64,000 nt of DNA from Paractinoplanes abujensis. Lineage in GTDB: Bacteria > Actinomycetota > Actinomycetes > Mycobacteriales > Micromonosporaceae. The notes beneath the pieces are model-generated. The model had not been told where the DNA came from and did not search any database. It saw nothing but the letters and a program-made list of their open reading frames with translations. Both the position numbers and the translations under genes were made by a program. The DNA lies in contig NZ_JACHMF010000001.1 in the NCBI RefSeq assembly GCF_014204895.1, positions 8,928,001 to 8,992,000 on the forward strand, written 5' to 3'. Of this stretch, positions 1 through 64,000 are shown in pieces. Numbering within the stretch: the first letter of the stretch is position 1; every line of letters starts with the position of its first letter.

Positions 1-1824
1 CGGGGCATCCCCACCGCCGTCAACACCAAGTCCGGCCTCAACGGCGTCGAGCTCGTGCTGACCCGCCTGCACGCCGGCGGCAAGTTCGGTGGCTCGGGCT
101 ACAAGACCTCCGGCGGCCTGCACGGCGTCGGCGCCTCCGCGGTCAACGCGCTGGCCCTGCGGTTCGACGTCACGGTCAAACGCGACGGCAAAGTCCACGA
201 GATCTCGTTCCAGCGCGGCGTCCCCGGCTCCTTCGACGGCCCCGGCCCGCAGGCCCGCTTCCACCCCGAGTCCGGGCTGCGCGTCGTCCGCCGGATGAAA
301 CGGGGCGAGCCCACCGGCACGTCCATCCGCTACTGGTACGACGCCCGCTACTTCGAGACCGGCGCCCGGCTCGACGTCGACAACGTACGGGCCAAACTGC
401 GCAACACGGCCTTCCTCGTCCCCGGCGTGCTCTACTCGCTGCGCGACGAGACCGCCGAGGAGACGACGAACGAGACCTTCCACTTCCCGCACGGGCTCAC
501 CGACATGGTCGAGTTCCTCACCCACGCGGGCGACAAACCGGTCTCCGGCATCCTCCTGGTCAACGGCGAAGGCACGTACAAGGAAAACGCCGCCGACGAG
601 AACGGCGTGATGCAGTCCAATGTCGAACGCCGGGCCGAGGTCGAGATCGCGTTCCGCTGGGGCACGGGCTACGAACGTACGGTCGAATGCTTCACCAACA
701 CCATCCGCAACATGCACGGCGGCACCCACCGCAAAGGCTTCGAGCGCGCCCTGGTCCGCGCCCTCACCGAGGCCATCCGCAACACGCGCGGCCTGCTCAA
801 GCCCAAGGAGGACCCGCCCGTCCTCGACGACCTGCTCGAGGGCATGACCGCGGTCATCCACGTCCGCATCCCCGAGCCCCAGTTCACCTCGCAGACCAAG
901 GACGAGCTCTCCACCGCCGGCATCACCCGGGTCCTCCAGGGCCTGGTCGAGGCGCACGTCAAGGAGTGGATCGACGGCCGCAAGACGAAGGCCGAAGCCC
1001 GTACGGTGCTGCAGAAGGTCGTCGACGCGGCCCGCGTCCGGCTCACCCAGAAACAGCAGAAGGACGCGGCCCGCCGCAAGACCGCCCTCGAGGGCGCCTC
1101 GATGCCGCCCAAACTGGTCGACTGCCGCGCCACCGGCATCGCCCGCTCCGAGCTCTACATCGTCGAGGGCGACAGCGCGCTGGGAACCGCGCGCATGGCC
1201 CGAAGCTCCGAGTACCAGGCGCTCCTGCCCATCCGCGGCAAGATCCTCAACGTGCAGAAGGCCTCGCTGCAGCAGGTTCTCGACAACAACGAGTGCTCGG
1301 CGATCGTGCAGGTGCTCGGGGCCGGCTCGGGCCGCACGTTCGAGCTCGGCGCGATGCGCTACGGCCGCGTCATGATCATGGCGGACGCCGACGTCGACGG
1401 CTCACACATCCGCACCCTGCTGATCACCCTGTTCGCCAAGTACATGCGCCCGGTGATCGAGCAGGGCCGCCTGTTCGCCGCCATGCCCCCGCTGCACAAG
1501 GTCGTCACCAAGGGCCGCAACTCCCAGACGATCTTCACCTACACGCAGCAGGAGATGGAGTCGACGGTCGCCCGCTTCGAGCGCGGCGGCACCCAGGTGC
1601 AGAAGCCGGTGCCCCGGTTCAAGGGCCTCGGCGAGATGGACGCCGACGAGCTCTGGGACACCACGATGAACCCGGCGACCCGCACGGTCCGCCGCATCAC
1701 GCTCGACGACGCCGAACGCGCCGAGGCCACCCTCGAGCTGCTGATGGGCGAGCGCGTCGAACCCCGCAAGAACTGGCTGATCGAGGCGGCGGGCCGCATC
1801 GACCAAGAGACGATCGACGCCTGA
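1..1824 (+). CDS. parE: DNA topoisomerase IV (type IIA) subunit B, 5' end missing
   Basis: The reading frame is open from the first base, so the gene starts before the window. The N-terminal ATP-binding part is truncated, but the GHKL lid region is visible (GGKFGGSGYKTSGGLHGVG). The transducer domain and then the TOPRIM domain follow (YIVEGDSALG and DADVDGSHIRT, the Mg-binding acids). The C-terminal end matches type IIA B subunits. This subunit supplies ATP hydrolysis for strand passage by the A2B2 enzyme. The A subunit begins 14 bases downstream, so the two form an operon. The neighbour lacks a GyrA box, which favours ParE over GyrB; assignment to topoisomerase IV rather than gyrase is inference. 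Confidence 0.93.
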   Translation, partial: RGIPTAVNTKSGLNGVELVLTRLHAGGKFGGSGYKTSGGLHGVGASAVNALALRFDVTVKRDGKVHEISFQRGVPGSFDGPGPQARFHPESGLRVVRRMKRGEPTGTSIRYWYDARYFETGARLDVDNVRAKLRNTAFLVPGVLYSLRDETAEETTNETFHFPHGLTDMVEFLTHAGDKPVSGILLVNGEGTYKENAADENGVMQSNVERRAEVEIAFRWGTGYERTVECFTNTIRNMHGGTHRKGFERALVRALTEAIRNTRGLLKPKEDPPVLDDLLEGMTAVIHVRIPEPQFTSQTKDELSTAGITRVLQGLVEAHVKEWIDGRKTKAEARTVLQKVVDAARVRLTQKQQKDAARRKTALEGASMPPKLVDCRATGIARSELYIVEGDSALGTARMARSSEYQALLPIRGKILNVQKASLQQVLDNNECSAIVQVLGAGSGRTFELGAMRYGRVMIMADADVDGSHIRTLLITLFAKYMRPVIEQGRLFAAMPPLHKVVTKGRNSQTIFTYTQQEMESTVARFERGGTQVQKPVPRFKGLGEMDADELWDTTMNPATRTVRRITLDDAERAEATLELLMGERVEPRKNWLIEAAGRIDQETIDA

Positions 1825-1838
1825 GAGGTCGAAGCTTC

Positions 1839-4800
1839 ATGGCACGCCGTAAGAACACCGACAACCGCGTCGACCTGTCCGCCTTCGACCAGGCCGGCGC
1901 CCGCGTCATCGACAACCCGCTGACCACCGAGGTCGAAGACTCCTACCTGGAGTACGCGTACTCGGTCATCCACTCCCGCGCCCTGCCCGACGCCCGAGAC
2001 GGCCTCAAGCCGGTCCACCGCCGCATCCTGTGGTCGATGTATGAGCAAGGACATCGCCCCGACCGGCCCTATGTGAAGTCGGCCCGGGTGGTCGGTGACT
2101 GCTTCGTCCGTGGCGCTCTCGTCGCCACCCCGGACGGACTTCGGCCGATCGAGACCTTCGAAGTCGGTGACGTGGTGCTCGACCCGGCCGGCCAGTCCGT
2201 GCCGGTGACCGCTGTCTACGAGAACCCCGTCTCGGCACTGGTAAAGGTCAAGTGGGCCAACGGGCAGACGATGACCGTCACACCCGGCCAACGTTTCCGG
2301 GTGGTCACCGACGACTACCGAACCGAGTGGGTGGACGCGAAGGACTTGGCGGGGCGGCTGGTCCTCACGGCGAGCACAGTCCGGCGCGCGGCGGTTTCTC
2401 CGAATGAGGACTCGTACGCGTACGTGCGCGGGCTCGTCGTGGCCGAGGGCTTCGCCGTCGACAGGGCTCGAGCCGCCGACGGCCGCGTTCGCATTCACAT
2501 GTGCGACGTGGAGCCGCTGGACTTCGCTCACGGCTGGGCGATCGAGGCCGGGTTGAATGTCTCGCGCGGAAAGCGGAAGCGGGCCAAGCCATCGCACCGC
2601 GACCAGCACATCGTGACTTTCGCCCGGCATGACGGCCTTCTGGAAGCCGGCTCCCCGTTGAGCGAAAACAAGTTCGTGCCGGCCGATGTCCTGGCCGACC
2701 GGAGTTCATGGCTTTCTTTCCTGGCCGGCTTTTTTGACGGCGACGGATATGTGCGCAAGGCTCGACGCGAGGTTGTTCTGGTCAGCACGAGCGAACGACT
2801 GGTCGGCCAGCTCTACGCAATGCTGACCGATCTGGGAATCATTGGACATCACTGGCGCAGCGGCGTCGATGCCGATCGCAAGACGTTATTCGGATTGTCG
2901 GTCGGTGGTGGCGACGCGCAAGCGCTGGCGGCCGCGATGCTGCCTTTCGTCCGGGTGGGCTACAAGCAGGACGGCCTCCGCGCGATTCTTGACGTGACGT
3001 ATTCCTACGGAAAGAAGCAGGGCAGCGACCGCTTGCCCGCTCGAAAGCTTTTCGAGGCGTTCAGCACGGCCCATCTCGGTGGTGGCTGGTTCCGGGGCGC
3101 CGACGGCAAGGCCTTCCGGTCAGCCGTTGCCGCGCGCTACGGCAAGGACAGGCGCGGCATCCCGCTGGCCGAGCGCCTTTTCCCCATGGCCCAGGCGGAG
3201 CGCGAGGGTTGGATCGAGAAGCTGGATCGTATCGGTTCGCCGCTGGCCGCCCGCTTGGCCGCGTTGTCCGGGTTCTCCTTCCTGAGCGTCGAAACGGTCG
3301 AGGATGCTCCGGGCGAGGTAACCTATGACATTCAGATAGGCACCGACGAGCACGCTTTTGTTGCCGAAGGCAGCGTCGTTCACAACTGCATGGGTAAATA
3401 TCACCCGCACGGTGACGTAGCAATTTATGATGCGATGGTCCGGCTCGCCCAAGATTTCTCGCTGAATGCGACGTTAATTGACGGGCATGGCAATTTTGGG
3501 AGCCCAGACGATGGGCCGGCCGCCAGCAGGTACACCGAGGCGCGGATGTCGCGTGAGGCGATGTTGCTGGTCGGGGAATTGGGCGAGGGCACGGTCGACT
3601 TCAAGCCGACTTATGACGGGTCGGATCTCGAGCCCAAGGTGCTGCCCGCGGCTTTCCCGAACTTGCTGGTCAACGGCACGTCGGGCATTGCGGTCGGGAT
3701 GGCGACCAACATGATTCCGCACAACCTGGGCGAGGTTGTGGCGGCGGCACGGCATCTGATCACGAATCCGGACGCGAGCCTCGACAAGCTGATGCGCTTC
3801 GTGCCGGGGCCCGATCTGCCGACCGGTGGGCAGCTGCTCGGCCTGGACGAGGTGCGGCGGGCGTACGAGACCGGTCGGGGGGTGGTGCGCATGCGGGCGC
3901 GGGCCCAGACCGGGCCGCTCGAAGGTGGTCGTGGGCGGCAGGCGATCACCGTGACCGAACTCCCGTACGGGGTGGGAACCGAAAAGATCATCGAAGCGAT
4001 CACCGACGAGGTGAAGGGCAAGCTGATCGTGTCGGGGCCCAAGCGTGGGCAGCGGCAGGCGGCTCGGCTGCAGGGCATCGCCGACGTCAAGGACCTGACC
4101 GACCGCGAGCACGGCACCCGGCTGGTCATCGAGTGCAAGGTCGGCGTCAACCCGCAGGCCCTGCTGGCCGACCTTTACCGGCTGACCCCGCTCGAGACGT
4201 CGTTCGGCATCAACAACCTGGTGCTGGTGGACGGCCAGCCGCAGACCCTCGGGCTCAAGGCGCTGCTCGAGGTCTTCGTGCAGCACCGCTACGAGGTGGT
4301 CACCCGGCGCACCGAGTTCCGCCGCACCAAGCGGCAGGACCGCCTGCACCTGGTGGACGGCCTGCTCATTGCCCTGATCGACATCGACCGGGTGGTGGCC
4401 ATCATCCGGGGCAGCGACGACGCGGCGTCGGCCAAGGCTTCCTTGATGCAGGAGTTCAGCCTGAGCGACATCCAGGCCACTTACATCCTGGACACCCCGC
4501 TGCGCCGGCTGACCCGTTTCGACCGCATCGAGCTCGAGACCGAGCAGGAGCGGCTGCGCAACGAGATCGCCGAGCTCAGCAACATCCTCGACAACTTCGA
4601 GGTGCTGCAGCAGCTGGTCTCCGACGAGCTGGCCGAGGTGGCGTCCGAGTTCGGCAACCCGCGGCGCACCACGCTGATCGACGGTGACCTCAAGGAGGTG
4701 CTGGCCGCCTCCGCGCCGGCCGGTCCGCTCGAGGTGGCCGACGACCCGTGCCAGGTGATCCTGTCGGCGACCGGTCTGATCGCCCGTACGGCGGCCGAGA

Positions 4801-5648
4801 GCGAGGAGGCCACCGAGGGGCGCAGGCGTTCGGGCCGGGTCAAACACGACGCCGTCCGCGCGATCGTGCATTCGACCGCCCGAGGCCGCATCCTGCTGAT
4901 CACCAACCGGGGGCGCGCGTTCAAGACCGACGTGCTGCCGCTGCCGGTGCTCCCCGAACAAGTCGGTACGGTGTCGATCCGCGGGGGCATGTCGGCCTCC
5001 GAACTGGTGCCGCTGGAGAAGGGCGAAAAGGTGGTCGGCCTGGCCCCGCTGGTGGCCGGTGACTCCCCGGGCATCGCGATGGGCACCCGGCACGGTGTGG
5101 TCAAAGTGTGCGCGCCCGAGTGGCCAGTGCGTTCCGACGAGTTCGAGGTGATCACGCTCAAGGACGGCGACGAGGTTCTGCAGGCCACGTGGCTCACCGG
5201 CGGCGCCGAGTCGCTGGTGTTCGTCACGTCCGACGCGTCGCTGCTGCGGTTCCCGGCCAAGACGGTGCGGCCGCAGGGCCTCAAGGGCGGGGGCATGGCC
5301 GGGGTCAACCTGACCGCCGACGCCGAGGTGGTGTCGTTCAACGTCGTGGTGACGGCCGACAATGATCACGGCGAGCCGATGGTGGTGACGTCCACGGGCA
5401 CGCAGACGAAGGTGTCGCCGTTCGCGTCGTACCCGGCCAAGGGCCGGGCCACCGGTGGCGTACGGGCGCAGCGGTTCCTGAAGGGGGAGTCGCGGCTCAC
5501 GGTGGCCTGGGTCGGGCCGCGGCCGGTGGGTTCGAGCACCACGGGCGACCCGATCGACCTGCCCGAACCCGACGCGCGGCGCGACGGCTCGGGCGAGGCG
5601 GTGCTGATGGCGCCGCAGATCATCGGCCACCTGATCGAGCGCGGCTAG
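1839..5648 (+). CDS. parC: DNA topoisomerase IV subunit A, precursor containing an intein
   Basis: The precursor is 1269 residues; removing the 429-residue intein leaves 840, normal for ParC. The start is the ATG after GAGAGGTC; the longer upstream reading frame is a shadow of parE. The N-extein carries LEYAYSVIHSRALPDARDG, the C-extein carries MGKYHPHGD and then the catalytic tyrosine in SRYTEARMS (codon 3531-3533, residue 136 of the spliced protein). The C-terminal beta-pinwheel repeats are present, but no QRRGGKG-like GyrA box is seen, which fits ParC. It cleaves and rejoins DNA for decatenation together with the upstream B subunit. Splicing is needed for function because the intein splits the DNA-binding winged-helix region just before the HPHGD motif. 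Confidence 0.94.
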   Translation: MARRKNTDNRVDLSAFDQAGARVIDNPLTTEVEDSYLEYAYSVIHSRALPDARDGLKPVHRRILWSMYEQGHRPDRPYVKSARVVGDCFVRGALVATPDGLRPIETFEVGDVVLDPAGQSVPVTAVYENPVSALVKVKWANGQTMTVTPGQRFRVVTDDYRTEWVDAKDLAGRLVLTASTVRRAAVSPNEDSYAYVRGLVVAEGFAVDRARAADGRVRIHMCDVEPLDFAHGWAIEAGLNVSRGKRKRAKPSHRDQHIVTFARHDGLLEAGSPLSENKFVPADVLADRSSWLSFLAGFFDGDGYVRKARREVVLVSTSERLVGQLYAMLTDLGIIGHHWRSGVDADRKTLFGLSVGGGDAQALAAAMLPFVRVGYKQDGLRAILDVTYSYGKKQGSDRLPARKLFEAFSTAHLGGGWFRGADGKAFRSAVAARYGKDRRGIPLAERLFPMAQAEREGWIEKLDRIGSPLAARLAALSGFSFLSVETVEDAPGEVTYDIQIGTDEHAFVAEGSVVHNCMGKYHPHGDVAIYDAMVRLAQDFSLNATLIDGHGNFGSPDDGPAASRYTEARMSREAMLLVGELGEGTVDFKPTYDGSDLEPKVLPAAFPNLLVNGTSGIAVGMATNMIPHNLGEVVAAARHLITNPDASLDKLMRFVPGPDLPTGGQLLGLDEVRRAYETGRGVVRMRARAQTGPLEGGRGRQAITVTELPYGVGTEKIIEAITDEVKGKLIVSGPKRGQRQAARLQGIADVKDLTDREHGTRLVIECKVGVNPQALLADLYRLTPLETSFGINNLVLVDGQPQTLGLKALLEVFVQHRYEVVTRRTEFRRTKRQDRLHLVDGLLIALIDIDRVVAIIRGSDDAASAKASLMQEFSLSDIQATYILDTPLRRLTRFDRIELETEQERLRNEIAELSNILDNFEVLQQLVSDELAEVASEFGNPRRTTLIDGDLKEVLAASAPAGPLEVADDPCQVILSATGLIARTAAESEEATEGRRRSGRVKHDAVRAIVHSTARGRILLITNRGRAFKTDVLPLPVLPEQVGTVSIRGGMSASELVPLEKGEKVVGLAPLVAGDSPGIAMGTRHGVVKVCAPEWPVRSDEFEVITLKDGDEVLQATWLTGGAESLVFVTSDASLLRFPAKTVRPQGLKGGGMAGVNLTADAEVVSFNVVVTADNDHGEPMVVTSTGTQTKVSPFASYPAKGRATGGVRAQRFLKGESRLTVAWVGPRPVGSSTTGDPIDLPEPDARRDGSGEAVLMAPQIIGHLIERG
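2100..3386 (+). mobile_element. ParC intein with LAGLIDADG homing endonuclease
   Basis: A 429-residue in-frame insertion starts with Cys (CFVRGALVATPDG, block A) and ends in VVHN followed by Cys as the +1 extein residue (block G). Block F is present (DEHAFVAEG). Two dodecapeptide motifs are seen: RGLVVAEGFAV (acidic residue E116) and LAGFFDGDGYV (D213/D215), so the endonuclease could be active. In block B the usual TxxH reads TPGQ, placing Gln64 where His is nearly universal. Base composition is lower in GC than the extein. The insertion lies between KSARVVGD and CMGKYHPHGD. From memory, mycobacterial GyrA inteins sit instead beside the catalytic Tyr, which is intact here. Confidence 0.93.
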
Positions 5649-5652
5649 GTTC

Positions 5653-6306
5653 TCACCAGGGCGCGTCGGGCCCGACGTCGAGCAGTTCGACGATCAGCAG
5701 GGCCCGGCGCACGACCTGTTCGGCGGCCGCGGCGTCGGGCCACGAGTCGCGCGGCTCGACGGTGAACAGCTCGTGCTCGCGCACAGTGAAGGGCGGGATC
5801 TCGCCCGACAGGAACGACTGGCGCAGCAGGGGCCGCTCCAGCCGAGGCGAGTCGCCGACGAACACGTACGGCAACCGCACGGCCATCGGCGGCTCCTGCA
5901 GCGGCAGCCGGACGACGACGAACAGGCCCCGGCCGTCCGGGTTGAGCGTGGCGTTGCCGAAGGCGCCGCCCTTCCACTGCACCTGACCGAAAGTGATCGG
6001 AAGCCCGTCAACGGTGCCGGTGAAGGCGAACCGGACCCGGCTCGACCCCTTGAGGTGCAGGTCGGACCACGGCCACTCGCGCTCACCGGGGTCGATCGGC
6101 GTCCAGCCACCGGCGGCGGCCCAGCCGACCAGCGACCGCAGGGTCAGCGCCCGGCCGGCCGTGACCCACGTGGTCAGGCCCAGACCCAGCGCGAGCAGCA
6201 CGCCGCAGCCCGCGAACTCGCGGAACCGGAACGCCGAGACCACGCAGAACACGGTGGGGAGGGCCCACAACCCGGCGATCCACCACGCCCGCGTATCGAT
6301 GCGCAT
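5653..6306 (-). CDS. Hypothetical membrane protein, 217 aa
   Basis: Function is not recognised. Two hydrophobic helices occupy about residues 8-25 and 31-50, followed by a soluble domain of about 165 residues with alternating hydrophobic strands (VRFAFTGTVDGLPITFGQVQW). The layout suggests a cytoplasmic or cell-surface beta-rich domain anchored by a hairpin of two helices. The ATG start is the only good one. The gene is convergent with parC, with only four bases between the stop codons, so no room exists for a separate terminator. Confidence 0.8.
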   Translation of the reverse strand: MRIDTRAWWIAGLWALPTVFCVVSAFRFREFAGCGVLLALGLGLTTWVTAGRALTLRSLVGWAAAGGWTPIDPGEREWPWSDLHLKGSSRVRFAFTGTVDGLPITFGQVQWKGGAFGNATLNPDGRGLFVVVRLPLQEPPMAVRLPYVFVGDSPRLERPLLRQSFLSGEIPPFTVREHELFTVEPRDSWPDAAAAEQVVRRALLIVELLDVGPDAPW

Positions 6307-6324
6307 CGCGCACAGAGTGACAGA

Positions 6325-6687
6325 TCAGGGCATCGGGCGGCGTCCCGCGAAGCCCAAGTCGGCGCGGTGATACCAGTTCAGGCCGGCCTCGCCCTCGAGC
6401 CAGCAAAGATCCACGTCGACGCCGTCGATCTCGGACGGGAAGTCGACAAGCAGCGGCGCGAGGCTCTTGAGCACGGCGCCGGTCTGCTGCACCACGGTCA
6501 TCAGGTCGTCCAGCCGTGCGGTGGCGGCCTTCCACTCCGGCATCCCGCCCAGCGGCGTCGGCGGGCCGCCGGCCCCGATCACCGCCCCCAGCTCGGCCGC
6601 ATCGGCACGCAGCGCCACGATCTCCTCCAGCACGGGCTGTAGCCGTTCGAGCTCTTCCCGCGCCTCGCCAACCGTGAATAGCCCCAT
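6325..6687 (-). CDS. DUF2203 family protein
   Basis: A 120-residue protein beginning MGLFTVGEAREELERLQP, the typical opening of DUF2203 proteins (a LFT-EEA motif then a long helix). It ends with the conserved acidic segment and W-x-H block (DFPSEIDGVDVDLCWLEGE, then NWYHRADLGF). The internal ATG was chosen because family similarity begins there; an upstream GTG at 6723 would add twelve residues without support. The biochemical role of the family is unknown to me. It lies just upstream of the two-helix membrane protein and could be cotranscribed with it. Confidence 0.75.
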   Translation of the reverse strand: MGLFTVGEAREELERLQPVLEEIVALRADAAELGAVIGAGGPPTPLGGMPEWKAATARLDDLMTVVQQTGAVLKSLAPLLVDFPSEIDGVDVDLCWLEGEAGLNWYHRADLGFAGRRPMP

Positions 6688-6763
6688 GAGCAGAGACTGC
6701 CAGTCCGGACGCCAAGATCCCACTACTGCGGGACGGATTTTTCGACCTCCGAACCGGCCTCAG

Positions 6764-6862
6764 CGACACGCCCGGTAACGGGTGCACCGGCCGCACCGAC
6801 ACGCCCGGCAACGGGTGCACCGACCGCACCGACACGCCCGGCAACGGGTGCACCGAACGGCC
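6764..6862. repeat. Three tandem 33-bp repeats, each a GNRA-loop hairpin
   Basis: Three head-to-tail copies start at 6764, 6797 and 6830. Each contains CGCCCG-GNAA-CGGGTG, a six-base-pair stem (one G-T pair) closed by a GTAA or GCAA tetraloop when read on the plus strand. The variable loop base keeps the GNRA pattern. The array lies between the TM2-protein gene and the DUF2203 gene, outside coding sequence. A long minus-strand reading frame through it would encode repeated SVHPLPGVSVR but has no other coding support. Confidence 0.85.
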
Positions 6863-6912
6863 GACGTGCTCGGACGGCGGGGTGCACCGTAACGGCGGGG
6901 ATGCCCCCGGGC

Positions 6913-7293
6913 TCAGCGAGGCGCGACGGACTCGACGAGGCCGTATCGGGACATCACGGCCGCCCGTCGCTCCCGGTTGACGGCCCGCACCCGCCGCCCG
7001 ACCGCCAGGCCGTCGAGCAAGGCCCAAACCCCCAGCCCGCCCAGCGTGAACAGCATGGCGATCGAGCGCCCGGTGTCGCCCAGATAGAAGCGATGCCCGC
7101 CGATGATGCCGAGAACGGCCCAGAGGGCGTACGCGATCCGTGGGTCCTTGCGCACGGAGGCGAACTCGTCCTCGGCCCGGAGGACCCGGATGCGGTCCCA
7201 CTCGGGGAGTGCGGACGGCGGGTGGGGGAGCGCTGGCGACGCGGGGCGGCCCGGCGACTCGAAGCGGCTCCAGGACTCCGGCGGCAAGGTCAC
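6913..7293 (-). CDS. TM2 domain-containing membrane protein
   Basis: A 126-residue protein with a polar, proline-rich N-terminal region followed by a TM2 domain. The domain has a first helix ending in GIIGGHRFYLG, a tight turn, and a second helix (IAMLFTLGGLGVWALLDG). The GHRFYLG turn motif is diagnostic. The basic C-terminal tail (RRVRAVNRERRAAV) should remain in the cytoplasm. The GTG start gives the full N-terminus. It is divergent from the Sir2 gene, with 35 bases between the starts, so the promoters must overlap. Confidence 0.82.
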   Translation of the reverse strand: MTLPPESWSRFESPGRPASPALPHPPSALPEWDRIRVLRAEDEFASVRKDPRIAYALWAVLGIIGGHRFYLGDTGRSIAMLFTLGGLGVWALLDGLAVGRRVRAVNRERRAAVMSRYGLVESVAPR

Positions 7294-7328
7294 CGCGGCA
7301 ACGATAGTCGGCGAGGGACTATAGAGGC

Positions 7329-8189
7329 GTGGATCTACAGGTTGTGGAACAGGTCGCCCAGCTCACCGAGTGGGTGGGCGAGGGCGGCGTAGTGATTCTG
7401 AGCGGCGCCGGCTTGTCGACCGAGTCGGGCATCCCGGACTATCGGGGCCCGTCCGGTTCGGCCCGGCGCAGCACCCCCATGACCTACCAGACCTTCACCC
7501 GTGACCCGATCGCCCGCCGCCGCTATTGGGCCCGTTCCCATCTGGGCTGGCGCACCATCGGCGAGGCCCGTCCCAACGCTGGTCATCGCGCGGTGGCCGA
7601 GTTGCAGCGGCGCGGCCTGGTTGGCGGCATCATCACGCAGAACGTCGACGGCCTGCATCAGGCGGCCGGCGCCGCCGACGTGGTCGAGCTGCACGGCAAT
7701 CTGGCCCGCATCACGTGTCTGGCCTGCGGCGACCTGACCCCGCGGGAGCTGCTGGCGGAGCGCCTGGACGCCGTGAACGCGCGATTCGCGGCGAGCGCCG
7801 TCGCGATCAACGCCGACGGTGACGCCGAGCTCGACGAGACCGACCTGGACGGGTTCACGGTCGTCGACTGTTCCGGTTGCGGCGGCATGCTCAAGCCGGA
7901 TGTCGTCTATTTCGGTGAGACGGTGCCCCCGGCTCGGGTCAGTCGCAGCTTCGAGTTGGTCGCCGGCGCCCGTACGTTGCTGGTTCTGGGTTCGTCCTTG
8001 ACGGTGATGTCGGGCCGCCGGTTTGTGTTGCGCGCGGCCAAGGACGGCATCCGGGTGGCGATCGTGAACCGGGGCGTGACGCGGGGCGAACCGTACGCGG
8101 GGCTCAACGTGGATGCCCCATTGGGCATTGTTCTGCCTAACCTCGTCGATGCCCTGGCGACCGTTTCGCCCGCAAACGCGGGTGTTTGA
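7329..8189 (+). CDS. Sir2-family NAD-dependent protein deacylase (sirtuin)
   Basis: A 286-residue sirtuin. It shows the NAD-binding GAGLSTESGIPDYRG motif near residue 26, TQNVDGLH, the catalytic His122 in ELHGNL, and two zinc-binding Cys pairs (C130/C133 and C181/C184). The Cys pairs are separated by an insertion typical of the larger class. The enzyme removes acyl groups from lysines using NAD and yields nicotinamide and O-acyl-ADP-ribose. The start is GTG, with little room for a leader, so the transcript may be leaderless. The gene stands alone between a divergent membrane-protein gene and the LacI regulator. Confidence 0.92.
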   Translation: MDLQVVEQVAQLTEWVGEGGVVILSGAGLSTESGIPDYRGPSGSARRSTPMTYQTFTRDPIARRRYWARSHLGWRTIGEARPNAGHRAVAELQRRGLVGGIITQNVDGLHQAAGAADVVELHGNLARITCLACGDLTPRELLAERLDAVNARFAASAVAINADGDAELDETDLDGFTVVDCSGCGGMLKPDVVYFGETVPPARVSRSFELVAGARTLLVLGSSLTVMSGRRFVLRAAKDGIRVAIVNRGVTRGEPYAGLNVDAPLGIVLPNLVDALATVSPANAGV

Positions 8190-8286
8190 GGGGCCGTTAA
8201 CGAGGTGGGTCCCCGCGGGTTATGGGACTGAAACCTAAATAATCCAGTGGCCCCGTTGACGTGACTGGCCTCACTGGCGTTAACTG

Positions 8287-8322
8287 CCGAAACCGCTTCC
8301 GAAACCGGTTCCGAAATCCGGT
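8287..8322. promoter_or_regulatory. Three tandem 12-bp repeats, probable LacI-family operator
   Basis: Three head-to-tail units with consensus CCGAAACCGGTT (8287, 8299, 8311) sit 32 bases upstream of the LacI-family gene start. The middle unit includes the perfect palindrome AACCGGTT, a core common to LacI-family operators. Autoregulation of the downstream gene is inferred. Confidence 0.6.
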
Positions 8323-8354
8323 CGCAACGAAGTGGTGACACGTCAGGAGGACCA

Positions 8355-9356
8355 GTGCCAATCACCATCGCCGATGTGGCGGCCCGGGCCAAGGTCAGCA
8401 AGACGACCGTGTCCCGAGTGCTCAACGGCAAGGGTGAGCTGGACGAATCCACTGCCGCGCGGGTCCGGGCGGTGATCGACGAGCTGGGTTATGTGCCGAG
8501 TTCGCGGGCCGTCGGGCTGGCCCGCGGGCGGACGCGCGTGGTCGGCATGCTCGTGCCCTCGCTGACCTGGCCGTGGATCGGCGACGTGCTGCAGGGCGCG
8601 GTCGACGTGCTCGAGACCGAGCGCTACGGGCTGCTGCTGTTCACCTGCAACCGCGGCGAGGAGTCGATGCGTCAGTTCGGCGCGCAGGTGTCCGCCAAGT
8701 CGTTCGACGGCCTGCTGGTCATCGAGCCCGAGGGCACCCTCGACTACATCGCCACGTTGCACCGCCGGGGCCTGCCGGTCGTGCTCATCGACGACCGCGA
8801 CCAGACCTCCGGCGAGATCCCCAGTATCGGCACCACCCAGCACGACGGCGCCGGTTCCGCCGCGCGGCATCTGCTGGAGATCGGGCGCACCCGCCCGTTG
8901 ATGATCTCAGGGCCGGAACGGTTCGGCTGCACCCAGCAGCGTCACGCCGGCTTCGCCTCGGTCTTCGCCGACGCGGGCCACCCGATCGCCGCCGACCGGC
9001 TCTTCGTGGGCGACTTCACCTTCGACCGGGGCGCGGACGCCGTGCACGCCGCGCTGGAGTCCGGAGTGGAGTTCGACTCCGTCTTCGCTCACAACGACCT
9101 CGCCGCCATCGGCGCGATGCAGGCCCTGCTCGACGCCGGGCGCCGCATCCCGCAGGACGTGGCCGTGGTCGGCTTCGACGACATACCGACCGCGGCGCAC
9201 ACCCAGCCGCCGCTGACGACCGTGCATCAACCGCTGCGCGAGATGGGTGAGGCCGCGGCACGCACGCTGCTCGCCCACTTCGAGGGCACACCCCTGCCCA
9301 ACCGTCCCACGATCATCCCCACGACCTTCACCACCCGCCCTTCCACAGTGGCCTGA
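8355..9356 (+). CDS. LacI-family transcriptional regulator
   Basis: A 333-residue regulator whose first 50 residues form the LacI helix-turn-helix and hinge ([21 protein letters not shown]). A periplasmic-binding-protein-like sensor domain follows, ending [19 protein letters not shown] strong AGGAGG lies five bases before the GTG start. It precedes a substrate-binding-protein gene by 93 bases on the same strand, and a beta-glucosidase gene closes the locus. The likely role is repression of the transporter operon, relieved by a sugar such as a beta-glucoside. The ligand is inferred only from context. Confidence 0.92.
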
Positions 9357-9449
9357 TCCATAACGAACACGGGTGCCGGTGAACCTGCCGGTGCCGCGAT
9401 AGCGCACGCCCCTCTCACCCCGATTCCGTAGCATTCGAGGAGTTTTGTG

Positions 9450-11138
9450 ATGCAGAGAAGGAAACTGTTCGCGTACGCCCTGGCGGGTGTGCTCGCCACG
9501 GGCGGCCTGGCCGCGTGCGGCGACTCGCCGAACAGCAACAACGCCAACAACGCGAACAAGTCGTCGGTCGACTTCCTCAAGATCGGCATGCCGAACGGCA
9601 CGCAGACCGAGAACCACAACCCGTTCGCCGGCACCTCCTCGGCGAACGCCCTCGGGTACAAGTGGATGATCTACGAGCCGCTGACCCAGTGGAACCCGGT
9701 GCGTCCGGCCGAGCCGGCGATCCCGTGGCTGGCCAGCGGCGTCAAGTGGGCCGACGACTACAAGTCGGCCGAGGTCACGGTGCGCGACAACGCCACCTGG
9801 TCGGACGGCCAGAAGCTGACCGCCGAGGACGTGGCGTACACGTTCAACCTGCTCAAGAGCAACGAGGCGCTCAACCAGAACGCGATCCCGTTCGACCAGA
9901 TCACGGTCGCGGGCAACGTCGTGAAGGTGACCTTCAAGACGCCGCAGTTCGTCAACCAGAACAAGATCATGGCGAGCACCCCGATCGTGCCCAAGCACAT
10001 CTGGGAGAAGATCTCGGACCCGGCCACCGACATCAACAAGACCCCGGTCGGCTCGGGCCCGTACACGCTGAAGTCCTTCACCCAGGCCGGCGTCACGCTG
10101 TCGGTGCGCACCGAGGGCTACTGGGGCACGGTTCCGCAGGTCAAGGAGCTGCGGTACGTCTCCTACGCCGACAACAACGCCCAGGGCACCGCGCTGGCCA
10201 ACGGCGACTCCGAGTGGTCGTTCGTCTTCCTGCCCAACCCGAAGGCGACCTTCATCGACAAGGACCCGGAGCACCACAAGGTGTGGGCGCCCGGCGTGCT
10301 CGGCATCCACGGTCTCTACATCAACACCACGATCAAGCCGTTCGACGACGTGAAGCTGCGTCAGGCCATGAACATGGTGATCAACCGGACCGACATCTTC
10401 ACCCAGGCCGAGGCCTCGTACTTCCACCCCGAGATCAAGAGCGTGACCGGCCTGCCGCCGGGCGCCGGTGACGCGTTCATCGCTCCGGAGTACAAGGGCA
10501 AGGAGTTCTCGAACGACGTCGAGGGCGCCAAGGCCCTGCTGCAGAGCGCGGGCTACAAGCTGAACGGCAAGGTGCTCAGCGACCCGTCCGGCAAGCCCGT
10601 CAAGATCAAGCTCAGCGACCCCGCGCCGTGGTCGGACTACCAGACCTCGCTCGAGATCATCAAGAGCAACTTCGCCGAGATCGGCATCGAGGCGACCGTC
10701 GAGAAGCCCAACCAGGACGTCTGGGACAAGAACGTGCAGACGGGCGCCTTCGAGGCCTCGATGCGCTGGACCAACGGTGGCGCCACGCCGTACGACATCT
10801 ACCAGACCGTGATGGACGGTGACCTGCTCAAGCCGATCGGCACCGCCGCTCAGCAGGGCAACTTCGGCCGCTTCAAGAGCCCCGAGGCCACCGCCGCGCT
10901 GACCGCGTACAAGAACGCGACCAGCGACGAGGCCCGCACCACCGCGATGAACCAGATCCAGAAGGTCTTCGTGGAGCAGGCCCCGATGTTCCCGGTCGGT
11001 GCCGACAACGTGGGTGCCGCCTACAGCGACAAGAACTGGACCGGCTGGCCCACCGACGAGGACCCGTACTCGGGTGCGCAGCCGACCCAGCCGTACGTGT
11101 CGCTGATCATCGGCAAGCTCAAGCCCGCCAACTCCTGA
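9450..11138 (+). CDS. ABC transporter substrate-binding lipoprotein (family 5, peptide/oligosaccharide type)
   Basis: A 562-residue protein with a lipoprotein signal peptide ([21 protein letters not shown], lipobox LAAC) and the family 5 (DppA/OppA-like) fold, visible from [20 protein letters not shown] onward. ATG 9450 is preferred to GTG 9447 because the GAGGAG ribosome site is then seven bases away. It captures the ligand outside the membrane for the permeases encoded downstream. Family 5 proteins bind peptides, nickel or oligosaccharides such as cellobiose. The flanking LacI gene and GH1 enzyme favour an oligosaccharide here. Confidence 0.92.
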
Positions 11139-11146
11139 TCGCCGGC

Positions 11147-11180
11147 GCCGCTCCCCGTGCCGCGAGGCGCGGGGAGCGGC
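11147..11180 (+). promoter_or_regulatory. Intercistronic stem-loop after the binding-protein gene
   Basis: An 11-bp perfect stem (GCCGCTCCCCG with its complement at 11170-11180) and a 12-base loop begin eight bases after the binding-protein stop, with no U tract. Such a structure usually protects the upstream message or attenuates read-through, so the binding protein is made in excess of the membrane components. Confidence 0.7.
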
Positions 11181-11211
11181 ATTCCACCACCCCCCGCAAA
11201 GGAAGAACGCC

Positions 11212-12294
11212 ATGACGTCTATTCAGGACGCCAAGGCGCCGGCCGGCGAGGTGGTGCTTGAGGCGATCGGCCTGACCAAGCACTTCCCCGTTCGCCGGCG
11301 ACTGCGCCAATTTTTCACCCGGGAGCAGAACGCGGTCCACGCCGTCGACGACGTGAACCTCACTCTGCGCCGCGGCCAGGTGGTCGCACTGGTCGGCGAG
11401 TCCGGCTCGGGCAAGTCGACGGTGGCCCGCCTGCTGGCCCAGCTCTACCCGCGCACCGGCGGCGACATCCGCCTGCACGGTGAGACGACGAAGGTCAAGG
11501 GCGGCAGTGCCTTCCGGGCGTACGCGGCCCGCGTCCAGATGATCTTCCAGGACCCGTTCGCGTCGCTGAACCCGGTGCACACGATCCGGTACCACCTCAC
11601 CCGGTCGCTCAAGATCCACGGCAACGCGGGCAAGACCGACGACGACCTCGAGAACGCGCTGCGCGACCTGCTGACCCGGGTCAGCCTGACGCCGGCCGAA
11701 CGTTATCTCGACAAGTTCCCGCACGAGCTCTCCGGCGGCCAGCGGCAGCGCGTCGCGATCGCCCGCGCGCTCGGCGCCGACCCCGAGGCCCTGCTGGCCG
11801 ACGAGCCGGTGTCGATGCTCGACGTGTCGATCCGCCTGGGCGTGCTCAACCTGCTGCGTGACCTCAAGGAGCGCCTCAACCTGGCGATCCTCTACATCAC
11901 CCACGACATCGCGTCGGCTCGCTACTTCGCCGACCAGACGCTGGTGATGTACGCGGGCCGGATGGTCGAGGGCGGCGACAGCGAGACCGTCACGCAGACC
12001 CCGGCCCACCCGTACACCCGGCTGCTGATCGACTCCGCGCCCGACCCCGACCGGCTGGCCGGTGACGTCAACCCGCTGGACGAGGACCGGGGCAACGGCG
12101 AGCCGCCGAGCCTGATCCGCCCGCCGTCCGGCTGCCGGTTCCACCCACGCTGCCCGGCCGCGATGGCCCGGTGCAAGACCGATCTGCCCATACGGCTGGA
12201 GATCGGCGACGTTCCCGGCCACTGGGCCGCATGCTGGCTGTACGACGAGGCCACGGTCGCGTCGGCGACGCCCGGAGAGGCGGCGGCGAAGTGA
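11212..12294 (+). CDS. ABC transporter ATP-binding subunit (OppF/DppF-like)
   Basis: A 360-residue ATPase with Walker [10 protein letters not shown]-loop ([12 protein letters not shown]), signature LSGGQRQR, Walker [14 protein letters not shown] and H-loop (THD). It ends with the oligopeptide-transporter C-terminal module ([12 protein letters not shown]). AAAGGAAG precedes the ATG. It powers uptake with the second ATPase of the operon (14355). The following permease gene overlaps its stop codon by four bases (GTGA), which indicates translational coupling. Confidence 0.92.
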
Positions 12295-13271
12295 AGTACT
12301 TCCTGCAACGCATCGCGTTCTACCTGTTCACGGCCTGGGCCGCGATCACCCTCAACTTCTTCATCCCGCGCCTGGTACCGGGCGACCCGGTGCAGTCGCT
12401 GATCGCCAAGTTCCGCGGTCAGCTGAGCACCGAGGCCATCAACTCGCTGTACGTCCTGTTCGGCCTGGACGACAACAAGGGCCTGTGGGCGCAGTACGTC
12501 GACTACTGGAAGCAGCTGTTCCAGGGCGACCTCGGCCTGTCCTTCACCTTCTTCCCGTCGCCGGTCGCGGACATCATCGGCGACGCGCTGCCGTGGACGG
12601 TCCTGCTGGTCGGCATCACCACGGTGATCAGCTTCCTGATCGGCACCGGTCTGGGCGTGTTCGCCGGCTGGCGCCGCGGCTCGTGGACCGACGGCCTGCT
12701 CCCGGTCACCACGTTCTTCTCGTCGGTGCCGTACTTCTGGCTCGGCATCATCGCGATCTACCTGCTGACCGGCCCGGACAGCTTCTTCCCGTCGTCCGGC
12801 GGCTTCGAGTCGTCGCTCGTGCCGGCCTGGGACCAGTACTTCATCCCGAGCGCACTGCAGCACAGCTTGCTGCCCGCGCTGACGATCCTGATCTCGTCGG
12901 TCAGCGGCTGGATCCTGAGCATGCGCAACATGATGGTGACGGTCTCGTCCGAGGACTACATCACCGTCGCGCACGCCAAGGGCCTGTCCGAGCGGCGGGT
13001 CGCGGTGAGCTACGCCGCCCGCAACGCGTTGCTGCCCAACATCTCCGGGTTCGCGCTGTCGCTCGGCTTCATCGTCGGCGGCACCCTGCTGGTCGAGATC
13101 GTCTTCTCGTACCCGGGCCTCGGCTTCATCCTGCTGCAGGCGCTCGGGGCCAAGGACTATCCGCTGATGCAGGGCATCTTCCTGGTCATCACGATCTCGG
13201 TGCTGGTGGCCAACCTCCTGGCCGACCTGGCCTACCTGCTCCTCGACCCGCGCACCCGCAAGGAGGGCTGA
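12291..13271 (+). CDS. ABC transporter permease (OppB/DppB-like)
   Basis: A 326-residue integral membrane protein starting [24 protein letters not shown], the usual first helix of DppB-type permeases. The inner-membrane EAA-like loop is visible ([28 protein letters not shown]). GTG 12291 is the start: it overlaps the previous stop and has GGAGAGG in front, while the longer upstream extension overlaps the ATPase gene. It forms the channel with the next permease. Confidence 0.92.
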
Positions 13272-13274
13272 GCG

Positions 13275-15359
<2,085 letters not shown>

Positions 15360-15364
15360 GCGAG

Positions 15365-15400
15365 AGGCCGGTCCGCTTCGGTGGACCGGCCTTCTCTTTA
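15365..15400 (+). terminator. Intrinsic terminator with cUUCGg loop
   Basis: A 12-bp stem (AGGCCGGTCCGC and its complement, one G-T pair) is closed by a UUCG tetraloop and followed by TTCTCTTTA. It starts five bases after the transporter operon stop. It separates the transporter genes from the beta-glucosidase gene, which may depend on read-through or its own promoter. Confidence 0.85.
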
Positions 15401-15424
15401 CCCAAAATCCCCAACTGGAGTGCC

Positions 15425-16816
15425 ATGAACCCCACCACCACCAAGGTCCCGCTCGCCACCGGCCTGCCGCCGAAGTTCCTCTGGGGCGTGGCCACCGCGT
15501 CCTATCAGATCGAGGGAGCTGTCGCCGAGGACGGCCGTACGCCGTCCATCTGGGACACGTTCTCCCGGCTCGACGGCGCGGTGGCCAACGGCGACAACGG
15601 CGACGTGGCGTGCGACCACTACCACCGGATGCCGCAGGACGTGGCGCTGATGAAGAGCCTCGGCGTCGACAGCTACCGGTTCTCGGTGGCCTGGCCGCGG
15701 GTGCAGCCCGGTGGCCGCGGCCCGGTCAACCCGGCCGGTCTCGGCTTCTACGAGCGGCTGGTCGACGAGCTGCTGGCGAACGGGATCGCCCCCTGGGTGA
15801 CGCTCTACCACTGGGACCTGCCGCAGGAGCTGGAGGACGCGGGCGGCTGGCCGAACCGGGACACGGCGTACCGCTTCGCCGACTACGCGATGCTGGTCTT
15901 CGGCAAGCTGCAGGACCGGGTCGACACGTTCACGACCATGAACGAGCCGTGGTGTTCGGCCTGGCTGGGCTACCACGTCGGCGTGCACGCCCCGGGCCGC
16001 CAGGAGTTCGACGCCTCGCTGGCCGCGACGCACCACCTGCTGCTCGGGCACGGCCTGGCCACCCAGCGCATGCGGGCCGCCGAGACGAGGCCCCACACGT
16101 ACGGGATCACTCTGAACATGGGAACGGCCGACCCGGCGGGTGACACCGAGGCGGATCGCGACGCCGCCCGGCGCGCCGACGGGATGGGCCTGCGCCTCTA
16201 CCTCGACCCGCTGCGCAAGGGCGAATACCCCGCCGACGTGGTCGCCGACCTGGCCGCCCGCGGCTCGGCGATGCCCGTGCAGGAGGGTGATCTCGAGGTC
16301 ATCTCGACCCCGTTCGACGTGCTCGGGGTCAACTTCTACTTCGGACAGAACTTCGCCGGCACCGACGTCGAGGGCAACCGGCACGAGGCGAACGGCGAGC
16401 CGGTCGTGCGGGCCGTGTTCCCGGACACCCCGCGTACGGCGATGGACTGGCCGATCACCCCCGAGCGCTTCACGCAGCTGCTCGTGCGGCTGCACCGCGA
16501 CTACCCGGGCCTGCCCCTGATCATCACCGAGAACGGCGCCGCGTTCGACGACCAGCCGGACGAGACGGGCTACGTGGCGGACGACGACCGTACGGAATAT
16601 CTGGCCTCGCACATCGCCGCGGTCGTGGCCGCCCGGGAGCAGGGCGCCGACGTGCGCGGCTACTTCGCGTGGTCGCTGCTCGACAACTTCGAGTGGGCCT
16701 ACGGCTACGACAAGCGCTTCGGCATCGTCCGCGTCGACTACCAGAGCCTGGAGCGCACGCCCAAGCAGAGCGCCCTGTGGTTCCGCGACTCGATCGCCGC
16801 GCTGCGGTCCTCCTGA
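15425..16816 (+). CDS. GH1 beta-glucosidase
   Basis: A 463-residue family 1 glycoside hydrolase. The N-terminal FLWGVATASYQIEGA motif, acid/base Glu174 in TMNEPW and nucleophile Glu369 in ITENGAA are all present, as is the aglycone-site WSLLDNFEWAYGY. No signal peptide is seen, so it acts on imported substrate in the cytoplasm. It hydrolyses beta-glucosides such as cellobiose to glucose. The ATG at 15425 was chosen because the upstream extension in the same frame overlaps the ATPase gene and the terminator. It follows the transporter operon and ends 21 bases before a convergent ROK gene. Confidence 0.93.
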   Translation: MNPTTTKVPLATGLPPKFLWGVATASYQIEGAVAEDGRTPSIWDTFSRLDGAVANGDNGDVACDHYHRMPQDVALMKSLGVDSYRFSVAWPRVQPGGRGPVNPAGLGFYERLVDELLANGIAPWVTLYHWDLPQELEDAGGWPNRDTAYRFADYAMLVFGKLQDRVDTFTTMNEPWCSAWLGYHVGVHAPGRQEFDASLAATHHLLLGHGLATQRMRAAETRPHTYGITLNMGTADPAGDTEADRDAARRADGMGLRLYLDPLRKGEYPADVVADLAARGSAMPVQEGDLEVISTPFDVLGVNFYFGQNFAGTDVEGNRHEANGEPVVRAVFPDTPRTAMDWPITPERFTQLLVRLHRDYPGLPLIITENGAAFDDQPDETGYVADDDRTEYLASHIAAVVAAREQGADVRGYFAWSLLDNFEWAYGYDKRFGIVRVDYQSLERTPKQSALWFRDSIAALRSS

Positions 16817-16837
16817 GCCACCCGGCCGGGCCTGCTC

Positions 16838-18115
16838 TTACCGGCGGGCCCGGTCGCCCGGCCGGCGCTGCTTCGGGGTGAAGGCCAGCACCGGTTCCGC
16901 GGTCTCGGCCAGCCCGCCCTCGGCCAGCAGTTGCGCGACCGGCAGGGTGGCCGCGCCCATCGCGACCGCGTCGGCGCCGAGTTCACAAATCGTGATGGTG
17001 GTCTGCCCGTACGGCCGGCGCAGCGCGTGCCGGGCCGCGGCCTCGCGGATCTCGGGCAGGAACCGCGCGCCGAACGCCGCCCCCGGGTCCCCGCCGAGCA
17101 CTATCCGCTCCGGGCTGAACAGATTGATCAGGTCGGCCAGCCCTGCGCCCAGATAACCCGCCGTCTGCTCGAAGACCTGCCGGGCCGGCTCGGGCAGCGT
17201 CTCGCGCTCCAGATAGCCGTGCAGAAGCCTCTTCCCGTACGTCTCCCCGGTCGCGGCGGCCAGGCGGCGCCCGATCCGGTCGGCCCCGACGTACGCCTCC
17301 AGGCAACCCCGCGCCCCGCACCGGCACTCGTCGCCGTCGTAGATCAGGGTGGTGTGCCCCCACTCTCCGGCGTTGCTGTTCGCGCCCCGGTAGTAGCTGC
17401 GCCCGTCCATCACCACGGCCGCACCCACCCCCGTGCCGATCATGACGATGACGGCGTGCCGGGCGCCACGGCCCGCACCGAACCACATCTCGGCCTGACC
17501 GTGCGTCTTCGCGCCGTTCTCCACGAAGACCGGCACCTCGGTGCCGGCCCGCAGCATCGCGCCCAGCGGAACCGAGTCCCAGCCGGTGGACTGCGAATCG
17601 ACCACACCGTCCTGATCGACCACGCCCGGCACCCCGACGCCGAAGCCCAGCACGTCGGACACGGCCACCCCGGCCTGCTCGACCACCTCGCGCAGGCCGG
17701 TCAGCACCCGGCCCGCGACCTGCTCGGGCTCGTCGTCGTGCTCCAGCGTCACCGCGGCCAGCCGGGTCATCGCCAGGTCGTACAGCTCGACCAGCACGCG
17801 CGTCTCGCCCACCTCGGCGCCCACCACGTAGCGGAAGTCGGGCCGCACCCGCAGCAGCACCCGCGGGCGGCCGCCGTCCGAGCCGACCAGGCCGGCCTCC
17901 TCGACGAGGCCTTCCTCGATCATCTCGCCGATCAGGTTGCTCACGCTGGCCTGGCTCAGGGCGGTGCTCGCGGCGAGCTGCTGCCGGCTCTGCAGGCCGC
18001 CGTGGAAGAGGTCGGTGAGCAGGCCGGCCCGGTTGGCCCTGCGCACGTCACGCACCGTCGTACGCCTGGTCTCCAACCTCGCACCCCGCTCTTCGATGAT
18101 CCTCAGTCGTGCCAT
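16838..18115 (-). CDS. ROK-family transcriptional regulator
   Basis: A 425-residue protein with an N-terminal winged helix (SRQQLAASTALSQASVSNLIGEMIEEGLV) and a ROK sugar-kinase-like domain. The domain includes the zinc-binding motif GDECRCGARGCLEAY and the phosphate motif GTGVGAAVV. ROK regulators such as XylR and NagC sense sugars or sugar phosphates. ATG 18115 was selected because residues upstream in the same frame are arginine-rich and unlike any ROK protein. Its position beside the glucoside locus suggests a second regulator of that pathway. Confidence 0.9.
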   Translation of the reverse strand: MARLRIIEERGARLETRRTTVRDVRRANRAGLLTDLFHGGLQSRQQLAASTALSQASVSNLIGEMIEEGLVEEAGLVGSDGGRPRVLLRVRPDFRYVVGAEVGETRVLVELYDLAMTRLAAVTLEHDDEPEQVAGRVLTGLREVVEQAGVAVSDVLGFGVGVPGVVDQDGVVDSQSTGWDSVPLGAMLRAGTEVPVFVENGAKTHGQAEMWFGAGRGARHAVIVMIGTGVGAAVVMDGRSYYRGANSNAGEWGHTTLIYDGDECRCGARGCLEAYVGADRIGRRLAAATGETYGKRLLHGYLERETLPEPARQVFEQTAGYLGAGLADLINLFSPERIVLGGDPGAAFGARFLPEIREAAARHALRRPYGQTTITICELGADAVAMGAATLPVAQLLAEGGLAETAEPVLAFTPKQRRPGDRARR

Positions 18116-18177
18116 CCAACCCCAGCCCGCCGGAAAATCGTAAGCCGACGGTATTCGTGGCGGCATATCGTGCCCGA

Positions 18178-19008
18178 GTGACCGACTATCGCGACCTGAA
18201 TCGCGCCAACTGGGACGACCGCGCGTCCGCTCATGCCGCTTCCCCCGGCTATGCCGTCGACCGTTTCGCCGCCGACCCGGCCTACCTGAGCGAGGTCGTG
18301 CGCTTCGATCAGCCCCTGCTGGGCGACATCGCCGGCCTGCGCGGCGTCCACCTGCAGTGCCACATCGGCACCGACACCGTGTCGCTGGCCCGGCTCGGCG
18401 CCACGATGACCGGGCTCGATTTCTCGGCGAAGTCGCTCGACGAGGCCCGGCGCATCGCGGCATTGGCCGGGGTCGATGTGTCATTTGTGCAGTCCGACGT
18501 GTACGACGCCGTGGCCGCGGTGGGTGACGGCTACGACCTCGTCTACACCGGGATCGGCGCGCTGTGCTGGTTGCCCGACGTGAAGCGGTGGGCGGCCACG
18601 GTTTCCGCGTTGCTCAAGCCGGGCGGCCGCCTGTTCATCCGCGAGGGCCACCCGGTCCTGTGGGGTCTCGACTACGACCGTGACGACGACGTGATCGCCC
18701 TGGCCTACCCGTATTTCGAGATGCAAGAGGGTCTGGTCTTCGACGAGGGCGGCACCTACGTCGACACCGATGTCGAGTTCGAGCACAACAAGACGGTGGA
18801 GTGGAACCACGGCATCGGTGAGATCGTGACCGCGGTGCTCGAGGCCGGGATGACGCTGACCGGTCTGGTCGAGCACACCAGCGTGCCGTGGGAGGCGCTG
18901 GAGAACGGGCGCATGCGCGACATCGGTAACGGTGAGTATCAGTTGGCCGACCGTCCTGAGCGTCTGCCCCACTCGTACACGTTGCAGGCAGTGAAGTCCC
19001 CCGTTTAG
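18178..19008 (+). CDS. Class I SAM-dependent methyltransferase
   Basis: A 276-residue protein starting VTDYRDLNRANWDDRA from GTG, a frequent opening of this actinobacterial subfamily. Motif I is unusual in form (GVHLQCHIGTDTVSLARLG), and motif II is the acidic GLDFSAKSLDEAR. A post-motif segment reads KPGGRLFIREGHPVLWG. It should transfer a methyl group from SAM to an unknown small molecule. It is divergent from the ROK gene, with 62 bases shared as promoter space. Confidence 0.85.
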   Translation: MTDYRDLNRANWDDRASAHAASPGYAVDRFAADPAYLSEVVRFDQPLLGDIAGLRGVHLQCHIGTDTVSLARLGATMTGLDFSAKSLDEARRIAALAGVDVSFVQSDVYDAVAAVGDGYDLVYTGIGALCWLPDVKRWAATVSALLKPGGRLFIREGHPVLWGLDYDRDDDVIALAYPYFEMQEGLVFDEGGTYVDTDVEFEHNKTVEWNHGIGEIVTAVLEAGMTLTGLVEHTSVPWEALENGRMRDIGNGEYQLADRPERLPHSYTLQAVKSPV

Positions 19009-19089
19009 AGATCAAACGGATCGGGGTAACTCCGGCGTCGACCCCCCACCGCACTTCCGGCGTCAATCCCCACGGCATAGGAGGCCCCG

Positions 19090-19305
19090 ATGCGCGCAGG
19101 CTCGATCGGCGGGCTGATTCTGATCATCTGGCTCGTGCTGGGCGGCGTGGCCGCCTACGAGCGTGGCTATTTCTCCGACACCAGCAACACCAGCTGTGCC
19201 GAGTTCGGCACGATCGCCGTCACCACGCTGGCCGGCCCCCTCAACTGGGCCGGCGTCAACCCGAAGATCACCTGCGACGTCGACGTGCCCGAACCCAGCA
19301 AGTAA
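19090..19305 (+). CDS. Small single-helix membrane protein, 71 aa
   Basis: The N-terminal helix (IGGLILIIWLVLGGVAAYERGYF) is followed by an external domain of about 45 residues with two cysteines and the motif PLNWAGVNPKITCD. AGGAGG-like AGGAGGCC precedes the ATG. Similar short proteins occur across actinobacteria (from memory), but no function is known to me. A terminator follows at 19318. Confidence 0.78.
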   Translation: MRAGSIGGLILIIWLVLGGVAAYERGYFSDTSNTSCAEFGTIAVTTLAGPLNWAGVNPKITCDVDVPEPSK

Positions 19306-19317
19306 CCGCTGCACCCC

Positions 19318-19345
19318 GATGGCGCCGGCTGACCCCGGCGCCATC
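19318..19345 (+). terminator. Intrinsic terminator stem-loop
   Basis: An 11-bp perfect stem (GATGGCGCCGG with its complement) encloses a six-base loop. It lies 12 bases after the small membrane-protein stop and is followed by only scattered T residues, as is usual in this genome. Confidence 0.75.
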
Positions 19346-19420
19346 GTCCGTTCAGGGCGTTTTGTCCCCGGCTGGCCGTAACTCGGATGAGCCATGCGCG
19401 TTCCGGGGGGAAAAGGTAAG

Positions 19421-19738
19421 TTGAGTCGTGTGACGGCCGTGGCGCGAGTGCTTCCCCGGGAGTGGGACGGGCACCGCTTGCTGCGCTTCCTCGCCGGGCT
19501 GGCGATGCTGGCCCTGGCCTTCGCCGCTCACCTCGCCCCGGCCCAGCTGGAGACCGCCGCGCCCGCGCCGGTTGCCGCCGTGGCCAGCGTTGCTCCGGAT
19601 GCCCCGGCCGCCCTCGTCGTGGATGAGCCGTCCGTCCCGCCCTTGGCGCCGCCCCCGGTTCTCCTCGCCGCGGTGACCGTGGTCCTTCTCGGCGTGGCGC
19701 TGCGGGTCCGCGCCGTCCGCGGCCCGCCCACGGTCTGA
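19421..19738 (+). CDS. Small Ala/Pro-rich membrane protein
   Basis: About 105 residues: a basic N-terminus, a helix (LLRFLAGLAMLALAFAAHL), an Ala/Pro-rich external stretch and a second helix (VLLAAVTVVLLGVALRVR). TTG 19421 is preferred because GGGGGGAAAAGG lies just upstream; GTG 19430 and ATG 19394 are alternatives. The function is not recognised. A small exported protein at 61455-61763 has a similar Ala/Pro-rich composition, but the sequences do not clearly align. Confidence 0.6.
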   Translation: MSRVTAVARVLPREWDGHRLLRFLAGLAMLALAFAAHLAPAQLETAAPAPVAAVASVAPDAPAALVVDEPSVPPLAPPPVLLAAVTVVLLGVALRVRAVRGPPTV

Positions 19739-19834
19739 TTCTTCGTCCCGCACCGGCAGCCCAGCGCTGCCCGCGGCGTACTGCCGCTTGCAGTCCAGCG
19801 TCCCGGGAGATCCGCGTCCGCATGTGAGGTTGCG

Positions 19835-20557
19835 ATGGAAAGCGCCGTGCACAGCTTCTTCGTCTCCATTCCCCAGGCCGCCGCGTTGTGGCTGGTCATC
19901 CTGCTCGCCATCGCCGTGGCGGCGGTCTATGTGGCGCTGCCGCGGTCGGCCCCGCCGCAGCCGCTGACCCCGGCCCAGCGCGACAAGCTGCGCTTCGCCG
20001 ACGAGGTCGCCGTGGCGGCCGACCGCGCCGCGGCCACCTGTGAACGCCTGCGGGCCGAGTGGTCCGCCGCCCAGGAGCAGGTGGACGCGGCCTGGCTGGC
20101 GTTCGCCGAGGCCGACCGGCGGGCCCGCGAGACCACCCGGGCCGCCGCGTTCCCGCTGATCAGCAAGCGCCGCAAGCCGGGGGAGAACGCCGACCGCCAG
20201 CGCTACCTGCACCACGCCGCGATCGCCGCCTGCCGCAACCGCGAGATCTCGATCGCCCAGCTCAACGACGTGCTCGCGCACCGCGGGTGGAACCCAAGGC
20301 TGCACCCGGTGGTGCAGGAGGGGTTGCTGCGCCAGGCCATCCGCGAGCACCGCCTGTCGCAGTACGAGGACGCTCAGAAGCGCGAACAGGTCGCCTGGCA
20401 CGAGGCCGAGCTGGCCGCGGAGGCCCTGCGCAGCCTGCGGGCCGAGGCCACGGCGGCAGTCGTGCGGGCCGGCACGGCCGAGGAGCCGGCCGGTGACGAG
20501 TGGTTCGCCGACCAGTGGGCCACCGGCGAGATCCCGGCCGCGAAGGCGTACGCCTGA
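19835..20557 (+). CDS. Hypothetical protein with N-terminal membrane anchor and coiled coil, 240 aa
   Basis: One hydrophobic helix (AAALWLVILLAIAVAAVYVAL, residues 15-35) is followed by a highly charged, alanine-rich helical region. Heptad-like spacing in that region suggests coiled coils (about residues 48-95 and 165-215). The C-terminus is DEWFADQWATGEIPAAKAYA. It has the look of a scaffold or membrane-linked filament protein. No domain is recognised, and the functional suggestion is weak. Confidence 0.75.
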   Translation: MESAVHSFFVSIPQAAALWLVILLAIAVAAVYVALPRSAPPQPLTPAQRDKLRFADEVAVAADRAAATCERLRAEWSAAQEQVDAAWLAFAEADRRARETTRAAAFPLISKRRKPGENADRQRYLHHAAIAACRNREISIAQLNDVLAHRGWNPRLHPVVQEGLLRQAIREHRLSQYEDAQKREQVAWHEAELAAEALRSLRAEATAAVVRAGTAEEPAGDEWFADQWATGEIPAAKAYA

Positions 20558-20663
20558 CCTCCCCTGTGGAGAGGGACGAAGGTTCGCCCGCGACTGCCAG
20601 GTTAGGCGGGTACCGTAACCGGGCAGATTGACCGCCGATACCTTATGGGCAGGGGGCCAGAGC

Positions 20664-21707
20664 GTGGCATCAACTCCGGCGGGCGGCCAGCCGCCTGTAC
20701 TCCGGATGCACCGGGCCGCGCGGGTGGAGGACGCCCTCCACGAGATCATCGAGCGCCGGTTGCGCAATCGTGGCTGGCAGCCGGTGATCACGGCCTACAC
20801 GGGTTACGGCGCGCCCGGCTGGGCGCGCGTGATGGCTCGTGTGGTGCTCACCCGCGGCACGCAGAATCGTAAGACCCTGGACAAGGCCCGCGGCTGGCGC
20901 AGCTTCACCAGCTCGCCGGTGAACAACGCGATCGTGAGGATTCAGATCGGCGACAGCGTCACCGAGACGCGCACCGACCGCAGCGGCTACGTCGACACCC
21001 GCGTCAAGGGCGACCTCGAACCGGGCTGGGGCAGCGTACGGCTGTTCACCGAGGGCGCGGCCCCGGTCGAGGCGCCGATCCGCGTCGTCGACCCGGAGAC
21101 CCGCTTCGGCCTCATCAGCGACATCGACGACACGGTCATGGTCACCGCGCTGCCGCGTCCGCTGCTCGCCGCGTGGAACACGTTCGTGCTCGACGAGCAC
21201 GCGCGCATGGCCGTGCCCGGCATGGCCGTCCTCTACGAGCGGCTGATCACGGCCAACGCGGGCGCCCCGGTGTTCTACCTGTCCACCGGTGCCTGGAACG
21301 TGGCCCCGACGCTGACCCGCTTCCTCTCCCGCCATCTCTACCCGGCGGGCCCGCTGCTGCTGACCGACTGGGGGCCCACGCCCGACCGCTGGTTCCGCAG
21401 CGGTCAGGAGCACAAGCGCACGACACTGCAGCGGCTGTCCCGGGAGTTCCCGAACATCCGCTGGTTGCTGATCGGCGACGACGGGCAGCACGACCAGGAG
21501 ATCTACTCCGAGTTCGCGCACGCCCACCCGGAGAACGTGGCCGCGGTGGCCATCCGGCGCCTGTCGCCCACCCAGTCGGTGCTGGCCGGCGCCATCCCCG
21601 GTCCCTCGGGCGAGGCGGAAGCGGTCGGCTCCGGTGGCAAGACCTGGTTCACCGCGCCGGACGGGGCAGGCCTGTGGTCGCTACTCCGCGATACTGATGT
21701 CGTCTGA
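20664..21707 (+). CDS. App1-family phosphatidate phosphatase-like protein (DUF2183)
   Basis: A 347-residue protein with the HAD-like catalytic motif SDIDDTVMVT near residue 153, followed by FYLSTGAWNV, HKRTTLQRL and LLIGDDGQHDQEIY. These match the App1 catalytic domain order (DxDxT, S/T, K, GDD). The N-terminal 140 residues form the associated beta-rich domain. It probably dephosphorylates a phospholipid such as phosphatidate. GTG 20664 is preferred because AGGGGG lies eight bases before it. Its 3' end overlaps the convergent small gene by 27 bases. Confidence 0.85.
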   Translation: MASTPAGGQPPVLRMHRAARVEDALHEIIERRLRNRGWQPVITAYTGYGAPGWARVMARVVLTRGTQNRKTLDKARGWRSFTSSPVNNAIVRIQIGDSVTETRTDRSGYVDTRVKGDLEPGWGSVRLFTEGAAPVEAPIRVVDPETRFGLISDIDDTVMVTALPRPLLAAWNTFVLDEHARMAVPGMAVLYERLITANAGAPVFYLSTGAWNVAPTLTRFLSRHLYPAGPLLLTDWGPTPDRWFRSGQEHKRTTLQRLSREFPNIRWLLIGDDGQHDQEIYSEFAHAHPENVAAVAIRRLSPTQSVLAGAIPGPSGEAEAVGSGGKTWFTAPDGAGLWSLLRDTDVV

Positions 21708-21863
21708 TTCCGCCTCGGCCGCCTCGGCCACCCGCTGGTGCAGCCGGTCACGGATCTCCTCGGGGGTGTACTGCCGGCGTTTACGCTCGGCCCGCGCCAC
21801 CACAGCGCCCGTTGCCGCGACTCCCGCCAGACCGGCCAATCCCACTACCTTCCACCAACGCAT
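21681..21863 (-). CDS. Small membrane-anchored protein, 60 aa
   Basis: A hydrophobic N-terminal helix (VVGLAGLAGVAATGAVVA) is followed by a basic turn and an amphipathic helix (YTPEEIRDRLHQRVAEAAEAE). Only 17 bases separate its start from the divergent gene at 21881, and TATCCT lies eleven bases upstream of the ATG, so a leaderless message is likely. The function is unknown. Confidence 0.6.
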   Translation of the reverse strand: MRWWKVVGLAGLAGVAATGAVVARAERKRRQYTPEEIRDRLHQRVAEAAEAESDDISIAE

Positions 21864-21880
21864 CACTTGAGGATAGACAC

Positions 21881-22543
21881 GTGGACGCCGCCATCAGCCT
21901 CGACGAGGCCATCGACCTGACCCGGACCGGGGACATCTGGATCTTCCGGGGGCGCACGGGCGCCGACCGGGCCATCCAGACGCTGACCAACAGCCCGGTC
22001 AACCACGTCGGCATGTCGATCGTCGTCGAGGACATGCCGCCGCTCATGTGGCACGCCGAGCTGGGCAAATCGCTGCCCGACCTGTGGTCCGGCACGTTCC
22101 AGCGCGGGGTCCAGCTGCACGACCTGCGCGACGCCGTGACCGTGTGGGCCCACCGCTACGGCCAGCGGGGCTGGCTGCGGCAGCTGGAGCCGGGCGTGTC
22201 CAAGGAGATGGAGGACAAGGCCCTCAAGACCGTGGCCCGGCTGGACGGCACGCCGTTCCCGTCGTCGGCCCAGCTGGCCTGGCGCTGGGTGCGCGGGCGG
22301 GTCCCGCAGGTGCGGCCCCGCTGGCGCGTGCGCGGCGGCAAGGGCCCGGCCACCGAGGCCGCGCTCGAGACCGCCTACTGCGCCGAGGTGGTCGCGGTGA
22401 CGTACGAGGACATGGGTCTGCTGCCGCGCGGCAAACAGCCCAACTGGTACGACCCGGGCCGTTTCTGGAGCGGTGACGACCTCGACCTGAGCGACGGATT
22501 CACCCTCTCGGACGAGATCGAGGTGGACATCCCGGCCGGTTAG
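21881..22543 (+). CDS. YiiX-like permuted NlpC/P60 (papain-fold) protein
   Basis: A 220-residue protein. The N-terminal segment TGDIWIFRGRTGADRAIQ is followed by the catalytic-type His in SPVNHVGMSIVV and, late in the chain, by the Cys in TAYCAEVVAVTYEDMG. This His-before-Cys order is typical of permuted papain-fold proteins, which act as hydrolases or acyltransferases on amide or ester bonds. No signal peptide is seen. GTG 21881 has GAGGA seven bases ahead; upstream frame residues overlap the divergent gene. The LuxR gene starts 15 bases later. Confidence 0.75.
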   Translation: MDAAISLDEAIDLTRTGDIWIFRGRTGADRAIQTLTNSPVNHVGMSIVVEDMPPLMWHAELGKSLPDLWSGTFQRGVQLHDLRDAVTVWAHRYGQRGWLRQLEPGVSKEMEDKALKTVARLDGTPFPSSAQLAWRWVRGRVPQVRPRWRVRGGKGPATEAALETAYCAEVVAVTYEDMGLLPRGKQPNWYDPGRFWSGDDLDLSDGFTLSDEIEVDIPAG

Positions 22544-22558
22544 GGCCACGTTGTCCGC

Positions 22559-25195
22559 ATGGGAGTGCGGTTGGTGGGGCGGGTGGCCGAGGTGGTCGCC
22601 CTCGACCGTCTGCGCGCCGCGGCCCTGCAGGGCACGGGTGGGATGGTGCTGCTGGTCGGCGAAGCGGGCATCGGCAAGACCGCAGTCGTCGAGGAGGCCG
22701 CAGCCCGGGCGGCCGCGGCCGGCATGACCGTGCTGACCGGCCGGGCCGACCCCGACGAGGGTGCCCCCAGCTTCTGGCCCTGGACGACCCTGCTGCGCGA
22801 CGCCCCCGCGGGCCTGTCCCCGGCGCTGCTCACACCGGCCGGCTCGGACGCATCGGCCGCGCCCGCCCGGTTCCAGGCCGTGCAGGCCACGGTGGCCGCG
22901 CTGATCGAGGTGGCGTCGAAGCACCCGATGATGCTCGTGCTGGAGGACCTGCACTGGGCCGACGCCGCATCGCTGGCCCTGCTGACCGCCCTCACCCGCG
23001 AACTCGCCGGCTCGCGCATCCTGGTCACCGCCACCAGCCGGGACGCAGGCGCCGGTCTCGACGCCGAGGTGCTGCCGATCGGACCCTGGGACGCCGCGGC
23101 GGTCCGCGACTATCTCGCCCAGTCCGCCGACCGGGTGCACCCGAGCTGGACCGCCGCGCTCCACCGGCTCGGTGGGGGCAGCCCGCTCTACACCCGCGAA
23201 CTCGTCCGGCTGCTGAGCCGCGAGGGCAAGCTCTCCGGGCCGGCCGGGGCCGTGGACCTGCCGGACGGGTTGCGCCGGCTGGTGGCCCGGCGTACGGGGC
23301 AACTCACGCCCGCCTGCCGGGTCATGCTCGCGACGGCCGCCGCCTACGGCGCCGACATCGACGTCGCGATCCTCGAGAAGGTCGTGCCGGTCGCGGCGGT
23401 GGGCGAAGCAGTCGCGGCCGGGGTGCTCGTCGACGACCCGTGGGCGCCGGCCCGGGTGCGTTTCGGGCACGAACTCGTGCGGCAGGCGCTCTACGACGGG
23501 CTCGGCCGTGACGAGCGGATCCGGGCCCACGCGGCCATCGCCGCCGCGCTCGAGGGGAACTGTGGCTCGCTCGCCGAGATCGCCCGGCACCGGGTGCGGG
23601 CCGCGGTGGACGACGACTCGCGGGCCAGGGCCACGGCGGCCTGCGTGGCGGCGGCCCAGGAGGCCACCCGCGGGCTGGACCACAGCGAGGCCGTGCACTG
23701 GCTGGGCCGGGCGCTCGACACCACGCCCGGCGACGCGCGCCTGCGGCTGGAGCGGGCCCGGGCGGCGTACCGGAACGGGCAGTTGGATGTCGCCCTGAAC
23801 GACTGCGCATCGGTGGTCGACGAGGTGGGTGCGGCGGCCGCCCTGGTGATCCGGGGCCTCGGCGGGCCGCTCGCACCGGCGCTGCTGCGGCTCTGTGAAC
23901 GCGCGCTGGCGCAGGACCTCGGCCACGCGGACCGGGCGAAAGTCCTTTCCCAGTACGCCTTCCTGCTCGCCGAGGACCGCGACCCGGAACGCGCCGAACG
24001 GATGAGCCGGGAGGCGATGGCGCTGGCCGAGGCCTCGCAGCGGCCGGACGCGCTGGTCGCCGCCGTCCACGCACGACACGAGACGATCGACCCCGTGGCG
24101 AGGATCGACGAGACCCGGACGCTGGCCCGCCGCAGCTGCGACCTGGCCGGCCCGAGCGGTCAGCCCGACGCCGAACTGTGGGGCCGCACGTGGCTGCTCG
24201 ACTCGTATCTCGCGACGGGCGAACTGGCCGAGTTCGACGCCGAGACGAACCGCCTGTCCGCCCTCGTGGACCGGCTGGGCTGGCCGGTCGCGCGGTGGCA
24301 TCTGTTGCGGGCCCGCGCCGCCCGCGCCCTGATCGCCGGTCGCCTCACCGCGGCATACGACCACGCGACCGAGGCCCGCGATCTGGCCGTCCGCTCGCAG
24401 GACCGCTCCGCGCCGTACCTCTACCTGGCCTTCCTCAGCGGCCTGGCCGCGCTGACCGGCGACTATGCCTGGGCCGACCCGCCGGCCTTCGGCGACGAGG
24501 ACATGCCGATCGCGCTGGCCCAGATCGGGCAGATCGCGATGGGCCGCGGCGACCGGGACGCGGCCCGGGACGCGATCCGCCGCCTCCGTCCCGCCCTGCC
24601 CCGGCTGCCCGCCGACGGGCGCCGGACCTTCGTGACTGTCGTCGCCGGCGAGGTGGCCGCGTGGCTGGGCGACCTCGAACTGGCGGCCGACTGCTACACG
24701 CGCTCGCTGCCCCGCGCCGAGCTCTACCTGAACTCGATGTCGAGCTGCCACGGCGCGATCAGCCGCTCGCTGGGGACGATCGCGGCCGCCCTCGGCGATC
24801 CGGCGGCCTCGCGGCATCTGGCCGGGGCAGTGGCGATGGAGGAGCGGATCGGCGCGCCTGCCTTCCTGGCCCAGGCCCAGATCGCCTGTGCGGCGAGTCT
24901 GCGCGGCAGCGAGCCCCGCCGCTGCCGTGAGCTGGCGTCGGCCGCGCTCGCCACCGCCCGCCGGCTCGGCCTCACCGCGCTGATCGACCCGGCCACCGCG
25001 CTCGCTCGCGACGACCTCACCGCCCGCGAACGCGAGATCGCCGCCCTGGTCGCCCAGGGGCTGTCGAACCGCGCGATCGCGTCGCGGCTGGTGCTCTCCG
25101 AACGCACCGTGGAGACGCACGTGCGCAATATTCTGAGCAAGCTGGGCCTGAGCGGCCGGGCCGGCCTACGTGGCTCATCTCAGTATCAGCACTGA
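22559..25195 (+). CDS. Large LuxR-family (LAL) ATPase regulator
   Basis: An 878-residue regulator with an N-terminal AAA-type ATPase (Walker A VGEAGIGKTAV, Walker B LMLVLEDLHWADAAS-like). A long helical TPR-like middle region follows, then a C-terminal LuxR helix-turn-helix (LTAREREIAALVAQGLSNRAIA, then SERTVETHVRNILSKLG). This is the architecture of MalT-type LAL proteins, which use inducer and ATP binding to oligomerise and activate promoters. It may be cotranscribed with the upstream papain-fold gene. Target genes cannot be deduced. Confidence 0.9.
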   Translation: MGVRLVGRVAEVVALDRLRAAALQGTGGMVLLVGEAGIGKTAVVEEAAARAAAAGMTVLTGRADPDEGAPSFWPWTTLLRDAPAGLSPALLTPAGSDASAAPARFQAVQATVAALIEVASKHPMMLVLEDLHWADAASLALLTALTRELAGSRILVTATSRDAGAGLDAEVLPIGPWDAAAVRDYLAQSADRVHPSWTAALHRLGGGSPLYTRELVRLLSREGKLSGPAGAVDLPDGLRRLVARRTGQLTPACRVMLATAAAYGADIDVAILEKVVPVAAVGEAVAAGVLVDDPWAPARVRFGHELVRQALYDGLGRDERIRAHAAIAAALEGNCGSLAEIARHRVRAAVDDDSRARATAACVAAAQEATRGLDHSEAVHWLGRALDTTPGDARLRLERARAAYRNGQLDVALNDCASVVDEVGAAAALVIRGLGGPLAPALLRLCERALAQDLGHADRAKVLSQYAFLLAEDRDPERAERMSREAMALAEASQRPDALVAAVHARHETIDPVARIDETRTLARRSCDLAGPSGQPDAELWGRTWLLDSYLATGELAEFDAETNRLSALVDRLGWPVARWHLLRARAARALIAGRLTAAYDHATEARDLAVRSQDRSAPYLYLAFLSGLAALTGDYAWADPPAFGDEDMPIALAQIGQIAMGRGDRDAARDAIRRLRPALPRLPADGRRTFVTVVAGEVAAWLGDLELAADCYTRSLPRAELYLNSMSSCHGAISRSLGTIAAALGDPAASRHLAGAVAMEERIGAPAFLAQAQIACAASLRGSEPRRCRELASAALATARRLGLTALIDPATALARDDLTAREREIAALVAQGLSNRAIASRLVLSERTVETHVRNILSKLGLSGRAGLRGSSQYQH

Positions 25196-25230
25196 GGCCC
25201 GCGCGGCCCGCGGCGACGACGCTGAACCGC

Positions 25231-25743
25231 ATGACGACACCACTGCGAACCAGCCTCCGGCCCGGCACGTACACCCTGGACCCGCGGCGCTCCACGTGCC
25301 GGCTGGACGCGACCCACGTCTTCGGCCTCAAACCCGTGACGGCGACCGTCGGCCTGCGCGGCGGCACGGTGACCGTGGCCGGGGACCTGACCGCCTCGAG
25401 CGCCTCCGCCGTGCTCGACGCCGGCACCTTCCACAGCGACGACGAACGCCGCAACTCCGACGTCACCGGCCGCAAGTTCCTCGACGCGGCGCGGCACCCG
25501 ACGATCGCCTTCCGCAGCACCGGCTGCCGGCCCGGGGAATCGGGCTGGTGGCTCGACGGCATCCTGCGGGTGCGCGACCGCGACAGCGACGTGACGCTGC
25601 AGATCTCGACGGCCGAGTCCACTGCGGACGGCTGCCACTTCGTGGCCACGGCAACGATCGACCGCGTGGCGGCGGGCGTGGGAGCCGGCCGCGCGATCAT
25701 CGCCCGTAGGGTCCGGCTCACGCTCGACATGTGGGCAGCGTAG
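25231..25743 (+). CDS. YceI-family protein, cytoplasmic form
   Basis: A 170-residue lipocalin-like protein. It opens with LRPGTYTLDPRRSTCRLDATHVFGLKPV and contains the core block VLDAGTFHSDDERRNSDV and DAARHPTIAFRST, characteristic of YceI. Members bind amphiphiles or polyisoprenoids. No signal peptide is present, so it is the cytoplasmic type common in actinobacteria. It lies 35 bases after the LuxR gene on the same strand. Confidence 0.85.
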   Translation: MTTPLRTSLRPGTYTLDPRRSTCRLDATHVFGLKPVTATVGLRGGTVTVAGDLTASSASAVLDAGTFHSDDERRNSDVTGRKFLDAARHPTIAFRSTGCRPGESGWWLDGILRVRDRDSDVTLQISTAESTADGCHFVATATIDRVAAGVGAGRAIIARRVRLTLDMWAA

Positions 25744-25767
25744 GGCCTTCGCCCGGCCATCGCGGAG

Positions 25768-25793
25768 TTGTCCACAATGCAGGGTTGTCCACA
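25768..25793. promoter_or_regulatory. Two perfect DnaA boxes (TTGTCCACA)
   Basis: TTGTCCACA occurs at 25768-25776 and again at 25785-25793, 17 bases apart start to start and in the same orientation. It equals the high-GC actinobacterial DnaA-box consensus as I know it from Streptomyces. The site lies between the YceI gene and the 3' end of the DEAD helicase gene, not next to dnaA or dnaN. Confidence 0.6.
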
Positions 25794-25914
25794 GGCCCGG
25801 CCGCCAAGACCGCCCGGGTCCGCAAGAATGGAGTCCGGGCGGAGGCCCCCGGAAGGGTGGGCCTCTGTCCGTGTGCTGCCTGGTGGAGAGAGGATCCGGC
25901 GGCCGGACCGGTCA

Positions 25915-25936
25915 GCACCGATGTCGTCGTCGGTGC
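25915..25936. terminator. Possible bidirectional stem-loop between convergent genes
   Basis: A seven-base-pair stem, GCACCGA with TCGGTGC, encloses an eight-base loop. It lies in the 269-base gap between the convergent YceI and DEAD helicase genes. No T tract follows on either strand. Nothing else apart from the DnaA boxes was found in this gap. Confidence 0.35.
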
Positions 25937-26012
25937 GACCGAGCAAGAAGACACAAGTCGGCGCCCACCGGAGCGATCCGCCCGGTGAGCGCCGGCCAAG
26001 AGCGACTACGTA

Positions 26013-27548
26013 TCAGCGACCGCTACGACGGCCGCCCACGCGAGTGCCCGCGGAGAAAGCGGCCGCCCCGCCCCGGGAGGGCGCGGCCCCGCTGCGGGAC
26101 TGACTGGTGTGGACCGGCTTGGAACCGCTGCGGGCCTGACCGGCCTGGCCCGAGGACCGCGACTGCCCACCCGTGCGGGACTGGCCGCCGGAACGGGACT
26201 GGCCGCCGGAGCGGGACTGCCCGGCGTGGCCGGGCGCCGCGGCCGACCGTTGCTGCCCGCCGCCGCCCGCGCCGCCGCCACCCCGCCGACCGCGGGACGA
26301 CGACTCGGCGCCGCCGCGACCCCGGCGCCCGTCGGCGGAGGTGGAGGTGGACGGGGCAGGGGAGGGCGCCGCCGACGGCGCGACGAACTTGCGCTCGCCG
26401 GGGGCCAGCGAGGCCAGCAGCGGGTCGCCGGGCCGGGTGCGGCTGGTGGTGGGGCGCACGCCGGCCTTGCGGGTCAGGTCGCGCACCTCGGCCGTCTGGT
26501 CGTCGGTCATCAGGGTGATCACGGTGCCCTGGTTGCCGGCCCGGGCCGTGCGGCCGGAGCGGTGCAGGTAGGCCTTGTGCTCGACCGGCGGGTCGGCGTG
26601 GATGACCAGGCCGACGTCGTCGACGTGGATGCCGCGGGCCGCGATGTCGGTCGCCACCAGCGTCTCGGCGCTGCCGTCGGAGAAGGCGGCCAGGTTGCGG
26701 TTGCGGGCGTTCTGGGCCAGGTTGCCGTGCAGTTCGACGGCGGGCACCCCGGCCGCGACGAGCTGGCGGGTCAGCACCTTGGCCCGGCGCTTGGTGCGGG
26801 TGAAGACCACCGTACGGCCGGGGGCCGCGAGCAGGTCGACCAGCACCGGGAAGCGATCGTCACCCCGTACGTGCAGGACGTGGTGGGACATCTCGACGGG
26901 GGCCTCGGTGGCCGAGTCGACGGAGTGGGTCACCGGCTTGTGCAGGAAGCGCTTGACCAGCACGTCGACACCGTTGTCGAGGGTGGCCGAGAACAGCATG
27001 CGCTGGCCGTCGCGCGGGGTCTGGTCCATCAGCCGGCGCACGACGGGCAGGAAGCCCAGGTCGGCCATGTGGTCGGCCTCGTCGAGCACGGTGATCTCGA
27101 CGGCGTCGAGCGAGGCGTGTCCGTTGCGCAGGTGGTCGTCGAGCCGGCCGGGGCAGGCCACGACCACGTCGACGCCCGCCTTGAGCCCCTTGATCTGCGG
27201 GTTGGGGCCGACGCCGCCGAAGACGGTGATGGTGCGCAGGCCGAGCTTGGCGGCCAGCGGGGCCAGCGTCGCGTCGATCTGGGTGGCCAGTTCGCGGGTG
27301 GGGGCCAGGATCAGCGCGCGCGGGCGGCCGGGCCGGCGGGGCGACTTGGAGCCGGCCAGGCGGGCCAGCACGGGCAGGACGAACGCGTACGTCTTGCCGG
27401 AGCCGGTGCGGCCGCGGCCGAGTACGTCCCGGCCGGCCAGCGAGTCGGGCAGCGTGGCGGCCTGGATGGGGAACGGGGTGGTGATGCCGAGTTCGGCGAG
27501 GGCCGTGGTGAGCACGGCGGGCACGCCGAAATCGGTGAAGGTGGTCAT
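26013..27548 (-). CDS. DEAD-box RNA helicase with Gly/Arg/Ser-rich tail
   Basis: A 511-residue helicase: Q-motif (FGVPAVLTTALAELGITTPFPIQ), Walker A GRTGSGKT, PTRELA, DEAD motif (VLDEADHM), SAT and HRSGRTARAG. After the helicase core (about residue 380) comes a low-complexity tail rich in RGG-like and repeated GGQSRS units (18-bp DNA repeats near 26170-26230), typical of RNA-binding tails. It unwinds RNA, probably in cold adaptation or ribosome assembly. The ATG starts 292 bases from the divergent sigma-factor gene; no distinct RNA element was recognised in that gap. Confidence 0.92.
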   Translation of the reverse strand: MTTFTDFGVPAVLTTALAELGITTPFPIQAATLPDSLAGRDVLGRGRTGSGKTYAFVLPVLARLAGSKSPRRPGRPRALILAPTRELATQIDATLAPLAAKLGLRTITVFGGVGPNPQIKGLKAGVDVVVACPGRLDDHLRNGHASLDAVEITVLDEADHMADLGFLPVVRRLMDQTPRDGQRMLFSATLDNGVDVLVKRFLHKPVTHSVDSATEAPVEMSHHVLHVRGDDRFPVLVDLLAAPGRTVVFTRTKRRAKVLTRQLVAAGVPAVELHGNLAQNARNRNLAAFSDGSAETLVATDIAARGIHVDDVGLVIHADPPVEHKAYLHRSGRTARAGNQGTVITLMTDDQTAEVRDLTRKAGVRPTTSRTRPGDPLLASLAPGERKFVAPSAAPSPAPSTSTSADGRRGRGGAESSSRGRRGGGGAGGGGQQRSAAAPGHAGQSRSGGQSRSGGQSRTGGQSRSSGQAGQARSGSKPVHTSQSRSGAAPSRGGAAAFSAGTRVGGRRSGR

Positions 27549-27840
27549 GTAGCGGGAGCTCCTGAAACGTAGAGGGGTCGTCCTGCCCGGCGCGAGCTTT
27601 GTTCTCAGTCGCGGCGCGTGGGGGCCGATCCGAGGGACGGCGCGGGGTTGTCAGAACCGCGTGTCCGTGGCGGCCCGAGGCAAGACTGGGCGGGCCGCGT
27701 GATCAAGCATACCCGCCGTTGCGGACGAGGGAAGCAACCGTCTTGCACCGGTAAGAGAACCATTTCGCACTTTATCGGGATCACCTTTCTCCTCAGTGCC
27801 GGGAAATCCCCCTCCCGGCCAGGTGCGAGGAGACCCCCAC

Positions 27841-28722
27841 ATGAGCGGTGCCACAACTGCTGCCGACCGCCGTCGCGTGAACCGCGGAGGCGAGGACCGC
27901 CGTCGCGAGGACCGTGTCCAGGACCACATGCCGCTGGTGGGGCACCTGGTCCGGGAGATGCTGCTGCGGGTCCCGGCTCACGTCAACCGGGACGACCTGC
28001 TGTCCGCCGGGTACGCCGCCCTGGTCCACGCGGCCCGCGGCTACGACGAGAACCGCAACGTGCCGTTCGCCCGGTTCGCCGCCGCCCGTGTCCGCGGCGC
28101 CCTGCTGGACGAGCTGCGCGGCCTCGACTGGGCCAGCCGTTCCGTACGGCAGCGGGCCCGGCGCACCGACAGCGCCCGTCAGGAACTCACCGCTGAGCTG
28201 GGCCGGCTGCCCACGATCCGTGAGGTGGCCGACCGGCTGGGCTGTTCGGTCGAGGACATCGAGCACGCCGACGACGACGTGCAGCGCGCGGTGGTGTTCA
28301 GCCTGCAGGGCTTCGCCACGGCCGGCGCCGAGGACATGGTGACCGAGCCCAGCGCCGGCCCCGAGGAGATGCTGATCATGCGGGAGCGGCTCGGCTATCT
28401 GCGGCACGCGATCGACGCGCTGCCCGAGCGGCTGCGCGCGGTGGTGCAGGGCTACTTCTTCGAGGAACGCCCGATGGCCCGCATCGCCGAGGAGCTGGGA
28501 GTCACCGAGTCGCGTGTGTCACAGCTGCGGGCCGAGGCGCTCACGCTGCTGCGGGACGGCCTCAACATCCACCTCGACCCGGCACTGGCCGCGCAGAGCC
28601 CGGCCAAGGAGGGCTGTGTGGCCCGCCGCCGCGCTGCCTACTACGACCAGATCGAGTCCCGGGGCGACCTGCGCGCCCGGCTCGCCCTGACCGGTCCCGA
28701 CGGGATGCCGGTCGCCGCTTAG
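27841..28722 (+). CDS. fliA: FliA/WhiG-family RNA polymerase sigma factor (first copy)
   Basis: A 293-residue sigma-70 family protein with region 2 (HMPLVGHLVREMLLRVP, then LLSAGYAALVHAARGYDENRNVPFARFAAARVRGALLDELR), region 3 and region 4 (MARIAEELGVTESRVSQLRAEAL). RVRGALLDELRGLDWASRSVR is the FliA/SigF/WhiG hallmark. GAGGAGA precedes the ATG. In motile actinomycetes such factors switch on flagellar and late sporangial genes; that role is inferred. It is about 52 percent identical by eye to the product of 31827-32738. A GC-rich terminator follows at 28739. Confidence 0.9.
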   Translation: MSGATTAADRRRVNRGGEDRRREDRVQDHMPLVGHLVREMLLRVPAHVNRDDLLSAGYAALVHAARGYDENRNVPFARFAAARVRGALLDELRGLDWASRSVRQRARRTDSARQELTAELGRLPTIREVADRLGCSVEDIEHADDDVQRAVVFSLQGFATAGAEDMVTEPSAGPEEMLIMRERLGYLRHAIDALPERLRAVVQGYFFEERPMARIAEELGVTESRVSQLRAEALTLLRDGLNIHLDPALAAQSPAKEGCVARRRAAYYDQIESRGDLRARLALTGPDGMPVAA

Positions 28723-28738
28723 ACGTCACCAGTAGTGA

Positions 28739-28769
28739 AGGGGCCCGTCGCGGTTCGCGGCGGGCCCCT
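28739..28769. terminator. Bidirectional terminator between convergent genes
   Basis: Perfect nine-base arms, AGGGGCCCG and CGGGCCCCT, enclose a further partly paired GC-rich region. It sits between the convergent sigma-factor and lipoprotein genes (17 bases after one stop and 13 before the other). Confidence 0.8.
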
Positions 28770-28781
28770 GGTGCGTCGGAG

Positions 28782-29297
28782 CTACTGGTTGGCGCAGGTG
28801 CCGGCCTTCTTCTGGGCCGCGATGGCCTTGGCCGCGCCCTGCTTGTAGAGGGCCAGGCCCTCCTTGGCCGGCTCGAGCTTCCAAGCGTCGCCCTCGTAGA
28901 CCATCGTGTACGACTGCGCGGCCACCAGCTGCTTGGCGATGACGACAGCCCGGTCGGCGCCCTCCATGCGGGCGCTGGTGAGCTGGATCGCCAGGCCCTT
29001 GCGGGAGCAGGCCTGGTTCAGCTTCACGTAGTCGTCCTTGCTGATCGCCTGCTTGCCCGCGGCGGTGTACATGTCCCAGGCGCCGGCGAAGTCGCCTCCG
29101 GCGAAGCGGTCGAAGACCGTCTGGGCGGCCTGCTTGGCGCCCTCGATGTTCTTGGCCTCGGGGCCGCCCGCGGCCGCCTGCGCCGGGTTGCCGGCCGGAG
29201 CCTCGTCATCGCCTGTGCACGCGGAGGAGACGGCGAGGGTGGCGGTGGCGATGAGGGCGAGCGCGCCGAGGCGTCGGATCGGGTGGTTGTGGGTCAT
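28782..29297 (-). CDS. Lipoprotein with NTF2/DUF4878-like domain
   Basis: A 171-residue protein with a lipoprotein signal (RRLGALALIATATLAVSSAC, lipobox SSAC). A polar linker and one domain follow, with the pattern AAQTVFDRFAGGDFAGAWDMYTAAGKQAISKDDY, then strands ending YTMVYEGDAWKLE. The pattern resembles NTF2-like DUF4878 lipoproteins, whose roles are mostly unknown. It lies between two sigma-factor genes and is divergent from helD. The domain call rests on pattern alone. Confidence 0.75.
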   Translation of the reverse strand: MTHNHPIRRLGALALIATATLAVSSACTGDDEAPAGNPAQAAAGGPEAKNIEGAKQAAQTVFDRFAGGDFAGAWDMYTAAGKQAISKDDYVKLNQACSRKGLAIQLTSARMEGADRAVVIAKQLVAAQSYTMVYEGDAWKLEPAKEGLALYKQGAAKAIAAQKKAGTCANQ

Positions 29298-29423
29298 GCC
29301 CGGGTTAATGGGGATCGGCCGTCATGGGTAACGGCGCGCCGTAAAGCTTGACCGATAGACGACAAATTTCGGGCGAGCCGTAACCCGGCATCGATGCGCT
29401 AGTCTGGTCGTTTGCCGAGCATG

Positions 29424-29448
29424 AAAAAAGGCGCCTGACAAGGGCGCC
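29424..29448 (-). terminator. Minus-strand intrinsic terminator in the helD leader
   Basis: On the minus strand GGCGCC, a seven-base loop and GGCGCC are followed by six T residues, a textbook terminator that is rare in form for this genome. No minus-strand gene ends here. It would stop antisense transcripts coming out of helD before they reach the lipoprotein promoter. Confidence 0.65.
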
Positions 29449-29464
29449 GACGCCGAATGTTACC

Positions 29465-29484
29465 ACAAAGGGGAGTGGCTTTGT
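29465..29484 (+). promoter_or_regulatory. Hairpin enclosing the helD ribosome-binding site and start codon
   Basis: ACAAAG (29465-29470) can pair with CTTTGT (29479-29484). The loop holds GGGAG of the ribosome-binding site and the right arm holds the proposed TTG start. Pairing would limit translation initiation; regulation is inferred. Confidence 0.45.
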
Positions 29485-31775
29485 CAAGCTTCGCCGCGGC
29501 CGACCTCCAAGCCGAACAGGCGTACCTCACCACCCTCTACAACCGGCTGGACGGTCTGCGGGCGCAGGCCGACGAGCGGCTCAAAGCCATTCTGCTCGAG
29601 GCCGGCGGCACCCCCCAGGGCCGCGCGCAACGCGAGGCCACCCGCGCCCATTACGCCGAGCAGCTCGCGCAGATGAATGCGGTGGAAAACGCGCTCTGCT
29701 TCGGCCGCCTCGACTTCGTCGCCGATCAGCCGCGCTACATCGGACGGATCGGACTGTCCGCCGAGGAGCACGACCGCGATCCGCTTCTGGTCGACTGGCG
29801 GGCGCCCGCGTCGCGGCCCTTCTACCTGGCCACCGCCGTCTCGCCCGACGGGGTGAAGCGCCGCCGCCATCTGCGCACCAAGGGCCGGGTGCTCACCGCC
29901 ATCGACGACGAGGTGCTCGACCTCGAGGCGGGCGAGAGCGGCGGCCGGGAGGACGTGACCGGTGAGGCGGCGCTGCTGTCCGCGCTGACCGCCAACCGTA
30001 CGGGCCGGATGCGCGACATCGTCGAGACCATCCAGGCCGAGCAGGACGAGGTGATCCGGGCCGGGCTGCCGGGCGTCATGGTGGTGCAGGGCGGCCCCGG
30101 CACCGGCAAGACCGCCGTCGCCCTGCACCGCGCGGCGTACCTGCTGTACACGTACCGCGGTCAGCTGACCAAGCAGGGCGTGCTGATCCTGGGGCCCAAC
30201 CCGACGTTCCTGCGCTACATCTCGCAGGTGCTGCCGTCGCTGGCCGAGACCGGGGTGCTGCTGGCCACGCTGGGTGACATGTTCCCCGGCGTACGGGCCC
30301 GGGCCGTCGAGCGCCCGGCCACGGCGGCGCTGAAGGGCCGCACCACGATGCTCGAGGTGCTGGAGCGGGCGGTCGCCGACTGGCAGACCGTGCCCGAGAC
30401 GTACGCCGAGGTCGACCACGACGGCTACCCGCTGCGCATCGAGCGCTCGGTGCTGGAGGACGCGCGCGCCGTGGCCCGCCGCTCCGGCCGCCCGCACAAC
30501 GTGGCCCGCTCGATCTTCGTGACCGAGGCGATCCACGCCCTGTCGCTCGAGATCGCCGAGCGGATCGGCGCCGACCCGCTGGGCGGGGACAACCTGCTCT
30601 CCGCGGCCGACCTGGCCGAGACCCGCCGCGAGCTGCGCGAGGACATCGACGTTCAGCAGCTGCTGTTCGACTTCTGGCCGGTGCTGACCCCGCGCCGGGT
30701 GCTGCGCGAGCTGCTCAGCGACCCCGACCGGCTGGCCTCCGCGGCGGCCGGGCTGACCGCGGCCGAGCGGGCCCTGCTGCTGCGCGACCGCGACGCCCGC
30801 TGGACGCCGGCCGACGTGCCGCTGCTCGACGAGCTGGCCGAGCTGCTCGGCGTGGACGACACCCTCAAGGCGCGCCAGGCCGCGCAGGAGAGGCGTGAGG
30901 CCATCGAGTACGCCGAGGGTGTGCTCGAGATCGTCGAAGGTTCCCGGTCGCTCGACTTCGAGGACCAGGAGGAGGAGATCCTCTCCGCGACCGACGTGGT
31001 CGACGCGAGCGCGTTCGTCGAGCGGCACGAGGTGCTGGACACGCGCACCGCCGCCGAGCGGGCCGCCGCCGACCGTACGTGGGTCTTCGGGCACGTGATC
31101 GTCGACGAGGCGCAGGAGCTGTCCCCGATGGCTTGGCGGCTGCTCATGCGGCGCTGCCCGAGCCGATCGATGACAGTGGTCGGCGACGTCGCCCAGACCT
31201 CCGAGCTGGCCGGCACCACGACCTGGGAGCAGGTCTTCGAGCCGTACGTGGCCCAGCGCTGGAATCTCGTCGAGCTGACCGTCAACTACCGGACACCGGC
31301 CGAGGTGATGGCGGTGGCGGCCGACGTGCTGGCCGCGGTCGACCCCGCGCTCGAGCCGCCGCGCTCGGTGCGATCGGCCGGGGTCGAGCCGTGGGCGCTG
31401 CGGGTGCCGCCGGTCGCGCTCGCGGCCGAGACAATCGCCGCCGTACGGCTGGAAGCCGCTGAGGCCGGTGCGGGCCGCGTGGGGGTGCTGGTGCCCGAGT
31501 CACGTCAGGCCGACCTGGGGCGCGCGCTCGTCGAGGCGGTGCCCGGGGCGGCCGTGGGGGAGCAGCCCGACCTGCTCAACCAGGTGGTGCTGATGACCGT
31601 ACGGCAGGCCAAGGGTCTCGAGTTCGACTCGGTGATCGTGGTCGAGCCCGATGAGATCATCGCCGAGAGCCCGCGCGGCCTGTCCGACCTCTACGTGGCG
31701 GTCACCCGGGCCACCCGGCGGCTCGGGGTGCTGCATACGGCCGACCTGCCCAAGGTGCTCAGCGCGCTGGCTTAG
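29481..31775 (+). CDS. helD: HelD-like RNA polymerase-recycling ATPase
   Basis: A 764-residue UvrD-like superfamily 1 protein. The N-terminal antiparallel coiled coil (residues 1-70) fits the arm that enters the RNA polymerase secondary channel. Walker A is QGGPGTGKTAVALHRAAYLLY, the Walker B/DEAQ block is VIVDEAQELSPMAWRLLMRR, and late motifs are TVNYRTPAEVM and TVRQAKGLEFDSVIVVEP. HelD proteins pull RNA polymerase from DNA or RNA and help it recycle; some relatives protect against rifamycins. TTG 29481 was chosen from AAAGGGGAG just upstream. A TAGTCT -10-like box lies at 29400. No rifamycin-associated repeat was recognised. Confidence 0.9.
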   Translation: MSSFAAADLQAEQAYLTTLYNRLDGLRAQADERLKAILLEAGGTPQGRAQREATRAHYAEQLAQMNAVENALCFGRLDFVADQPRYIGRIGLSAEEHDRDPLLVDWRAPASRPFYLATAVSPDGVKRRRHLRTKGRVLTAIDDEVLDLEAGESGGREDVTGEAALLSALTANRTGRMRDIVETIQAEQDEVIRAGLPGVMVVQGGPGTGKTAVALHRAAYLLYTYRGQLTKQGVLILGPNPTFLRYISQVLPSLAETGVLLATLGDMFPGVRARAVERPATAALKGRTTMLEVLERAVADWQTVPETYAEVDHDGYPLRIERSVLEDARAVARRSGRPHNVARSIFVTEAIHALSLEIAERIGADPLGGDNLLSAADLAETRRELREDIDVQQLLFDFWPVLTPRRVLRELLSDPDRLASAAAGLTAAERALLLRDRDARWTPADVPLLDELAELLGVDDTLKARQAAQERREAIEYAEGVLEIVEGSRSLDFEDQEEEILSATDVVDASAFVERHEVLDTRTAAERAAADRTWVFGHVIVDEAQELSPMAWRLLMRRCPSRSMTVVGDVAQTSELAGTTTWEQVFEPYVAQRWNLVELTVNYRTPAEVMAVAADVLAAVDPALEPPRSVRSAGVEPWALRVPPVALAAETIAAVRLEAAEAGAGRVGVLVPESRQADLGRALVEAVPGAAVGEQPDLLNQVVLMTVRQAKGLEFDSVIVVEPDEIIAESPRGLSDLYVAVTRATRRLGVLHTADLPKVLSALA

Positions 31776-31790
31776 TTCTGCGCACGGAAA

Positions 31791-31816
31791 GGGGCTCGGC
31801 ACGAATGCCGAGCCCC
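31791..31816. terminator. Bidirectional terminator between helD and the second FliA gene
   Basis: A perfect 11-bp stem (GGGGCTCGGCA with its complement) is closed by a CGAA loop, 16 bases after helD and 11 before the convergent sigma gene stop. Short A and T-rich flanks occur on both sides. Confidence 0.85.
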
Positions 31817-31826
31817 CTCTTGTGCG

Positions 31827-32738
31827 TCAGACGGCCGCGAGCGGGCCGCGGCTGTACGCGGTGTGGCCGTGCGCGTTGGTCAGCGCCAGCCGGCTGCGCA
31901 CCGAGGTGTTCTCGGCGATGTTGTTGTAGTAGGAGGCGCGGCGACGGGCCGTGATGCTCTCCGGGTTGTCCGGAACCGGCGCCAGCTCGGGGCTGAGGTG
32001 GGTGTTGAGGCCGTCCTTGAGCAGGGCCAGCGCCTCGGCCCGGAGCTGCGACACGCGCGACTCGGTGACGCCCAGGTCGGCCGCGATGTCGGCCATCGGC
32101 CGCTCCTGCAGGAAGTACTCGGTGATGACGACCTGCAGGCGCTCCGGCAACGAACCGATCGCGTGGTGCAGGTAGCCGATCTGCTCGCGGCGCAGCAGCA
32201 TGTCCTCCGGACCCGGGGTCTTCTCGGTGACCAGGTCGTCGGCGCTGCTGGTGGTGAAGCCCTGCAGCGACAGCACGGTCGCACGCTGCACGTCGGTGTC
32301 GGTCTGCTTCAGGTCGCTGGTGGTGGTGCCGAGCGCCTGGGCCAGCTCGTCGGCGGAGGGCGTGCGGCCCAGCGTCGTGGTCAGCGCCTGGCGGGTGGCG
32401 TCGGTGGCGCGGGCCTTGGTGCGCACCGAGCGGGTCGCCCAGTCGAGGGCGCGCAGCTCGTCGAGGATGGCGCCGCGGATGCGGGTGCTGGCGAAGCGGT
32501 GGAACGGGATGCCGCGCTCCGGGTCCCAGCTGCGGGCCGCGGTGACCAGGGCGTGCAGGCCGGCGCTGGTCAGGTCGTCGCGGTGGATGTGGTTGGGGAT
32601 GCGGCTGAGCATGTCACGCACCAGGTGGCCGACGAGCGGCATGTGGGTGCGGATGATCTCCTCCTGCTCGGCGGCGGACAGCACCGTGACAGCGGCGGTG
32701 TCGGCAACGAAGTCGGCAGCGTTCGCGGTGCTGGTCAT
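31827..32738 (-). CDS. fliA: FliA/WhiG-family RNA polymerase sigma factor (second copy)
   Basis: A 303-residue paralogue of the 27841 sigma factor. It shares HMPLVGHLVRDMLSRIP, RIRGAILDELRALDWATRSVR and the region 4 helix-turn-helix MADIAADLGVTESRVSQLRAEAL. Region 4 and the DELRxLDWAxRSVR box are almost identical in the two, so their promoters may overlap in sequence. The N-terminal 25 residues differ. GGGGGAGA precedes the ATG. A CTCA-N17-GACGAA element 60-90 bases upstream looks like a promoter of the same sigma class. Confidence 0.9.
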   Translation of the reverse strand: MTSTANAADFVADTAAVTVLSAAEQEEIIRTHMPLVGHLVRDMLSRIPNHIHRDDLTSAGLHALVTAARSWDPERGIPFHRFASTRIRGAILDELRALDWATRSVRTKARATDATRQALTTTLGRTPSADELAQALGTTTSDLKQTDTDVQRATVLSLQGFTTSSADDLVTEKTPGPEDMLLRREQIGYLHHAIGSLPERLQVVITEYFLQERPMADIAADLGVTESRVSQLRAEALALLKDGLNTHLSPELAPVPDNPESITARRRASYYNNIAENTSVRSRLALTNAHGHTAYSRGPLAAV

Positions 32739-32802
32739 GTGTGTCTCCCCCGTGGTCGGCGGCCCGTTCTCGCATCGGGCTCGTCGGCGTTACACAGGGA
32801 GG

Positions 32803-32829
32803 TTCGTCAGCGGTCAGGTCCCGATTGAG
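32803..32829 (-). promoter_or_regulatory. Possible FliA-type promoter of the second FliA gene
   Basis: On the minus strand CTCA (32829-32826) is followed after 17 bases by GACGAA (32808-32803). This matches five of six -10 positions of the Actinoplanes FliA consensus that I recall as [T/C]TCA-N16/17-GCCGAA. Predicted transcription would begin about 60 bases before the ATG. Confidence 0.4.
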
Positions 32830-32951
32830 TACCGCGAAGGTGCGGAAAAGTTGCTGCGACATGGCGGCGATCGCGGCGGCCACGCTGTGGGTTGGTTGAG
32901 AACTCCGGCCCGTGTCTTTTCGCCGTTGCCCGCGCCTGGCACCTTTGGCGC

Positions 32952-33467
32952 ATGGACCTCACCGACTCCGCCTGGGTGATCAACTTGATCGCCGGTGTGG
33001 CGATCGCGATCGGCGTGGTCGGGGTGGTCGTGCCCGTCGTGCCCGGCCTGCTGCTCAGCTGGGCCGGGGTGCTGTTCTGGGCGTTCTTCGGCGAGGGCAG
33101 CGACGCGCTGCGCTGGCTGGTGCTGGTCGTGGCGACCGCAGTGGCCCTGCTCGGCGGCCTGATCAAATATCTGGTGCCGGGCCGCCGTCTGAAGGGCGCC
33201 GGCGTGCCCAACTCGGCGCTGCTGGCCGGCGGGCTGCTCGGCGTGATCGGCTTCTTCGTGATCCCGGTGCTCGGCCTGCCGCTCGGCTTCGTGCTCGGGG
33301 TCTATCTGGTCGAACGCATGCGGCTGGGCCCCGGCCAGGCCTGGCCTTCCACCAAGTACGCGCTGCACGCGGCGGGCATGGCGATGCTGATCGAGTTCAC
33401 GGCCGCGCTCGCGGTGGCCGTCGTGTGGGTCTTCGGCCTGCTCTGGTCAGGCTGGGCCCTGCCGTAG
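32952..33467 (+). CDS. DUF456 family membrane protein
   Basis: A 171-residue membrane protein with four to five helices and the repeated glycine-rich pattern of DUF456 (GVVVPVVPGLLLSWAGVLFWAFFGEG, then GAGVPNSALLAGGLLGVIGFFVIPVLGLPLGFVLGVYLVE). The function of the family is unknown to me. ATG 32952 begins MDLTDSAWVINLIAG; no clear ribosome site is seen, so the message may be leaderless. It stands alone, divergent from the sigma gene, in a 213-base gap. Confidence 0.85.
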   Translation: MDLTDSAWVINLIAGVAIAIGVVGVVVPVVPGLLLSWAGVLFWAFFGEGSDALRWLVLVVATAVALLGGLIKYLVPGRRLKGAGVPNSALLAGGLLGVIGFFVIPVLGLPLGFVLGVYLVERMRLGPGQAWPSTKYALHAAGMAMLIEFTAALAVAVVWVFGLLWSGWALP

Positions 33468-33486
33468 ACCCTGCGCCCGCGGCAAC

Positions 33487-33585
33487 GGCCGGCCCTGCAT
33501 CCGCAGGCGGCGTCACGGCCGGCCCTGCGCTCGGGGGGCAACGGCCGGCCCTGCGCTCCGGGGGCGGCGTTATGGCCGGCCCTGC
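33487..33585. repeat. Four irregular direct repeats around GGCCGGCCCTGC
   Basis: The 12-mer occurs at 33487, 33517, 33543 and 33574, with the flanks CGCTC-GGGG also repeated in the last three copies. The spacing is irregular (30, 26 and 31 bases). The last copy lies inside the 3' coding end of the carboxypeptidase gene. Confidence 0.8.
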
Positions 33586-34901
33586 GCTCCGGGGCGCCGG
33601 CGCCGGCGCTGCACCAGCAGGAGCAGCAGGGGAGTGCCCGCCAGCAGCAGCGCCACCGAGGCGGCCGCGGCCACCGAGAGCAGCCGGGGAGGCTCCTCCG
33701 TGCGGGCGGCCGAGGCAGCCGGCGGCGGGGCCGGCTTCAGGGCCGGGGCGGCGGTCACCGGCGCCACGTCCTGCGGCGAGACCAGCTTGCCGACCGATTC
33801 GTCCCGGGGCAGCGAGAAGCCCCAGTCGAGCAGCGCCGCCCCCTGCTGCCAGCCGCGCAGCGGCCGGGCCTCGGCGCCGAGCAGCGTCACCACCAGGCGG
33901 CGGCCGTTACGCTGGGCCGCCCCCACGTAGCTGTGCCGGGCCAGCGTCGTGAAACCGGTCTTACCGCCCAGCGCCCCGGGATAGTTGAAGATCAGCTTGT
34001 TCTCGTTCTGGAACTGGAACCCGCCCTTCTTCAGCTGGGGCTGCGCCGGCATCTGGGCCTTCTTCGTCAGCACGTAACGCCGGAAGTCGGCGTTGGCGAA
34101 CGCCACCCGGGCGATCAGGGCCAGGTCGTACGCGCTGGTGAACTGCCCTCGGCCGTCGAGCCCGGACGGGGTGACGGCGTGGGTCTGGTAGGCGCCGATC
34201 CGCCGGGCCAGCGCGTTCATCTCGCCCACGGTCCGGCGCACGCCGTCCGGGCCGCCGCCGCCGGCCAGCCGGGCCAGCGCGTTGGCGGCGTCGTTGCCCG
34301 AGTTGAGCATCAGGCCCAGCCACAGCGTCGAGATCGGATATTTGCCGCCCACCAGCAGGCCGACCGCGGAACTTCCGGGCTCGATGTCGAGGTCGCTGGC
34401 GGCCACAGTGATCCGCTGGTCCGGGTCGAGCTTGCCGATCACGGTGGCGGCCAGCAGGGTCTTCTGGACGCTGGCCGGGGTGTGGAAGACGTGCGGCCCG
34501 CAGCCGCCGAGCACTTCGCCGGTGTCGAGGTCGGCCACCATCCACGTGGTGGCGGTGACCGCCGGGGGCGCCTTGGCCCCGGGCGGGATGACCAGGCCGT
34601 GGGTGGCCAGCGCGTCGCCACCGATGGCGCTGCCGACCGGGTCGTCGGGCGGCGGCACCGGCGCCGGGGGCCGGTTGGGCGGGGGCGCCACCTTGGGCTT
34701 AGGGCAGGGGATGGCGGGCGCGGCCCGGACGGCAGCGGCCGGGGCAGCAGCAGGTGCGGCCAGCGCGGCAGCGGCCGGGGCGGGCGGGGCGACAGCCCGC
34801 GCGGCAGCGGTCAGCGCGGTCGCGGCCGGAGCCGGAGAGGCCGGGGTGAGGGCGGGCAGGAGGGCGGCGGCGCAGGCCGCCGCCAGGACGCGGCGGATCA
34901 A
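33570..34901 (-). CDS. D-alanyl-D-alanine carboxypeptidase (S11, PBP5-type)
   Basis: A 443-residue enzyme. A signal peptide and a long Ala/Pro-rich N-terminal linker precede the catalytic domain. The domain carries the SxxK motif (S144 in TPASVQKTLLAA), the SGN motif (MLNSGNDAANALA) and the KTG motif (GGKTGFTT). A C-terminal membrane helix (VAAAASVALLLAGTPLLLLLV) and an arginine tail anchor it outside the membrane. It trims the terminal D-Ala of peptidoglycan stem peptides. The TTG start overlaps the stop of the upstream gene by four bases, so translation is probably coupled. Confidence 0.9.
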   Translation of the reverse strand: MIRRVLAAACAAALLPALTPASPAPAATALTAAARAVAPPAPAAAALAAPAAAPAAAVRAAPAIPCPKPKVAPPPNRPPAPVPPPDDPVGSAIGGDALATHGLVIPPGAKAPPAVTATTWMVADLDTGEVLGGCGPHVFHTPASVQKTLLAATVIGKLDPDQRITVAASDLDIEPGSSAVGLLVGGKYPISTLWLGLMLNSGNDAANALARLAGGGGPDGVRRTVGEMNALARRIGAYQTHAVTPSGLDGRGQFTSAYDLALIARVAFANADFRRYVLTKKAQMPAQPQLKKGGFQFQNENKLIFNYPGALGGKTGFTTLARHSYVGAAQRNGRRLVVTLLGAEARPLRGWQQGAALLDWGFSLPRDESVGKLVSPQDVAPVTAAPALKPAPPPAASAARTEEPPRLLSVAAAASVALLLAGTPLLLLLVQRRRRRPGAQGRP

Positions 34902-35326
34902 GGCCAGGAGACCCCCGCCTCGAGCCGCTGATCGAGCAGCTGCCGCAGCGGAACCGTCTCGCCGTCACCGCCGCCCGCGCCCACGATCAGCCGGGGCAGG
35001 CTCGGGGTCAGCTCGGCCCCGGTGAAGCGGGCGCGCAGCGACGCCGGCACGGTCAGCACGTAGTACTCCCCGTCCTCGCCCACGGCGACCGATCGGTTCG
35101 ACTTCAGATACCACCCACGCACATGGGTTCGATACGTGGCCCGGCCGTCGAAGGTTCGAGCCTGGAGCGTGTGGGCGGGCAGACCGCGCTCGCCGGCGCG
35201 CCGGACGAAGTCGTCGAGCAGGGCCGCCGCCTCGCGGGCCTCCGCGGCCCGGCCGGCCTCGAGCGCGGCCGCGTGGCCGGCGATGGCCTGCCGTCGCTGT
35301 TCCTGCCAGTCGGCGTCGCGCTCCAT
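34898..35326 (-). CDS. Conserved hypothetical protein, 142 aa
   Basis: The N-terminal half is a charged helix pair (MERDADWQEQRRQAIAGHAAALE, then EAAALLDDFVRRAGERGLP). The C-terminal half is strand-rich and contains RTHVRGWYLKSNRSVAVGEDGEYYVLTVP. I recognise the pattern as a recurring actinobacterial hypothetical but no function. ATG 35326 is chosen because residues upstream in frame look non-coding. It is coupled to the carboxypeptidase gene, which may point to a cell-envelope link. Confidence 0.7.
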   Translation of the reverse strand: MERDADWQEQRRQAIAGHAAALEAGRAAEAREAAALLDDFVRRAGERGLPAHTLQARTFDGRATYRTHVRGWYLKSNRSVAVGEDGEYYVLTVPASLRARFTGAELTPSLPRLIVGAGGGDGETVPLRQLLDQRLEAGVSWP

Positions 35327-35526
35327 GCCAGCGACCCTAGGTGATGCCCCGCCGCCCGGCCAAGCCGAGCTTTCCGTGCTGATTCCGGTGAATGCCCGTA
35401 CGGTCATTTGAATAGCCCGTCGGCGCGGGCCGGGAAGAGAATTGCGAATTCACGCCGGACAGTTGCGCGCGAAGGCGGTTACGAGCAACACTTGGCGCGG
35501 TTGGTCGGGCGGACTCGGGAGTCGTT

Positions 35527-35874
35527 ATGGCGCGGCAGGTAATCACCACTCTGATCGACGATCTGGACGGAAAGAAGGCCGACCGCACGGTCGAGTTCAG
35601 TCTGGACGGCATTAACTACACGATCGACCTTTCCGAGGCCAATGCGGGGAAGCTGCGTAAGGCCCTGGATCCGTACATCAACGCGGGCACCCGGCTCGGC
35701 CGTTCGGCCGGTCGCATCCCGCCCCGGCGCGCCGGTTCCGGCCGCACGGCGGGCTCCCGCGACGAAAACCGCCAGATCCGCGAGTGGGCCACCGCCAACG
35801 GGCATCAGATTTCCGAGCGCGGGCGCATTCCACAGAGCGTGACGCAGGCTTACCGCGCGGCGAACGGGCACTGA
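35527..35874 (+). CDS. lsr2: Lsr2 nucleoid-associated protein
   Basis: A 115-residue protein. The N-terminal dimerisation domain opens MARQVITTLIDDLDGKKADRTVEF, a basic linker follows, and the C-terminal DNA-binding domain is IREWATANGHQISERGRIPQSVTQAY. The RGR motif inserts into the minor groove of AT-rich DNA. Lsr2 silences horizontally acquired low-GC genes and bridges DNA, like H-NS. Its length and both domains are complete. It is divergent from the hypothetical gene, with 200 bases of promoter space that is relatively AT-rich. Confidence 0.96.
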   Translation: MARQVITTLIDDLDGKKADRTVEFSLDGINYTIDLSEANAGKLRKALDPYINAGTRLGRSAGRIPPRRAGSGRTAGSRDENRQIREWATANGHQISERGRIPQSVTQAYRAANGH

Positions 35875-35909
35875 CCGGCACCCGCCCGCCGCGCGTGCGG
35901 AATTGCGCG

Positions 35910-36797
35910 CTACGAAAGGCGCAGCCGGGGCAGCCGCGCGGCCACCGATTCCAGCACCTTTTCGTCGCCCGCATACCAACTCGACTCGCGCGGCCAATGG
36001 GTGATCACGTCGGTGAACCCCAGCTCGCGGGCGCGCCCGACGGCGTCCTCGAACGTCTCGGTGCTGCTCAGCGAATAGACCGGTGACGAGTCCAGGTTCA
36101 GATAGCGCGGCATCGCGTCCCGGGCGCGGCCGGCCGCGTCGAGCGCCGTCTCGAATCCGGCCGTGATCCGGGCGACGTTCGCCCACCAGTCGTCGGCCGT
36201 CTCGGGTGCGGCCCCGGTGACGCCGGTGGTGACCCAGCCGTCGCCGTGCCGGGCGGCCAGCCGCAGGGCGCGGGGCCCGTTGGCGGCGACCACGAACGGC
36301 GGGCGCGGTTTCTGACACGGCCCGGGGGTGCTGCGGGCGTCGACAGCGGCGTAGTAGTCGCCCTTCCACGTCGTCGCCGGGTTGGCCAGGATCGTGCCGA
36401 GCAGGTCGAGGAACTCGGTGAAGCGGTCGACCCGGGCCCGGGGCGTGAGCTCGGGCTCGCCCAGCACGGCCGAGTCGAACCCGGTGCCGCCGGCGCCCAG
36501 CCCGAGCAGCAGGCGGCCCTGCGAGATGTCGTCGAGCGCGGTGACCTCGCGGGCGAAGTGCACCGGGTGGCGGAAGTTGGGGGAGGCTACGTACGTGCCC
36601 AGACGGATGCGGCGGGTCACCATGGCGGCTGCCGTGAGCGTCGGGACGGCGTCGAACCAGGGGCCGTCCACCAGGTCACGCCAGCCCAGGTGGTCGTACG
36701 TCCAGGCGTGGTCGAAGCCGTACTCCTCGGCGCGTTGCCAGCGCCGCCCGGCGACGGACCAACGGTGGTCGGGGAGGATCACGATGCCGATGCGCAT
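35910..36797 (-). CDS. LLM-class F420-dependent oxidoreductase
   Basis: A 295-residue luciferase-like TIM-barrel protein. It opens MRIGIVILPDHRWSVAGRRWQRAEEYGFDHAWTYDHLGW and contains RIRLGTYVASPNFRHPVHFAREVTALD and GRLLLGLGAGGTGFD, all typical of the F420-using group. The substrate is unknown. It lies 14 bases downstream of a MarR gene on the same strand, so the regulator probably controls it. Confidence 0.88.
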   Translation of the reverse strand: MRIGIVILPDHRWSVAGRRWQRAEEYGFDHAWTYDHLGWRDLVDGPWFDAVPTLTAAAMVTRRIRLGTYVASPNFRHPVHFAREVTALDDISQGRLLLGLGAGGTGFDSAVLGEPELTPRARVDRFTEFLDLLGTILANPATTWKGDYYAAVDARSTPGPCQKPRPPFVVAANGPRALRLAARHGDGWVTTGVTGAAPETADDWWANVARITAGFETALDAAGRARDAMPRYLNLDSSPVYSLSSTETFEDAVGRARELGFTDVITHWPRESSWYAGDEKVLESVAARLPRLRLS

Positions 36798-36811
36798 CGG
36801 GCGACGCTACC

Positions 36812-37276
36812 TCACGCCGTCCGCAGGGATCCGTCCTCGTCCTTGTCGTCGCCCGCCGCGGCCGTGGCGAACGCGCGGAGCGAACGTACGAGATCCTGGC
36901 GTTCCTCGTCCTGCATGCGGCCCAGCACTTCCTCGAGGGCCTGGCGGCGGCGCTCGCGCAGGTCGTCGAGCAGGCGCCGGGCGGCCGGGGTCAGCAGCAG
37001 CCGCACCTCGCGCCGGTCCCGTGGGTCGGGCACGCGCCGCAGCAGCCCGGTGGCTTCGAGCCGGTCGCACAGCCGGCTGGCCGACGACGGCACCACCTCG
37101 AGCGCCTCGGCCAGGCGGCTCATGTTGGTGTGCCGGGTGTCCGCCACGATCGCCAGCACCCGCAGCTGGGCGGGCGGGACGTTCGTGGCGTGCCCCAGGC
37201 CGGCCGATTCCAGCACCGACACCAGCGCGTCGACCGTCGACTCGACGGCAGCGGCGGCGTCGGAGACCCGGTCCAT
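36812..37276 (-). CDS. MarR-family transcriptional regulator
   Basis: A 154-residue regulator with the winged-helix pattern RHTNMSRLAEALEVVPSSASRLCDRLEATGLLRRVPDPRDRREVRLLLTPA-type core; the DRREV wing arginine cluster is diagnostic. AAGGAAA lies eight bases before ATG 37276. MarR proteins usually repress themselves and an adjacent enzyme until a phenolic or oxidised ligand binds. Here the adjacent enzyme is the LLM oxidoreductase. Confidence 0.88.
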   Translation of the reverse strand: MDRVSDAAAAVESTVDALVSVLESAGLGHATNVPPAQLRVLAIVADTRHTNMSRLAEALEVVPSSASRLCDRLEATGLLRRVPDPRDRREVRLLLTPAARRLLDDLRERRRQALEEVLGRMQDEERQDLVRSLRAFATAAAGDDKDEDGSLRTA

Positions 37277-37348
37277 GGCGGATGTTTCCTTGTTCGTCAG
37301 ACGGAGCACGACCCAGTGCGCCTTGCCACTACCCGCCCGAGCGAAACT

Positions 37349-38491
37349 TCATGCCTTTCCGTGGAGCCAATCCAGGCAGACGATGACGGCGTCGTCTTCT
37401 TGATCGTCGCCGTCGTGGTACTCGCGCAATGCGCGGATCACCGTACCCACCGCCTCGCTCGGCGGCTGCAGCCGCGTCCGGCGCAGGGCTGTGAGCAGAC
37501 CCGTTTCCCCGTACGGGGCCCGGCCGCCCGGGGTGGCCGCGTGCACGCCGTCGCTCACCACGAGCAGCCGGTCGCCCGGTTCGAGTTGCACCTTCTGGGT
37601 CTCGTAGCGGCTGTCGCCGAACATGCCGAGCGGCAACTGTTGTTCCAAACTGACCGCGGTGATGCCGCCCTCGCGCGCGATCAGGGCCCGCGGCGAGCCG
37701 GCGTCGACCGCCTCGATGGTGCCGCCGGCCAGGTCGACCTCGAGCAGCAGGGTGGCCACGTGGGCGGCGCCGCCGGATCGTGAGTAGATCGCGTCGGAGG
37801 CCAGCTCGGCCTGTTCGACGATGCCGGCTCCGGAGCGGCGGGCGTTGCGCATGGCGTTGACCGCGATCGTGGTCAGCAGCGCGGCCTCGATGCCGTCGCC
37901 GTGCCCGTTGAGCACGGTCAGGGTGAGCCGGTCGTCGGTGAGGGCCCAGTCGTAGTGGTCGCCGAACATCGCGTACGCCGGGTCGAGCTGACCCGCGAGC
38001 CGGAACCGTTCGCCGCTCAGCGAGCGGCCGGGCAGCAGGTCCCACTGCAGCTCGGCGGCCATGGTCAGGCGCTGCCGGCGGACGACCTGGCGGTAGCGGT
38101 CGGTGTCCTTGTCGGCCGCGCGCAGGGCCAGGGCCAGCTCGTCCGCGATGTTGGTGATCTCGGCGGCCAGCTCGCTGGTGAGCGTGTCGGTGAGGTCGAG
38201 GCGCAGCACGCCGAGCCGGTCGCCCCAGGTGGTCAGCGGGAGCAGCAGCCGCCGCGATCCGTTGTCGGTCACCGGCTGCTGGCTGCCGAAGCACCGCTGT
38301 TCGAGCGGGCCGCCCGCGGGGGCCTCGGGCTCCATGACGGGCCACAGCGCGCTCAGGGTCAGGTCGCTCAGCAGCAGCTCGACGGCTTTGACGGGGAACC
38401 AGGTGCGCAGATGGTCGGCCACCACCTCGGGGAGGCGATCGGGTGCTGCCGCGCGCAGGTACGAGCCGACGGATGCCGGACGGACGGACAC
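37349..38491 (-). CDS. PP2C (SpoIIE-type) serine phosphatase with GAF-like sensor
   Basis: A 380-residue protein. Residues 1-150 look GAF-like (LLLPLTTWGDRLGVLRLDL); a linker helix (YRQVVRRQRLTMAAELQWDLLPGRSL) then leads to the phosphatase domain. Metal-site motifs GDHYDW, VSDGVHAA and DDAVIVCL are seen, but the usual D-x-x-GHG reads VLNGHG, so one metal-binding Asp seems absent. GTG 38491 has AAGGGA nine bases upstream. It would dephosphorylate an anti-anti-sigma protein in a partner-switch system with the RsbW-like protein encoded upstream. Confidence 0.87.
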   Translation of the reverse strand: MSVRPASVGSYLRAAAPDRLPEVVADHLRTWFPVKAVELLLSDLTLSALWPVMEPEAPAGGPLEQRCFGSQQPVTDNGSRRLLLPLTTWGDRLGVLRLDLTDTLTSELAAEITNIADELALALRAADKDTDRYRQVVRRQRLTMAAELQWDLLPGRSLSGERFRLAGQLDPAYAMFGDHYDWALTDDRLTLTVLNGHGDGIEAALLTTIAVNAMRNARRSGAGIVEQAELASDAIYSRSGGAAHVATLLLEVDLAGGTIEAVDAGSPRALIAREGGITAVSLEQQLPLGMFGDSRYETQKVQLEPGDRLLVVSDGVHAATPGGRAPYGETGLLTALRRTRLQPPSEAVGTVIRALREYHDGDDQEDDAVIVCLDWLHGKA

Positions 38492-38537
38492 TCGATCTTT
38501 CCCTTCCGTGTGAGCCCATGAGGCAATAGTTGCTAGA

Positions 38538-38562
38538 GAGCAAGCATCATATGTGCTTGCTC
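38538..38562. promoter_or_regulatory. Stem-loop between the kinase and phosphatase genes
   Basis: GAGCAAGCA pairs perfectly with TGCTTGCTC around a seven-base loop. It lies in the 92-base gap between the RsbW-like gene and the phosphatase gene, in a locally AT-rich patch. It could attenuate read-through or process the message. Confidence 0.55.
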
Positions 38563-38583
38563 CCCGGGCACCGCCACGAGGTG

Positions 38584-38976
38584 TCAGGCAAACGACTTCT
38601 CGAAATGGATCAAGCTGCCCCGCTTCGGCACGGAGTGCATGCGGACGTTCTCGCCCAGCGCCTTGATCAGGGACAACCCGCGGCCGCTCTCGCTGGAGGA
38701 ACTGGCCGCACCGATCGCGTCGGGGTCGAAACCCTCGCCCGTGTCGCGCACGTCGATCGAGCAGCGGTTGCCGGCCACGTTGAGGCTGACCTCGAAGTTC
38801 TCGGCGCCGTCGGCGTGCCGGACGACGTTGGAGCAGGCCTCGGTGATCGCGATCTCGAGGTCGTCCTGCGCGTCCCGGTCGACCTGCAGGGCGGCGAGGG
38901 CGGAGCGCAGCATCCGGCGGACGGTGGGCACGCTGCCCGCCTCGCGAGGGAGGTCCAGCTGGACTGTCATACGCAT
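38584..38976 (-). CDS. RsbW-like anti-sigma factor/serine kinase (GHKL ATPase)
   Basis: A 130-residue histidine-kinase-like ATPase with the N box (DLEIAITEACSNVVRHA), the G1 motif (DTGEGFD) and the G2 motif (GRGLSLIKAL). These small proteins bind a sigma factor or phosphorylate a STAS-domain antagonist. It lies upstream of the PP2C gene on the same strand and divergent from the membrane-tethered sigma gene. No STAS-domain gene is in the window. Confidence 0.88.
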   Translation of the reverse strand: MRMTVQLDLPREAGSVPTVRRMLRSALAALQVDRDAQDDLEIAITEACSNVVRHADGAENFEVSLNVAGNRCSIDVRDTGEGFDPDAIGAASSSSESGRGLSLIKALGENVRMHSVPKRGSLIHFEKSFA

Positions 38977-39092
38977 GGTTCCCGTGATTCCCGCTCCGCC
39001 CGGGAGCTAATCGTGGCCGAGGCCGCAGCACCTCATCCGATCTTCGCCGAAAAACGTGTTATCCATGGACGGCTTGGGCGTCTCCCTTCCCG

Positions 39093-39108
39093 TGACCGAT
39101 CAAGGTCA
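39093..39108. promoter_or_regulatory. Inverted repeat TGACC-N6-GGTCA upstream of the sigma-hydrolase fusion gene
   Basis: The two five-base arms are exact complements and end 30 bases before the ATG at 39139, a position suited to an operator. No cognate regulator is identified. Confidence 0.4.
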
Positions 39109-39138
39109 TGGCCCGGAAGCCCGACGGAAGGTTGGACA

Positions 39139-41031
39139 ATGGCGGAACAACCCGACACCTCGGTCGTGATCGCGGCGCGCGACGGCGACCCGGTGGCGGT
39201 CGACCGGCTCGTCGCCGGTTACCTGCCGCTGGTCTACACGATCGTGGGACGGGCGCTGGAGGGGCACGCCGACGTCGACGACGTCGTGCAGGACGTGATG
39301 CTGCGGGTGCTGCGCAATCTGGGCGACCTGCGCGAGCCCGAGGCGTTCCGGTCGTGGCTGGTGGCCATCACGGTCCGCCAGGTCCGGGAGCGTTTCCGGG
39401 CGCGGCGGGGCGCTCCCGAGGCGCTGGTGCACGAGGACGTGCGCGACCCCGGCGCCGACTTCACCGACCTCGCGATCACCCGGCTCGAGCTCAGCGGCCA
39501 GCGCCGCGAGACCGCCGAGGCGACCCGCTGGCTCGACGAGGACAACCGTGAGCTGCTCTCGCTGTGGTGGCTGGAGGCCTCGGGCGAGCTGACCCGCGAC
39601 GAGATCGTCGCCGCCACCGACGTCACCCGGCAGCACGCCGCCGTGCGCATCCAGCGGATGAAGGGCCAGCTCGAGACGGCCCGGGTCGTCGTGCGGGCGA
39701 TCGCCGCCAGCCCGCCCTGCCCCGACCTGCACCTGCTGCTGACCGAGTGGGACGGGCACCCCAGCCCGCTGTGGCGCAAGCGCATCGCCCGGCACACCCG
39801 CGAGTGCCGCCACTGCTCCCCGGCCTGGAACGGGCTGGTCGCGGCCGAGCGGCTGCTGGCCGGCATGGCCCTCGTGCCGCTGCCCGCCGGCTTGGCCGGC
39901 CAGGGCGCGCTGGCCTCCCTCGGTGCCGGTGGGGCAGCGACGTCGAAGGTGGCCGCGGGCGGCATGGCGACGACGAAGGTGGCCGCGGGCGGGGTGGCGG
40001 CGGGCAAGGCGGGCTCCGGCGCGCATCTGGCGGCCAAGGTCGGCTTCAGCCTCTCCCGCAAGGTGCTCACCGCCGCGCTGTCGACCACCGCGGTCGCGGG
40101 CGGCACGGCGGCCGTGGTCGTGGTGCAGAAATCCGACCCGCCGCCGGTCACGACAGCCGCGATCGTCGCCCCGACCACGCGGCCCGCCCCCGTGCCGACG
40201 ACGGTGCGGCCCACGCCTTCCCCGGCCCCGCCCAGCGCCACCCCGAGCCCGAAGCCCAAGCCGACCACCAAGGCGCCGGTCGTGGTCACGGCCAAGGCGA
40301 GCAAGAAAAAGGGCGTCGGCGTCTGGGAGTTCGCCGCCGCCAAGCCGGCTCTCGACGACGTCGGAGCGGCCTGGTACTACAACTGGTCGTCGAACAACAA
40401 GAGCATGCCCGGCCCGGCCGACGTCGAGTTCGTCCCGATGATCTGGGGCAAGAACAACGTCAACGACGCCACCCTGGCCGAGGCCAAGCGTGAGGGTGAC
40501 GTCCTGCTCGGTTTCAACGAGCCGGACATGGACGGTCAGGCCAAGATGACGGTCGAGGAGGCGCTGGCCGACTGGCCGAAGCTGCAGGCGACCGGCATGC
40601 GGCTGGGCAGCCCGGCGGTCGCCTTCGGCGGTGACACCAAGGGTGGCTGGCTCGACCGGTTCATGACCGGGGCCGAGCAGAAGGGCTACCAGGTCGACTT
40701 CATCACCCTGCACTGGTACGGGTCGGACTTCTCCGAGGCCGCGGTCAACCAGTTCCTCGGCTACGTCGACGCCGTGCACAAGCGCTACGGCAAGCCGATC
40801 TGGATCACCGAGTACGGCCTGATGAACTTCGGCGGATCGCCCAAATATCCGACGCAGGCGCAGCTCGTGACGTTCATCGAGGGCTCCACCAAGGGCATGC
40901 AGAAGCGGTCGTTCGTCGAGCGGTACGCCTGGTTCGGGCTGCCCGCCGTGGGCGACAGCGTCGACTTCGGTCTCTATCGTGACGGCAACAGTCCGACGGA
41001 GGCGGGAAAGGCGTACAAGGCCGCGGGGTAA
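39139..41031 (+). CDS. ECF-type sigma factor fused to a membrane-spanning GH128-like hydrolase
   Basis: A single frame of 630 residues. Residues 27-90 form sigma region 2 (DVDDVVQDVMLRVLRNL, EAFRSWLVAITVRQVRERFR) and residues 135-180 form region 4 (LTRDEIVAATDVTRQHAAVRIQRMKG). An anti-sigma-like zinc motif follows (H219-x3-C223-x2-C226). After an Ala/Gly stretch with repeated KVAAGG comes a membrane helix (309-329), then a Pro/Thr linker (335-390). The extracellular domain resembles GH128-type beta-glucanases, with Glu461 in GFNEPD and Glu558 in ITEYG. GGAAGG precedes the ATG. The likely job is to sense or bind a glucan outside and release sigma inside. Similar long ECF fusions are known in actinobacteria, but I know of no established mechanism. 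Confidence 0.9.
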   Translation: MAEQPDTSVVIAARDGDPVAVDRLVAGYLPLVYTIVGRALEGHADVDDVVQDVMLRVLRNLGDLREPEAFRSWLVAITVRQVRERFRARRGAPEALVHEDVRDPGADFTDLAITRLELSGQRRETAEATRWLDEDNRELLSLWWLEASGELTRDEIVAATDVTRQHAAVRIQRMKGQLETARVVVRAIAASPPCPDLHLLLTEWDGHPSPLWRKRIARHTRECRHCSPAWNGLVAAERLLAGMALVPLPAGLAGQGALASLGAGGAATSKVAAGGMATTKVAAGGVAAGKAGSGAHLAAKVGFSLSRKVLTAALSTTAVAGGTAAVVVVQKSDPPPVTTAAIVAPTTRPAPVPTTVRPTPSPAPPSATPSPKPKPTTKAPVVVTAKASKKKGVGVWEFAAAKPALDDVGAAWYYNWSSNNKSMPGPADVEFVPMIWGKNNVNDATLAEAKREGDVLLGFNEPDMDGQAKMTVEEALADWPKLQATGMRLGSPAVAFGGDTKGGWLDRFMTGAEQKGYQVDFITLHWYGSDFSEAAVNQFLGYVDAVHKRYGKPIWITEYGLMNFGGSPKYPTQAQLVTFIEGSTKGMQKRSFVERYAWFGLPAVGDSVDFGLYRDGNSPTEAGKAYKAAG

Positions 41032-41041
41032 CGTCGGCCCC

Positions 41042-42043
41042 ATGATTCGGTTCGGGTACAAGGCCTCGGCGGAGCAGTTCCCGCCGGCGGAACTTCTGAA
41101 GTACGGCGTGCTGGCCGAGGAACTCGGCTTCGACTCGGTCTTCGTCAGCGACCACCTGCAGCCATGGCGGCACGACGGCGGACACGCCCCGGCCGCGCTG
41201 CCGTGGCTGGGTGCGCTGGCCGCCCGGACCGAACGGGTGCTGATCGGCACGAGCGTGCTCACACCGACGTTCCGCTACCACCCCGCCGTGGTCGCCCAGG
41301 CCTTCGCCACGCTCGGCTGCCTCGCGCCGGGGCGGGCGATCCTGGGTGTCGGCTCCGGCGAGTCGCTCAACGAGGTGCCGCTCGGGCTGCAATGGCCCGA
41401 CGGCAAGGAGCGGTTCGCCCGCCTCAAGGAGGCCGTGCTGCTGATCCAGAAGCTCTGGACGGAAGACCGGGTGACGTACGAGGGGCAGTTCTACCGGACC
41501 GAGAACGCCACCATCTACGACAAGCCGGAGACGCCGGTCCCGATCTACATCGGCGCCTCCGGCCCGGCCGCCACCCGCCTGGCCGGGCGCATCTCGGACG
41601 GCTTCATCACCACCAGCGGCAAGGGCCACGCGCTCTACACCGACACGTTGCTGCCCGCCGTCCGCGAGGGTGCCGAGAAGGCCGGCCGCGCCATCGACGA
41701 CCTCGACCTGATGATCGAGGTGAAGGTCAGCTTCGACGACGACATGGACAAGGCCCGCAACGACACCCAGCACTGGGGCGCGTTGGCCCTCTCGCCCGAC
41801 GAGAAGACCGGCGTCGAGGACCCGATCGAGATGCAGCGGCTCTCCGACGCCCTGCCGGTCGAGCGCACAGCCAGCCGCTGGATCTGCTCGTCCGACCCCG
41901 ACGAGCACGTCGGCAAGGTCGCCGAGTATCTCGACATGGGCTTCAAGCACCTGGTCTTCCACGCCCCCGGGCCCGACCAGGAGCGCTTCCTGCGCCTCTA
42001 CTCGGAGAAGATCCTGCCGGAGCTGCGCAAGCGAGCGGCCTAG
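41042..42043 (+). CDS. fgd: F420-dependent glucose-6-phosphate dehydrogenase
   Basis: A 333-residue LLM-class enzyme closely following the FGD1 pattern: FGYKASAEQF at the start, SDHLQPWRHDGGHAP, LIGTSVLTPTFRYHPAVVAQAFAT, GVGSGESLNE, the phosphate-site SGKG, and LVFHAPGPDQERFL at the end. It oxidises glucose-6-phosphate to 6-phosphogluconolactone and reduces F420, feeding reductant to other LLM and nitroreductase-type enzymes. It starts 10 bases after the fusion gene. Its stop overlaps the convergent glycosyltransferase stop by four bases. Confidence 0.93.
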   Translation: MIRFGYKASAEQFPPAELLKYGVLAEELGFDSVFVSDHLQPWRHDGGHAPAALPWLGALAARTERVLIGTSVLTPTFRYHPAVVAQAFATLGCLAPGRAILGVGSGESLNEVPLGLQWPDGKERFARLKEAVLLIQKLWTEDRVTYEGQFYRTENATIYDKPETPVPIYIGASGPAATRLAGRISDGFITTSGKGHALYTDTLLPAVREGAEKAGRAIDDLDLMIEVKVSFDDDMDKARNDTQHWGALALSPDEKTGVEDPIEMQRLSDALPVERTASRWICSSDPDEHVGKVAEYLDMGFKHLVFHAPGPDQERFLRLYSEKILPELRKRAA

Positions 42044-43356
42044 TCCACCGGGCGGAGCCGGGCGCGGTGACCCGTCGGGCCCGTGCCCTCTCCGTTGATC
42101 ACGCGCAGGTCGGGCCGCGACTGGCGCAGGCCCTGGATCCGCCGGCGCCGCGCCCCGACCTCCCGCCGTACGGGCTGGGTGGCACCGAGGGCGATCCGCC
42201 ACGGGGTCTGCGCCGAGCGCGGCTGCACGTCGGGCCCGGCGAGCCGCTCGGGGTGCCCGTCGCGCCACACCGGCGGCGTGCCGTTGCGGGGGTCGACGCG
42301 GTGGAACGGCGGCTGGGCGAACGTCGCCGACGCGGGCCGCCGGTCGGCCTGGGCCCAGCCCTTGGTTCCGGTGAACTGGCGCACGGTGGTGCGCTCGCGG
42401 GCCAGCCGCTCACTCGCCTGACGTTCGGCGGCCAGGGCCTCGACGGCGCGGCGGTCGAGCGCACGCCGCCCGGCTCCGGTCTCGTCGGTCAGCGGGGCCC
42501 GGTGGGCACGGCCGGGGTAGGCCGCGTTGCGCGCCGGGGCGGGTGGGGCCCACGTCACCCGGTCGCGCCCCCGCAGCTCGCGCAGGGTGGCGCGCAACCA
42601 GTGGCGCAGCCGCGGCCGCTCACCGGCGGCCGCAATGCGGGCCACGCTCGGCACCTCGGCCACCCGCAGGCCCTGGCCGGCCGGCCGCAAAGCCAGGAGC
42701 GCACCGATTTCCGGCCCTTCGCCCCACGAAGCGCCACGAGGACCGCGAGCGCCACGAGGACCACGAGCGCCACGAGCGGCACGAGCCCCACGAGCGGGAC
42801 GGGTGCCGTGAGCGGCGCCGGTGCTGCGCGCGCCCGGGTCGACGAGCCCGAGGGCCGGCACGGCGTCGCGCCAGAAGGCGGCGTACCCGAAACCGGGGTC
42901 GGTGCGGTGCAGCCCCAGCACGACGTTGAGGAACCAGATCAGCAGCAGGTCGGCCCATCGGCGCAGCCGGCCGCCGCCCAGGTCGCCGCCACCCGGCGAG
43001 TAGCGCGTGCCGAGGGCCACGTCGGCCCCCGCCAGCAACGACCGCACGTAGCGCGGGATCTCGGCCGGGTCGGTCGAGCCGTCACCGTTGAGGGTGACCA
43101 CGATGTCGCCGTGGGCGGCCCGGACGCCGCAGGCGATCGCGTTGCCCGGGCCCGGCCGGGTCGGCGGCACCAGCACGGCGCCCGGCCGGGCGGAGAGGTC
43201 CAGGCCCGTGCCGACCACGATCACCTCGTCGACCGCGGGGAGCTCGCGCAGGATCCGGGACAGGCCGGCGGGGTCGCGGGCCGGGATCACGACGCTTACT
43301 GACGGTGACGTTGTTCGGTGGTGGCTCGTCGCTGCGGGAAGCGGCGAAGGAGGCAT
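42040..43356 (-). CDS. GT2 glycosyltransferase with repeat insert and Arg-rich tail
   Basis: A 438-residue protein. Residues 15-160 are a GT-A fold like polyprenyl-phosphate mannose synthases (SVVIPARDPAGLSRILRELP, the nucleotide-binding NGDGSTDP where DxD is usual, and FGYAAFWRDAVPAL). A collagen-like RGARGPRGA repeat follows near residue 190, and the last 150 residues are basic, proline-rich and apparently disordered. No paired membrane helices are seen. The enzyme core would transfer a sugar from a nucleotide donor. The tail is unlike GT2 relatives and may result from drift or extension. Confidence 0.82.
   Translation of the reverse strand: MPPSPLPAATSHHRTTSPSVSVVIPARDPAGLSRILRELPAVDEVIVVGTGLDLSARPGAVLVPPTRPGPGNAIACGVRAAHGDIVVTLNGDGSTDPAEIPRYVRSLLAGADVALGTRYSPGGGDLGGGRLRRWADLLLIWFLNVVLGLHRTDPGFGYAAFWRDAVPALGLVDPGARSTGAAHGTRPARGARAARGARGPRGARGPRGASWGEGPEIGALLALRPAGQGLRVAEVPSVARIAAAGERPRLRHWLRATLRELRGRDRVTWAPPAPARNAAYPGRAHRAPLTDETGAGRRALDRRAVEALAAERQASERLARERTTVRQFTGTKGWAQADRRPASATFAQPPFHRVDPRNGTPPVWRDGHPERLAGPDVQPRSAQTPWRIALGATQPVRREVGARRRRIQGLRQSRPDLRVINGEGTGPTGHRARLRPVD
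42730..42800. repeat. Short tandem repeat inside the GT2 gene
   Basis: Degenerate 9- and 12-base units built from GAGCGCCAC and GAGGACCAC alternate for about 70 bases. On the minus strand they encode about seven RGA/RGP triplets. The unit length keeps frame, so copy number can vary without a frameshift. Confidence 0.8.
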
Positions 43357-43497
43357 GGCGGTGCTCCTCAGGCTTGTTCCTGATCAAGAAAACTACCGGT
43401 CGGCAACCGAACAGCAACTCACCGGAACGGTGGAGGACGATCACCTGCGCGGACCGTCCGAGGCCCGATAAGGCCGGTTCGTCACTACGCTGCGTAC

Positions 43498-43521
43498 GGG
43501 AATGGGGGGTTGGGGGTAGGG
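43498..43521 (+). promoter_or_regulatory. G-quadruplex motif upstream of the LLM gene
   Basis: Four G tracts of 3, 6, 5 and 3 residues are separated by loops of three, two and two bases on the plus (non-template) strand, 44 bases before the GTG start. It fits the standard G3+N1-7 pattern. It overlaps the likely promoter or leader of the 43565 gene. Confidence 0.6.
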
Positions 43522-43564
43522 TTTGCTCCGTTGCGGCGAATGTCCGGGAAGAGGGGAAAGACCA

Positions 43565-44437
43565 GTGAAGCTCGGCCTGCACATCTCCAACTTCACCTGG
43601 CCCGAGGGTGCTCCGCGGCTCGGCCCGGTGCTCGCCGACATCGCGTCCTCGGCCGACGGGGCCGGCTTCGAGCGCATCAGCGTGATGGACCACCTCTGGC
43701 AGATCGGCGTGATCGGCCCGCCCGAGTGGGACATGCTCGAGGCCTACACGGCGCTCGGCTTCGTGGCCGCTCATACGAAGAACGCGAAGCTGCTCACCCT
43801 GGTTACGGGCGTCGTCTATCGCGACCCGGGCCTGCTGGCCAAGGCCGTCACCACGCTCGACGTGCTCAGCGGGGGCCGCGCGATCCTGGGCATCGGTGCG
43901 GCGTGGAACTCCGAGGAGTCGCGCGGGCTGGGCCTGCTGTTCCCGCCGACCAAGGAGCGGTTCGAGCGGCTGGAGGAGGCGCTCAGGATCTGCCGGCAGA
44001 TGTTCGCGGGCGACGAGACGGCCTTCCACGGCACGCACTACCGGCTGGAGCGGCTGCTCAACAATCCGCAGCCGCTGGCCCGACCGCATCTGCCGATCCT
44101 GGTCGGCGGCGGGGGCGAGAAGAAGACGCTGCGGCTGGTCGCGCAGTACGCCGACGCCTGCAACCTGTTCCCCGGCCCCGAGGTGCAGCACAAGCTCGAC
44201 GTGCTCAAGCGGCACTGCGACGACGTCGGCCGCGACTACGACGAGATCCAGAAGACAGTGCTCTTCAACTTCGACCTGGGCGAGAAGAACGAACGCGTCG
44301 GCGAGATCATCGAGGGCCTGCGCCGGCTGCACGGCATGGGCTTCGAGGTGGGCCACGGCGGTCTGCGCAACGCGTGGGACACCAAGCAGTTCGACGTCTT
44401 CGCATCCGAGATCGTCCCGGCCGCGGAGAGCTTCTGA
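43565..44437 (+). CDS. LLM-class F420-dependent oxidoreductase
   Basis: A 290-residue TIM-barrel protein starting VKLGLHISNFTWPEGAPRLG. It carries ISVMDHLWQ, KLLTLVTGVVYRDPGLLAKAVTTLDVLSGGRAILGIGAAWNSEE and the phosphate-site ILVGGGGEKKTLRLVAQYADACN, characteristic of the F420 subgroup. The substrate is unknown. AGAGGGGAAAG precedes the GTG. A HAD hydrolase gene starts one base after its stop, so the two form an operon. Confidence 0.9.
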   Translation: MKLGLHISNFTWPEGAPRLGPVLADIASSADGAGFERISVMDHLWQIGVIGPPEWDMLEAYTALGFVAAHTKNAKLLTLVTGVVYRDPGLLAKAVTTLDVLSGGRAILGIGAAWNSEESRGLGLLFPPTKERFERLEEALRICRQMFAGDETAFHGTHYRLERLLNNPQPLARPHLPILVGGGGEKKTLRLVAQYADACNLFPGPEVQHKLDVLKRHCDDVGRDYDEIQKTVLFNFDLGEKNERVGEIIEGLRRLHGMGFEVGHGGLRNAWDTKQFDVFASEIVPAAESF

Positions 44438-44438
44438 C

Positions 44439-45131
44439 ATGGCGAAGGAAGGCATGGCGACCCACGGCATGGCGATCGAGGCAGTGGTCTTCGACCTGGA
44501 CGGCGTCATCATCGACACCGAGGAGGTCTGGGAGGAGGTCCGGCGCGGCTACGTGGCCGAGTACGACCGCGAGTTCCTGCCCGACACCCAGGACCGCATG
44601 ATGGGCATGAGCACCCCGGAGTGGTCCGGCCACCTGGCCCACGACGTCGGCGTTCCTCGCACTCCCGAGCAGGTGGCCGCCGACGTGCTGAACCGGATGG
44701 CCGAGCGTTACCGCACGTCGCTCCCGCTCATCGAGGGTTCGGTGGCGACGGTGCGGCGGCTCGGTGAGCGGTTCCCGCTGGCGCTGGCCAGCTCGTCCGC
44801 CCGCCTGCTGATCGACCAGGTGCTCGAGACGGCTGGGCTGACCGACGCGTTCCAGGTCACCCTGTCGACCGAGGAGGTGCCGCGGGGCAAGCCGGCCCCC
44901 GACGTCTACCTGACCGCCTGCGAGAAGCTCGGCTTCGCCCCGGCCGTCTGCGCCGCCGTCGAGGACTCGAGCAACGGACTGCGCGCGGCGGGCGCGGCCG
45001 GGCTGGCAGTGATCGCCGTCCCGCACGGCGTCTACCCGCCGGCCGCGGATGCGCTGGCCCTGGCCTCGCTGGTCGTCACGAAGGTGTCGGAGCTGACCCC
45101 GGAGCGAGTGGCCGGTATTCGGGCAGAGTGA
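44439..45131 (+). CDS. HAD-family hydrolase (beta-phosphoglucomutase-like)
   Basis: A 230-residue enzyme with nucleophile motif VVFDLDGVIIDTEEVW, the Thr/Ser motif LALASSSARLLI, Lys in PRGKPAPDVYL and the acidic motif VEDSSNGLRAAGAAG. The helical cap after the first motif is the type seen in phosphoglycolate phosphatase and beta-phosphoglucomutase. Three in-frame ATGs lie at the start (44439, 44454, 44469); the first has GGAGAG eight bases upstream. The 3' end overlaps the convergent monooxygenase locus by 56 bases. Confidence 0.88.
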   Translation: MAKEGMATHGMAIEAVVFDLDGVIIDTEEVWEEVRRGYVAEYDREFLPDTQDRMMGMSTPEWSGHLAHDVGVPRTPEQVAADVLNRMAERYRTSLPLIEGSVATVRRLGERFPLALASSSARLLIDQVLETAGLTDAFQVTLSTEEVPRGKPAPDVYLTACEKLGFAPAVCAAVEDSSNGLRAAGAAGLAVIAVPHGVYPPAADALALASLVVTKVSELTPERVAGIRAE

Positions 45132-46274
45132 GCCCCGTGCTGCGATCGGCCGCGATCTTGAACGTGAGATCGAGGAACCACTTGCGGTTGTTCAGGTAGT
45201 TCCGCAGCCGGATGCCGCGGGCCGTCCGGGGCGCCAGGAAACGGCCTGTCGTGTCGCCGCCTTTCTGCGTGCCCCGGGCGAAGCGGCCGATTCTTTTCTC
45301 GTACGCCGTGAAAGCCGCCCGGTGGTCACCGAACGCCGCGGCCAGCTCGCCGGCCAGCACGTACGCGGCGACCAGGGCCGTACCGGTGCCCTGCCCGCCG
45401 ATCGTGGCCCCGCAGGCGGCGTCCCCGACGAGCGCCACGCGCCCCCGGCTCCAGGCCGGGTTGTCGACGCGGCAGATCTGGCCGAACCAGAAGTCACCGC
45501 CGGCCCGATCGAGTTCGTTCAGCAGCCGCGGGGCCAGCCAGCCCATCCCCGCGAACCGGTCGCGCAGGATCGCCCGCGTCGCCGACGGGTCGTGCCGGTC
45601 GTAGGCCAGTGGGGGCGACGCGAACGCGGCGAAGACGGCGGCCCGCCCGGGGTGCCGCCGGTCGCCGCTCACGCTGAGCATGCGGCCCGGGGTGTTGTGC
45701 AGCAGCGAGGTGCCGGTCAGCTCCCACTCGTCCGGCCCGTCCCACCCGGCCACGTAGTAGCCGAGGTGCTTCACGAACCGTTCCTCGGGCCCGAAGACAG
45801 CCGCCGCACCCGTGAGTGCACGCCGTCGGCCCCGATCACCAGGTCGAAGGTGCGCTCCAGCCCGCTCGCGAAGGTGACGTCGACCCCGTCGTCGTGCTCG
45901 GTCAGGGCCGCGATGCTGTCGCCGAACAGGTAGTCGGTGTGCCCGGCCCCGGCCGCGCAGAGCACCCGGGCCAGGTCGCCGCGGTAGACCTCGAGGTCAC
46001 CCCCGGCCAGCCCGGCCGGCCACTCCATGAGCCGCTCACCGTGCTCGTCGACGAACCGCATCGCGGTGCCACCGGTCTCCAGCGCCCGCAGCTCGTCGAG
46101 CACACCCATGCGGGCCAGCAGGCCCATGTGCAGCGGCCCGCGGAAGTCGACGGCCTGCCCGCCGGTCCGCAGCTCGGGCGCGATCTCCACGATCGTCGGC
46201 GCGAACCCGAACCGGCCCAGCCAGTAGGCCAGCGCCGGCCCGGCGATGCTCGCCCCGGAAATGAGGATCCTCAT
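45076..46274 (-). pseudogene. FAD-dependent monooxygenase split by a -1 frameshift
   Basis: The N-terminal part (MRILISGASIAGPALAYWLGRFGF, FAD-binding GxGxxG-like, and DLVIGADGVHSRVRR) runs from 46274 to a premature stop at 45771. The rest (VFGPEERFVKHLGYYVAGW, then the second FAD motif GRVALVGDAACGATIGGQGTG) continues in another frame to 45076. One missing base near 45795-45800, where CTG-GTC-TTC is expected, restores a normal protein of about 398 residues. Either the gene is broken or the base is a sequence error. It is divergent from a TetR gene. A perfect 14-bp palindrome spans its start codon. Confidence 0.85.
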
Positions 46275-46295
46275 GGTCAATGCCTCCCCGTTAAA

Positions 46296-46341
46296 ACTGT
46301 GTCCGACGGACTCAGTTGTTACTGTGTACGGTAGACACGGT
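46296..46341. promoter_or_regulatory. Two TetR-type operator palindromes
   Basis: A near-perfect 21-bp palindrome (46296-46316; arms ACTGTGTCCG and CGGACTCAGT, one mismatch pair) is followed at 46321-46341 by a second site with arms ACTGTGT and ACACGGT. They are 25 bases apart between the divergent monooxygenase and TetR starts. Confidence 0.7.
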
Positions 46342-46358
46342 TCAGCGGAGGGGTCAAG

Positions 46359-47006
46359 ATGACTGTCGACTTCTTGTGGGGCGAGCGCTCCCGGCCGACG
46401 CGTGGGCCCAAGCGGGCGCTCACCCTCGACCGGATCGCCGAGGTGGCGATCGCGGTGGCCGACGCCGAAGGGCTGGCCGCCGTGTCGATGCAGCGGGTCG
46501 CGGCCGAGCTCGGCTTCACCAAGATGTCGCTCTATCGCTATCTGCCCGGCAAGGCCGAACTGGTGGCGCTCATGCTGGAGCGAGCCATCGGCGAACCGCC
46601 CGCGCTCGACGCCGGCGACTGGCGGGCCGCGCTCACCGCGTGGGCCGAGGCGCTGCTCGAGCGTTACCGGCGGCACGGCTGGGCCACCGAGGCGACCACG
46701 GGGGCGCGACCGGTCGGGCCGCACGAACTCGGCTGGATGGAGAACGCGCTGGCCGTGCTGCCGCCCGGGCTGACCGGTGGGCAGCGGATGGACACGGTCG
46801 CCGTGCTGGCCGGTCAGGTGCGCATGGTCGCGGGGCAGTCCGAGGCCGCCTTCGTCGACGTGATCACGCTGGTTCTGCGCGAGCATGCGCAGCGGTTTCC
46901 GGCGGTGGCGGCCGCGGTGACCGACCCGGGCCCCCGCGACCACGCCTTCCACTTCGGCGTGGAGCGCATCCTGGACGGTATCGAGGTCCTGATCCGCGCC
47001 AGGTAA
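46359..47006 (+). CDS. TetR-family transcriptional regulator
   Basis: A 215-residue repressor with the helix-turn-helix SMQRVAAELGFTKMSLYRYLPGKAELVALMLERA and a C-terminal domain like the TetR_C tetracycline-type ligand domain. GGAGGGG precedes the ATG. It is divergent from the FAD monooxygenase, the classic arrangement in which the repressor controls a drug- or polyketide-modifying enzyme. Two palindromes in the shared promoter are its probable binding sites. Confidence 0.9.
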   Translation: MTVDFLWGERSRPTRGPKRALTLDRIAEVAIAVADAEGLAAVSMQRVAAELGFTKMSLYRYLPGKAELVALMLERAIGEPPALDAGDWRAALTAWAEALLERYRRHGWATEATTGARPVGPHELGWMENALAVLPPGLTGGQRMDTVAVLAGQVRMVAGQSEAAFVDVITLVLREHAQRFPAVAAAVTDPGPRDHAFHFGVERILDGIEVLIRAR

Positions 47007-47080
47007 CGTGCGCGACACATTCAGGTGTGAAAGATCTTCAAGTCGGGTAGACCGCGGCTGATTCCCCCTGGAGGTGGCCT

Positions 47081-48751
47081 GTGGTTCTAGCCGCGGAGAG
47101 CGGGCTGAGGCTCGATCTCAACCTTGTCGATTACCTGATCCTGATCCTCTATTTCGCCACCGTCCTGGGGGTGGGCTTCGCGGCCCGAAGAGCGATCAAG
47201 ACCAGCGCCGACTTCTTCCTGTCCGGACGGTCGCTGCCGGCCTGGGTGACCGGCCTGGCCTTCGTCTCGGCCAACCTGGGCGCGCTCGAGATCCTCGGCA
47301 TGGCCGCCAACGGCGCGCAGTACGGCCTGCTCACGCTGCACTACTACTGGATCGGCGCGGTGCCGGCCATGGTGTTCCTCGGCATCGTGATGATGCCGTT
47401 CTACTACGGCTCCAAGGTCCGCAGCGTCCCCGAGTTCCTGAAGCGGCGCTTCAACAAGCCGACGCACATCTTCAACGCGATCAGCTTCGCCGTCGCGCAG
47501 GTGCTGATCGCCGGTGTCAACCTGTTCGCCCTTGCGCTCATCCTGGACGCGCTGCTCGGCTGGGAACTCTGGGTCTCGATCCTGGTCGGCGCGGCCATCG
47601 TGCTGACGTACATCACGATCGGCGGCCTCTCCTCGGCCATCTACAACGAGGTGCTGCAGTTCTTCGTCATCCTGGCCGGCCTGATCCCGCTCACGATCGT
47701 CGGCCTGGTCAAGGTGGGCGGCATCGACGGCCTGTTCGACGCGGTGCGCAGCGGTCCGCTGGGCGACGCCGCCCTGCACACGTGGTCGAACACGGGCAGC
47801 AGCGCCGACAACCCGCTCGGCGCGAACTGGATCGGCATCCTGTTCGGCCTCGGCTTCGTGCTCTCGTTCGGCTACTGGACGACCAACTTCGCCGAGGTGC
47901 AGCGCGCGCTCTCGGCCAAGGACATGAACGCGGCCCGCCGTACGCCGATCATCGCGGCCTTCCCCAAGCTGCTGATCCCGGCCGTCACCGTCATCCCCGG
48001 CCTGATCGCGATCGTGACGGTCAAAGGGCTGGGCGCCGACGAGGGTGATCTCACCTACAACAACGCGATCCCGCTGCTGATGCGCGACCTGCTGCCCAAC
48101 GGCGTGCTGGGCGTCGCGGTGACCGGTCTGCTGGCCTCGTTCATGGCCGGCATGGCGGCCAACGTGAGCGGCTTCAACACCGTCTTCACGTACGACATCT
48201 GGCAGGCCTACATCAAGAAGGGCCGCAGCGACGAGTACTACCTGAAGATCGGCCGGTACGCCACGATCGGCGGTGTCGTCATCGGCATCGGCACGGCGTT
48301 CATCGCCAGCGGCTACGGCAACATCATGGAGTACATCCAGCAGCTGTTCTCGCTGTTCAACGCGCCGCTGTTCGCGACCTTCATCGTCGGCATGTTCTGG
48401 AAGCGGATGACTCCGTGGGCCGGCTTCTGGTCGCTCGTGCTGGGCTTCCTGGCCTCGCTGGCGCTCTACATCGCTTACCTGACCGACGCCATCGCGTTCA
48501 ACTCGGCGCTCGAGCAGAGCTTCTGGGGCGCCGGGGTGGCCTTCGTGACGGCGGTCATCATCGCGGTCGCGGTCACCTTCTTCACGCCCTCCAAGCCCGA
48601 CGACGAGCTGCGCGGTCTCGTCTACGGCCTCGGCGGCACGTCGGACGGCACCGTGATCGTCTCCGGCGAGAAGGTCTGGTGGCGTAACCCCGTCCTGCTC
48701 GGCACGATCGCGGTCGTGCTGGCCATCGCCCTGTACATCCCGGTCTGGTAG
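47081..48751 (+). CDS. Sodium:solute symporter (SSS family)
   Basis: A 556-residue membrane protein with about 13-14 helices. Family features are the N-terminal LVDYLILILYFATVLGVGF, the region TSADFFLSGRSLPAWVTGLAFVSANLGALEILGMAANGAQYG, and GFGYWTTNFAEVQRALSAKDMNAARRTPIIAA-like SSS signature. It imports a sugar or polyol with sodium, as in the SGLT branch; the substrate is unknown. GGAGGTGG precedes the GTG. A small membrane protein gene follows 11 bases later. Confidence 0.9.
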   Translation: MVLAAESGLRLDLNLVDYLILILYFATVLGVGFAARRAIKTSADFFLSGRSLPAWVTGLAFVSANLGALEILGMAANGAQYGLLTLHYYWIGAVPAMVFLGIVMMPFYYGSKVRSVPEFLKRRFNKPTHIFNAISFAVAQVLIAGVNLFALALILDALLGWELWVSILVGAAIVLTYITIGGLSSAIYNEVLQFFVILAGLIPLTIVGLVKVGGIDGLFDAVRSGPLGDAALHTWSNTGSSADNPLGANWIGILFGLGFVLSFGYWTTNFAEVQRALSAKDMNAARRTPIIAAFPKLLIPAVTVIPGLIAIVTVKGLGADEGDLTYNNAIPLLMRDLLPNGVLGVAVTGLLASFMAGMAANVSGFNTVFTYDIWQAYIKKGRSDEYYLKIGRYATIGGVVIGIGTAFIASGYGNIMEYIQQLFSLFNAPLFATFIVGMFWKRMTPWAGFWSLVLGFLASLALYIAYLTDAIAFNSALEQSFWGAGVAFVTAVIIAVAVTFFTPSKPDDELRGLVYGLGGTSDGTVIVSGEKVWWRNPVLLGTIAVVLAIALYIPVW

Positions 48752-48762
48752 GAGGTATCCCC

Positions 48763-49062
48763 ATGGCGGAGAACAACGACCAGGTCGACGAGAAGAAGCT
48801 GTCGGCGGCGGCCCGGCTCTTCGACGTACGGCGGGTCATCGGCGGACTCTTCGTGGTCTACGGCGTGATCGTCACGTTGATCGGCCTCTTCGACAGCCAG
48901 GCCGAGATCGACAAGGCGGAGGGCGTCCGGATCAACCTCTGGATGGGCATCGGCATGCTCGTGCTGGGCCTGCTGTTCCTCCTGTGGCTGCGGCTCAACC
49001 CGCCCAAGGCGCCCGACCCGTCGGATCTCGGCACGGACGACGACCGGCCCCCGGCGCACTGA
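48763..49062 (+). CDS. Small membrane protein paired with the symporter
   Basis: A 99-residue protein with two helices (VIGGLFVVYGVIVTLIGLF and INLWMGIGMLVLGLLFLLWL) and polar ends. GGAGG precedes the ATG. Small two-helix proteins next to SSS transporters recur in actinobacteria (from memory), so it is probably an accessory subunit. That role is inferred. Confidence 0.8.
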   Translation: MAENNDQVDEKKLSAAARLFDVRRVIGGLFVVYGVIVTLIGLFDSQAEIDKAEGVRINLWMGIGMLVLGLLFLLWLRLNPPKAPDPSDLGTDDDRPPAH

Positions 49063-49149
49063 TGGCCGAGGCGGTGTGACCCGGTAGCCATCGGGTTGCA
49101 CCGCCTCCCTTGTTTACAGTCGGGCCCGCGGCGACCGATACACCGGGGC

Positions 49150-49395
49150 ATGGAAGCCATCGCCCCCATCAGCAACGCCCGGGCTGGCGGTTACCGCACC
49201 GCCGGCTGGCAGCAGCAGATCCGAGTCGACTACGCCGTGAACAAGGTCATGCAGACCCACCGGGGTCAGCACGAGGACCAGGTCGCCCAGGCCATTCACG
49301 ACCAGCTCCGCGCCATCGGTGTGGTGCCCAACAACCGCCAGATCGCCCAGTACGCCGCGGCGATCTCGGCGCTGCCCCAACTTCCGCCCAACTAG
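49150..49395 (+). CDS. Hypothetical protein, 81 aa
   Basis: A mostly helical protein (WQQQIRVDYAVNKVMQTHRGQHEDQVAQAIHDQLRAIGVVPNN-type pattern) with no signal or membrane segment. The C-terminal half resembles a small helical bundle. It ends four bases before the convergent dehydrogenase gene. ATG 49150 gives a normal N-terminus, though no clear ribosome site is visible. Function is not recognised. Confidence 0.6.
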   Translation: MEAIAPISNARAGGYRTAGWQQQIRVDYAVNKVMQTHRGQHEDQVAQAIHDQLRAIGVVPNNRQIAQYAAAISALPQLPPN

Positions 49396-49399
49396 CCCG

Positions 49400-50518
49400 T
49401 CAGCGCGCGGGAAAGCGCAGGATCTTGTCGTCGTCGTTGCGGGGATCACCTCGGCCGTCCCGGTTCGAGGTGGTCACCCACAGCGCGCCGTCGGGGGCCA
49501 CGGCCACCGTGCGCAGCCGCCCGTGCTCGCCGGTCAGCGCCGCCTTCGGCGCACCGCCGCCGAGCGGGACCGTCCACAGCCGTTCGCCGCGCAGGCCGGC
49601 CACGTAGAGCGTGTTGCCGGCCACCGCCGCCCCCGACGGTGAGGCCTCGTCGGTGCCCCACTGCACGATCGGGTCGACGTACCGGCCGTTGCCCTCCTTG
49701 CCCTCGACCTCGGGCCAGCCGTAGTTCTTGCCCGGCTGGATCACGTTGACCTCGTCCCACGTGTTCTGGCCGAACTCGATGCCGTACATCTTCTTGTCCG
49801 GCCCCCAGGCCAGGCCCTGCACGTTGCGGTGACCCAGCGACCACACCGGCGAGCCCGGGAACGGGTTGCCCGGCGCCGGCTTGCCGTCCCGGGTGATCCG
49901 CAGGATCTTGCCGTTGACGTTGCCGCGGTCCTGCGACGCGCTGCCGTTGCCGGCGTCGCCCGTGCCCACGTACAGGAAATTGTCGGGGCCGAAGGCGAGC
50001 CGCCCGCCGTTGTGGATGCCCGCCTTCTCGATGCCCTTGAAGATCACCTCGGAGCTGCCACCGAGCGTGAACCGGATGATCCGGTTGTCGCCGCTCGCGG
50101 TGAAGTAGGCGTACACATATTTGTTTCGCTGGTAATCGGGATCGACCGCGACGCCGAGCAGGCCGCCCTCGCCGCCGGCATCCACGCCGTCCACCGTGTG
50201 CACCTTTTTCGGGGTGCCGCCGCCGGCCGGGATCTGCCTGATGTCGCCGCGGTCGCGCTCACTGACCAGCGCCGAACCGTCGGGCAGGAAGGCGAGCCCC
50301 CACGGCACCTCGAGGTCGGCCGCGATGGCCTGCCCCTGGCCCAGGTTGACGGTCCGCGGCTTGTCCGGAGCGGGACTCGCCGCCGCCGTGGAGGGCGGCG
50401 TGGTCGCCGGCGCGAACGTCTCGCCGCTGGGCGCCGAGGCCTCGCCGTCGGAACAGGCGACCAGCAGGAACGCGGTGGCCGAGGCGAACACGAGGCGGGT
50501 GCGGGCGGCGGGTGTCAT
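49400..50518 (-). CDS. PQQ-dependent sugar dehydrogenase-like lipoprotein
   Basis: A 372-residue protein with a lipoprotein signal (TRLVFASATAFLLVAC), a Ser/Pro/Thr linker and a six-bladed propeller of the soluble aldose dehydrogenase (GdhB) type. Visible marks are VPWGLAFLPDGSALVSERDRGDI, GEGGLLGVAVDPDY, HNGGRLAFGPDNFLYVGTGDAGNG and LGHRNVQGLAWGP. These include the His and Arg residues that hold PQQ and calcium in the family. It would oxidise sugars outside the membrane. ATG 50518 gives the signal peptide directly. Confidence 0.9.
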   Translation of the reverse strand: MTPAARTRLVFASATAFLLVACSDGEASAPSGETFAPATTPPSTAAASPAPDKPRTVNLGQGQAIAADLEVPWGLAFLPDGSALVSERDRGDIRQIPAGGGTPKKVHTVDGVDAGGEGGLLGVAVDPDYQRNKYVYAYFTASGDNRIIRFTLGGSSEVIFKGIEKAGIHNGGRLAFGPDNFLYVGTGDAGNGSASQDRGNVNGKILRITRDGKPAPGNPFPGSPVWSLGHRNVQGLAWGPDKKMYGIEFGQNTWDEVNVIQPGKNYGWPEVEGKEGNGRYVDPIVQWGTDEASPSGAAVAGNTLYVAGLRGERLWTVPLGGGAPKAALTGEHGRLRTVAVAPDGALWVTTSNRDGRGDPRNDDDKILRFPAR

Positions 50519-50634
50519 GGCCCAACGGTGCCACGGCCCGGCGAACTTTCCCCGGTTTACCGGACTCATGATCTTCGTTCGTCCGAAGATGGGGCCGCGC
50601 GGCGTCTCGGCCGTGCGGGGCGGAGAGAAGGCGC

Positions 50635-52086
50635 GTGCGAGCGGTCCTCACGGTGATCACCCTGCTGGTGTACGGGTTCATGCCGCCCGTGCCGGCGCGC
50701 GCGGCCACGATCGCGTGGACCGTGTGCCCGGAGGACGCGCAGGTGCAGTGCGGCGAGCTCACGGTGCCGGCCGACTGGGCCGACCCGGCCGGTCCCAAGA
50801 TCACCCTGACCATGGCCCGCCGCCCGGCCACCGAGCCCGCCCACCGGATCGGCGTGCTGCTGGTCAACCCGGGCGGACCGGGCGGCTCGGCCTACGACTT
50901 CACCATCGGCGCGACCGGCTTCTTCGGCGCGGAACTGCGCAAACGGTTCGACATCGTGGGCGTCGACCCGCGCGGGGTGGGCCGCAGCGCGCCCGTGCTC
51001 TGCTCGCGCGACCTGCTCGACACCAAGCCGTCCCCACTGGTCGAGACCGAGCAGCAGTACGCGGCGATGGTCACCTTCAACCGCAAGCTCGCGGCCGACT
51101 GCGCAGCCCGTACGGGCGCCCACTTCGGTCACGTCGACACCGGCAGCGTCGTGCGCGACTTCGACGCGGTGCGCGCCGCCCTGGGCCAGCAAAAGATCAA
51201 CTTCTATGGCGCCTCGTACGGGACCTTGATCGGTCTGCAGTACGCCCAGCGCTATCCCGAGCGGCTGCGCGGCCTGGTGCTCGACAGCGTGATGGACCAC
51301 AGCGCCGGCCTGGACGACTTCCTGCTCCGCGAGACCGACGCCGCCCAGAACGCCTTCGGCGAGTTCGTGAAGTGGTGCAACCGGGACCAGCGCTGCGTGC
51401 TGCGCGGACGGGACCTGCTCAAGCTGTGGGCCTCGGCCATGGTCAAGGCGCGGGCCGGGCAGATTCGCAACCCGTACGACCCGACGCTCAAGCTCAGCCT
51501 GTCCGACCTGCTCACGGCGGCCTTCACGGCCCTTTACGAGCCGCAGTGGTATTCGTTCGCCTACTACCTGCGCGACGCCACCACGCCGGTCGCCGCCAAA
51601 CGCCACCGTGCCGCCCCGCCCGCCGTCGACCTCGTCGACTACAGCTTCTCGCCGGTCATCTGTGAGGACTGGAACCTGCGGGTCAGTGGCTTCGCGGCGC
51701 TGAAATGGCGGATGGGGATCCTGGCCCGCCGGGCCCCGCAGATGCTCGTCTCGCCGCTCGCCCTCAGCGCGCTGACCGGCTGCCTGGGCTGGCCGTCGCC
51801 GCCCGACAACCCGCAGACGGCCATCACCGCGCCGCCCGGCCTGGGACCGATCCTGCTGGTCAACTCGCGGCACGACCCGGCCACCGCCTACCCCTGGGCG
51901 CAGAACGTGGCGGCCCGGCTGGGCAGCCCGGCCGGTCTGCTCACGTACGACGGCTGGGGACACGTCGCGTACAACAAGAGCCCCTGCGTCTCCGGCGTGG
52001 TCGACAGATATCTGCTCAAGCTGCGGCCGGTGGCGCCGGGCGCGCACTGCCCACCGGAGGAACCTGAGCCGTTTGGAGTCGGTTAG
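50635..52086 (+). CDS. Secreted alpha/beta hydrolase, TAP-like (tripeptidyl aminopeptidase type)
   Basis: A 483-residue protein with an N-terminal signal peptide (VLTVITLLVYGFMPPVPARA). The hydrolase core has the oxyanion motif LVNPGGPGGSAYDF, nucleophile GASYGTLIG, acid in LLVNSRHDPATAYPWA and His in DGWGHVAYN. The C-terminal TAP-like domain includes several cysteines. Streptomyces relatives (SlpD/SlpE, Tap) remove N-terminal tripeptides from secreted proteins. GAGAAGG precedes the GTG. It overlaps the following MFS gene. Confidence 0.9.
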   Translation: MRAVLTVITLLVYGFMPPVPARAATIAWTVCPEDAQVQCGELTVPADWADPAGPKITLTMARRPATEPAHRIGVLLVNPGGPGGSAYDFTIGATGFFGAELRKRFDIVGVDPRGVGRSAPVLCSRDLLDTKPSPLVETEQQYAAMVTFNRKLAADCAARTGAHFGHVDTGSVVRDFDAVRAALGQQKINFYGASYGTLIGLQYAQRYPERLRGLVLDSVMDHSAGLDDFLLRETDAAQNAFGEFVKWCNRDQRCVLRGRDLLKLWASAMVKARAGQIRNPYDPTLKLSLSDLLTAAFTALYEPQWYSFAYYLRDATTPVAAKRHRAAPPAVDLVDYSFSPVICEDWNLRVSGFAALKWRMGILARRAPQMLVSPLALSALTGCLGWPSPPDNPQTAITAPPGLGPILLVNSRHDPATAYPWAQNVAARLGSPAGLLTYDGWGHVAYNKSPCVSGVVDRYLLKLRPVAPGAHCPPEEPEPFGVG

Positions 52087-53299
52087 GCCGGGCAGAATCG
52101 AGCTGGTGTCCCCGTCGTTCGTTCTGGCCCGCTACGTGGGGGCCGCCGTCTTCGCCCGGCTCGCCGACGAGGGGGCCCGGGTCTCGATTCTGCTGCTGGT
52201 TCTCGAACGCACCGGCGACCCCGCGCTCGGCGGCATCCTGATCGCGGCCTTGATGGTGCCGCACGTGCTGGCCGCCCCGGTGGTGGGCGCGATCGCCGAC
52301 GCCGTCCGCGGCCGCCGCCTGCTCTACGCGACGGCCTACGCTCTGTACGCGGGCTGCCTGGCCGCCGCGGCCGCGATGGCCGGCCGGTCCACCCTGGGCG
52401 CCGCGATCGTGCTGGTGCTCGCCGGGTGCGTCGCGCCGCTGCTCATCGGTGGGCTCAGCAGCCTGCTGGGCCAGTTGGTGCCCGACCGGCTCGAACGAGC
52501 CTTCGGGCTCGACGTGATGTCGTACAGCGTGGCCGGGATCGCCGGTCCGGCGCTGGCCGCGGTGCTGGCCGGGCTGGCCGGGGCCGCCTGGTCGACGGTG
52601 GGGCTGGCCGCGCTCGTGCTGGCCGCGGCGGCCATCCTGATCACCTTGCCGCTGCCGGTGGCGACCGGGCCGCGCCGGCTGGCCTCCCCCCTGGCCGCGT
52701 TCGCGCTGATGGCGCGGCGGCCCCGGCTGGGCGCGGTCACCGCCGGCACGGTGTTCAGCATGGCCGGCTTCGGGGCCCTGCCGCTGGTGGCCGCGCTGAT
52801 TGCGGCGGACGAGCACCGGCCCGAGCTGACCGGCGTGATCCTCTCCGCGGGGGCGGCGGGCGGGCTGATCGGTTCGCTGCTGTGCACCCGCTGGCCGATC
52901 CGCCGGTGGCGGCCGGAGTGGGTGGTGGCCTTCTGCCTGCTCGCCACCGCGCTGCCCTTCGCGATCCTGATCCTGCTGCCCGGCGGCTGGGCCGGGCTGC
53001 CCCTTTTCGCGCTCGCCGGTGGGCTGGGCGCGCCGGTGTCGGTGGCGGTTTTCGCCGTACGGGACCAGGAGTCCCCGCCGGAGCTGCGCACACAGGTCTT
53101 CTCGCTCGGGGCCGGGCTCAAGGTCACCGCGGCCGCGGCCGGGGCTGCCGCCGCGGGACTGGCGGCCGGGGCCGGCGCCGCCGTGATTCTGGCCGCGATC
53201 GCGCTCTGCCAGTTGCTCGGCGCGGCCTCGGTCGTGCTGGTGGGCCGCGTCACCCCCACGTCTCCGCCGCCCCGGAGTATCGTTAGCCAGGCTAACTAG
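52073..53299 (+). CDS. MFS transporter
   Basis: A 408-residue membrane protein with about 12 helices, extremely alanine- and glycine-rich. The loop after helix 2 (GAIADAVRGRRLLY) is the MFS motif A form. Helices 7-12 repeat the pattern. It is probably an exporter; the substrate is unknown. The TTG at 52073 overlaps the preceding gene by 14 bases and has GGAGG upstream; GTG 52106 is an alternative start that removes eleven polar residues. Confidence 0.85.
   Translation: MESVRPGRIELVSPSFVLARYVGAAVFARLADEGARVSILLLVLERTGDPALGGILIAALMVPHVLAAPVVGAIADAVRGRRLLYATAYALYAGCLAAAAAMAGRSTLGAAIVLVLAGCVAPLLIGGLSSLLGQLVPDRLERAFGLDVMSYSVAGIAGPALAAVLAGLAGAAWSTVGLAALVLAAAAILITLPLPVATGPRRLASPLAAFALMARRPRLGAVTAGTVFSMAGFGALPLVAALIAADEHRPELTGVILSAGAAGGLIGSLLCTRWPIRRWRPEWVVAFCLLATALPFAILILLPGGWAGLPLFALAGGLGAPVSVAVFAVRDQESPPELRTQVFSLGAGLKVTAAAAGAAAAGLAAGAGAAVILAAIALCQLLGAASVVLVGRVTPTSPPPRSIVSQAN
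53282..53296. promoter_or_regulatory. 15-bp perfect palindrome upstream of the ABC exporter genes
   Basis: GTTAGCC-A-GGCTAAC lies at the very end of the MFS gene, 21 bases before the ABC exporter start. It partly resembles halves of the IdeR/DmdR iron box but has a wider centre. It is probably an operator. Confidence 0.5.
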
Positions 53300-53317
53300 A
53301 CGCTCTTGGAGGCGCCG

Positions 53318-55153
53318 TTGTCCCGCCGCGCACCCCGGGCGTCCATCGATCCGGACTCCCGTAAGGGCTGGTTACGCCGGGCCCTGCCGCTCGTCAAGGC
53401 TCACCGCGTTCTGCTGATCACGTCGCTCACGCTGTCCTTCGCCGGCCTGATCGTGCAGGTCCAGATCCCCAACCTGGTCCGCATCGGCATCGACGACGCC
53501 ATCGTGGAGAAGACCGCGCAGCTCAGCACGTACGTGTGGTGGATCGTCGGGCTGGCCCTGCTGCAAGGCCTGATCAACTTCCTGGCCCGGCTCTACCTGC
53601 TGCGCACGGCGTACGAACTCGAATACGACCTGCGCAACATCGTCTACACCCACCTGGTCCGCATGCCGTTCGGCTTCTACGACCGGGTGCAGACCGGTGA
53701 ACTGATGTCGCGCAGCGGCTCCGACATCCGGGCCGTGCAGCTCTACCTGTCGTTCGGCCCGTCCATCCTCGTGCAGTGCCTGATCGCCGTCGTCGCGTTC
53801 GGGCTGATGCTCTCGATCAACGTGCCGCTGGCGATCGTCGCGATGATCACGATGCCGGTCATCGGGCTGCTCGGCGTCAGCATGCGCAAGGCGATCTTCC
53901 CGGTCTCGTGGATGATCCAGGCCCGGCTGGCCCAGCTGGCCACCGTGGTCGACGAGAACATCCAGGGCGTACGCATCGTGAAAGCGTTCGCCGCCGAGGG
54001 CCGCCAGCTGCGGCAGCTCGCCGAGAGCGCCGACCGCATCCGCTGGGCGTACCGGCAGGACGCGCGGATCCGCAGCCGCTGGAACCCGGTGCTCGACAAC
54101 CTGCCCCGCCTCGGGCTCGCGCTGGTGCTGCTGGTCGGCGGCTACATGGTGATCGAGGGCAGCACCACCGTGGGCACCATCGTCGCCTTCAACTCGTACG
54201 TGCTCATGCTGCAGCCGCCGTTCCGCCTGCTCGGCATGATGATCATGATGGGTCAGCGGGCGTCGGCCTCCGCGCGCCGCATCTACGACATCCTCGACAC
54301 CCCGAGCGACGTGGTCGACGGGCCCGGCCCGCTCGACGTGCCGCTCCGCGGCGACCTGGCGTTCTCCGACGTCCACTTCACGTACCCGAACGGAACTGTG
54401 GCCTTGGCCGGGCTGAACTTGCGCATCCGCCCGGGGGAGACGGTGGCCGTGGTCGGTGGCACCGGGTCCGGCAAGTCGACGCTGGGCCGGTTGATCGCCC
54501 GCTTCTACGACGTCACCGGCGGGCGGATCACCATCGACGGGCACGACGTGCGCGCGCTGGCCCTGCACTCGCTGCGGCAGCAGGTCGGCATCGTGCCCGA
54601 CGAGCCGTTCCTGTTCTCACTGTCCCTGCACGACAACATCGCGTACGGGAAACCCGGCGCCTCCCGGCCCGACGTGGTCGCCGCCGCCGTGGCCGCCGGG
54701 GCCGACGAGTTCATCCGCGACCTGCCCGACGGCTACGACACGGTGGTGGGGGAGCGCGGCTACACCCTCAGCGGTGGCCAGCGCCAGCGCGTCGCCATCG
54801 CCCGGGCGCTGCTGGTCAACCCGCCGGTGCTCGTGCTGGACGACGCCACCAGCGCCATCGACGTCACCGTGGAGCAACGCATCCACGCCTCGCTGCGCGA
54901 CCAGATGCGCGGCCGCACCACCCTGATCGTCGCCCACCGCCTGTCGACGATCGGCCTGGCCGACCGTGTCGTCCTGATGGAAGCGGGCCGGGTGATCGCC
55001 GACGGCACGCACGCCTCGCTGCTGGCCTCCGAACCCCGTTACGCCCAGGTCCTCGCCGCCTCCACCGCCCCCGCCGCCTCCCTCTCCGTCGCCTCCCCGT
55101 CGTCCGCTCCCACCAGCGCCGCCTCTCCCTTCTCCGCGGAGGCCCCATCGTGA
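53318..55153 (+). CDS. Heterodimeric ABC exporter, subunit 1 (degenerate catalytic site)
   Basis: A 611-residue half-transporter: six membrane helices (about 40-320) and a nucleotide-binding domain. The domain has Walker A GGTGSGKST, Q-loop IVPDEPFLFS, signature LSGGQRQR, Walker B VLVLDDATSAID and H-loop AHRLST. The catalytic Glu after Walker B is Asp here, as in one half of heterodimeric exporters such as BmrCD and TM287/288. TTG 53318 has GGAGG five bases ahead. It should pair with the next gene product to export drugs or lipids. A low-complexity Ala/Ser/Pro tail ends the protein. Confidence 0.92.
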   Translation: MSRRAPRASIDPDSRKGWLRRALPLVKAHRVLLITSLTLSFAGLIVQVQIPNLVRIGIDDAIVEKTAQLSTYVWWIVGLALLQGLINFLARLYLLRTAYELEYDLRNIVYTHLVRMPFGFYDRVQTGELMSRSGSDIRAVQLYLSFGPSILVQCLIAVVAFGLMLSINVPLAIVAMITMPVIGLLGVSMRKAIFPVSWMIQARLAQLATVVDENIQGVRIVKAFAAEGRQLRQLAESADRIRWAYRQDARIRSRWNPVLDNLPRLGLALVLLVGGYMVIEGSTTVGTIVAFNSYVLMLQPPFRLLGMMIMMGQRASASARRIYDILDTPSDVVDGPGPLDVPLRGDLAFSDVHFTYPNGTVALAGLNLRIRPGETVAVVGGTGSGKSTLGRLIARFYDVTGGRITIDGHDVRALALHSLRQQVGIVPDEPFLFSLSLHDNIAYGKPGASRPDVVAAAVAAGADEFIRDLPDGYDTVVGERGYTLSGGQRQRVAIARALLVNPPVLVLDDATSAIDVTVEQRIHASLRDQMRGRTTLIVAHRLSTIGLADRVVLMEAGRVIADGTHASLLASEPRYAQVLAASTAPAASLSVASPSSAPTSAASPFSAEAPS

Positions 55154-57069
55154 GCATGTTCGGCGGCGGTTTCGGGGGCTTCAACGTCGGTGGCCGGCCC
55201 ACCGTCGGCGCGGCCGGGCGCAAGGGCAACGGCTTGCCGTTCGCGGGCATCCCCGACGACCTGCGCGAAGGCGTGGCCCGGCTGGAGGCGCGCGAACCCG
55301 ACCACGGCGACCCGCGCGTCCCGTTCGATCCGGTGCACGACGCCGGTCCGCGGATCTCGATGAGCCGCCTGCTGATCGGGCGCCCCGGACTGCTGGCCGC
55401 CGCGTCGCTGGCCATCGGAGTCGAGACGCTGCTCCTGCAGGCCGGGCCCTACCTCGTCCAGGTGGGCATCGACCACGGCATCGCGGCCGGCAACCTGCGC
55501 GTGCTCATCGTCGCCACGGCCTGTTTCGTCGCGGCCGTGCTGCTGACCGGGGTGGCCACCGCCGTACGGATGCGCAAGAGCGGCCTGCTCGCCGCGGCCG
55601 CCACCCGTGACCTGCGCATCCGCATCTTCGCCCACCTGCAGCGGATGTCGCTCGACTACTACACGCGCGAGAAGGCCGGCGTCACGATGACCCGGATGAC
55701 CTCCGACGTGGAGTCGTTGCAGAGCCTGCTGCAGGACGGTTTCGCCCAGTTCCTCATCCAAGGTCTGACGATGGTGGTCGTCACCGGGCTGCTGTTCCAC
55801 TACAACGCCTACCTGGCCATGATCACGCTGGTGCTGGTCGTGCCGCCGCTGACGATCGCGTCGCTGTGGTTCCGGCACGCGGCCGACAAGGGCTACAACC
55901 GCCAGCGCGACGCCATTGCCACCATGTTCGCCGACCTTTCCGAGAGCCTCAACGGCGTACGGGTGGTGATCGCGCACAACCGGCAGGAACGCAACGTCGT
56001 CGCGCACCGCGAGGTCGTGGGCAGCTACCGCGACGCCAACGACTGGACCGGCCGGATCAACGCGATCTACGGCCCCGGCACGTCGGTGATCGGCCTGATC
56101 GCGATGGCCGTGCTGCTGTTCATCGGCGGCCGCATGGTGCTGCGCGGCGACCTGACGATCGGCGAGCTGACCGCCTTCGTGCTCTACATCAACTCGTTCT
56201 TCCAGCCCGTGCAGCAGCTGGTGCAGCTCTACACGCAGTACCAGCAGGGCAAGGCGGCCATCGGCAAGATCCGCGGCTTGTTGTCCTCCGCGCCCACGGT
56301 GGTCTCCGCCCGCGACGCAGTCGTGCTGCCACCCGTGCGCGGCCGCATCGTCTTCGACGACGTGACCTTCGAATATCTGCCCGGCCAGCCGGTCCTGTCC
56401 GGTGTCACCCTGGACATCGCACCCGGCGAGACCGTGGCCTGCGTGGGCCCGACCGGCGCCGGCAAGTCGACGCTGGCCAAGCTGGTGACCCGCTTCTACG
56501 ACCCGACCGCGGGCAGCATCTCCATCGACGGGCACGACCTGCGGTCCGTGACGCTGGAATCGCTGCGCACCCAGATCGGGGTCGTCCCGCAGGAGCCGTT
56601 CCTGTTCGCGGGCACGTTGCGCGACAACATCGCGTTCGCCCGCCCGTCCGCCACCGACGACGAGGTGTGGGCCGCCGTCGACGCCGTCGGCCTGCGCGAC
56701 CTGGTGCAGCGGTCGCCGGAAGGGCTCGACACGCCGCTGCACGAGCGGGGTCAGTCGGTGTCGTCGGGGGAGCGGCAGTTGCTGGCCCTGGCGCGAGCCT
56801 TCCTGGCCGAACCGCGGGTGGTCGTGCTCGACGAGGCCACCTCCAGCCTCGACCTGCGCTCGGAACTACGCGTCGAGGCGGCGCTGGACGCGCTGCTCCA
56901 GGGTCGTACGGCAATTCTCGTCGCCCATCGCTTGTCGACGGCGATGCGAGCCGACCGCATCATCGTGGTCGACGACCACCACATCGTCGAAACCGGCAGC
57001 CACGACGAACTGGTGGCGGCCGGGGGTCACTACGCGGCGATGTTCGAGACGTGGGCCGCCCACTCCTGA
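55150..57069 (+). CDS. Heterodimeric ABC exporter, subunit 2 (canonical catalytic Glu)
   Basis: A 639-residue half-transporter. A glycine-rich N-terminal segment (FGGGFGGFNVGG) and about 75 cytoplasmic residues precede the six helices. The ATPase has Walker A GPTGAGKST, Q-loop VVPQEPFLFAG, Walker B VVVLDEATSSLD with the canonical Glu, and H-loop AHRLST. The signature is altered to VSSGERQ. With subunit 1 this gives one canonical and one degenerate ATP site. The GTG start overlaps the previous stop (GTGA) and follows GGAGG, so expression is coupled. Confidence 0.92.
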   Translation: MSMFGGGFGGFNVGGRPTVGAAGRKGNGLPFAGIPDDLREGVARLEAREPDHGDPRVPFDPVHDAGPRISMSRLLIGRPGLLAAASLAIGVETLLLQAGPYLVQVGIDHGIAAGNLRVLIVATACFVAAVLLTGVATAVRMRKSGLLAAAATRDLRIRIFAHLQRMSLDYYTREKAGVTMTRMTSDVESLQSLLQDGFAQFLIQGLTMVVVTGLLFHYNAYLAMITLVLVVPPLTIASLWFRHAADKGYNRQRDAIATMFADLSESLNGVRVVIAHNRQERNVVAHREVVGSYRDANDWTGRINAIYGPGTSVIGLIAMAVLLFIGGRMVLRGDLTIGELTAFVLYINSFFQPVQQLVQLYTQYQQGKAAIGKIRGLLSSAPTVVSARDAVVLPPVRGRIVFDDVTFEYLPGQPVLSGVTLDIAPGETVACVGPTGAGKSTLAKLVTRFYDPTAGSISIDGHDLRSVTLESLRTQIGVVPQEPFLFAGTLRDNIAFARPSATDDEVWAAVDAVGLRDLVQRSPEGLDTPLHERGQSVSSGERQLLALARAFLAEPRVVVLDEATSSLDLRSELRVEAALDALLQGRTAILVAHRLSTAMRADRIIVVDDHHIVETGSHDELVAAGGHYAAMFETWAAHS

Positions 57070-57090
57070 CCGCCGCTGCCTCAACGGGGC

Positions 57091-57180
57091 GAGCCGGCTG
57101 TGCACTCCGGACCCCCGCCTCGGCACGGTGAACCGGCCGTGCACTCCGCAGCGCCGGCCTCAGCGCGGTGAGCTGGCCGC
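57091..57180. repeat. Tandem repeat of about 40 bp running into the LysR gene end
   Basis: Units start at 57091, 57130 and 57170 (39 and 40 bases, the third partial), with shared GA-CCGGC-GTGCACTCCG and GCCTC-GC-CGGT blocks. A weaker copy of the second half precedes at 57070-57090. The array spans the gap between convergent genes and includes the last codons of the LysR gene. Confidence 0.75.
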
Positions 57181-57984
57181 GACGAAGGCGGCGACCTGGC
57201 GCGACGTGGACTCCCGGGGCCACGCGATCACGAGTGTGGCCGGGGCGGCGTCCGTGATCGGCCGGCAGACCACGCCCGGCGGCAGCCGATCACGGATCGA
57301 CTCCGGGAGCACCGCGACCATCCGTCCGAGCAGGATGAGCTGCATCAGCTGGTCCACGTCGCTGATCGGATGACCGGTCACGCCGGGGCGGGCCTCCGGC
57401 CAGCGGGGCAGCGTCTCGCCGCTCAGGTCGGCCATCGACACCGTGGCCCGGCCGGCCAGCCGATGGCTCTCCGGCAGCACCACGACCTGCCCCTGGGTGT
57501 GCAGGTCGTCGCAGTCGAGGCCGGTCAGGTCATTCTGCGGCCGGTGCAGCAGCGCCAGGTCGGCGCGGCCGTCGCGAACCATCTGGGCCCGTTCGCCGGC
57601 GCTGAAGGCGAGCTCGACCGGGACCGCGTCCGGGGTGGCCGCGTAGCGGTCGAGAATCGATCGCAACAGTCCGGCGTCACCGCCCGGTTTGAGCGCCAGC
57701 ACCAGGCGCCGGGTCGTCGCGGCGGCCCGCTGCGTACGCAGTACCGCCGCGGCCGCCGCCGCCAGCGCACCCCGGCCCTCGGCCAGCAGCACTTCGCCGG
57801 CGGTGGTCAGGCGCACCTCGCGACTCGTGCGTTCCAGCAGCGTGACCCCGATCCGCCGTTCGAGCAGCCGGATGGCCCGGGACAGCGGCGGCTGGGCCAT
57901 GTTGAGCCGGCGGGCGGCCCGCCCGAAGTGCAGCTCCTCGGCCACCGCCACGAAGTAGCGAAGCTCCCGGTTCTCGATGTCCAT
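57160..57984 (-). CDS. LysR-family transcriptional regulator
   Basis: A 274-residue regulator with the N-terminal helix-turn-helix (LRYFVAVAEELHFGRAARRLNMAQPPLSRAIRLLERRIG) and a two-lobed effector domain. It is divergent from an SDR gene with 69 bases between starts, the usual arrangement for LysR control of the neighbour. The C-terminal codons lie inside the 40-bp repeat array, so the last residues may vary between strains. Confidence 0.9.
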   Translation of the reverse strand: MDIENRELRYFVAVAEELHFGRAARRLNMAQPPLSRAIRLLERRIGVTLLERTSREVRLTTAGEVLLAEGRGALAAAAAAVLRTQRAAATTRRLVLALKPGGDAGLLRSILDRYAATPDAVPVELAFSAGERAQMVRDGRADLALLHRPQNDLTGLDCDDLHTQGQVVVLPESHRLAGRATVSMADLSGETLPRWPEARPGVTGHPISDVDQLMQLILLGRMVAVLPESIRDRLPPGVVCRPITDAAPATLVIAWPRESTSRQVAAFVAASSPR

Positions 57985-58053
57985 ACCTTCAGGGTATCGA
58001 TCGAGATCGGGGCGGTCCTGGTCCGCGACGCCGGGTGGTGGTCGTCTGGAGAC

Positions 58054-58800
58054 ATGACTGACGATGCGGTAATCGCGCTGGTGACCGGGGCGAACAAGGG
58101 GATCGGGCGGGCCGTCGCGGACCGGTTCGCCGAGCTCGGGATGACGGTGCTGGTCGGCGCCCGCGATCCGGGGAAGGGCGCCGAGGCGGCCGCCGAGATC
58201 CGCGCGGCGGGCGGCGAGGCGCACCCGATCGGTCTGGACGTGACGGACCAGCGCGGCCTGACCGAGGCGGCCGCGAAGATCGGCGACCGGTTCGGCCGCC
58301 TGGACGTAGTGGTCAACAACGCCGGCGTCTCCGGCCGGTTCGCGGCCCAGACGCCCGGCTCGGCGGAGCTCGACGAGGTCCGGGCGGTGTTCGAGACCAA
58401 CCTGTTCGGCGTCATCGCGGTGACCGAGGCGATGCTGCCGTTGCTGCGCCGCTCGACCGCCGCGCGGATCGTGAACGTGTCGAGCGGTACCTCGTCGATG
58501 ACCTGGACGAACGACGCCACCCACTATCTGAGCCGGATGCCGGGAGCGGTGGGCTATCCGGTGTCGAAGGCCGCCCTGAACATGCTCACGGTGCAGTACG
58601 CGAAGGCCCTGTCCCGCGACGGGATCCTGGTCAACGCGGTCGCGCCCGGCGCCTGCGACACCGACTTCGCCCAGGGCCTGCCGTTCACGCTGACCCGGAC
58701 CGCGGCTGAGGGCGCGGCGATCGTCGTGCGGCTGGCCACGCTGGGCCGGGAGTGCCCGACCGGTGGGTTCTTCGACGACAACGGCACGGTGCCGTGGTGA
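58054..58800 (+). CDS. Short-chain dehydrogenase/reductase (carbonyl reductase-like)
   Basis: A 248-residue SDR with the NADP-binding motif TGANKGIGRAVADRF, NNAG (VVVNNAGVSG), the catalytic Ser in IVNVSSGTSSM and the YxxxK motif (VGYPVSKAALNML). The extended region between Ser and Tyr resembles plant menthol-type and carbonyl reductase-like SDRs. It reduces an unknown carbonyl using NADPH. CTGGAG precedes the ATG. It is probably controlled by the divergent LysR protein. Confidence 0.9.
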   Translation: MTDDAVIALVTGANKGIGRAVADRFAELGMTVLVGARDPGKGAEAAAEIRAAGGEAHPIGLDVTDQRGLTEAAAKIGDRFGRLDVVVNNAGVSGRFAAQTPGSAELDEVRAVFETNLFGVIAVTEAMLPLLRRSTAARIVNVSSGTSSMTWTNDATHYLSRMPGAVGYPVSKAALNMLTVQYAKALSRDGILVNAVAPGACDTDFAQGLPFTLTRTAAEGAAIVVRLATLGRECPTGGFFDDNGTVPW

Positions 58801-58888
58801 GTGTTTCGAGTCTCGGGGCGCGCATTCCCGACGGATCTGGTAGGCAGGGATAGACCAACGACACTGCCTGTCATTTCTCGGAGGATCA

Positions 58889-60688
58889 ATGCGGATTCGG
58901 CCGATCCTTGGCGCGACATCATTGACCGCGGCCCTGCTGGTGGCGCCGTCGCCGGCCCACGCAGGTGGCGGCGGGGGTCACGCGCCCGTGCTGGGCCCCA
59001 CCGCGACCGGCTACGGCGGCGCCGTCTCCACGGTCGACCCCACAGCCACCGCCGTCGGCCTCGACATCCTGCGACGCGGGGGCAACGCGGTCGACGCGGC
59101 CGTCGCCGCCGCGGCCACGCTCGGCGTGACCGAGCCGTTCTCGGCCGGCATCGGTGGTGGCGGCTTCTTCGTCTACTACGACGCCCGCAAGCGCAGCGTC
59201 TCCACGATCGACGGTCGTGAGACCGGCCCGGCCACGATGAAGGAGACGCACTTCATCGACCCGGCCGACAACACGCCGTACGAGTTCGCCGAGGCGCGCG
59301 TCTCCGGCCTCTCGGTGGGCGCCCCGGGCACGCTCGCCACCTGGCAGGCGGCCGCCCGCAAGTGGGGCACGAAGTCGCTGCCGAGCCTGCTCGAGCCGGC
59401 CGCCCGCGTGGCCGACAAGGGTTTCCCGGTCGACGCCACGTTCCGCCAGCAGATCGCCGACAACGCCGCCGCGTTCGGGCAGTTCGACGCGACCAAAGCG
59501 CTCTACCTGCCCGGTGGCGCCCCGCCCGCGGTGGGCTCGACGCAGCGCAACCCCGACCTCGCGGCCACATACCGGCTCATCGCCAAGCAGGGCATCGACG
59601 TGCTCTACGAGGGGGCCGTGGCCCGCGACATCGTGAAGACGGTCCAGAACCCGCTGGTCTCCAGCAACCCCGCCGGCACCTGGGCCTACCCGATTCGTCC
59701 GGGCACGCTCACCCGATCCGACCTGGCGAACTACAAGCTGAGATTCCCGGCCCCGACCACGTCGAAGTTCCGCGATCTGACCGTCTACGGCATGAACACC
59801 CCGTCCAGCGGTGGCGTGGCGGTCAGCGAGGCCCTCAACATCCTCGAGACGGCCGGCCTCTCCAAGGCGGACGTCACCAAGGCGCTGCATTACTACCTCG
59901 AGGCCTCGGCGCTGAGCTTCGCGGACCGCAACCGTTACGTGGGGGCGTACACGAAGAACTCGGTCGTGAAAAAGCTGGTGTCCGACGGCTGGGCCCAGCA
60001 GCGTGCGTGCCAGATCAAGCCGGGCGCGGCGCTGACCAAGCCCGTCCCGCCGGGTGACATCAACGCCACCGGGTGCACCCCCGCCACCGTGGGCGGCCCC
60101 ACCGAGCAGGGGCAGAGCACCACCAACCTGACGGTCGCCGACCGCTGGGGCAACATCGTCGAATACACGTTCACGATCGAGCAGACCGGCGGCAACGCCA
60201 TGGTCGTGCCCGGTCGCGGCTTCCTGCTCAACAACGAGCTGACCGATTTCAACTTCACCAACACGCAGGCCCCCGCGGCCGACCCGAACCTGCCCGGCCC
60301 CGGCAAGCGGCCGCGCAGCTCGATGTCGCCGACGATCGTGCTGCAGGACGGCCGGCCGTTCCTGGCGCTCGGTTCCCCCGGCGGCGCGACGATCATCACG
60401 ACGGTCCTGCAGATCCTGCTCAACCGGGTGGTGCTGGGCCAGTCCCTGCCCGACGCGATGGCCGCTCCCCGGGCCTCGCAGCGCAACACCGCGGGCATCC
60501 AGGCCGAACCCGCCTTCCGTGCGACCTACGGCCCGGCACTGACCGCGCTGGGCCACACGTTCGGCCCCGACGTGCCCGAGCTCGGCGCGGCCACCGCGAT
60601 CGAGTTCACCCGGGGCGGCGGTTTCATCGCCTCGGCCGAGCCGGTCCGCCGCGGCGGCGGCGCGGCCGGAGTGGTCCACCCTCGCTGA
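58889..60688 (+). CDS. ggt: Gamma-glutamyltransferase (secreted)
   Basis: A 599-residue proenzyme with a signal peptide (MRIRPILGATSLTAALLVAPSPAHA). The large-subunit motif GGNAVDAAVAAAATLGVTEPFSAGIGGGGFFV is present, as is the autocleavage site before Thr411 (STTNLTVADRWGNIVEYT) and the small-subunit ALGSPGGATI. The residue after the Thr-Thr pair is Asn rather than the commoner His. It hydrolyses or transfers the gamma-glutamyl group of glutathione-like compounds outside the cell. GGAGGA precedes the ATG. A terminator follows. Confidence 0.94.
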   Translation: MRIRPILGATSLTAALLVAPSPAHAGGGGGHAPVLGPTATGYGGAVSTVDPTATAVGLDILRRGGNAVDAAVAAAATLGVTEPFSAGIGGGGFFVYYDARKRSVSTIDGRETGPATMKETHFIDPADNTPYEFAEARVSGLSVGAPGTLATWQAAARKWGTKSLPSLLEPAARVADKGFPVDATFRQQIADNAAAFGQFDATKALYLPGGAPPAVGSTQRNPDLAATYRLIAKQGIDVLYEGAVARDIVKTVQNPLVSSNPAGTWAYPIRPGTLTRSDLANYKLRFPAPTTSKFRDLTVYGMNTPSSGGVAVSEALNILETAGLSKADVTKALHYYLEASALSFADRNRYVGAYTKNSVVKKLVSDGWAQQRACQIKPGAALTKPVPPGDINATGCTPATVGGPTEQGQSTTNLTVADRWGNIVEYTFTIEQTGGNAMVVPGRGFLLNNELTDFNFTNTQAPAADPNLPGPGKRPRSSMSPTIVLQDGRPFLALGSPGGATIITTVLQILLNRVVLGQSLPDAMAAPRASQRNTAGIQAEPAFRATYGPALTALGHTFGPDVPELGAATAIEFTRGGGFIASAEPVRRGGGAAGVVHPR

Positions 60689-60700
60689 TCGGCAATTTCC

Positions 60701-60743
60701 CGGAGCCCGTCCGCCTCATCCAGGCGCGGCGGGCTCCGTTTTG
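60701..60743 (+). terminator. Intrinsic terminator after ggt
   Basis: A nine-base outer stem (CGGAGCCCG with its complement) and an inner stem CGCCT-AGGCG precede TTTTGT. It lies 12 bases after the ggt stop and just before the convergent hydrolase gene end. Confidence 0.85.
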
Positions 60744-60746
60744 TCG

Positions 60747-61388
60747 TCACAGCAGGGCGCGCAGCCGCCCGGCGAAACCTTCGGGGTCGGACAGGTGGGT
60801 GAACGCGTGGTCGGCGGCCGGGCCCGAGTGGCCCGCGGTGCCGGCGACGGCGAGCCGGCGGGTGGGTGGTTGCGCGGTCCAGCCCGCGTATGCCCTCAGC
60901 AACCCCGGGTCGCGCCGGGGCTCGGCGAACGGGCGGTAGTGCTCGGGGACCGCGGCCAGCCCGGCCGACGCGACCAGGTCGTCGACTGTGGCCGGCAGGT
61001 TGTCGTCCGGTTCGTCCAAGGTGAGCAGGCAGTGGGTCGCGTACGCGTCGGCGAACGCGATCGCCAGCCACGCCGACGTACCGTGCCCGACGACGATCGG
61101 CGCCCGGTGCAGTTGCAGGTCGTGCACGAGCGCGGCCAGGTCGGCGGCGATCCGTTCCAGGCTGTAGTCGGTGCGAGGCGGGCACTGGCCGTGGCCGGGC
61201 AGGTCGGGGGCGATCACCGTGCAGTCGCCGGCCAGTTCGGCGGCGACCGGCCACCACATCGTGCGGTCGAAGAGGAGGCCGTGCAGCAGGACGACGGGCC
61301 GCCCGAACTCGCCCCAGCGGTCGTACACGAGACGGTTCAGCGGGCTGTTGGTGGCGTGGGTCGAACGGCGCGGAGGCTGGGGGCGCAT
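60747..61388 (-). CDS. Alpha/beta hydrolase-fold protein lacking the canonical nucleophile
   Basis: A 213-residue protein with fold landmarks PVVLLHGLLFDRTMWWPVAAEL and VIAPDLPGHGQCPP. The nucleophile elbow reads VVGHGTSAWLAI instead of GHSxG, so Gly occupies the Ser position and the nearest Ser is two residues later. A C-terminal His occurs in ADHAFTHLSDPEGF. It is shorter than usual (about 270 in relatives). It may be a non-catalytic binding protein or use a shifted Ser; activity is uncertain. Confidence 0.82.
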   Translation of the reverse strand: MRPQPPRRSTHATNSPLNRLVYDRWGEFGRPVVLLHGLLFDRTMWWPVAAELAGDCTVIAPDLPGHGQCPPRTDYSLERIAADLAALVHDLQLHRAPIVVGHGTSAWLAIAFADAYATHCLLTLDEPDDNLPATVDDLVASAGLAAVPEHYRPFAEPRRDPGLLRAYAGWTAQPPTRRLAVAGTAGHSGPAADHAFTHLSDPEGFAGRLRALL

Positions 61389-61454
61389 ACGACGGATCCT
61401 TGTTCCTTCCGGGCAGGAAAGCGGGCAGGCTGCGGGCGCGGCAGGGCCCGGTCG

Positions 61455-61763
61455 CTATACCCGGAGGACCGAACTTGAAGCTTCCCCGCCGCGGCCGCCC
61501 CCGCCTGCGATGACAACGAGATCGACGAGCGCCGGGGCGTGGCCGCGGGCCGGGACGATCGCACCGCCCGTGAGGTCGGCGGCCGGTCGCAGCCGCGGGG
61601 CCGGTGCGGAAGTCTGCTCGGTGCCGGTGTGTTGCTCGGGTGACGTCTCGACGGCGGCCGAGGTGGGGGAGCCGACAGCGGCGGCGAACGGCACCGCGCC
61701 CAGGGTCAGCAGCATCAGCAGGACCGCGAGCAGCCCGGCGCGTCGGCGTCGGGCGGCAATCAT
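61455..61763 (-). CDS. Small exported Ala/Thr-rich protein
   Basis: A 102-residue protein with a basic start and signal-like helix (RRAGLLAVLLMLLTLGAVPFAAA). A polar, low-complexity region (SAAVETSPEQHTGTEQTSAPAPRL) and a glycine-rich end follow. No domain is recognised. It may be a secreted or membrane-tethered factor, but it could also be poorly conserved. Confidence 0.55.
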   Translation of the reverse strand: MIAARRRRAGLLAVLLMLLTLGAVPFAAAVGSPTSAAVETSPEQHTGTEQTSAPAPRLRPAADLTGGAIVPARGHAPALVDLVVIAGGGGRGGEASSSVLRV

Positions 61764-61827
61764 GGCGCCAGCCTACGTCGGCCCGCCCGTCCGGGCCCAC
61801 CAACCGGCGCGGACATAGGTCATCATC

Positions 61828-62589
61828 GTGGTCGTGACATGCGAGCGGTGCGGGGCCCGGCTGGATCGTCCGGGGCAGGGACACACCTGCCGTACGGCCT
61901 ACACCGTGCCCGAAGGGCTGCCGGTCGGCTGGCAGGTGCTCACGGGGGTCGTGGTTCTGCTGGCCCTGATGCTGGGCCTGACGTCGATCGCGCACACGAT
62001 CACCCGGTTCCAGGCCGTGCAGGCGGGTGATGCCGCCCTGGCCGGCGTCTCGTTCCTGATCAGCGTGGTCTGGCTGGTCCTGGCGCTCGTGGTGTTCGGC
62101 TGTCACCTGGCCTGGAGCCGCGGCACCCGCCGGCTGGCCGACCGGTACGGCGACGAGTCCGGCTGGTACGTCCGCCCGCGCACCGTGGCCGGCCTCTACC
62201 TGACTTTGCTGTTCTTCAGCGGTTTCGTCCTGTGCGCGGCGGGCGGCCGGCTGGGCGTGGCCGTCGTCCTCGGCGGCGCCGCCGAGTTCCTGGTGATCGC
62301 GTTTCTGACCATGGCCGTGCCGGCGGGCTGGTTCCGGCTGCACCGGCTGGCCGCCGATTCGGCCACCCAGACGTACGGGGCCGCGACCGCCCCGATCCCG
62401 CCGAGCCGTTACCAGTTCGAGTGGCCGGCCACCGACCTGCCGGAAGCCGGCCCGCCCGCCGTCGGGGCGCCGATCGAGGAGCGGCCCCGCGGTCTCGGCC
62501 CGCACCGCGCCCCGTTGAACGCCGTCGCCACGGAGGCCGACTGGAACCCGCACCACTGGGACCCCGAGGAGCAGCCCCCGCGACCCTAA
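61828..62589 (+). CDS. Zinc-ribbon membrane protein, 253 aa
   Basis: The N-terminus CERCGARLDRPGQGHTC supplies four possible zinc ligands (C-x2-C and H-x-C). Four membrane helices follow (about 33-55, 66-92, 117-135, 139-165) and a polar Pro-rich C-terminal tail ending NPHHWDPEEQ. The layout resembles actinobacterial zinc-ribbon DUF membrane proteins, but I do not assign a family. GTG 61828 or 61834 could be the start. Confidence 0.75.
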   Translation: MVVTCERCGARLDRPGQGHTCRTAYTVPEGLPVGWQVLTGVVVLLALMLGLTSIAHTITRFQAVQAGDAALAGVSFLISVVWLVLALVVFGCHLAWSRGTRRLADRYGDESGWYVRPRTVAGLYLTLLFFSGFVLCAAGGRLGVAVVLGGAAEFLVIAFLTMAVPAGWFRLHRLAADSATQTYGAATAPIPPSRYQFEWPATDLPEAGPPAVGAPIEERPRGLGPHRAPLNAVATEADWNPHHWDPEEQPPRP

Positions 62590-62693
62590 AGGCGGAATTT
62601 CCCGGTTTCGCGGGCGGCAATCGCTTAGGAGCACAACGGTTGCGACGATCCTCTCGATGTACATGCAGGTCAGCGCGTCGGGGGGCGTTCGTC

Positions 62694-63653
62694 ATGAGGG
62701 TGGTCAGAGCCACGGCACTGGCGGGGATCGTGGCCGGGGCGATGCTGTGTCCGGCCGCCGCGAGCGCCGCGCCGGTGCCCGCGCTGCCCAGCCTGGTGGC
62801 TTATGTGCGTAACGGCGACATCTATGTCAGCCAGGGCTCGGCCGAGAAGCGCCTCACCACCGGGGGTAATCAGGCCCGTCCGCGCTGGTCGCCCGACGGC
62901 AAGTCGATCGCCTACCTCAAGGCCGGTTACCTGTGGGTGATGAAGGCCGACGGCACCGGTCAGCGCCGTCTCACCACCCGCGCCGCGGCCGGCCCCTCGT
63001 GGTCGCCGGACGGGAAGTCGATCGCCTTCGCCTCCCTGTCCTGCACGGGCGGCCCGGGCGTCTACCGGATCGCGGCCGCGGGCCGGGCGACGCCCGAGGT
63101 GCTGTTCCCCCGCGACTGCCGCAGCGAGGACCTGCCCGCCGAGCCGGCCCCGGTGACCTCCCGCGCGGGCTCGCTGCAGGAGCGGCTGAGCACCGACGAC
63201 GCCGTGGCCTGGTCGCCCGACGGCACGCGGATCGCGTTCCGCGGCGGCGACTGCGACTCCGTCTACGACGCCTGCCTGAGCGTGGGCACCGTGGCCACCG
63301 GGGGCGAGCAGACCGTGGCCGCGTACGGCGGGGGCAGCCTGCAGACCAGCGGTTTCGCCGTGGTGCCGAGCTGGCGTACGGACGGGGCGAAGCTGGCCTG
63401 GACCGCGTACCAGCGGGGTGAGACCAAGGCCGACGACCAGCCGCTGCACGTGGTCGAGTACGACACGAGGACCCGGGCCAAGCGCACCGTCGGCGGCACC
63501 GGAGACCGCGAGATGGCCTACCTGTCGACGAGCCGGGCGGTCGTCACCGGGCAGTACAAGAGCGGCTCCTGGGTCGTGGTCGTCGACCTGGTGAAGAACA
63601 AGCGGGCGCCGTTCCGTGAGGGTTCCCAGCCCAGTGTGCAGCCGGTGCGCTAA
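62694..63653 (+). CDS. Secreted TolB-like PD40 beta-propeller protein
   Basis: A 319-residue protein with a signal peptide (VVRATALAGIVAGAMLCPAAASA) and repeated PD40 motifs (RPRWSPDGKSIAYLKAGYLWVM, GPSWSPDGKSIAFAS, AVAWSPDGTRIAFRGG). The repeats fold as a propeller, which mostly binds proteins or peptidoglycan-related ligands. Two cysteine pairs (RDCRSED; GDCDSVYDAC) may form disulfides. The partner is unknown. Residues upstream in the same frame were excluded because they overlap the membrane-protein gene. Confidence 0.85.
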   Translation: MRVVRATALAGIVAGAMLCPAAASAAPVPALPSLVAYVRNGDIYVSQGSAEKRLTTGGNQARPRWSPDGKSIAYLKAGYLWVMKADGTGQRRLTTRAAAGPSWSPDGKSIAFASLSCTGGPGVYRIAAAGRATPEVLFPRDCRSEDLPAEPAPVTSRAGSLQERLSTDDAVAWSPDGTRIAFRGGDCDSVYDACLSVGTVATGGEQTVAAYGGGSLQTSGFAVVPSWRTDGAKLAWTAYQRGETKADDQPLHVVEYDTRTRAKRTVGGTGDREMAYLSTSRAVVTGQYKSGSWVVVVDLVKNKRAPFREGSQPSVQPVR

Positions 63654-63675
63654 GCGGACGGCCGGGGTTGCCGAA
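63650..63675 (+). promoter_or_regulatory. Possible FliA-type promoter before the last gene
   Basis: CTAA at 63650-63653 is followed after 16 bases by GCCGAA at 63670-63675. The -10 is an exact match and the -35 three of four positions of the Actinoplanes FliA consensus as I recall it. The predicted transcript would begin about 18 bases before the ATG at 63700. Confidence 0.4.
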
Positions 63676-63699
63676 GGGGAGTGAAACGGGAGGAACCGC

Positions 63700-64000
63700 A
63701 TGAGCATCTCCGGGCTGGGCACCGCCCGCACCCCCCAACCGCCTCTGACGCCGGTCCACCGGACCGCCCGTACGGAGAAGCCGGCCGAGCGCGCCGACGC
63801 GGTGCTGACCGGCCGCGACCGTGAGCTGATTTTCCAGGTCACCGGTGAGCGCGACGCGGCCAAGCAGTCGGCCACCGCGTTCGCCATGATCCTGTCCGCC
63901 GAGCGCGCTGCGGGCCGGCTCGCCCCCGGTCAGGAGGCCGGCGCGCTCTACCTCAAGGACCTCAGCCGTCGCTACGAGCGGACGGGCGGGCCCAACCCGG
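63700..64000 (+). CDS. Hypothetical protein, 3' end beyond the window
   Basis: An open frame of 100 codons runs off the window. GGGAGG lies seven bases before the ATG. The product starts MSISGLGTARTPQPPLTPVH and then has a charged helical stretch (TGRDRELIFQVTGERDAAKQ, then ATAFAMILSAERAAGRL). No signal peptide or domain is recognised. A FliA-like promoter lies upstream, so it may belong to the motility or spore regulon; that is speculative. Confidence 0.7.
   Translation, partial: MSISGLGTARTPQPPLTPVHRTARTEKPAERADAVLTGRDRELIFQVTGERDAAKQSATAFAMILSAERAAGRLAPGQEAGALYLKDLSRRYERTGGPNP

Follow-up and report, generated by a model that had tools for sequence, protein, structure and literature searches.

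A sigma-GH128 fusion as a probable one-chain receptor for extracellular beta-1,3-glucan in Paractinoplanes abujensis

A 64,000-nt stretch of the genome of the soil bacterium Paractinoplanes abujensis (contig NZ_JACHMF010000001.1, positions 8,928,001 to 8,992,000; hereafter the window) contains a gene whose product carries, on one chain, an ECF sigma factor and a zinc anti-sigma-like (ZAS) segment joined through what is probably a membrane segment to a GH128 domain, and which is preceded by its own predicted ECF-type promoter. We consider it probable that this protein is a one-chain transmembrane receptor that would report extracellular beta-1,3-glucan to a sigma regulon. The identity of the ligand is something we infer from the domain family and the predicted targets: beta-1,3-glucan is supported because the promoter type of the fusion gene recurs before GH16 and GH64 glucanase genes of relatives, and because a GH16 gene of the same genome has a site with two mismatches. 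An earlier sequence-only reading had placed sensor, anti-sigma and sigma on one chain and a glucan outside the cell; sequence and conservation bear out the former, and the comparative promoter sites lend new support to beta-1,3-glucan as the ligand.

The fusion protein and its relatives

The gene (Table 1) is a single stop-free frame encoding 630 residues, as first proposed. The frame extends upstream of 39139, to 833 residues in all, and we set the start at 39139 because conservation and promoter position point there. That the frame remains open 5' of the true start would fit an artefact in which a sequencing error or a misread start fused two genes, a flaw that the sequence-only reading had itself named as fatal. 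This is refuted, with practically no chance left to it, by 31 orthologue loci from separate assemblies with identical single-frame architecture: the gene is unbroken as one frame at 29 loci, and both domains likewise lie within one frame at L031 and L032. Both Pfam domains are found on all of the best 120 of 4572 protein matches, one of which is the window protein. The organisms named among these 120 are Actinoplanes and close genera and, together with the 31 orthologue loci, they describe an actinobacterial distribution.

Table 1. Features of the fusion gene and its neighbours (positions in the window; mean column conservation over 32 aligned sequences)
Feature	Position	Strand	Evidence	Conservation
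SpoIIE-type phosphatase, start codon uncertain	37349..38521	-	Pfam SpoIIE 1e-34 on longer frame 37349-39031; 31/31 loci	
Divergent RsbW/SpoIIAB-like HATPase	38584..38976	-	Pfam HATPase_c_2; 31/31 loci	
Putative ECF-type promoter	39057..39085	+	TGTTATC-N15-CGTCTCC (-35/-10), 53 nt before start codon	
Sigma-ZAS-membrane-GH128 fusion gene, 630 aa	39139..41031	+	Translation, Pfam, NCBIfam, protein matches	
ECF sigma region 2 (aa 24-90)	39208..39408	+	Pfam Sigma70_r2, 2e-13	0.91
ECF sigma region 4 (about aa 121-188)	39499..39702	+	NCBIfam TIGR02937; conservation	0.955
ZAS segment (aa 189-250)	39703..39888	+	Ligands C194, H219, C223, C226	0.82
Predicted membrane segment (about aa 309-331)	40063..40131	+	Best hydropathy 19-mer 1.64	0.74 (with flank)
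Pro/Thr/Ala-rich linker, presumed extracellular (aa 332-387)	40132..40299	+	Composition	0.52
GH128 domain (aa 388-630), E461 + E558 catalytic pair	40300..41028	+	Pfam; 6uaq	0.85
F420-dependent glucose-6-phosphate dehydrogenase (fgd)	41042..42043	+	TIGR03554 466 bits, cut-off 420; 5lxe FGD1 1.7e-135	

The claim of ECF sigma regions 2 and 4, in the ECF layout that lacks region 3, holds, with a Pfam Sigma70_r2 match and the NCBIfam sigma70-ECF model (TIGR02937) above its cut-off, the latter matching residues 20-180 with 60.6 bits against 42.9. As for region 4, Pfam at E <= 1 lists no region-4 model for the 630-residue protein, and the call also draws on the helix pattern in a structural model of the sigma and ZAS parts (pLDDT 80). 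When this model was used for a fold search (Foldseek, VIA-align), it matched sigmaE and other ECF sigma factors, in rows that span mainly residues 1-191 and say nothing on the ZAS part; the relative placement of the two sigma domains is uninformative because the rmsd over both is 15-20 Å. A full-length model built from close orthologues was set aside (pLDDT 51).

The HxxxCxxC motif noticed earlier belongs to a four-ligand zinc site, C194-x24-H219-x3-C223-x2-C226, all four residues of which are invariant in the 32 aligned sequences, window protein included. They are equally invariant in 27/27 ZAS segments from proteins with several different ectodomains, non-GH128 ones among them. Profile matches to this segment are weak: the best PDB match is the anti-sigma factor DdvA (8rlz, E 0.43), and Pfam zf-HC2 is found in 3/27 segments (best 0.0015), with no match in the window protein's own. 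The single membrane helix proposed by the sequence-only reading is probable, and is the weakest item of the architecture. There is a conserved hydrophobic stretch, far better conserved than the cytoplasmic linker before it (0.28), but this stretch is Ala/Gly/Thr-rich and its hydropathy, the mean of its best 19-mer, is borderline; L015, one of the 32 sequences, has its most hydrophobic 19-mer outside this stretch. The Pro/Thr linker that follows is as described earlier, with Ala as a third abundant residue.

The C-terminal domain is clearly GH128, with both catalytic Glu residues foreseen from the sequence. Pfam Glyco_hydro_cc (GH128) matches residues 409-626 at 2e-52 (178.5 bits, cut-off 21), and PDB 6uaq, which we take to be AmGH128_I, aligns with 281 bits, 55% identity and equal catalytic positions; 6uaq was crystallised as an isolated domain, whereas the window GH128 sits on a sigma chain. 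E461 and E558 are invariant in 32/32 and in 36/36 aligned sequences, and the position of E558 is the one occupied by Ala in 6uas and by Gln in 6ufl. N460, H525 and Y527 share this invariance in the set of 32. According to the available part of the report on another GH128 structure, N167, E168, H245, Y247 and E272 act there at the -1 subsite or in catalysis (PMC10956234), and N460, H525 and Y527 would map onto the corresponding residues by motif and spacing.

The same N-terminal part, hereafter the chassis, carries other ectodomains at 17 related loci: 14 are AbfB, presumably of the arabinofuranose-binding type, two GH99-like (L036 and L033, the latter barely over the cut-off) and one CAP (L042). 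The window genome encodes two further chassis proteins, both AbfB. Among the best 120 of 1562 matches, the CAP-type chassis is seen in Actinospica and Actinocrinis, and sigma-GH128 proteins occur in Micromonospora and Acrocarpospora too.

These relatives bear on how the ectodomain would work. The sequence-only reading had taken the intact catalytic pair as a hint of enzymatic sensing; we would allow for either hydrolysis or binding as the trigger. The ectodomain could be a lectin-like glucan binder for which catalysis is irrelevant, a possibility that rivals enzymatic gating, not the receptor reading as such, and whose chances we judge to be even. There is precedent in RsgI6, described in the accessible text as having a GH10 ectodomain of very low activity adapted for polysaccharide binding (PMC4711584), and AbfB ectodomains on paralogues with the same sigma-ZAS chassis, like the carbohydrate-binding module of SCO4117 (PMC5826349, available part), suggest that binding seems enough elsewhere in the family. 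However, N460, E461, H525, Y527 and E558 have all been retained in a well-conserved domain, and a pure binder could lose them. The more ambitious proposal, that hydrolysis by its own GH128 triggers the sigma factor and that one chassis has been refitted with GH128, GH99-like, AbfB and CAP ectodomains, the promoter code differing from lineage to lineage, is one we entertain tentatively and think rather doubtful; if true, actinobacteria would have a family of polysaccharide receptors, each a single protein, built on a plug-in principle.

The promoter motif and its predicted targets

The putative promoter of the fusion gene has a spacing and form, TGTTATC-N15/16-CGTCTCC (hereafter the strict motif), that we take to agree with an ECF promoter; autoregulation is putative. 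All 32 upstream regions (window and 31 orthologues) match TGTTAT(C/T) or GGTTATC, N15/16, then (C/A/G)GTC(T/C)CC; TGTTATC..CGTC is present in 24 and the strict form in 21. Shuffled window controls gave 0.02 matches on average, with a match in 2 of 100 shuffles. The distance from the end of the element to the start codon varies from 32 to 76 nt among sigma-GH128 genes. The motif may overlap promoter motifs printed in Huang 2015, Pinto 2019 and Santos 2020.

Three TGTTATC-N15/16-CGTC sites are found in the 9.33-Mb window genome (reversed control 0), and a search with the N15 strict form and one mismatch yields the identical three (reversed control 1). They lie before the fusion gene, a gene for a SARP-type BTAD/AAA regulator and a DUF1996 gene whose product has an N-terminal hydrophobic stretch and is probably secreted. 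Glucanase genes of this genome, taken as 4 GH64 and 8 GH16 matches, have no exact site, and a scan of the GH64 loci for motif variants gave no exact or convincing one. In front of a gene encoding GH16 and ricin-type domains, whose protein is 59.6% identical to the reference GH16, CGTTATCCGGGGTTCCGGAACCAGTCTCC lies at 68 nt from the start; this is two mismatches from strict.

The comparison was extended to 67 genomes of the same genus, in which the strict motif occurs at 91 sites in 56 genomes, with 1 in the reversed control. When the stretches downstream of all 91 were classified, 85 proved to precede five families: sigma-GH128 (48), SARP (19), GH16 (10), DUF1996 (7) and GH64 (1). All ten GH16 targets combine GH16 with ricin-type lectin domains, and the GH64 target (L156) combines GH64 with CBM6 and starts 64 nt downstream. 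We label the GH16 targets beta-1,3-glucanases as an assumption from family and context, GH16 covering several activities; GH64 carries the Pfam name Beta-1,3-glucanase. Six sites fall beyond the five families: L130, L160, L196 and L205 have no assignment, L188 opens a GH99-like fragment, judged by reading only, and L173 is of the self type, at a distance of over 1 kb from its gene. The sites of the genus are kin by descent, so that 91 is no tally of independent events: the ten GH16 sites are probably one ancestral promoter, and we estimate about three separate glucanase recruitments, namely GH16, GH64 in genome G030 and CBM2-GH64.

In G030, a sigma-GH128 gene (by Pfam) and the GH64 gene are divergent, and the short region that they share holds a copy of the motif on each strand, TGTTATCGGCGCCACCGGCAGGCGTCTCC facing GH64 and TGTTATCCCGGCCCCCGCGCCACGTCCCC facing sigma. 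This arrangement links the receptor with a beta-1,3-glucanase through gene position in addition to the motif.

The 11 genomes that lack the strict motif include G028, the sole member of the genus sample without GH128. Nine of the other ten have a variant before the fusion gene, for example AGTCTCC or GGTCTCC; most of these variants had been missed by a scan of upstream regions for the CGTC core and were recovered by a wider pattern. Genome G032 has the fusion gene and, in the wider-pattern scan of upstream regions, no recognisable site. A test of motif against gene by presence and absence is nearly powerless here because 66 of the 67 genomes carry GH128 (E <= 1e-30), a search that scores the domain and not its fusion to sigma.

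The shorter form TGTTATC-N15/16-CGTC, searched in 24 genomes, occurs 58 times in 18 of them, the reversed control giving 2. We read 50 such sites from the same genus and the window genome, of which 24 end in CGTCTCC, 4 in CGTCCCC and 22 otherwise. The CGTCCCC sites precede two self genes (L109, L148), one SARP gene (L116) and one GH16 gene (L113). Of the 22 with other endings, four (L112, L118, L127 and L137, each in a different genome) lie before CBM2-GH64 genes; the remaining 18 precede none of the five families, and the CGTC core alone therefore predicts weakly.

Farther out, 26 of 150 genomes drawn from the family carry the strict motif. Nineteen strict sites outside the genus were listed and 15 of them examined. 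Nine precede chassis sigma genes (five in g28, four in g16) with 62-67% identity over the sigma part (blastx). Four of the nine were read further, and the start of GH128 is visible by reading in all four; Pfam scores the domain in L229; L237 and L239 end too early for scoring, and L232 is by reading alone. In g26, three ricin-pectinesterase genes lie behind strict sites (Pfam in L234 and L236; L235 similar). In g48, one strict site precedes a CBM2 protein (L243); an assignment of L243 as a pectate lyase, made by reading only, was dropped, Pfam showing just CBM2. Two further sites, L240 and L242, are without clear target. At such distance, the element is therefore not confined to glucan genes.

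The motif might instead belong to another sigma factor, either an AbfB-type paralogue or an unrelated ECF, with the GH128 fusion as a mere target. Chassis paralogues are indeed present in the same genome, and a related TGTTATG element lies upstream of some AbfB-type chassis genes. However, the motif or a variant precedes the fusion gene in 32/32 cases, TGTTATC-N15/16-CGTC is found at 0/17 paralogue loci within 230 nt upstream of the aligned start, and the two AbfB chassis paralogues of the window genome have no such site nearby. We regard this alternative as unlikely, and take recognition by the fusion's own sigma as the working reading.

Neighbouring genes and the proposed signal

The fusion gene would be part of an operon. 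The fgd gene begins 10 nt 3' of the sigma stop codon and is likely on the same transcript; a relative of it is present at 31/31 orthologue loci. At 29 of these the aligned start of the relative is no more than 84 nt from the sigma stop, and at L031 and L032 it is farther away. Placing fgd in one operon with a glucan receptor would be sensible if glucan-derived glucose feeds F420 reduction. Relatives of the divergent HATPase, the SpoIIE-type phosphatase and a MarR gene are each found at all 31 loci as well; NCBIfam RsbA/RsbW-type models match the HATPase below their cut-offs.

This constant neighbourhood of HATPase, SpoIIE and MarR relatives could mean that the protein responds to the envelope of its own cell or to surface stress in general, in connection with the RsbW/SpoIIE-type neighbours, and that the glucanase targets are incidental. 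The effect on development of the ECF52 member SCO4117 (PMC5826349, available part) would agree with this. The repeated GH16 and GH64 targets and the divergent GH64 pair speak against such a signal, which seems to us distinctly improbable. We know of no beta-1,3-glucan wall in actinobacteria.

On the glucan-receptor reading, the fused ZAS segment would, as long as ligand is absent, keep region 2 and region 4 of sigma in a closed state at the membrane; a class I ZAS anti-sigma domain is one that lies sandwiched between these two regions. Extracellular beta-1,3-glucan would engage GH128 and alter the ectodomain or the membrane segment. Sigma would then be freed either by a site-1 cut and an intramembrane cut, after which the ZAS remnant is removed, or by a change of conformation. 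Free sigma would read TGTTATC-N15/16-CGTCTCC promoters, amplify the operon that it forms with fgd and turn on further targets that differ among species: a GH16 and/or GH64 glucanase, the SARP activator and the probably secreted DUF1996 protein. The cell would thus mount a glucan attack near fungal, oomycete or plant-callose glucan. Release by proteolysis, as the sequence-only reading suggested, is plausible: regulated intramembrane proteolysis (RIP) has already been proposed for ECF48, ECF52 and ECF53, according to the available part of one review (PMC8999054).

Several points weigh against this reading and temper our confidence in it. All target evidence is comparative and from sites related by descent, and paralogous chassis sigmas could read some of them; six of the 91 strict sites fall outside the five families, the window genome has no exact glucanase site, strict sites precede pectinesterase genes in other genera, and G032 has no site. 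Within the protein, profile matches to the ZAS segment are weak, and hydropathy places the membrane segment at the borderline. Given a candidate ligand, a reporter promoter, named targets and an E558Q mutant, the question of sigma release is directly testable.

Relation to known systems

The comparisons below draw on the available parts of the cited papers. The architecture is not a new kind, because ECF52 and ECF53 fusions are already in print: these sigma factors have a fused zinc finger and a membrane helix, and some have predicted glycosyl hydrolase domains (PMC8999054, PMC10766802). ECF53, ECF52 and ECF48 join an ECF sigma to a zinc finger at its C-terminal side, to one or two membrane helices and to a large extension (PMC8999054, PMC10766802). 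The window protein resembles them, with a predicted membrane segment of borderline hydropathy in the place of the helices, and shows the ECF52/ECF53-type features of a four-ligand zinc segment and, in the extension, a carbohydrate-active GH128. The sequence-only reading had noted both that surveys describe large C-terminally extended ECF groups and that it knew of no demonstrated mechanism; the surveys do describe them, and the available parts of the same reviews report no mechanism for members bearing glycosyl hydrolases (PMC8999054, PMC10766802), the predicted domains of which await experimental validation according to the 2024 review (PMC10766802). We found no paper in the open-licence literature on the targets of a GH128-fused ECF sigma, nor one linking Actinoplanes, ECF and glucanase.

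More distant systems share parts of the proposed scheme. SigI/RsgI of Clostridium thermocellum likewise has an extracellular glycan module, glycanase targets and, for SigI6, autoregulation (PMC4711584), with intramembrane RseP and ClpXP steps (PMC12203970), but it consists of two separate proteins, and its sigma and anti-sigma come from other families. IutY of Pseudomonas putida is also a sigma factor with a C-terminal extension and is activated by RIP (PMC8999054); it differs in that its cell is Gram-negative and its signalling concerns siderophores.

SCO4117 of Streptomyces coelicolor (ECF52) combines sigma, zinc finger, membrane region, Pro-rich linker and a carbohydrate module on one chain, with putative autoregulation and proteolysis proposed (PMC5826349). 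In contrast to the window protein, it has a carbohydrate-binding module in place of GH128, the motif CSGYN-17bp-SRHA and a developmental role (PMC5826349). Compared with ECF52 and ECF53 at large, a likeness that we judge by described features, what is added here is the GH128 ectodomain and a predicted glucanase regulon, the new element being a predicted target set for a GH128-fused ECF sigma. If this is confirmed, a single gene would make up a minimal polysaccharide sensor whose ectodomains are exchangeable.

A palindrome inside the GH16 promoters

Before each of the 10 GH16 genes of same-genus genomes that are preceded by the strict motif (TGTTATC-N15/16-CGTCTCC), a palindrome, GGTTCCGGAACC, lies between the putative -35 and -10 elements (loci L119, L126, L172, L184, L189, L193, L204, L208, L212 and L220). 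It is present as well before the own-genome GH16 gene (L288), and looks like a repressor operator embedded within an ECF promoter. The beta-glucanase-type set of this genome is large, with four GH64 and eight GH16 matches.

Promoters in other genomes and on other ectodomain types

Outside the genus, the strict motif precedes three ricin-lectin pectinesterase genes (L234, L235 and L236) and, in a different genus, the gene for a CBM2 protein (L243). In the same-genus genome G049 (L279/L173), more than 1 kb separates the self-type promoter from the sigma-GH128 gene, as if an insertion had come between them.

The sigma-ZAS chassis also carries a CAP (SCP-like) ectodomain, in L042 and in Actinospica and Actinocrinis proteins (among the best 120 of 1562 matches). 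Upstream of some AbfB-type chassis genes (L041, L046 and L066) lies a related yet distinct element, TGTTATG, followed at similar spacing by GGTC in L041 and L046, a hint that each ectodomain type might have its own promoter code.

Genes flanking the sigma gene

The downstream gene is conserved, and its pairing with the receptor gene possibly reflects metabolic coupling to glucan use.

Neighbours of the sigma-GH128 gene
Gene	Window position	Strand	Placement
MarR	36812-37309	-	divergent
SpoIIE-type phosphatase	37349-38521	-	divergent
RsbW-like HATPase	38584-38976	-	divergent
F420-dependent glucose-6-phosphate dehydrogenase	41042-42043		10 nt past receptor gene

All three divergent genes have relatives in 31 of the 31 orthologue loci. 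Many upstream regions of the sigma gene and its orthologues contain a TTCCCG...CTAATC block oriented towards the HATPase gene; the reverse complement of this block resembles a sigma-B-type promoter.
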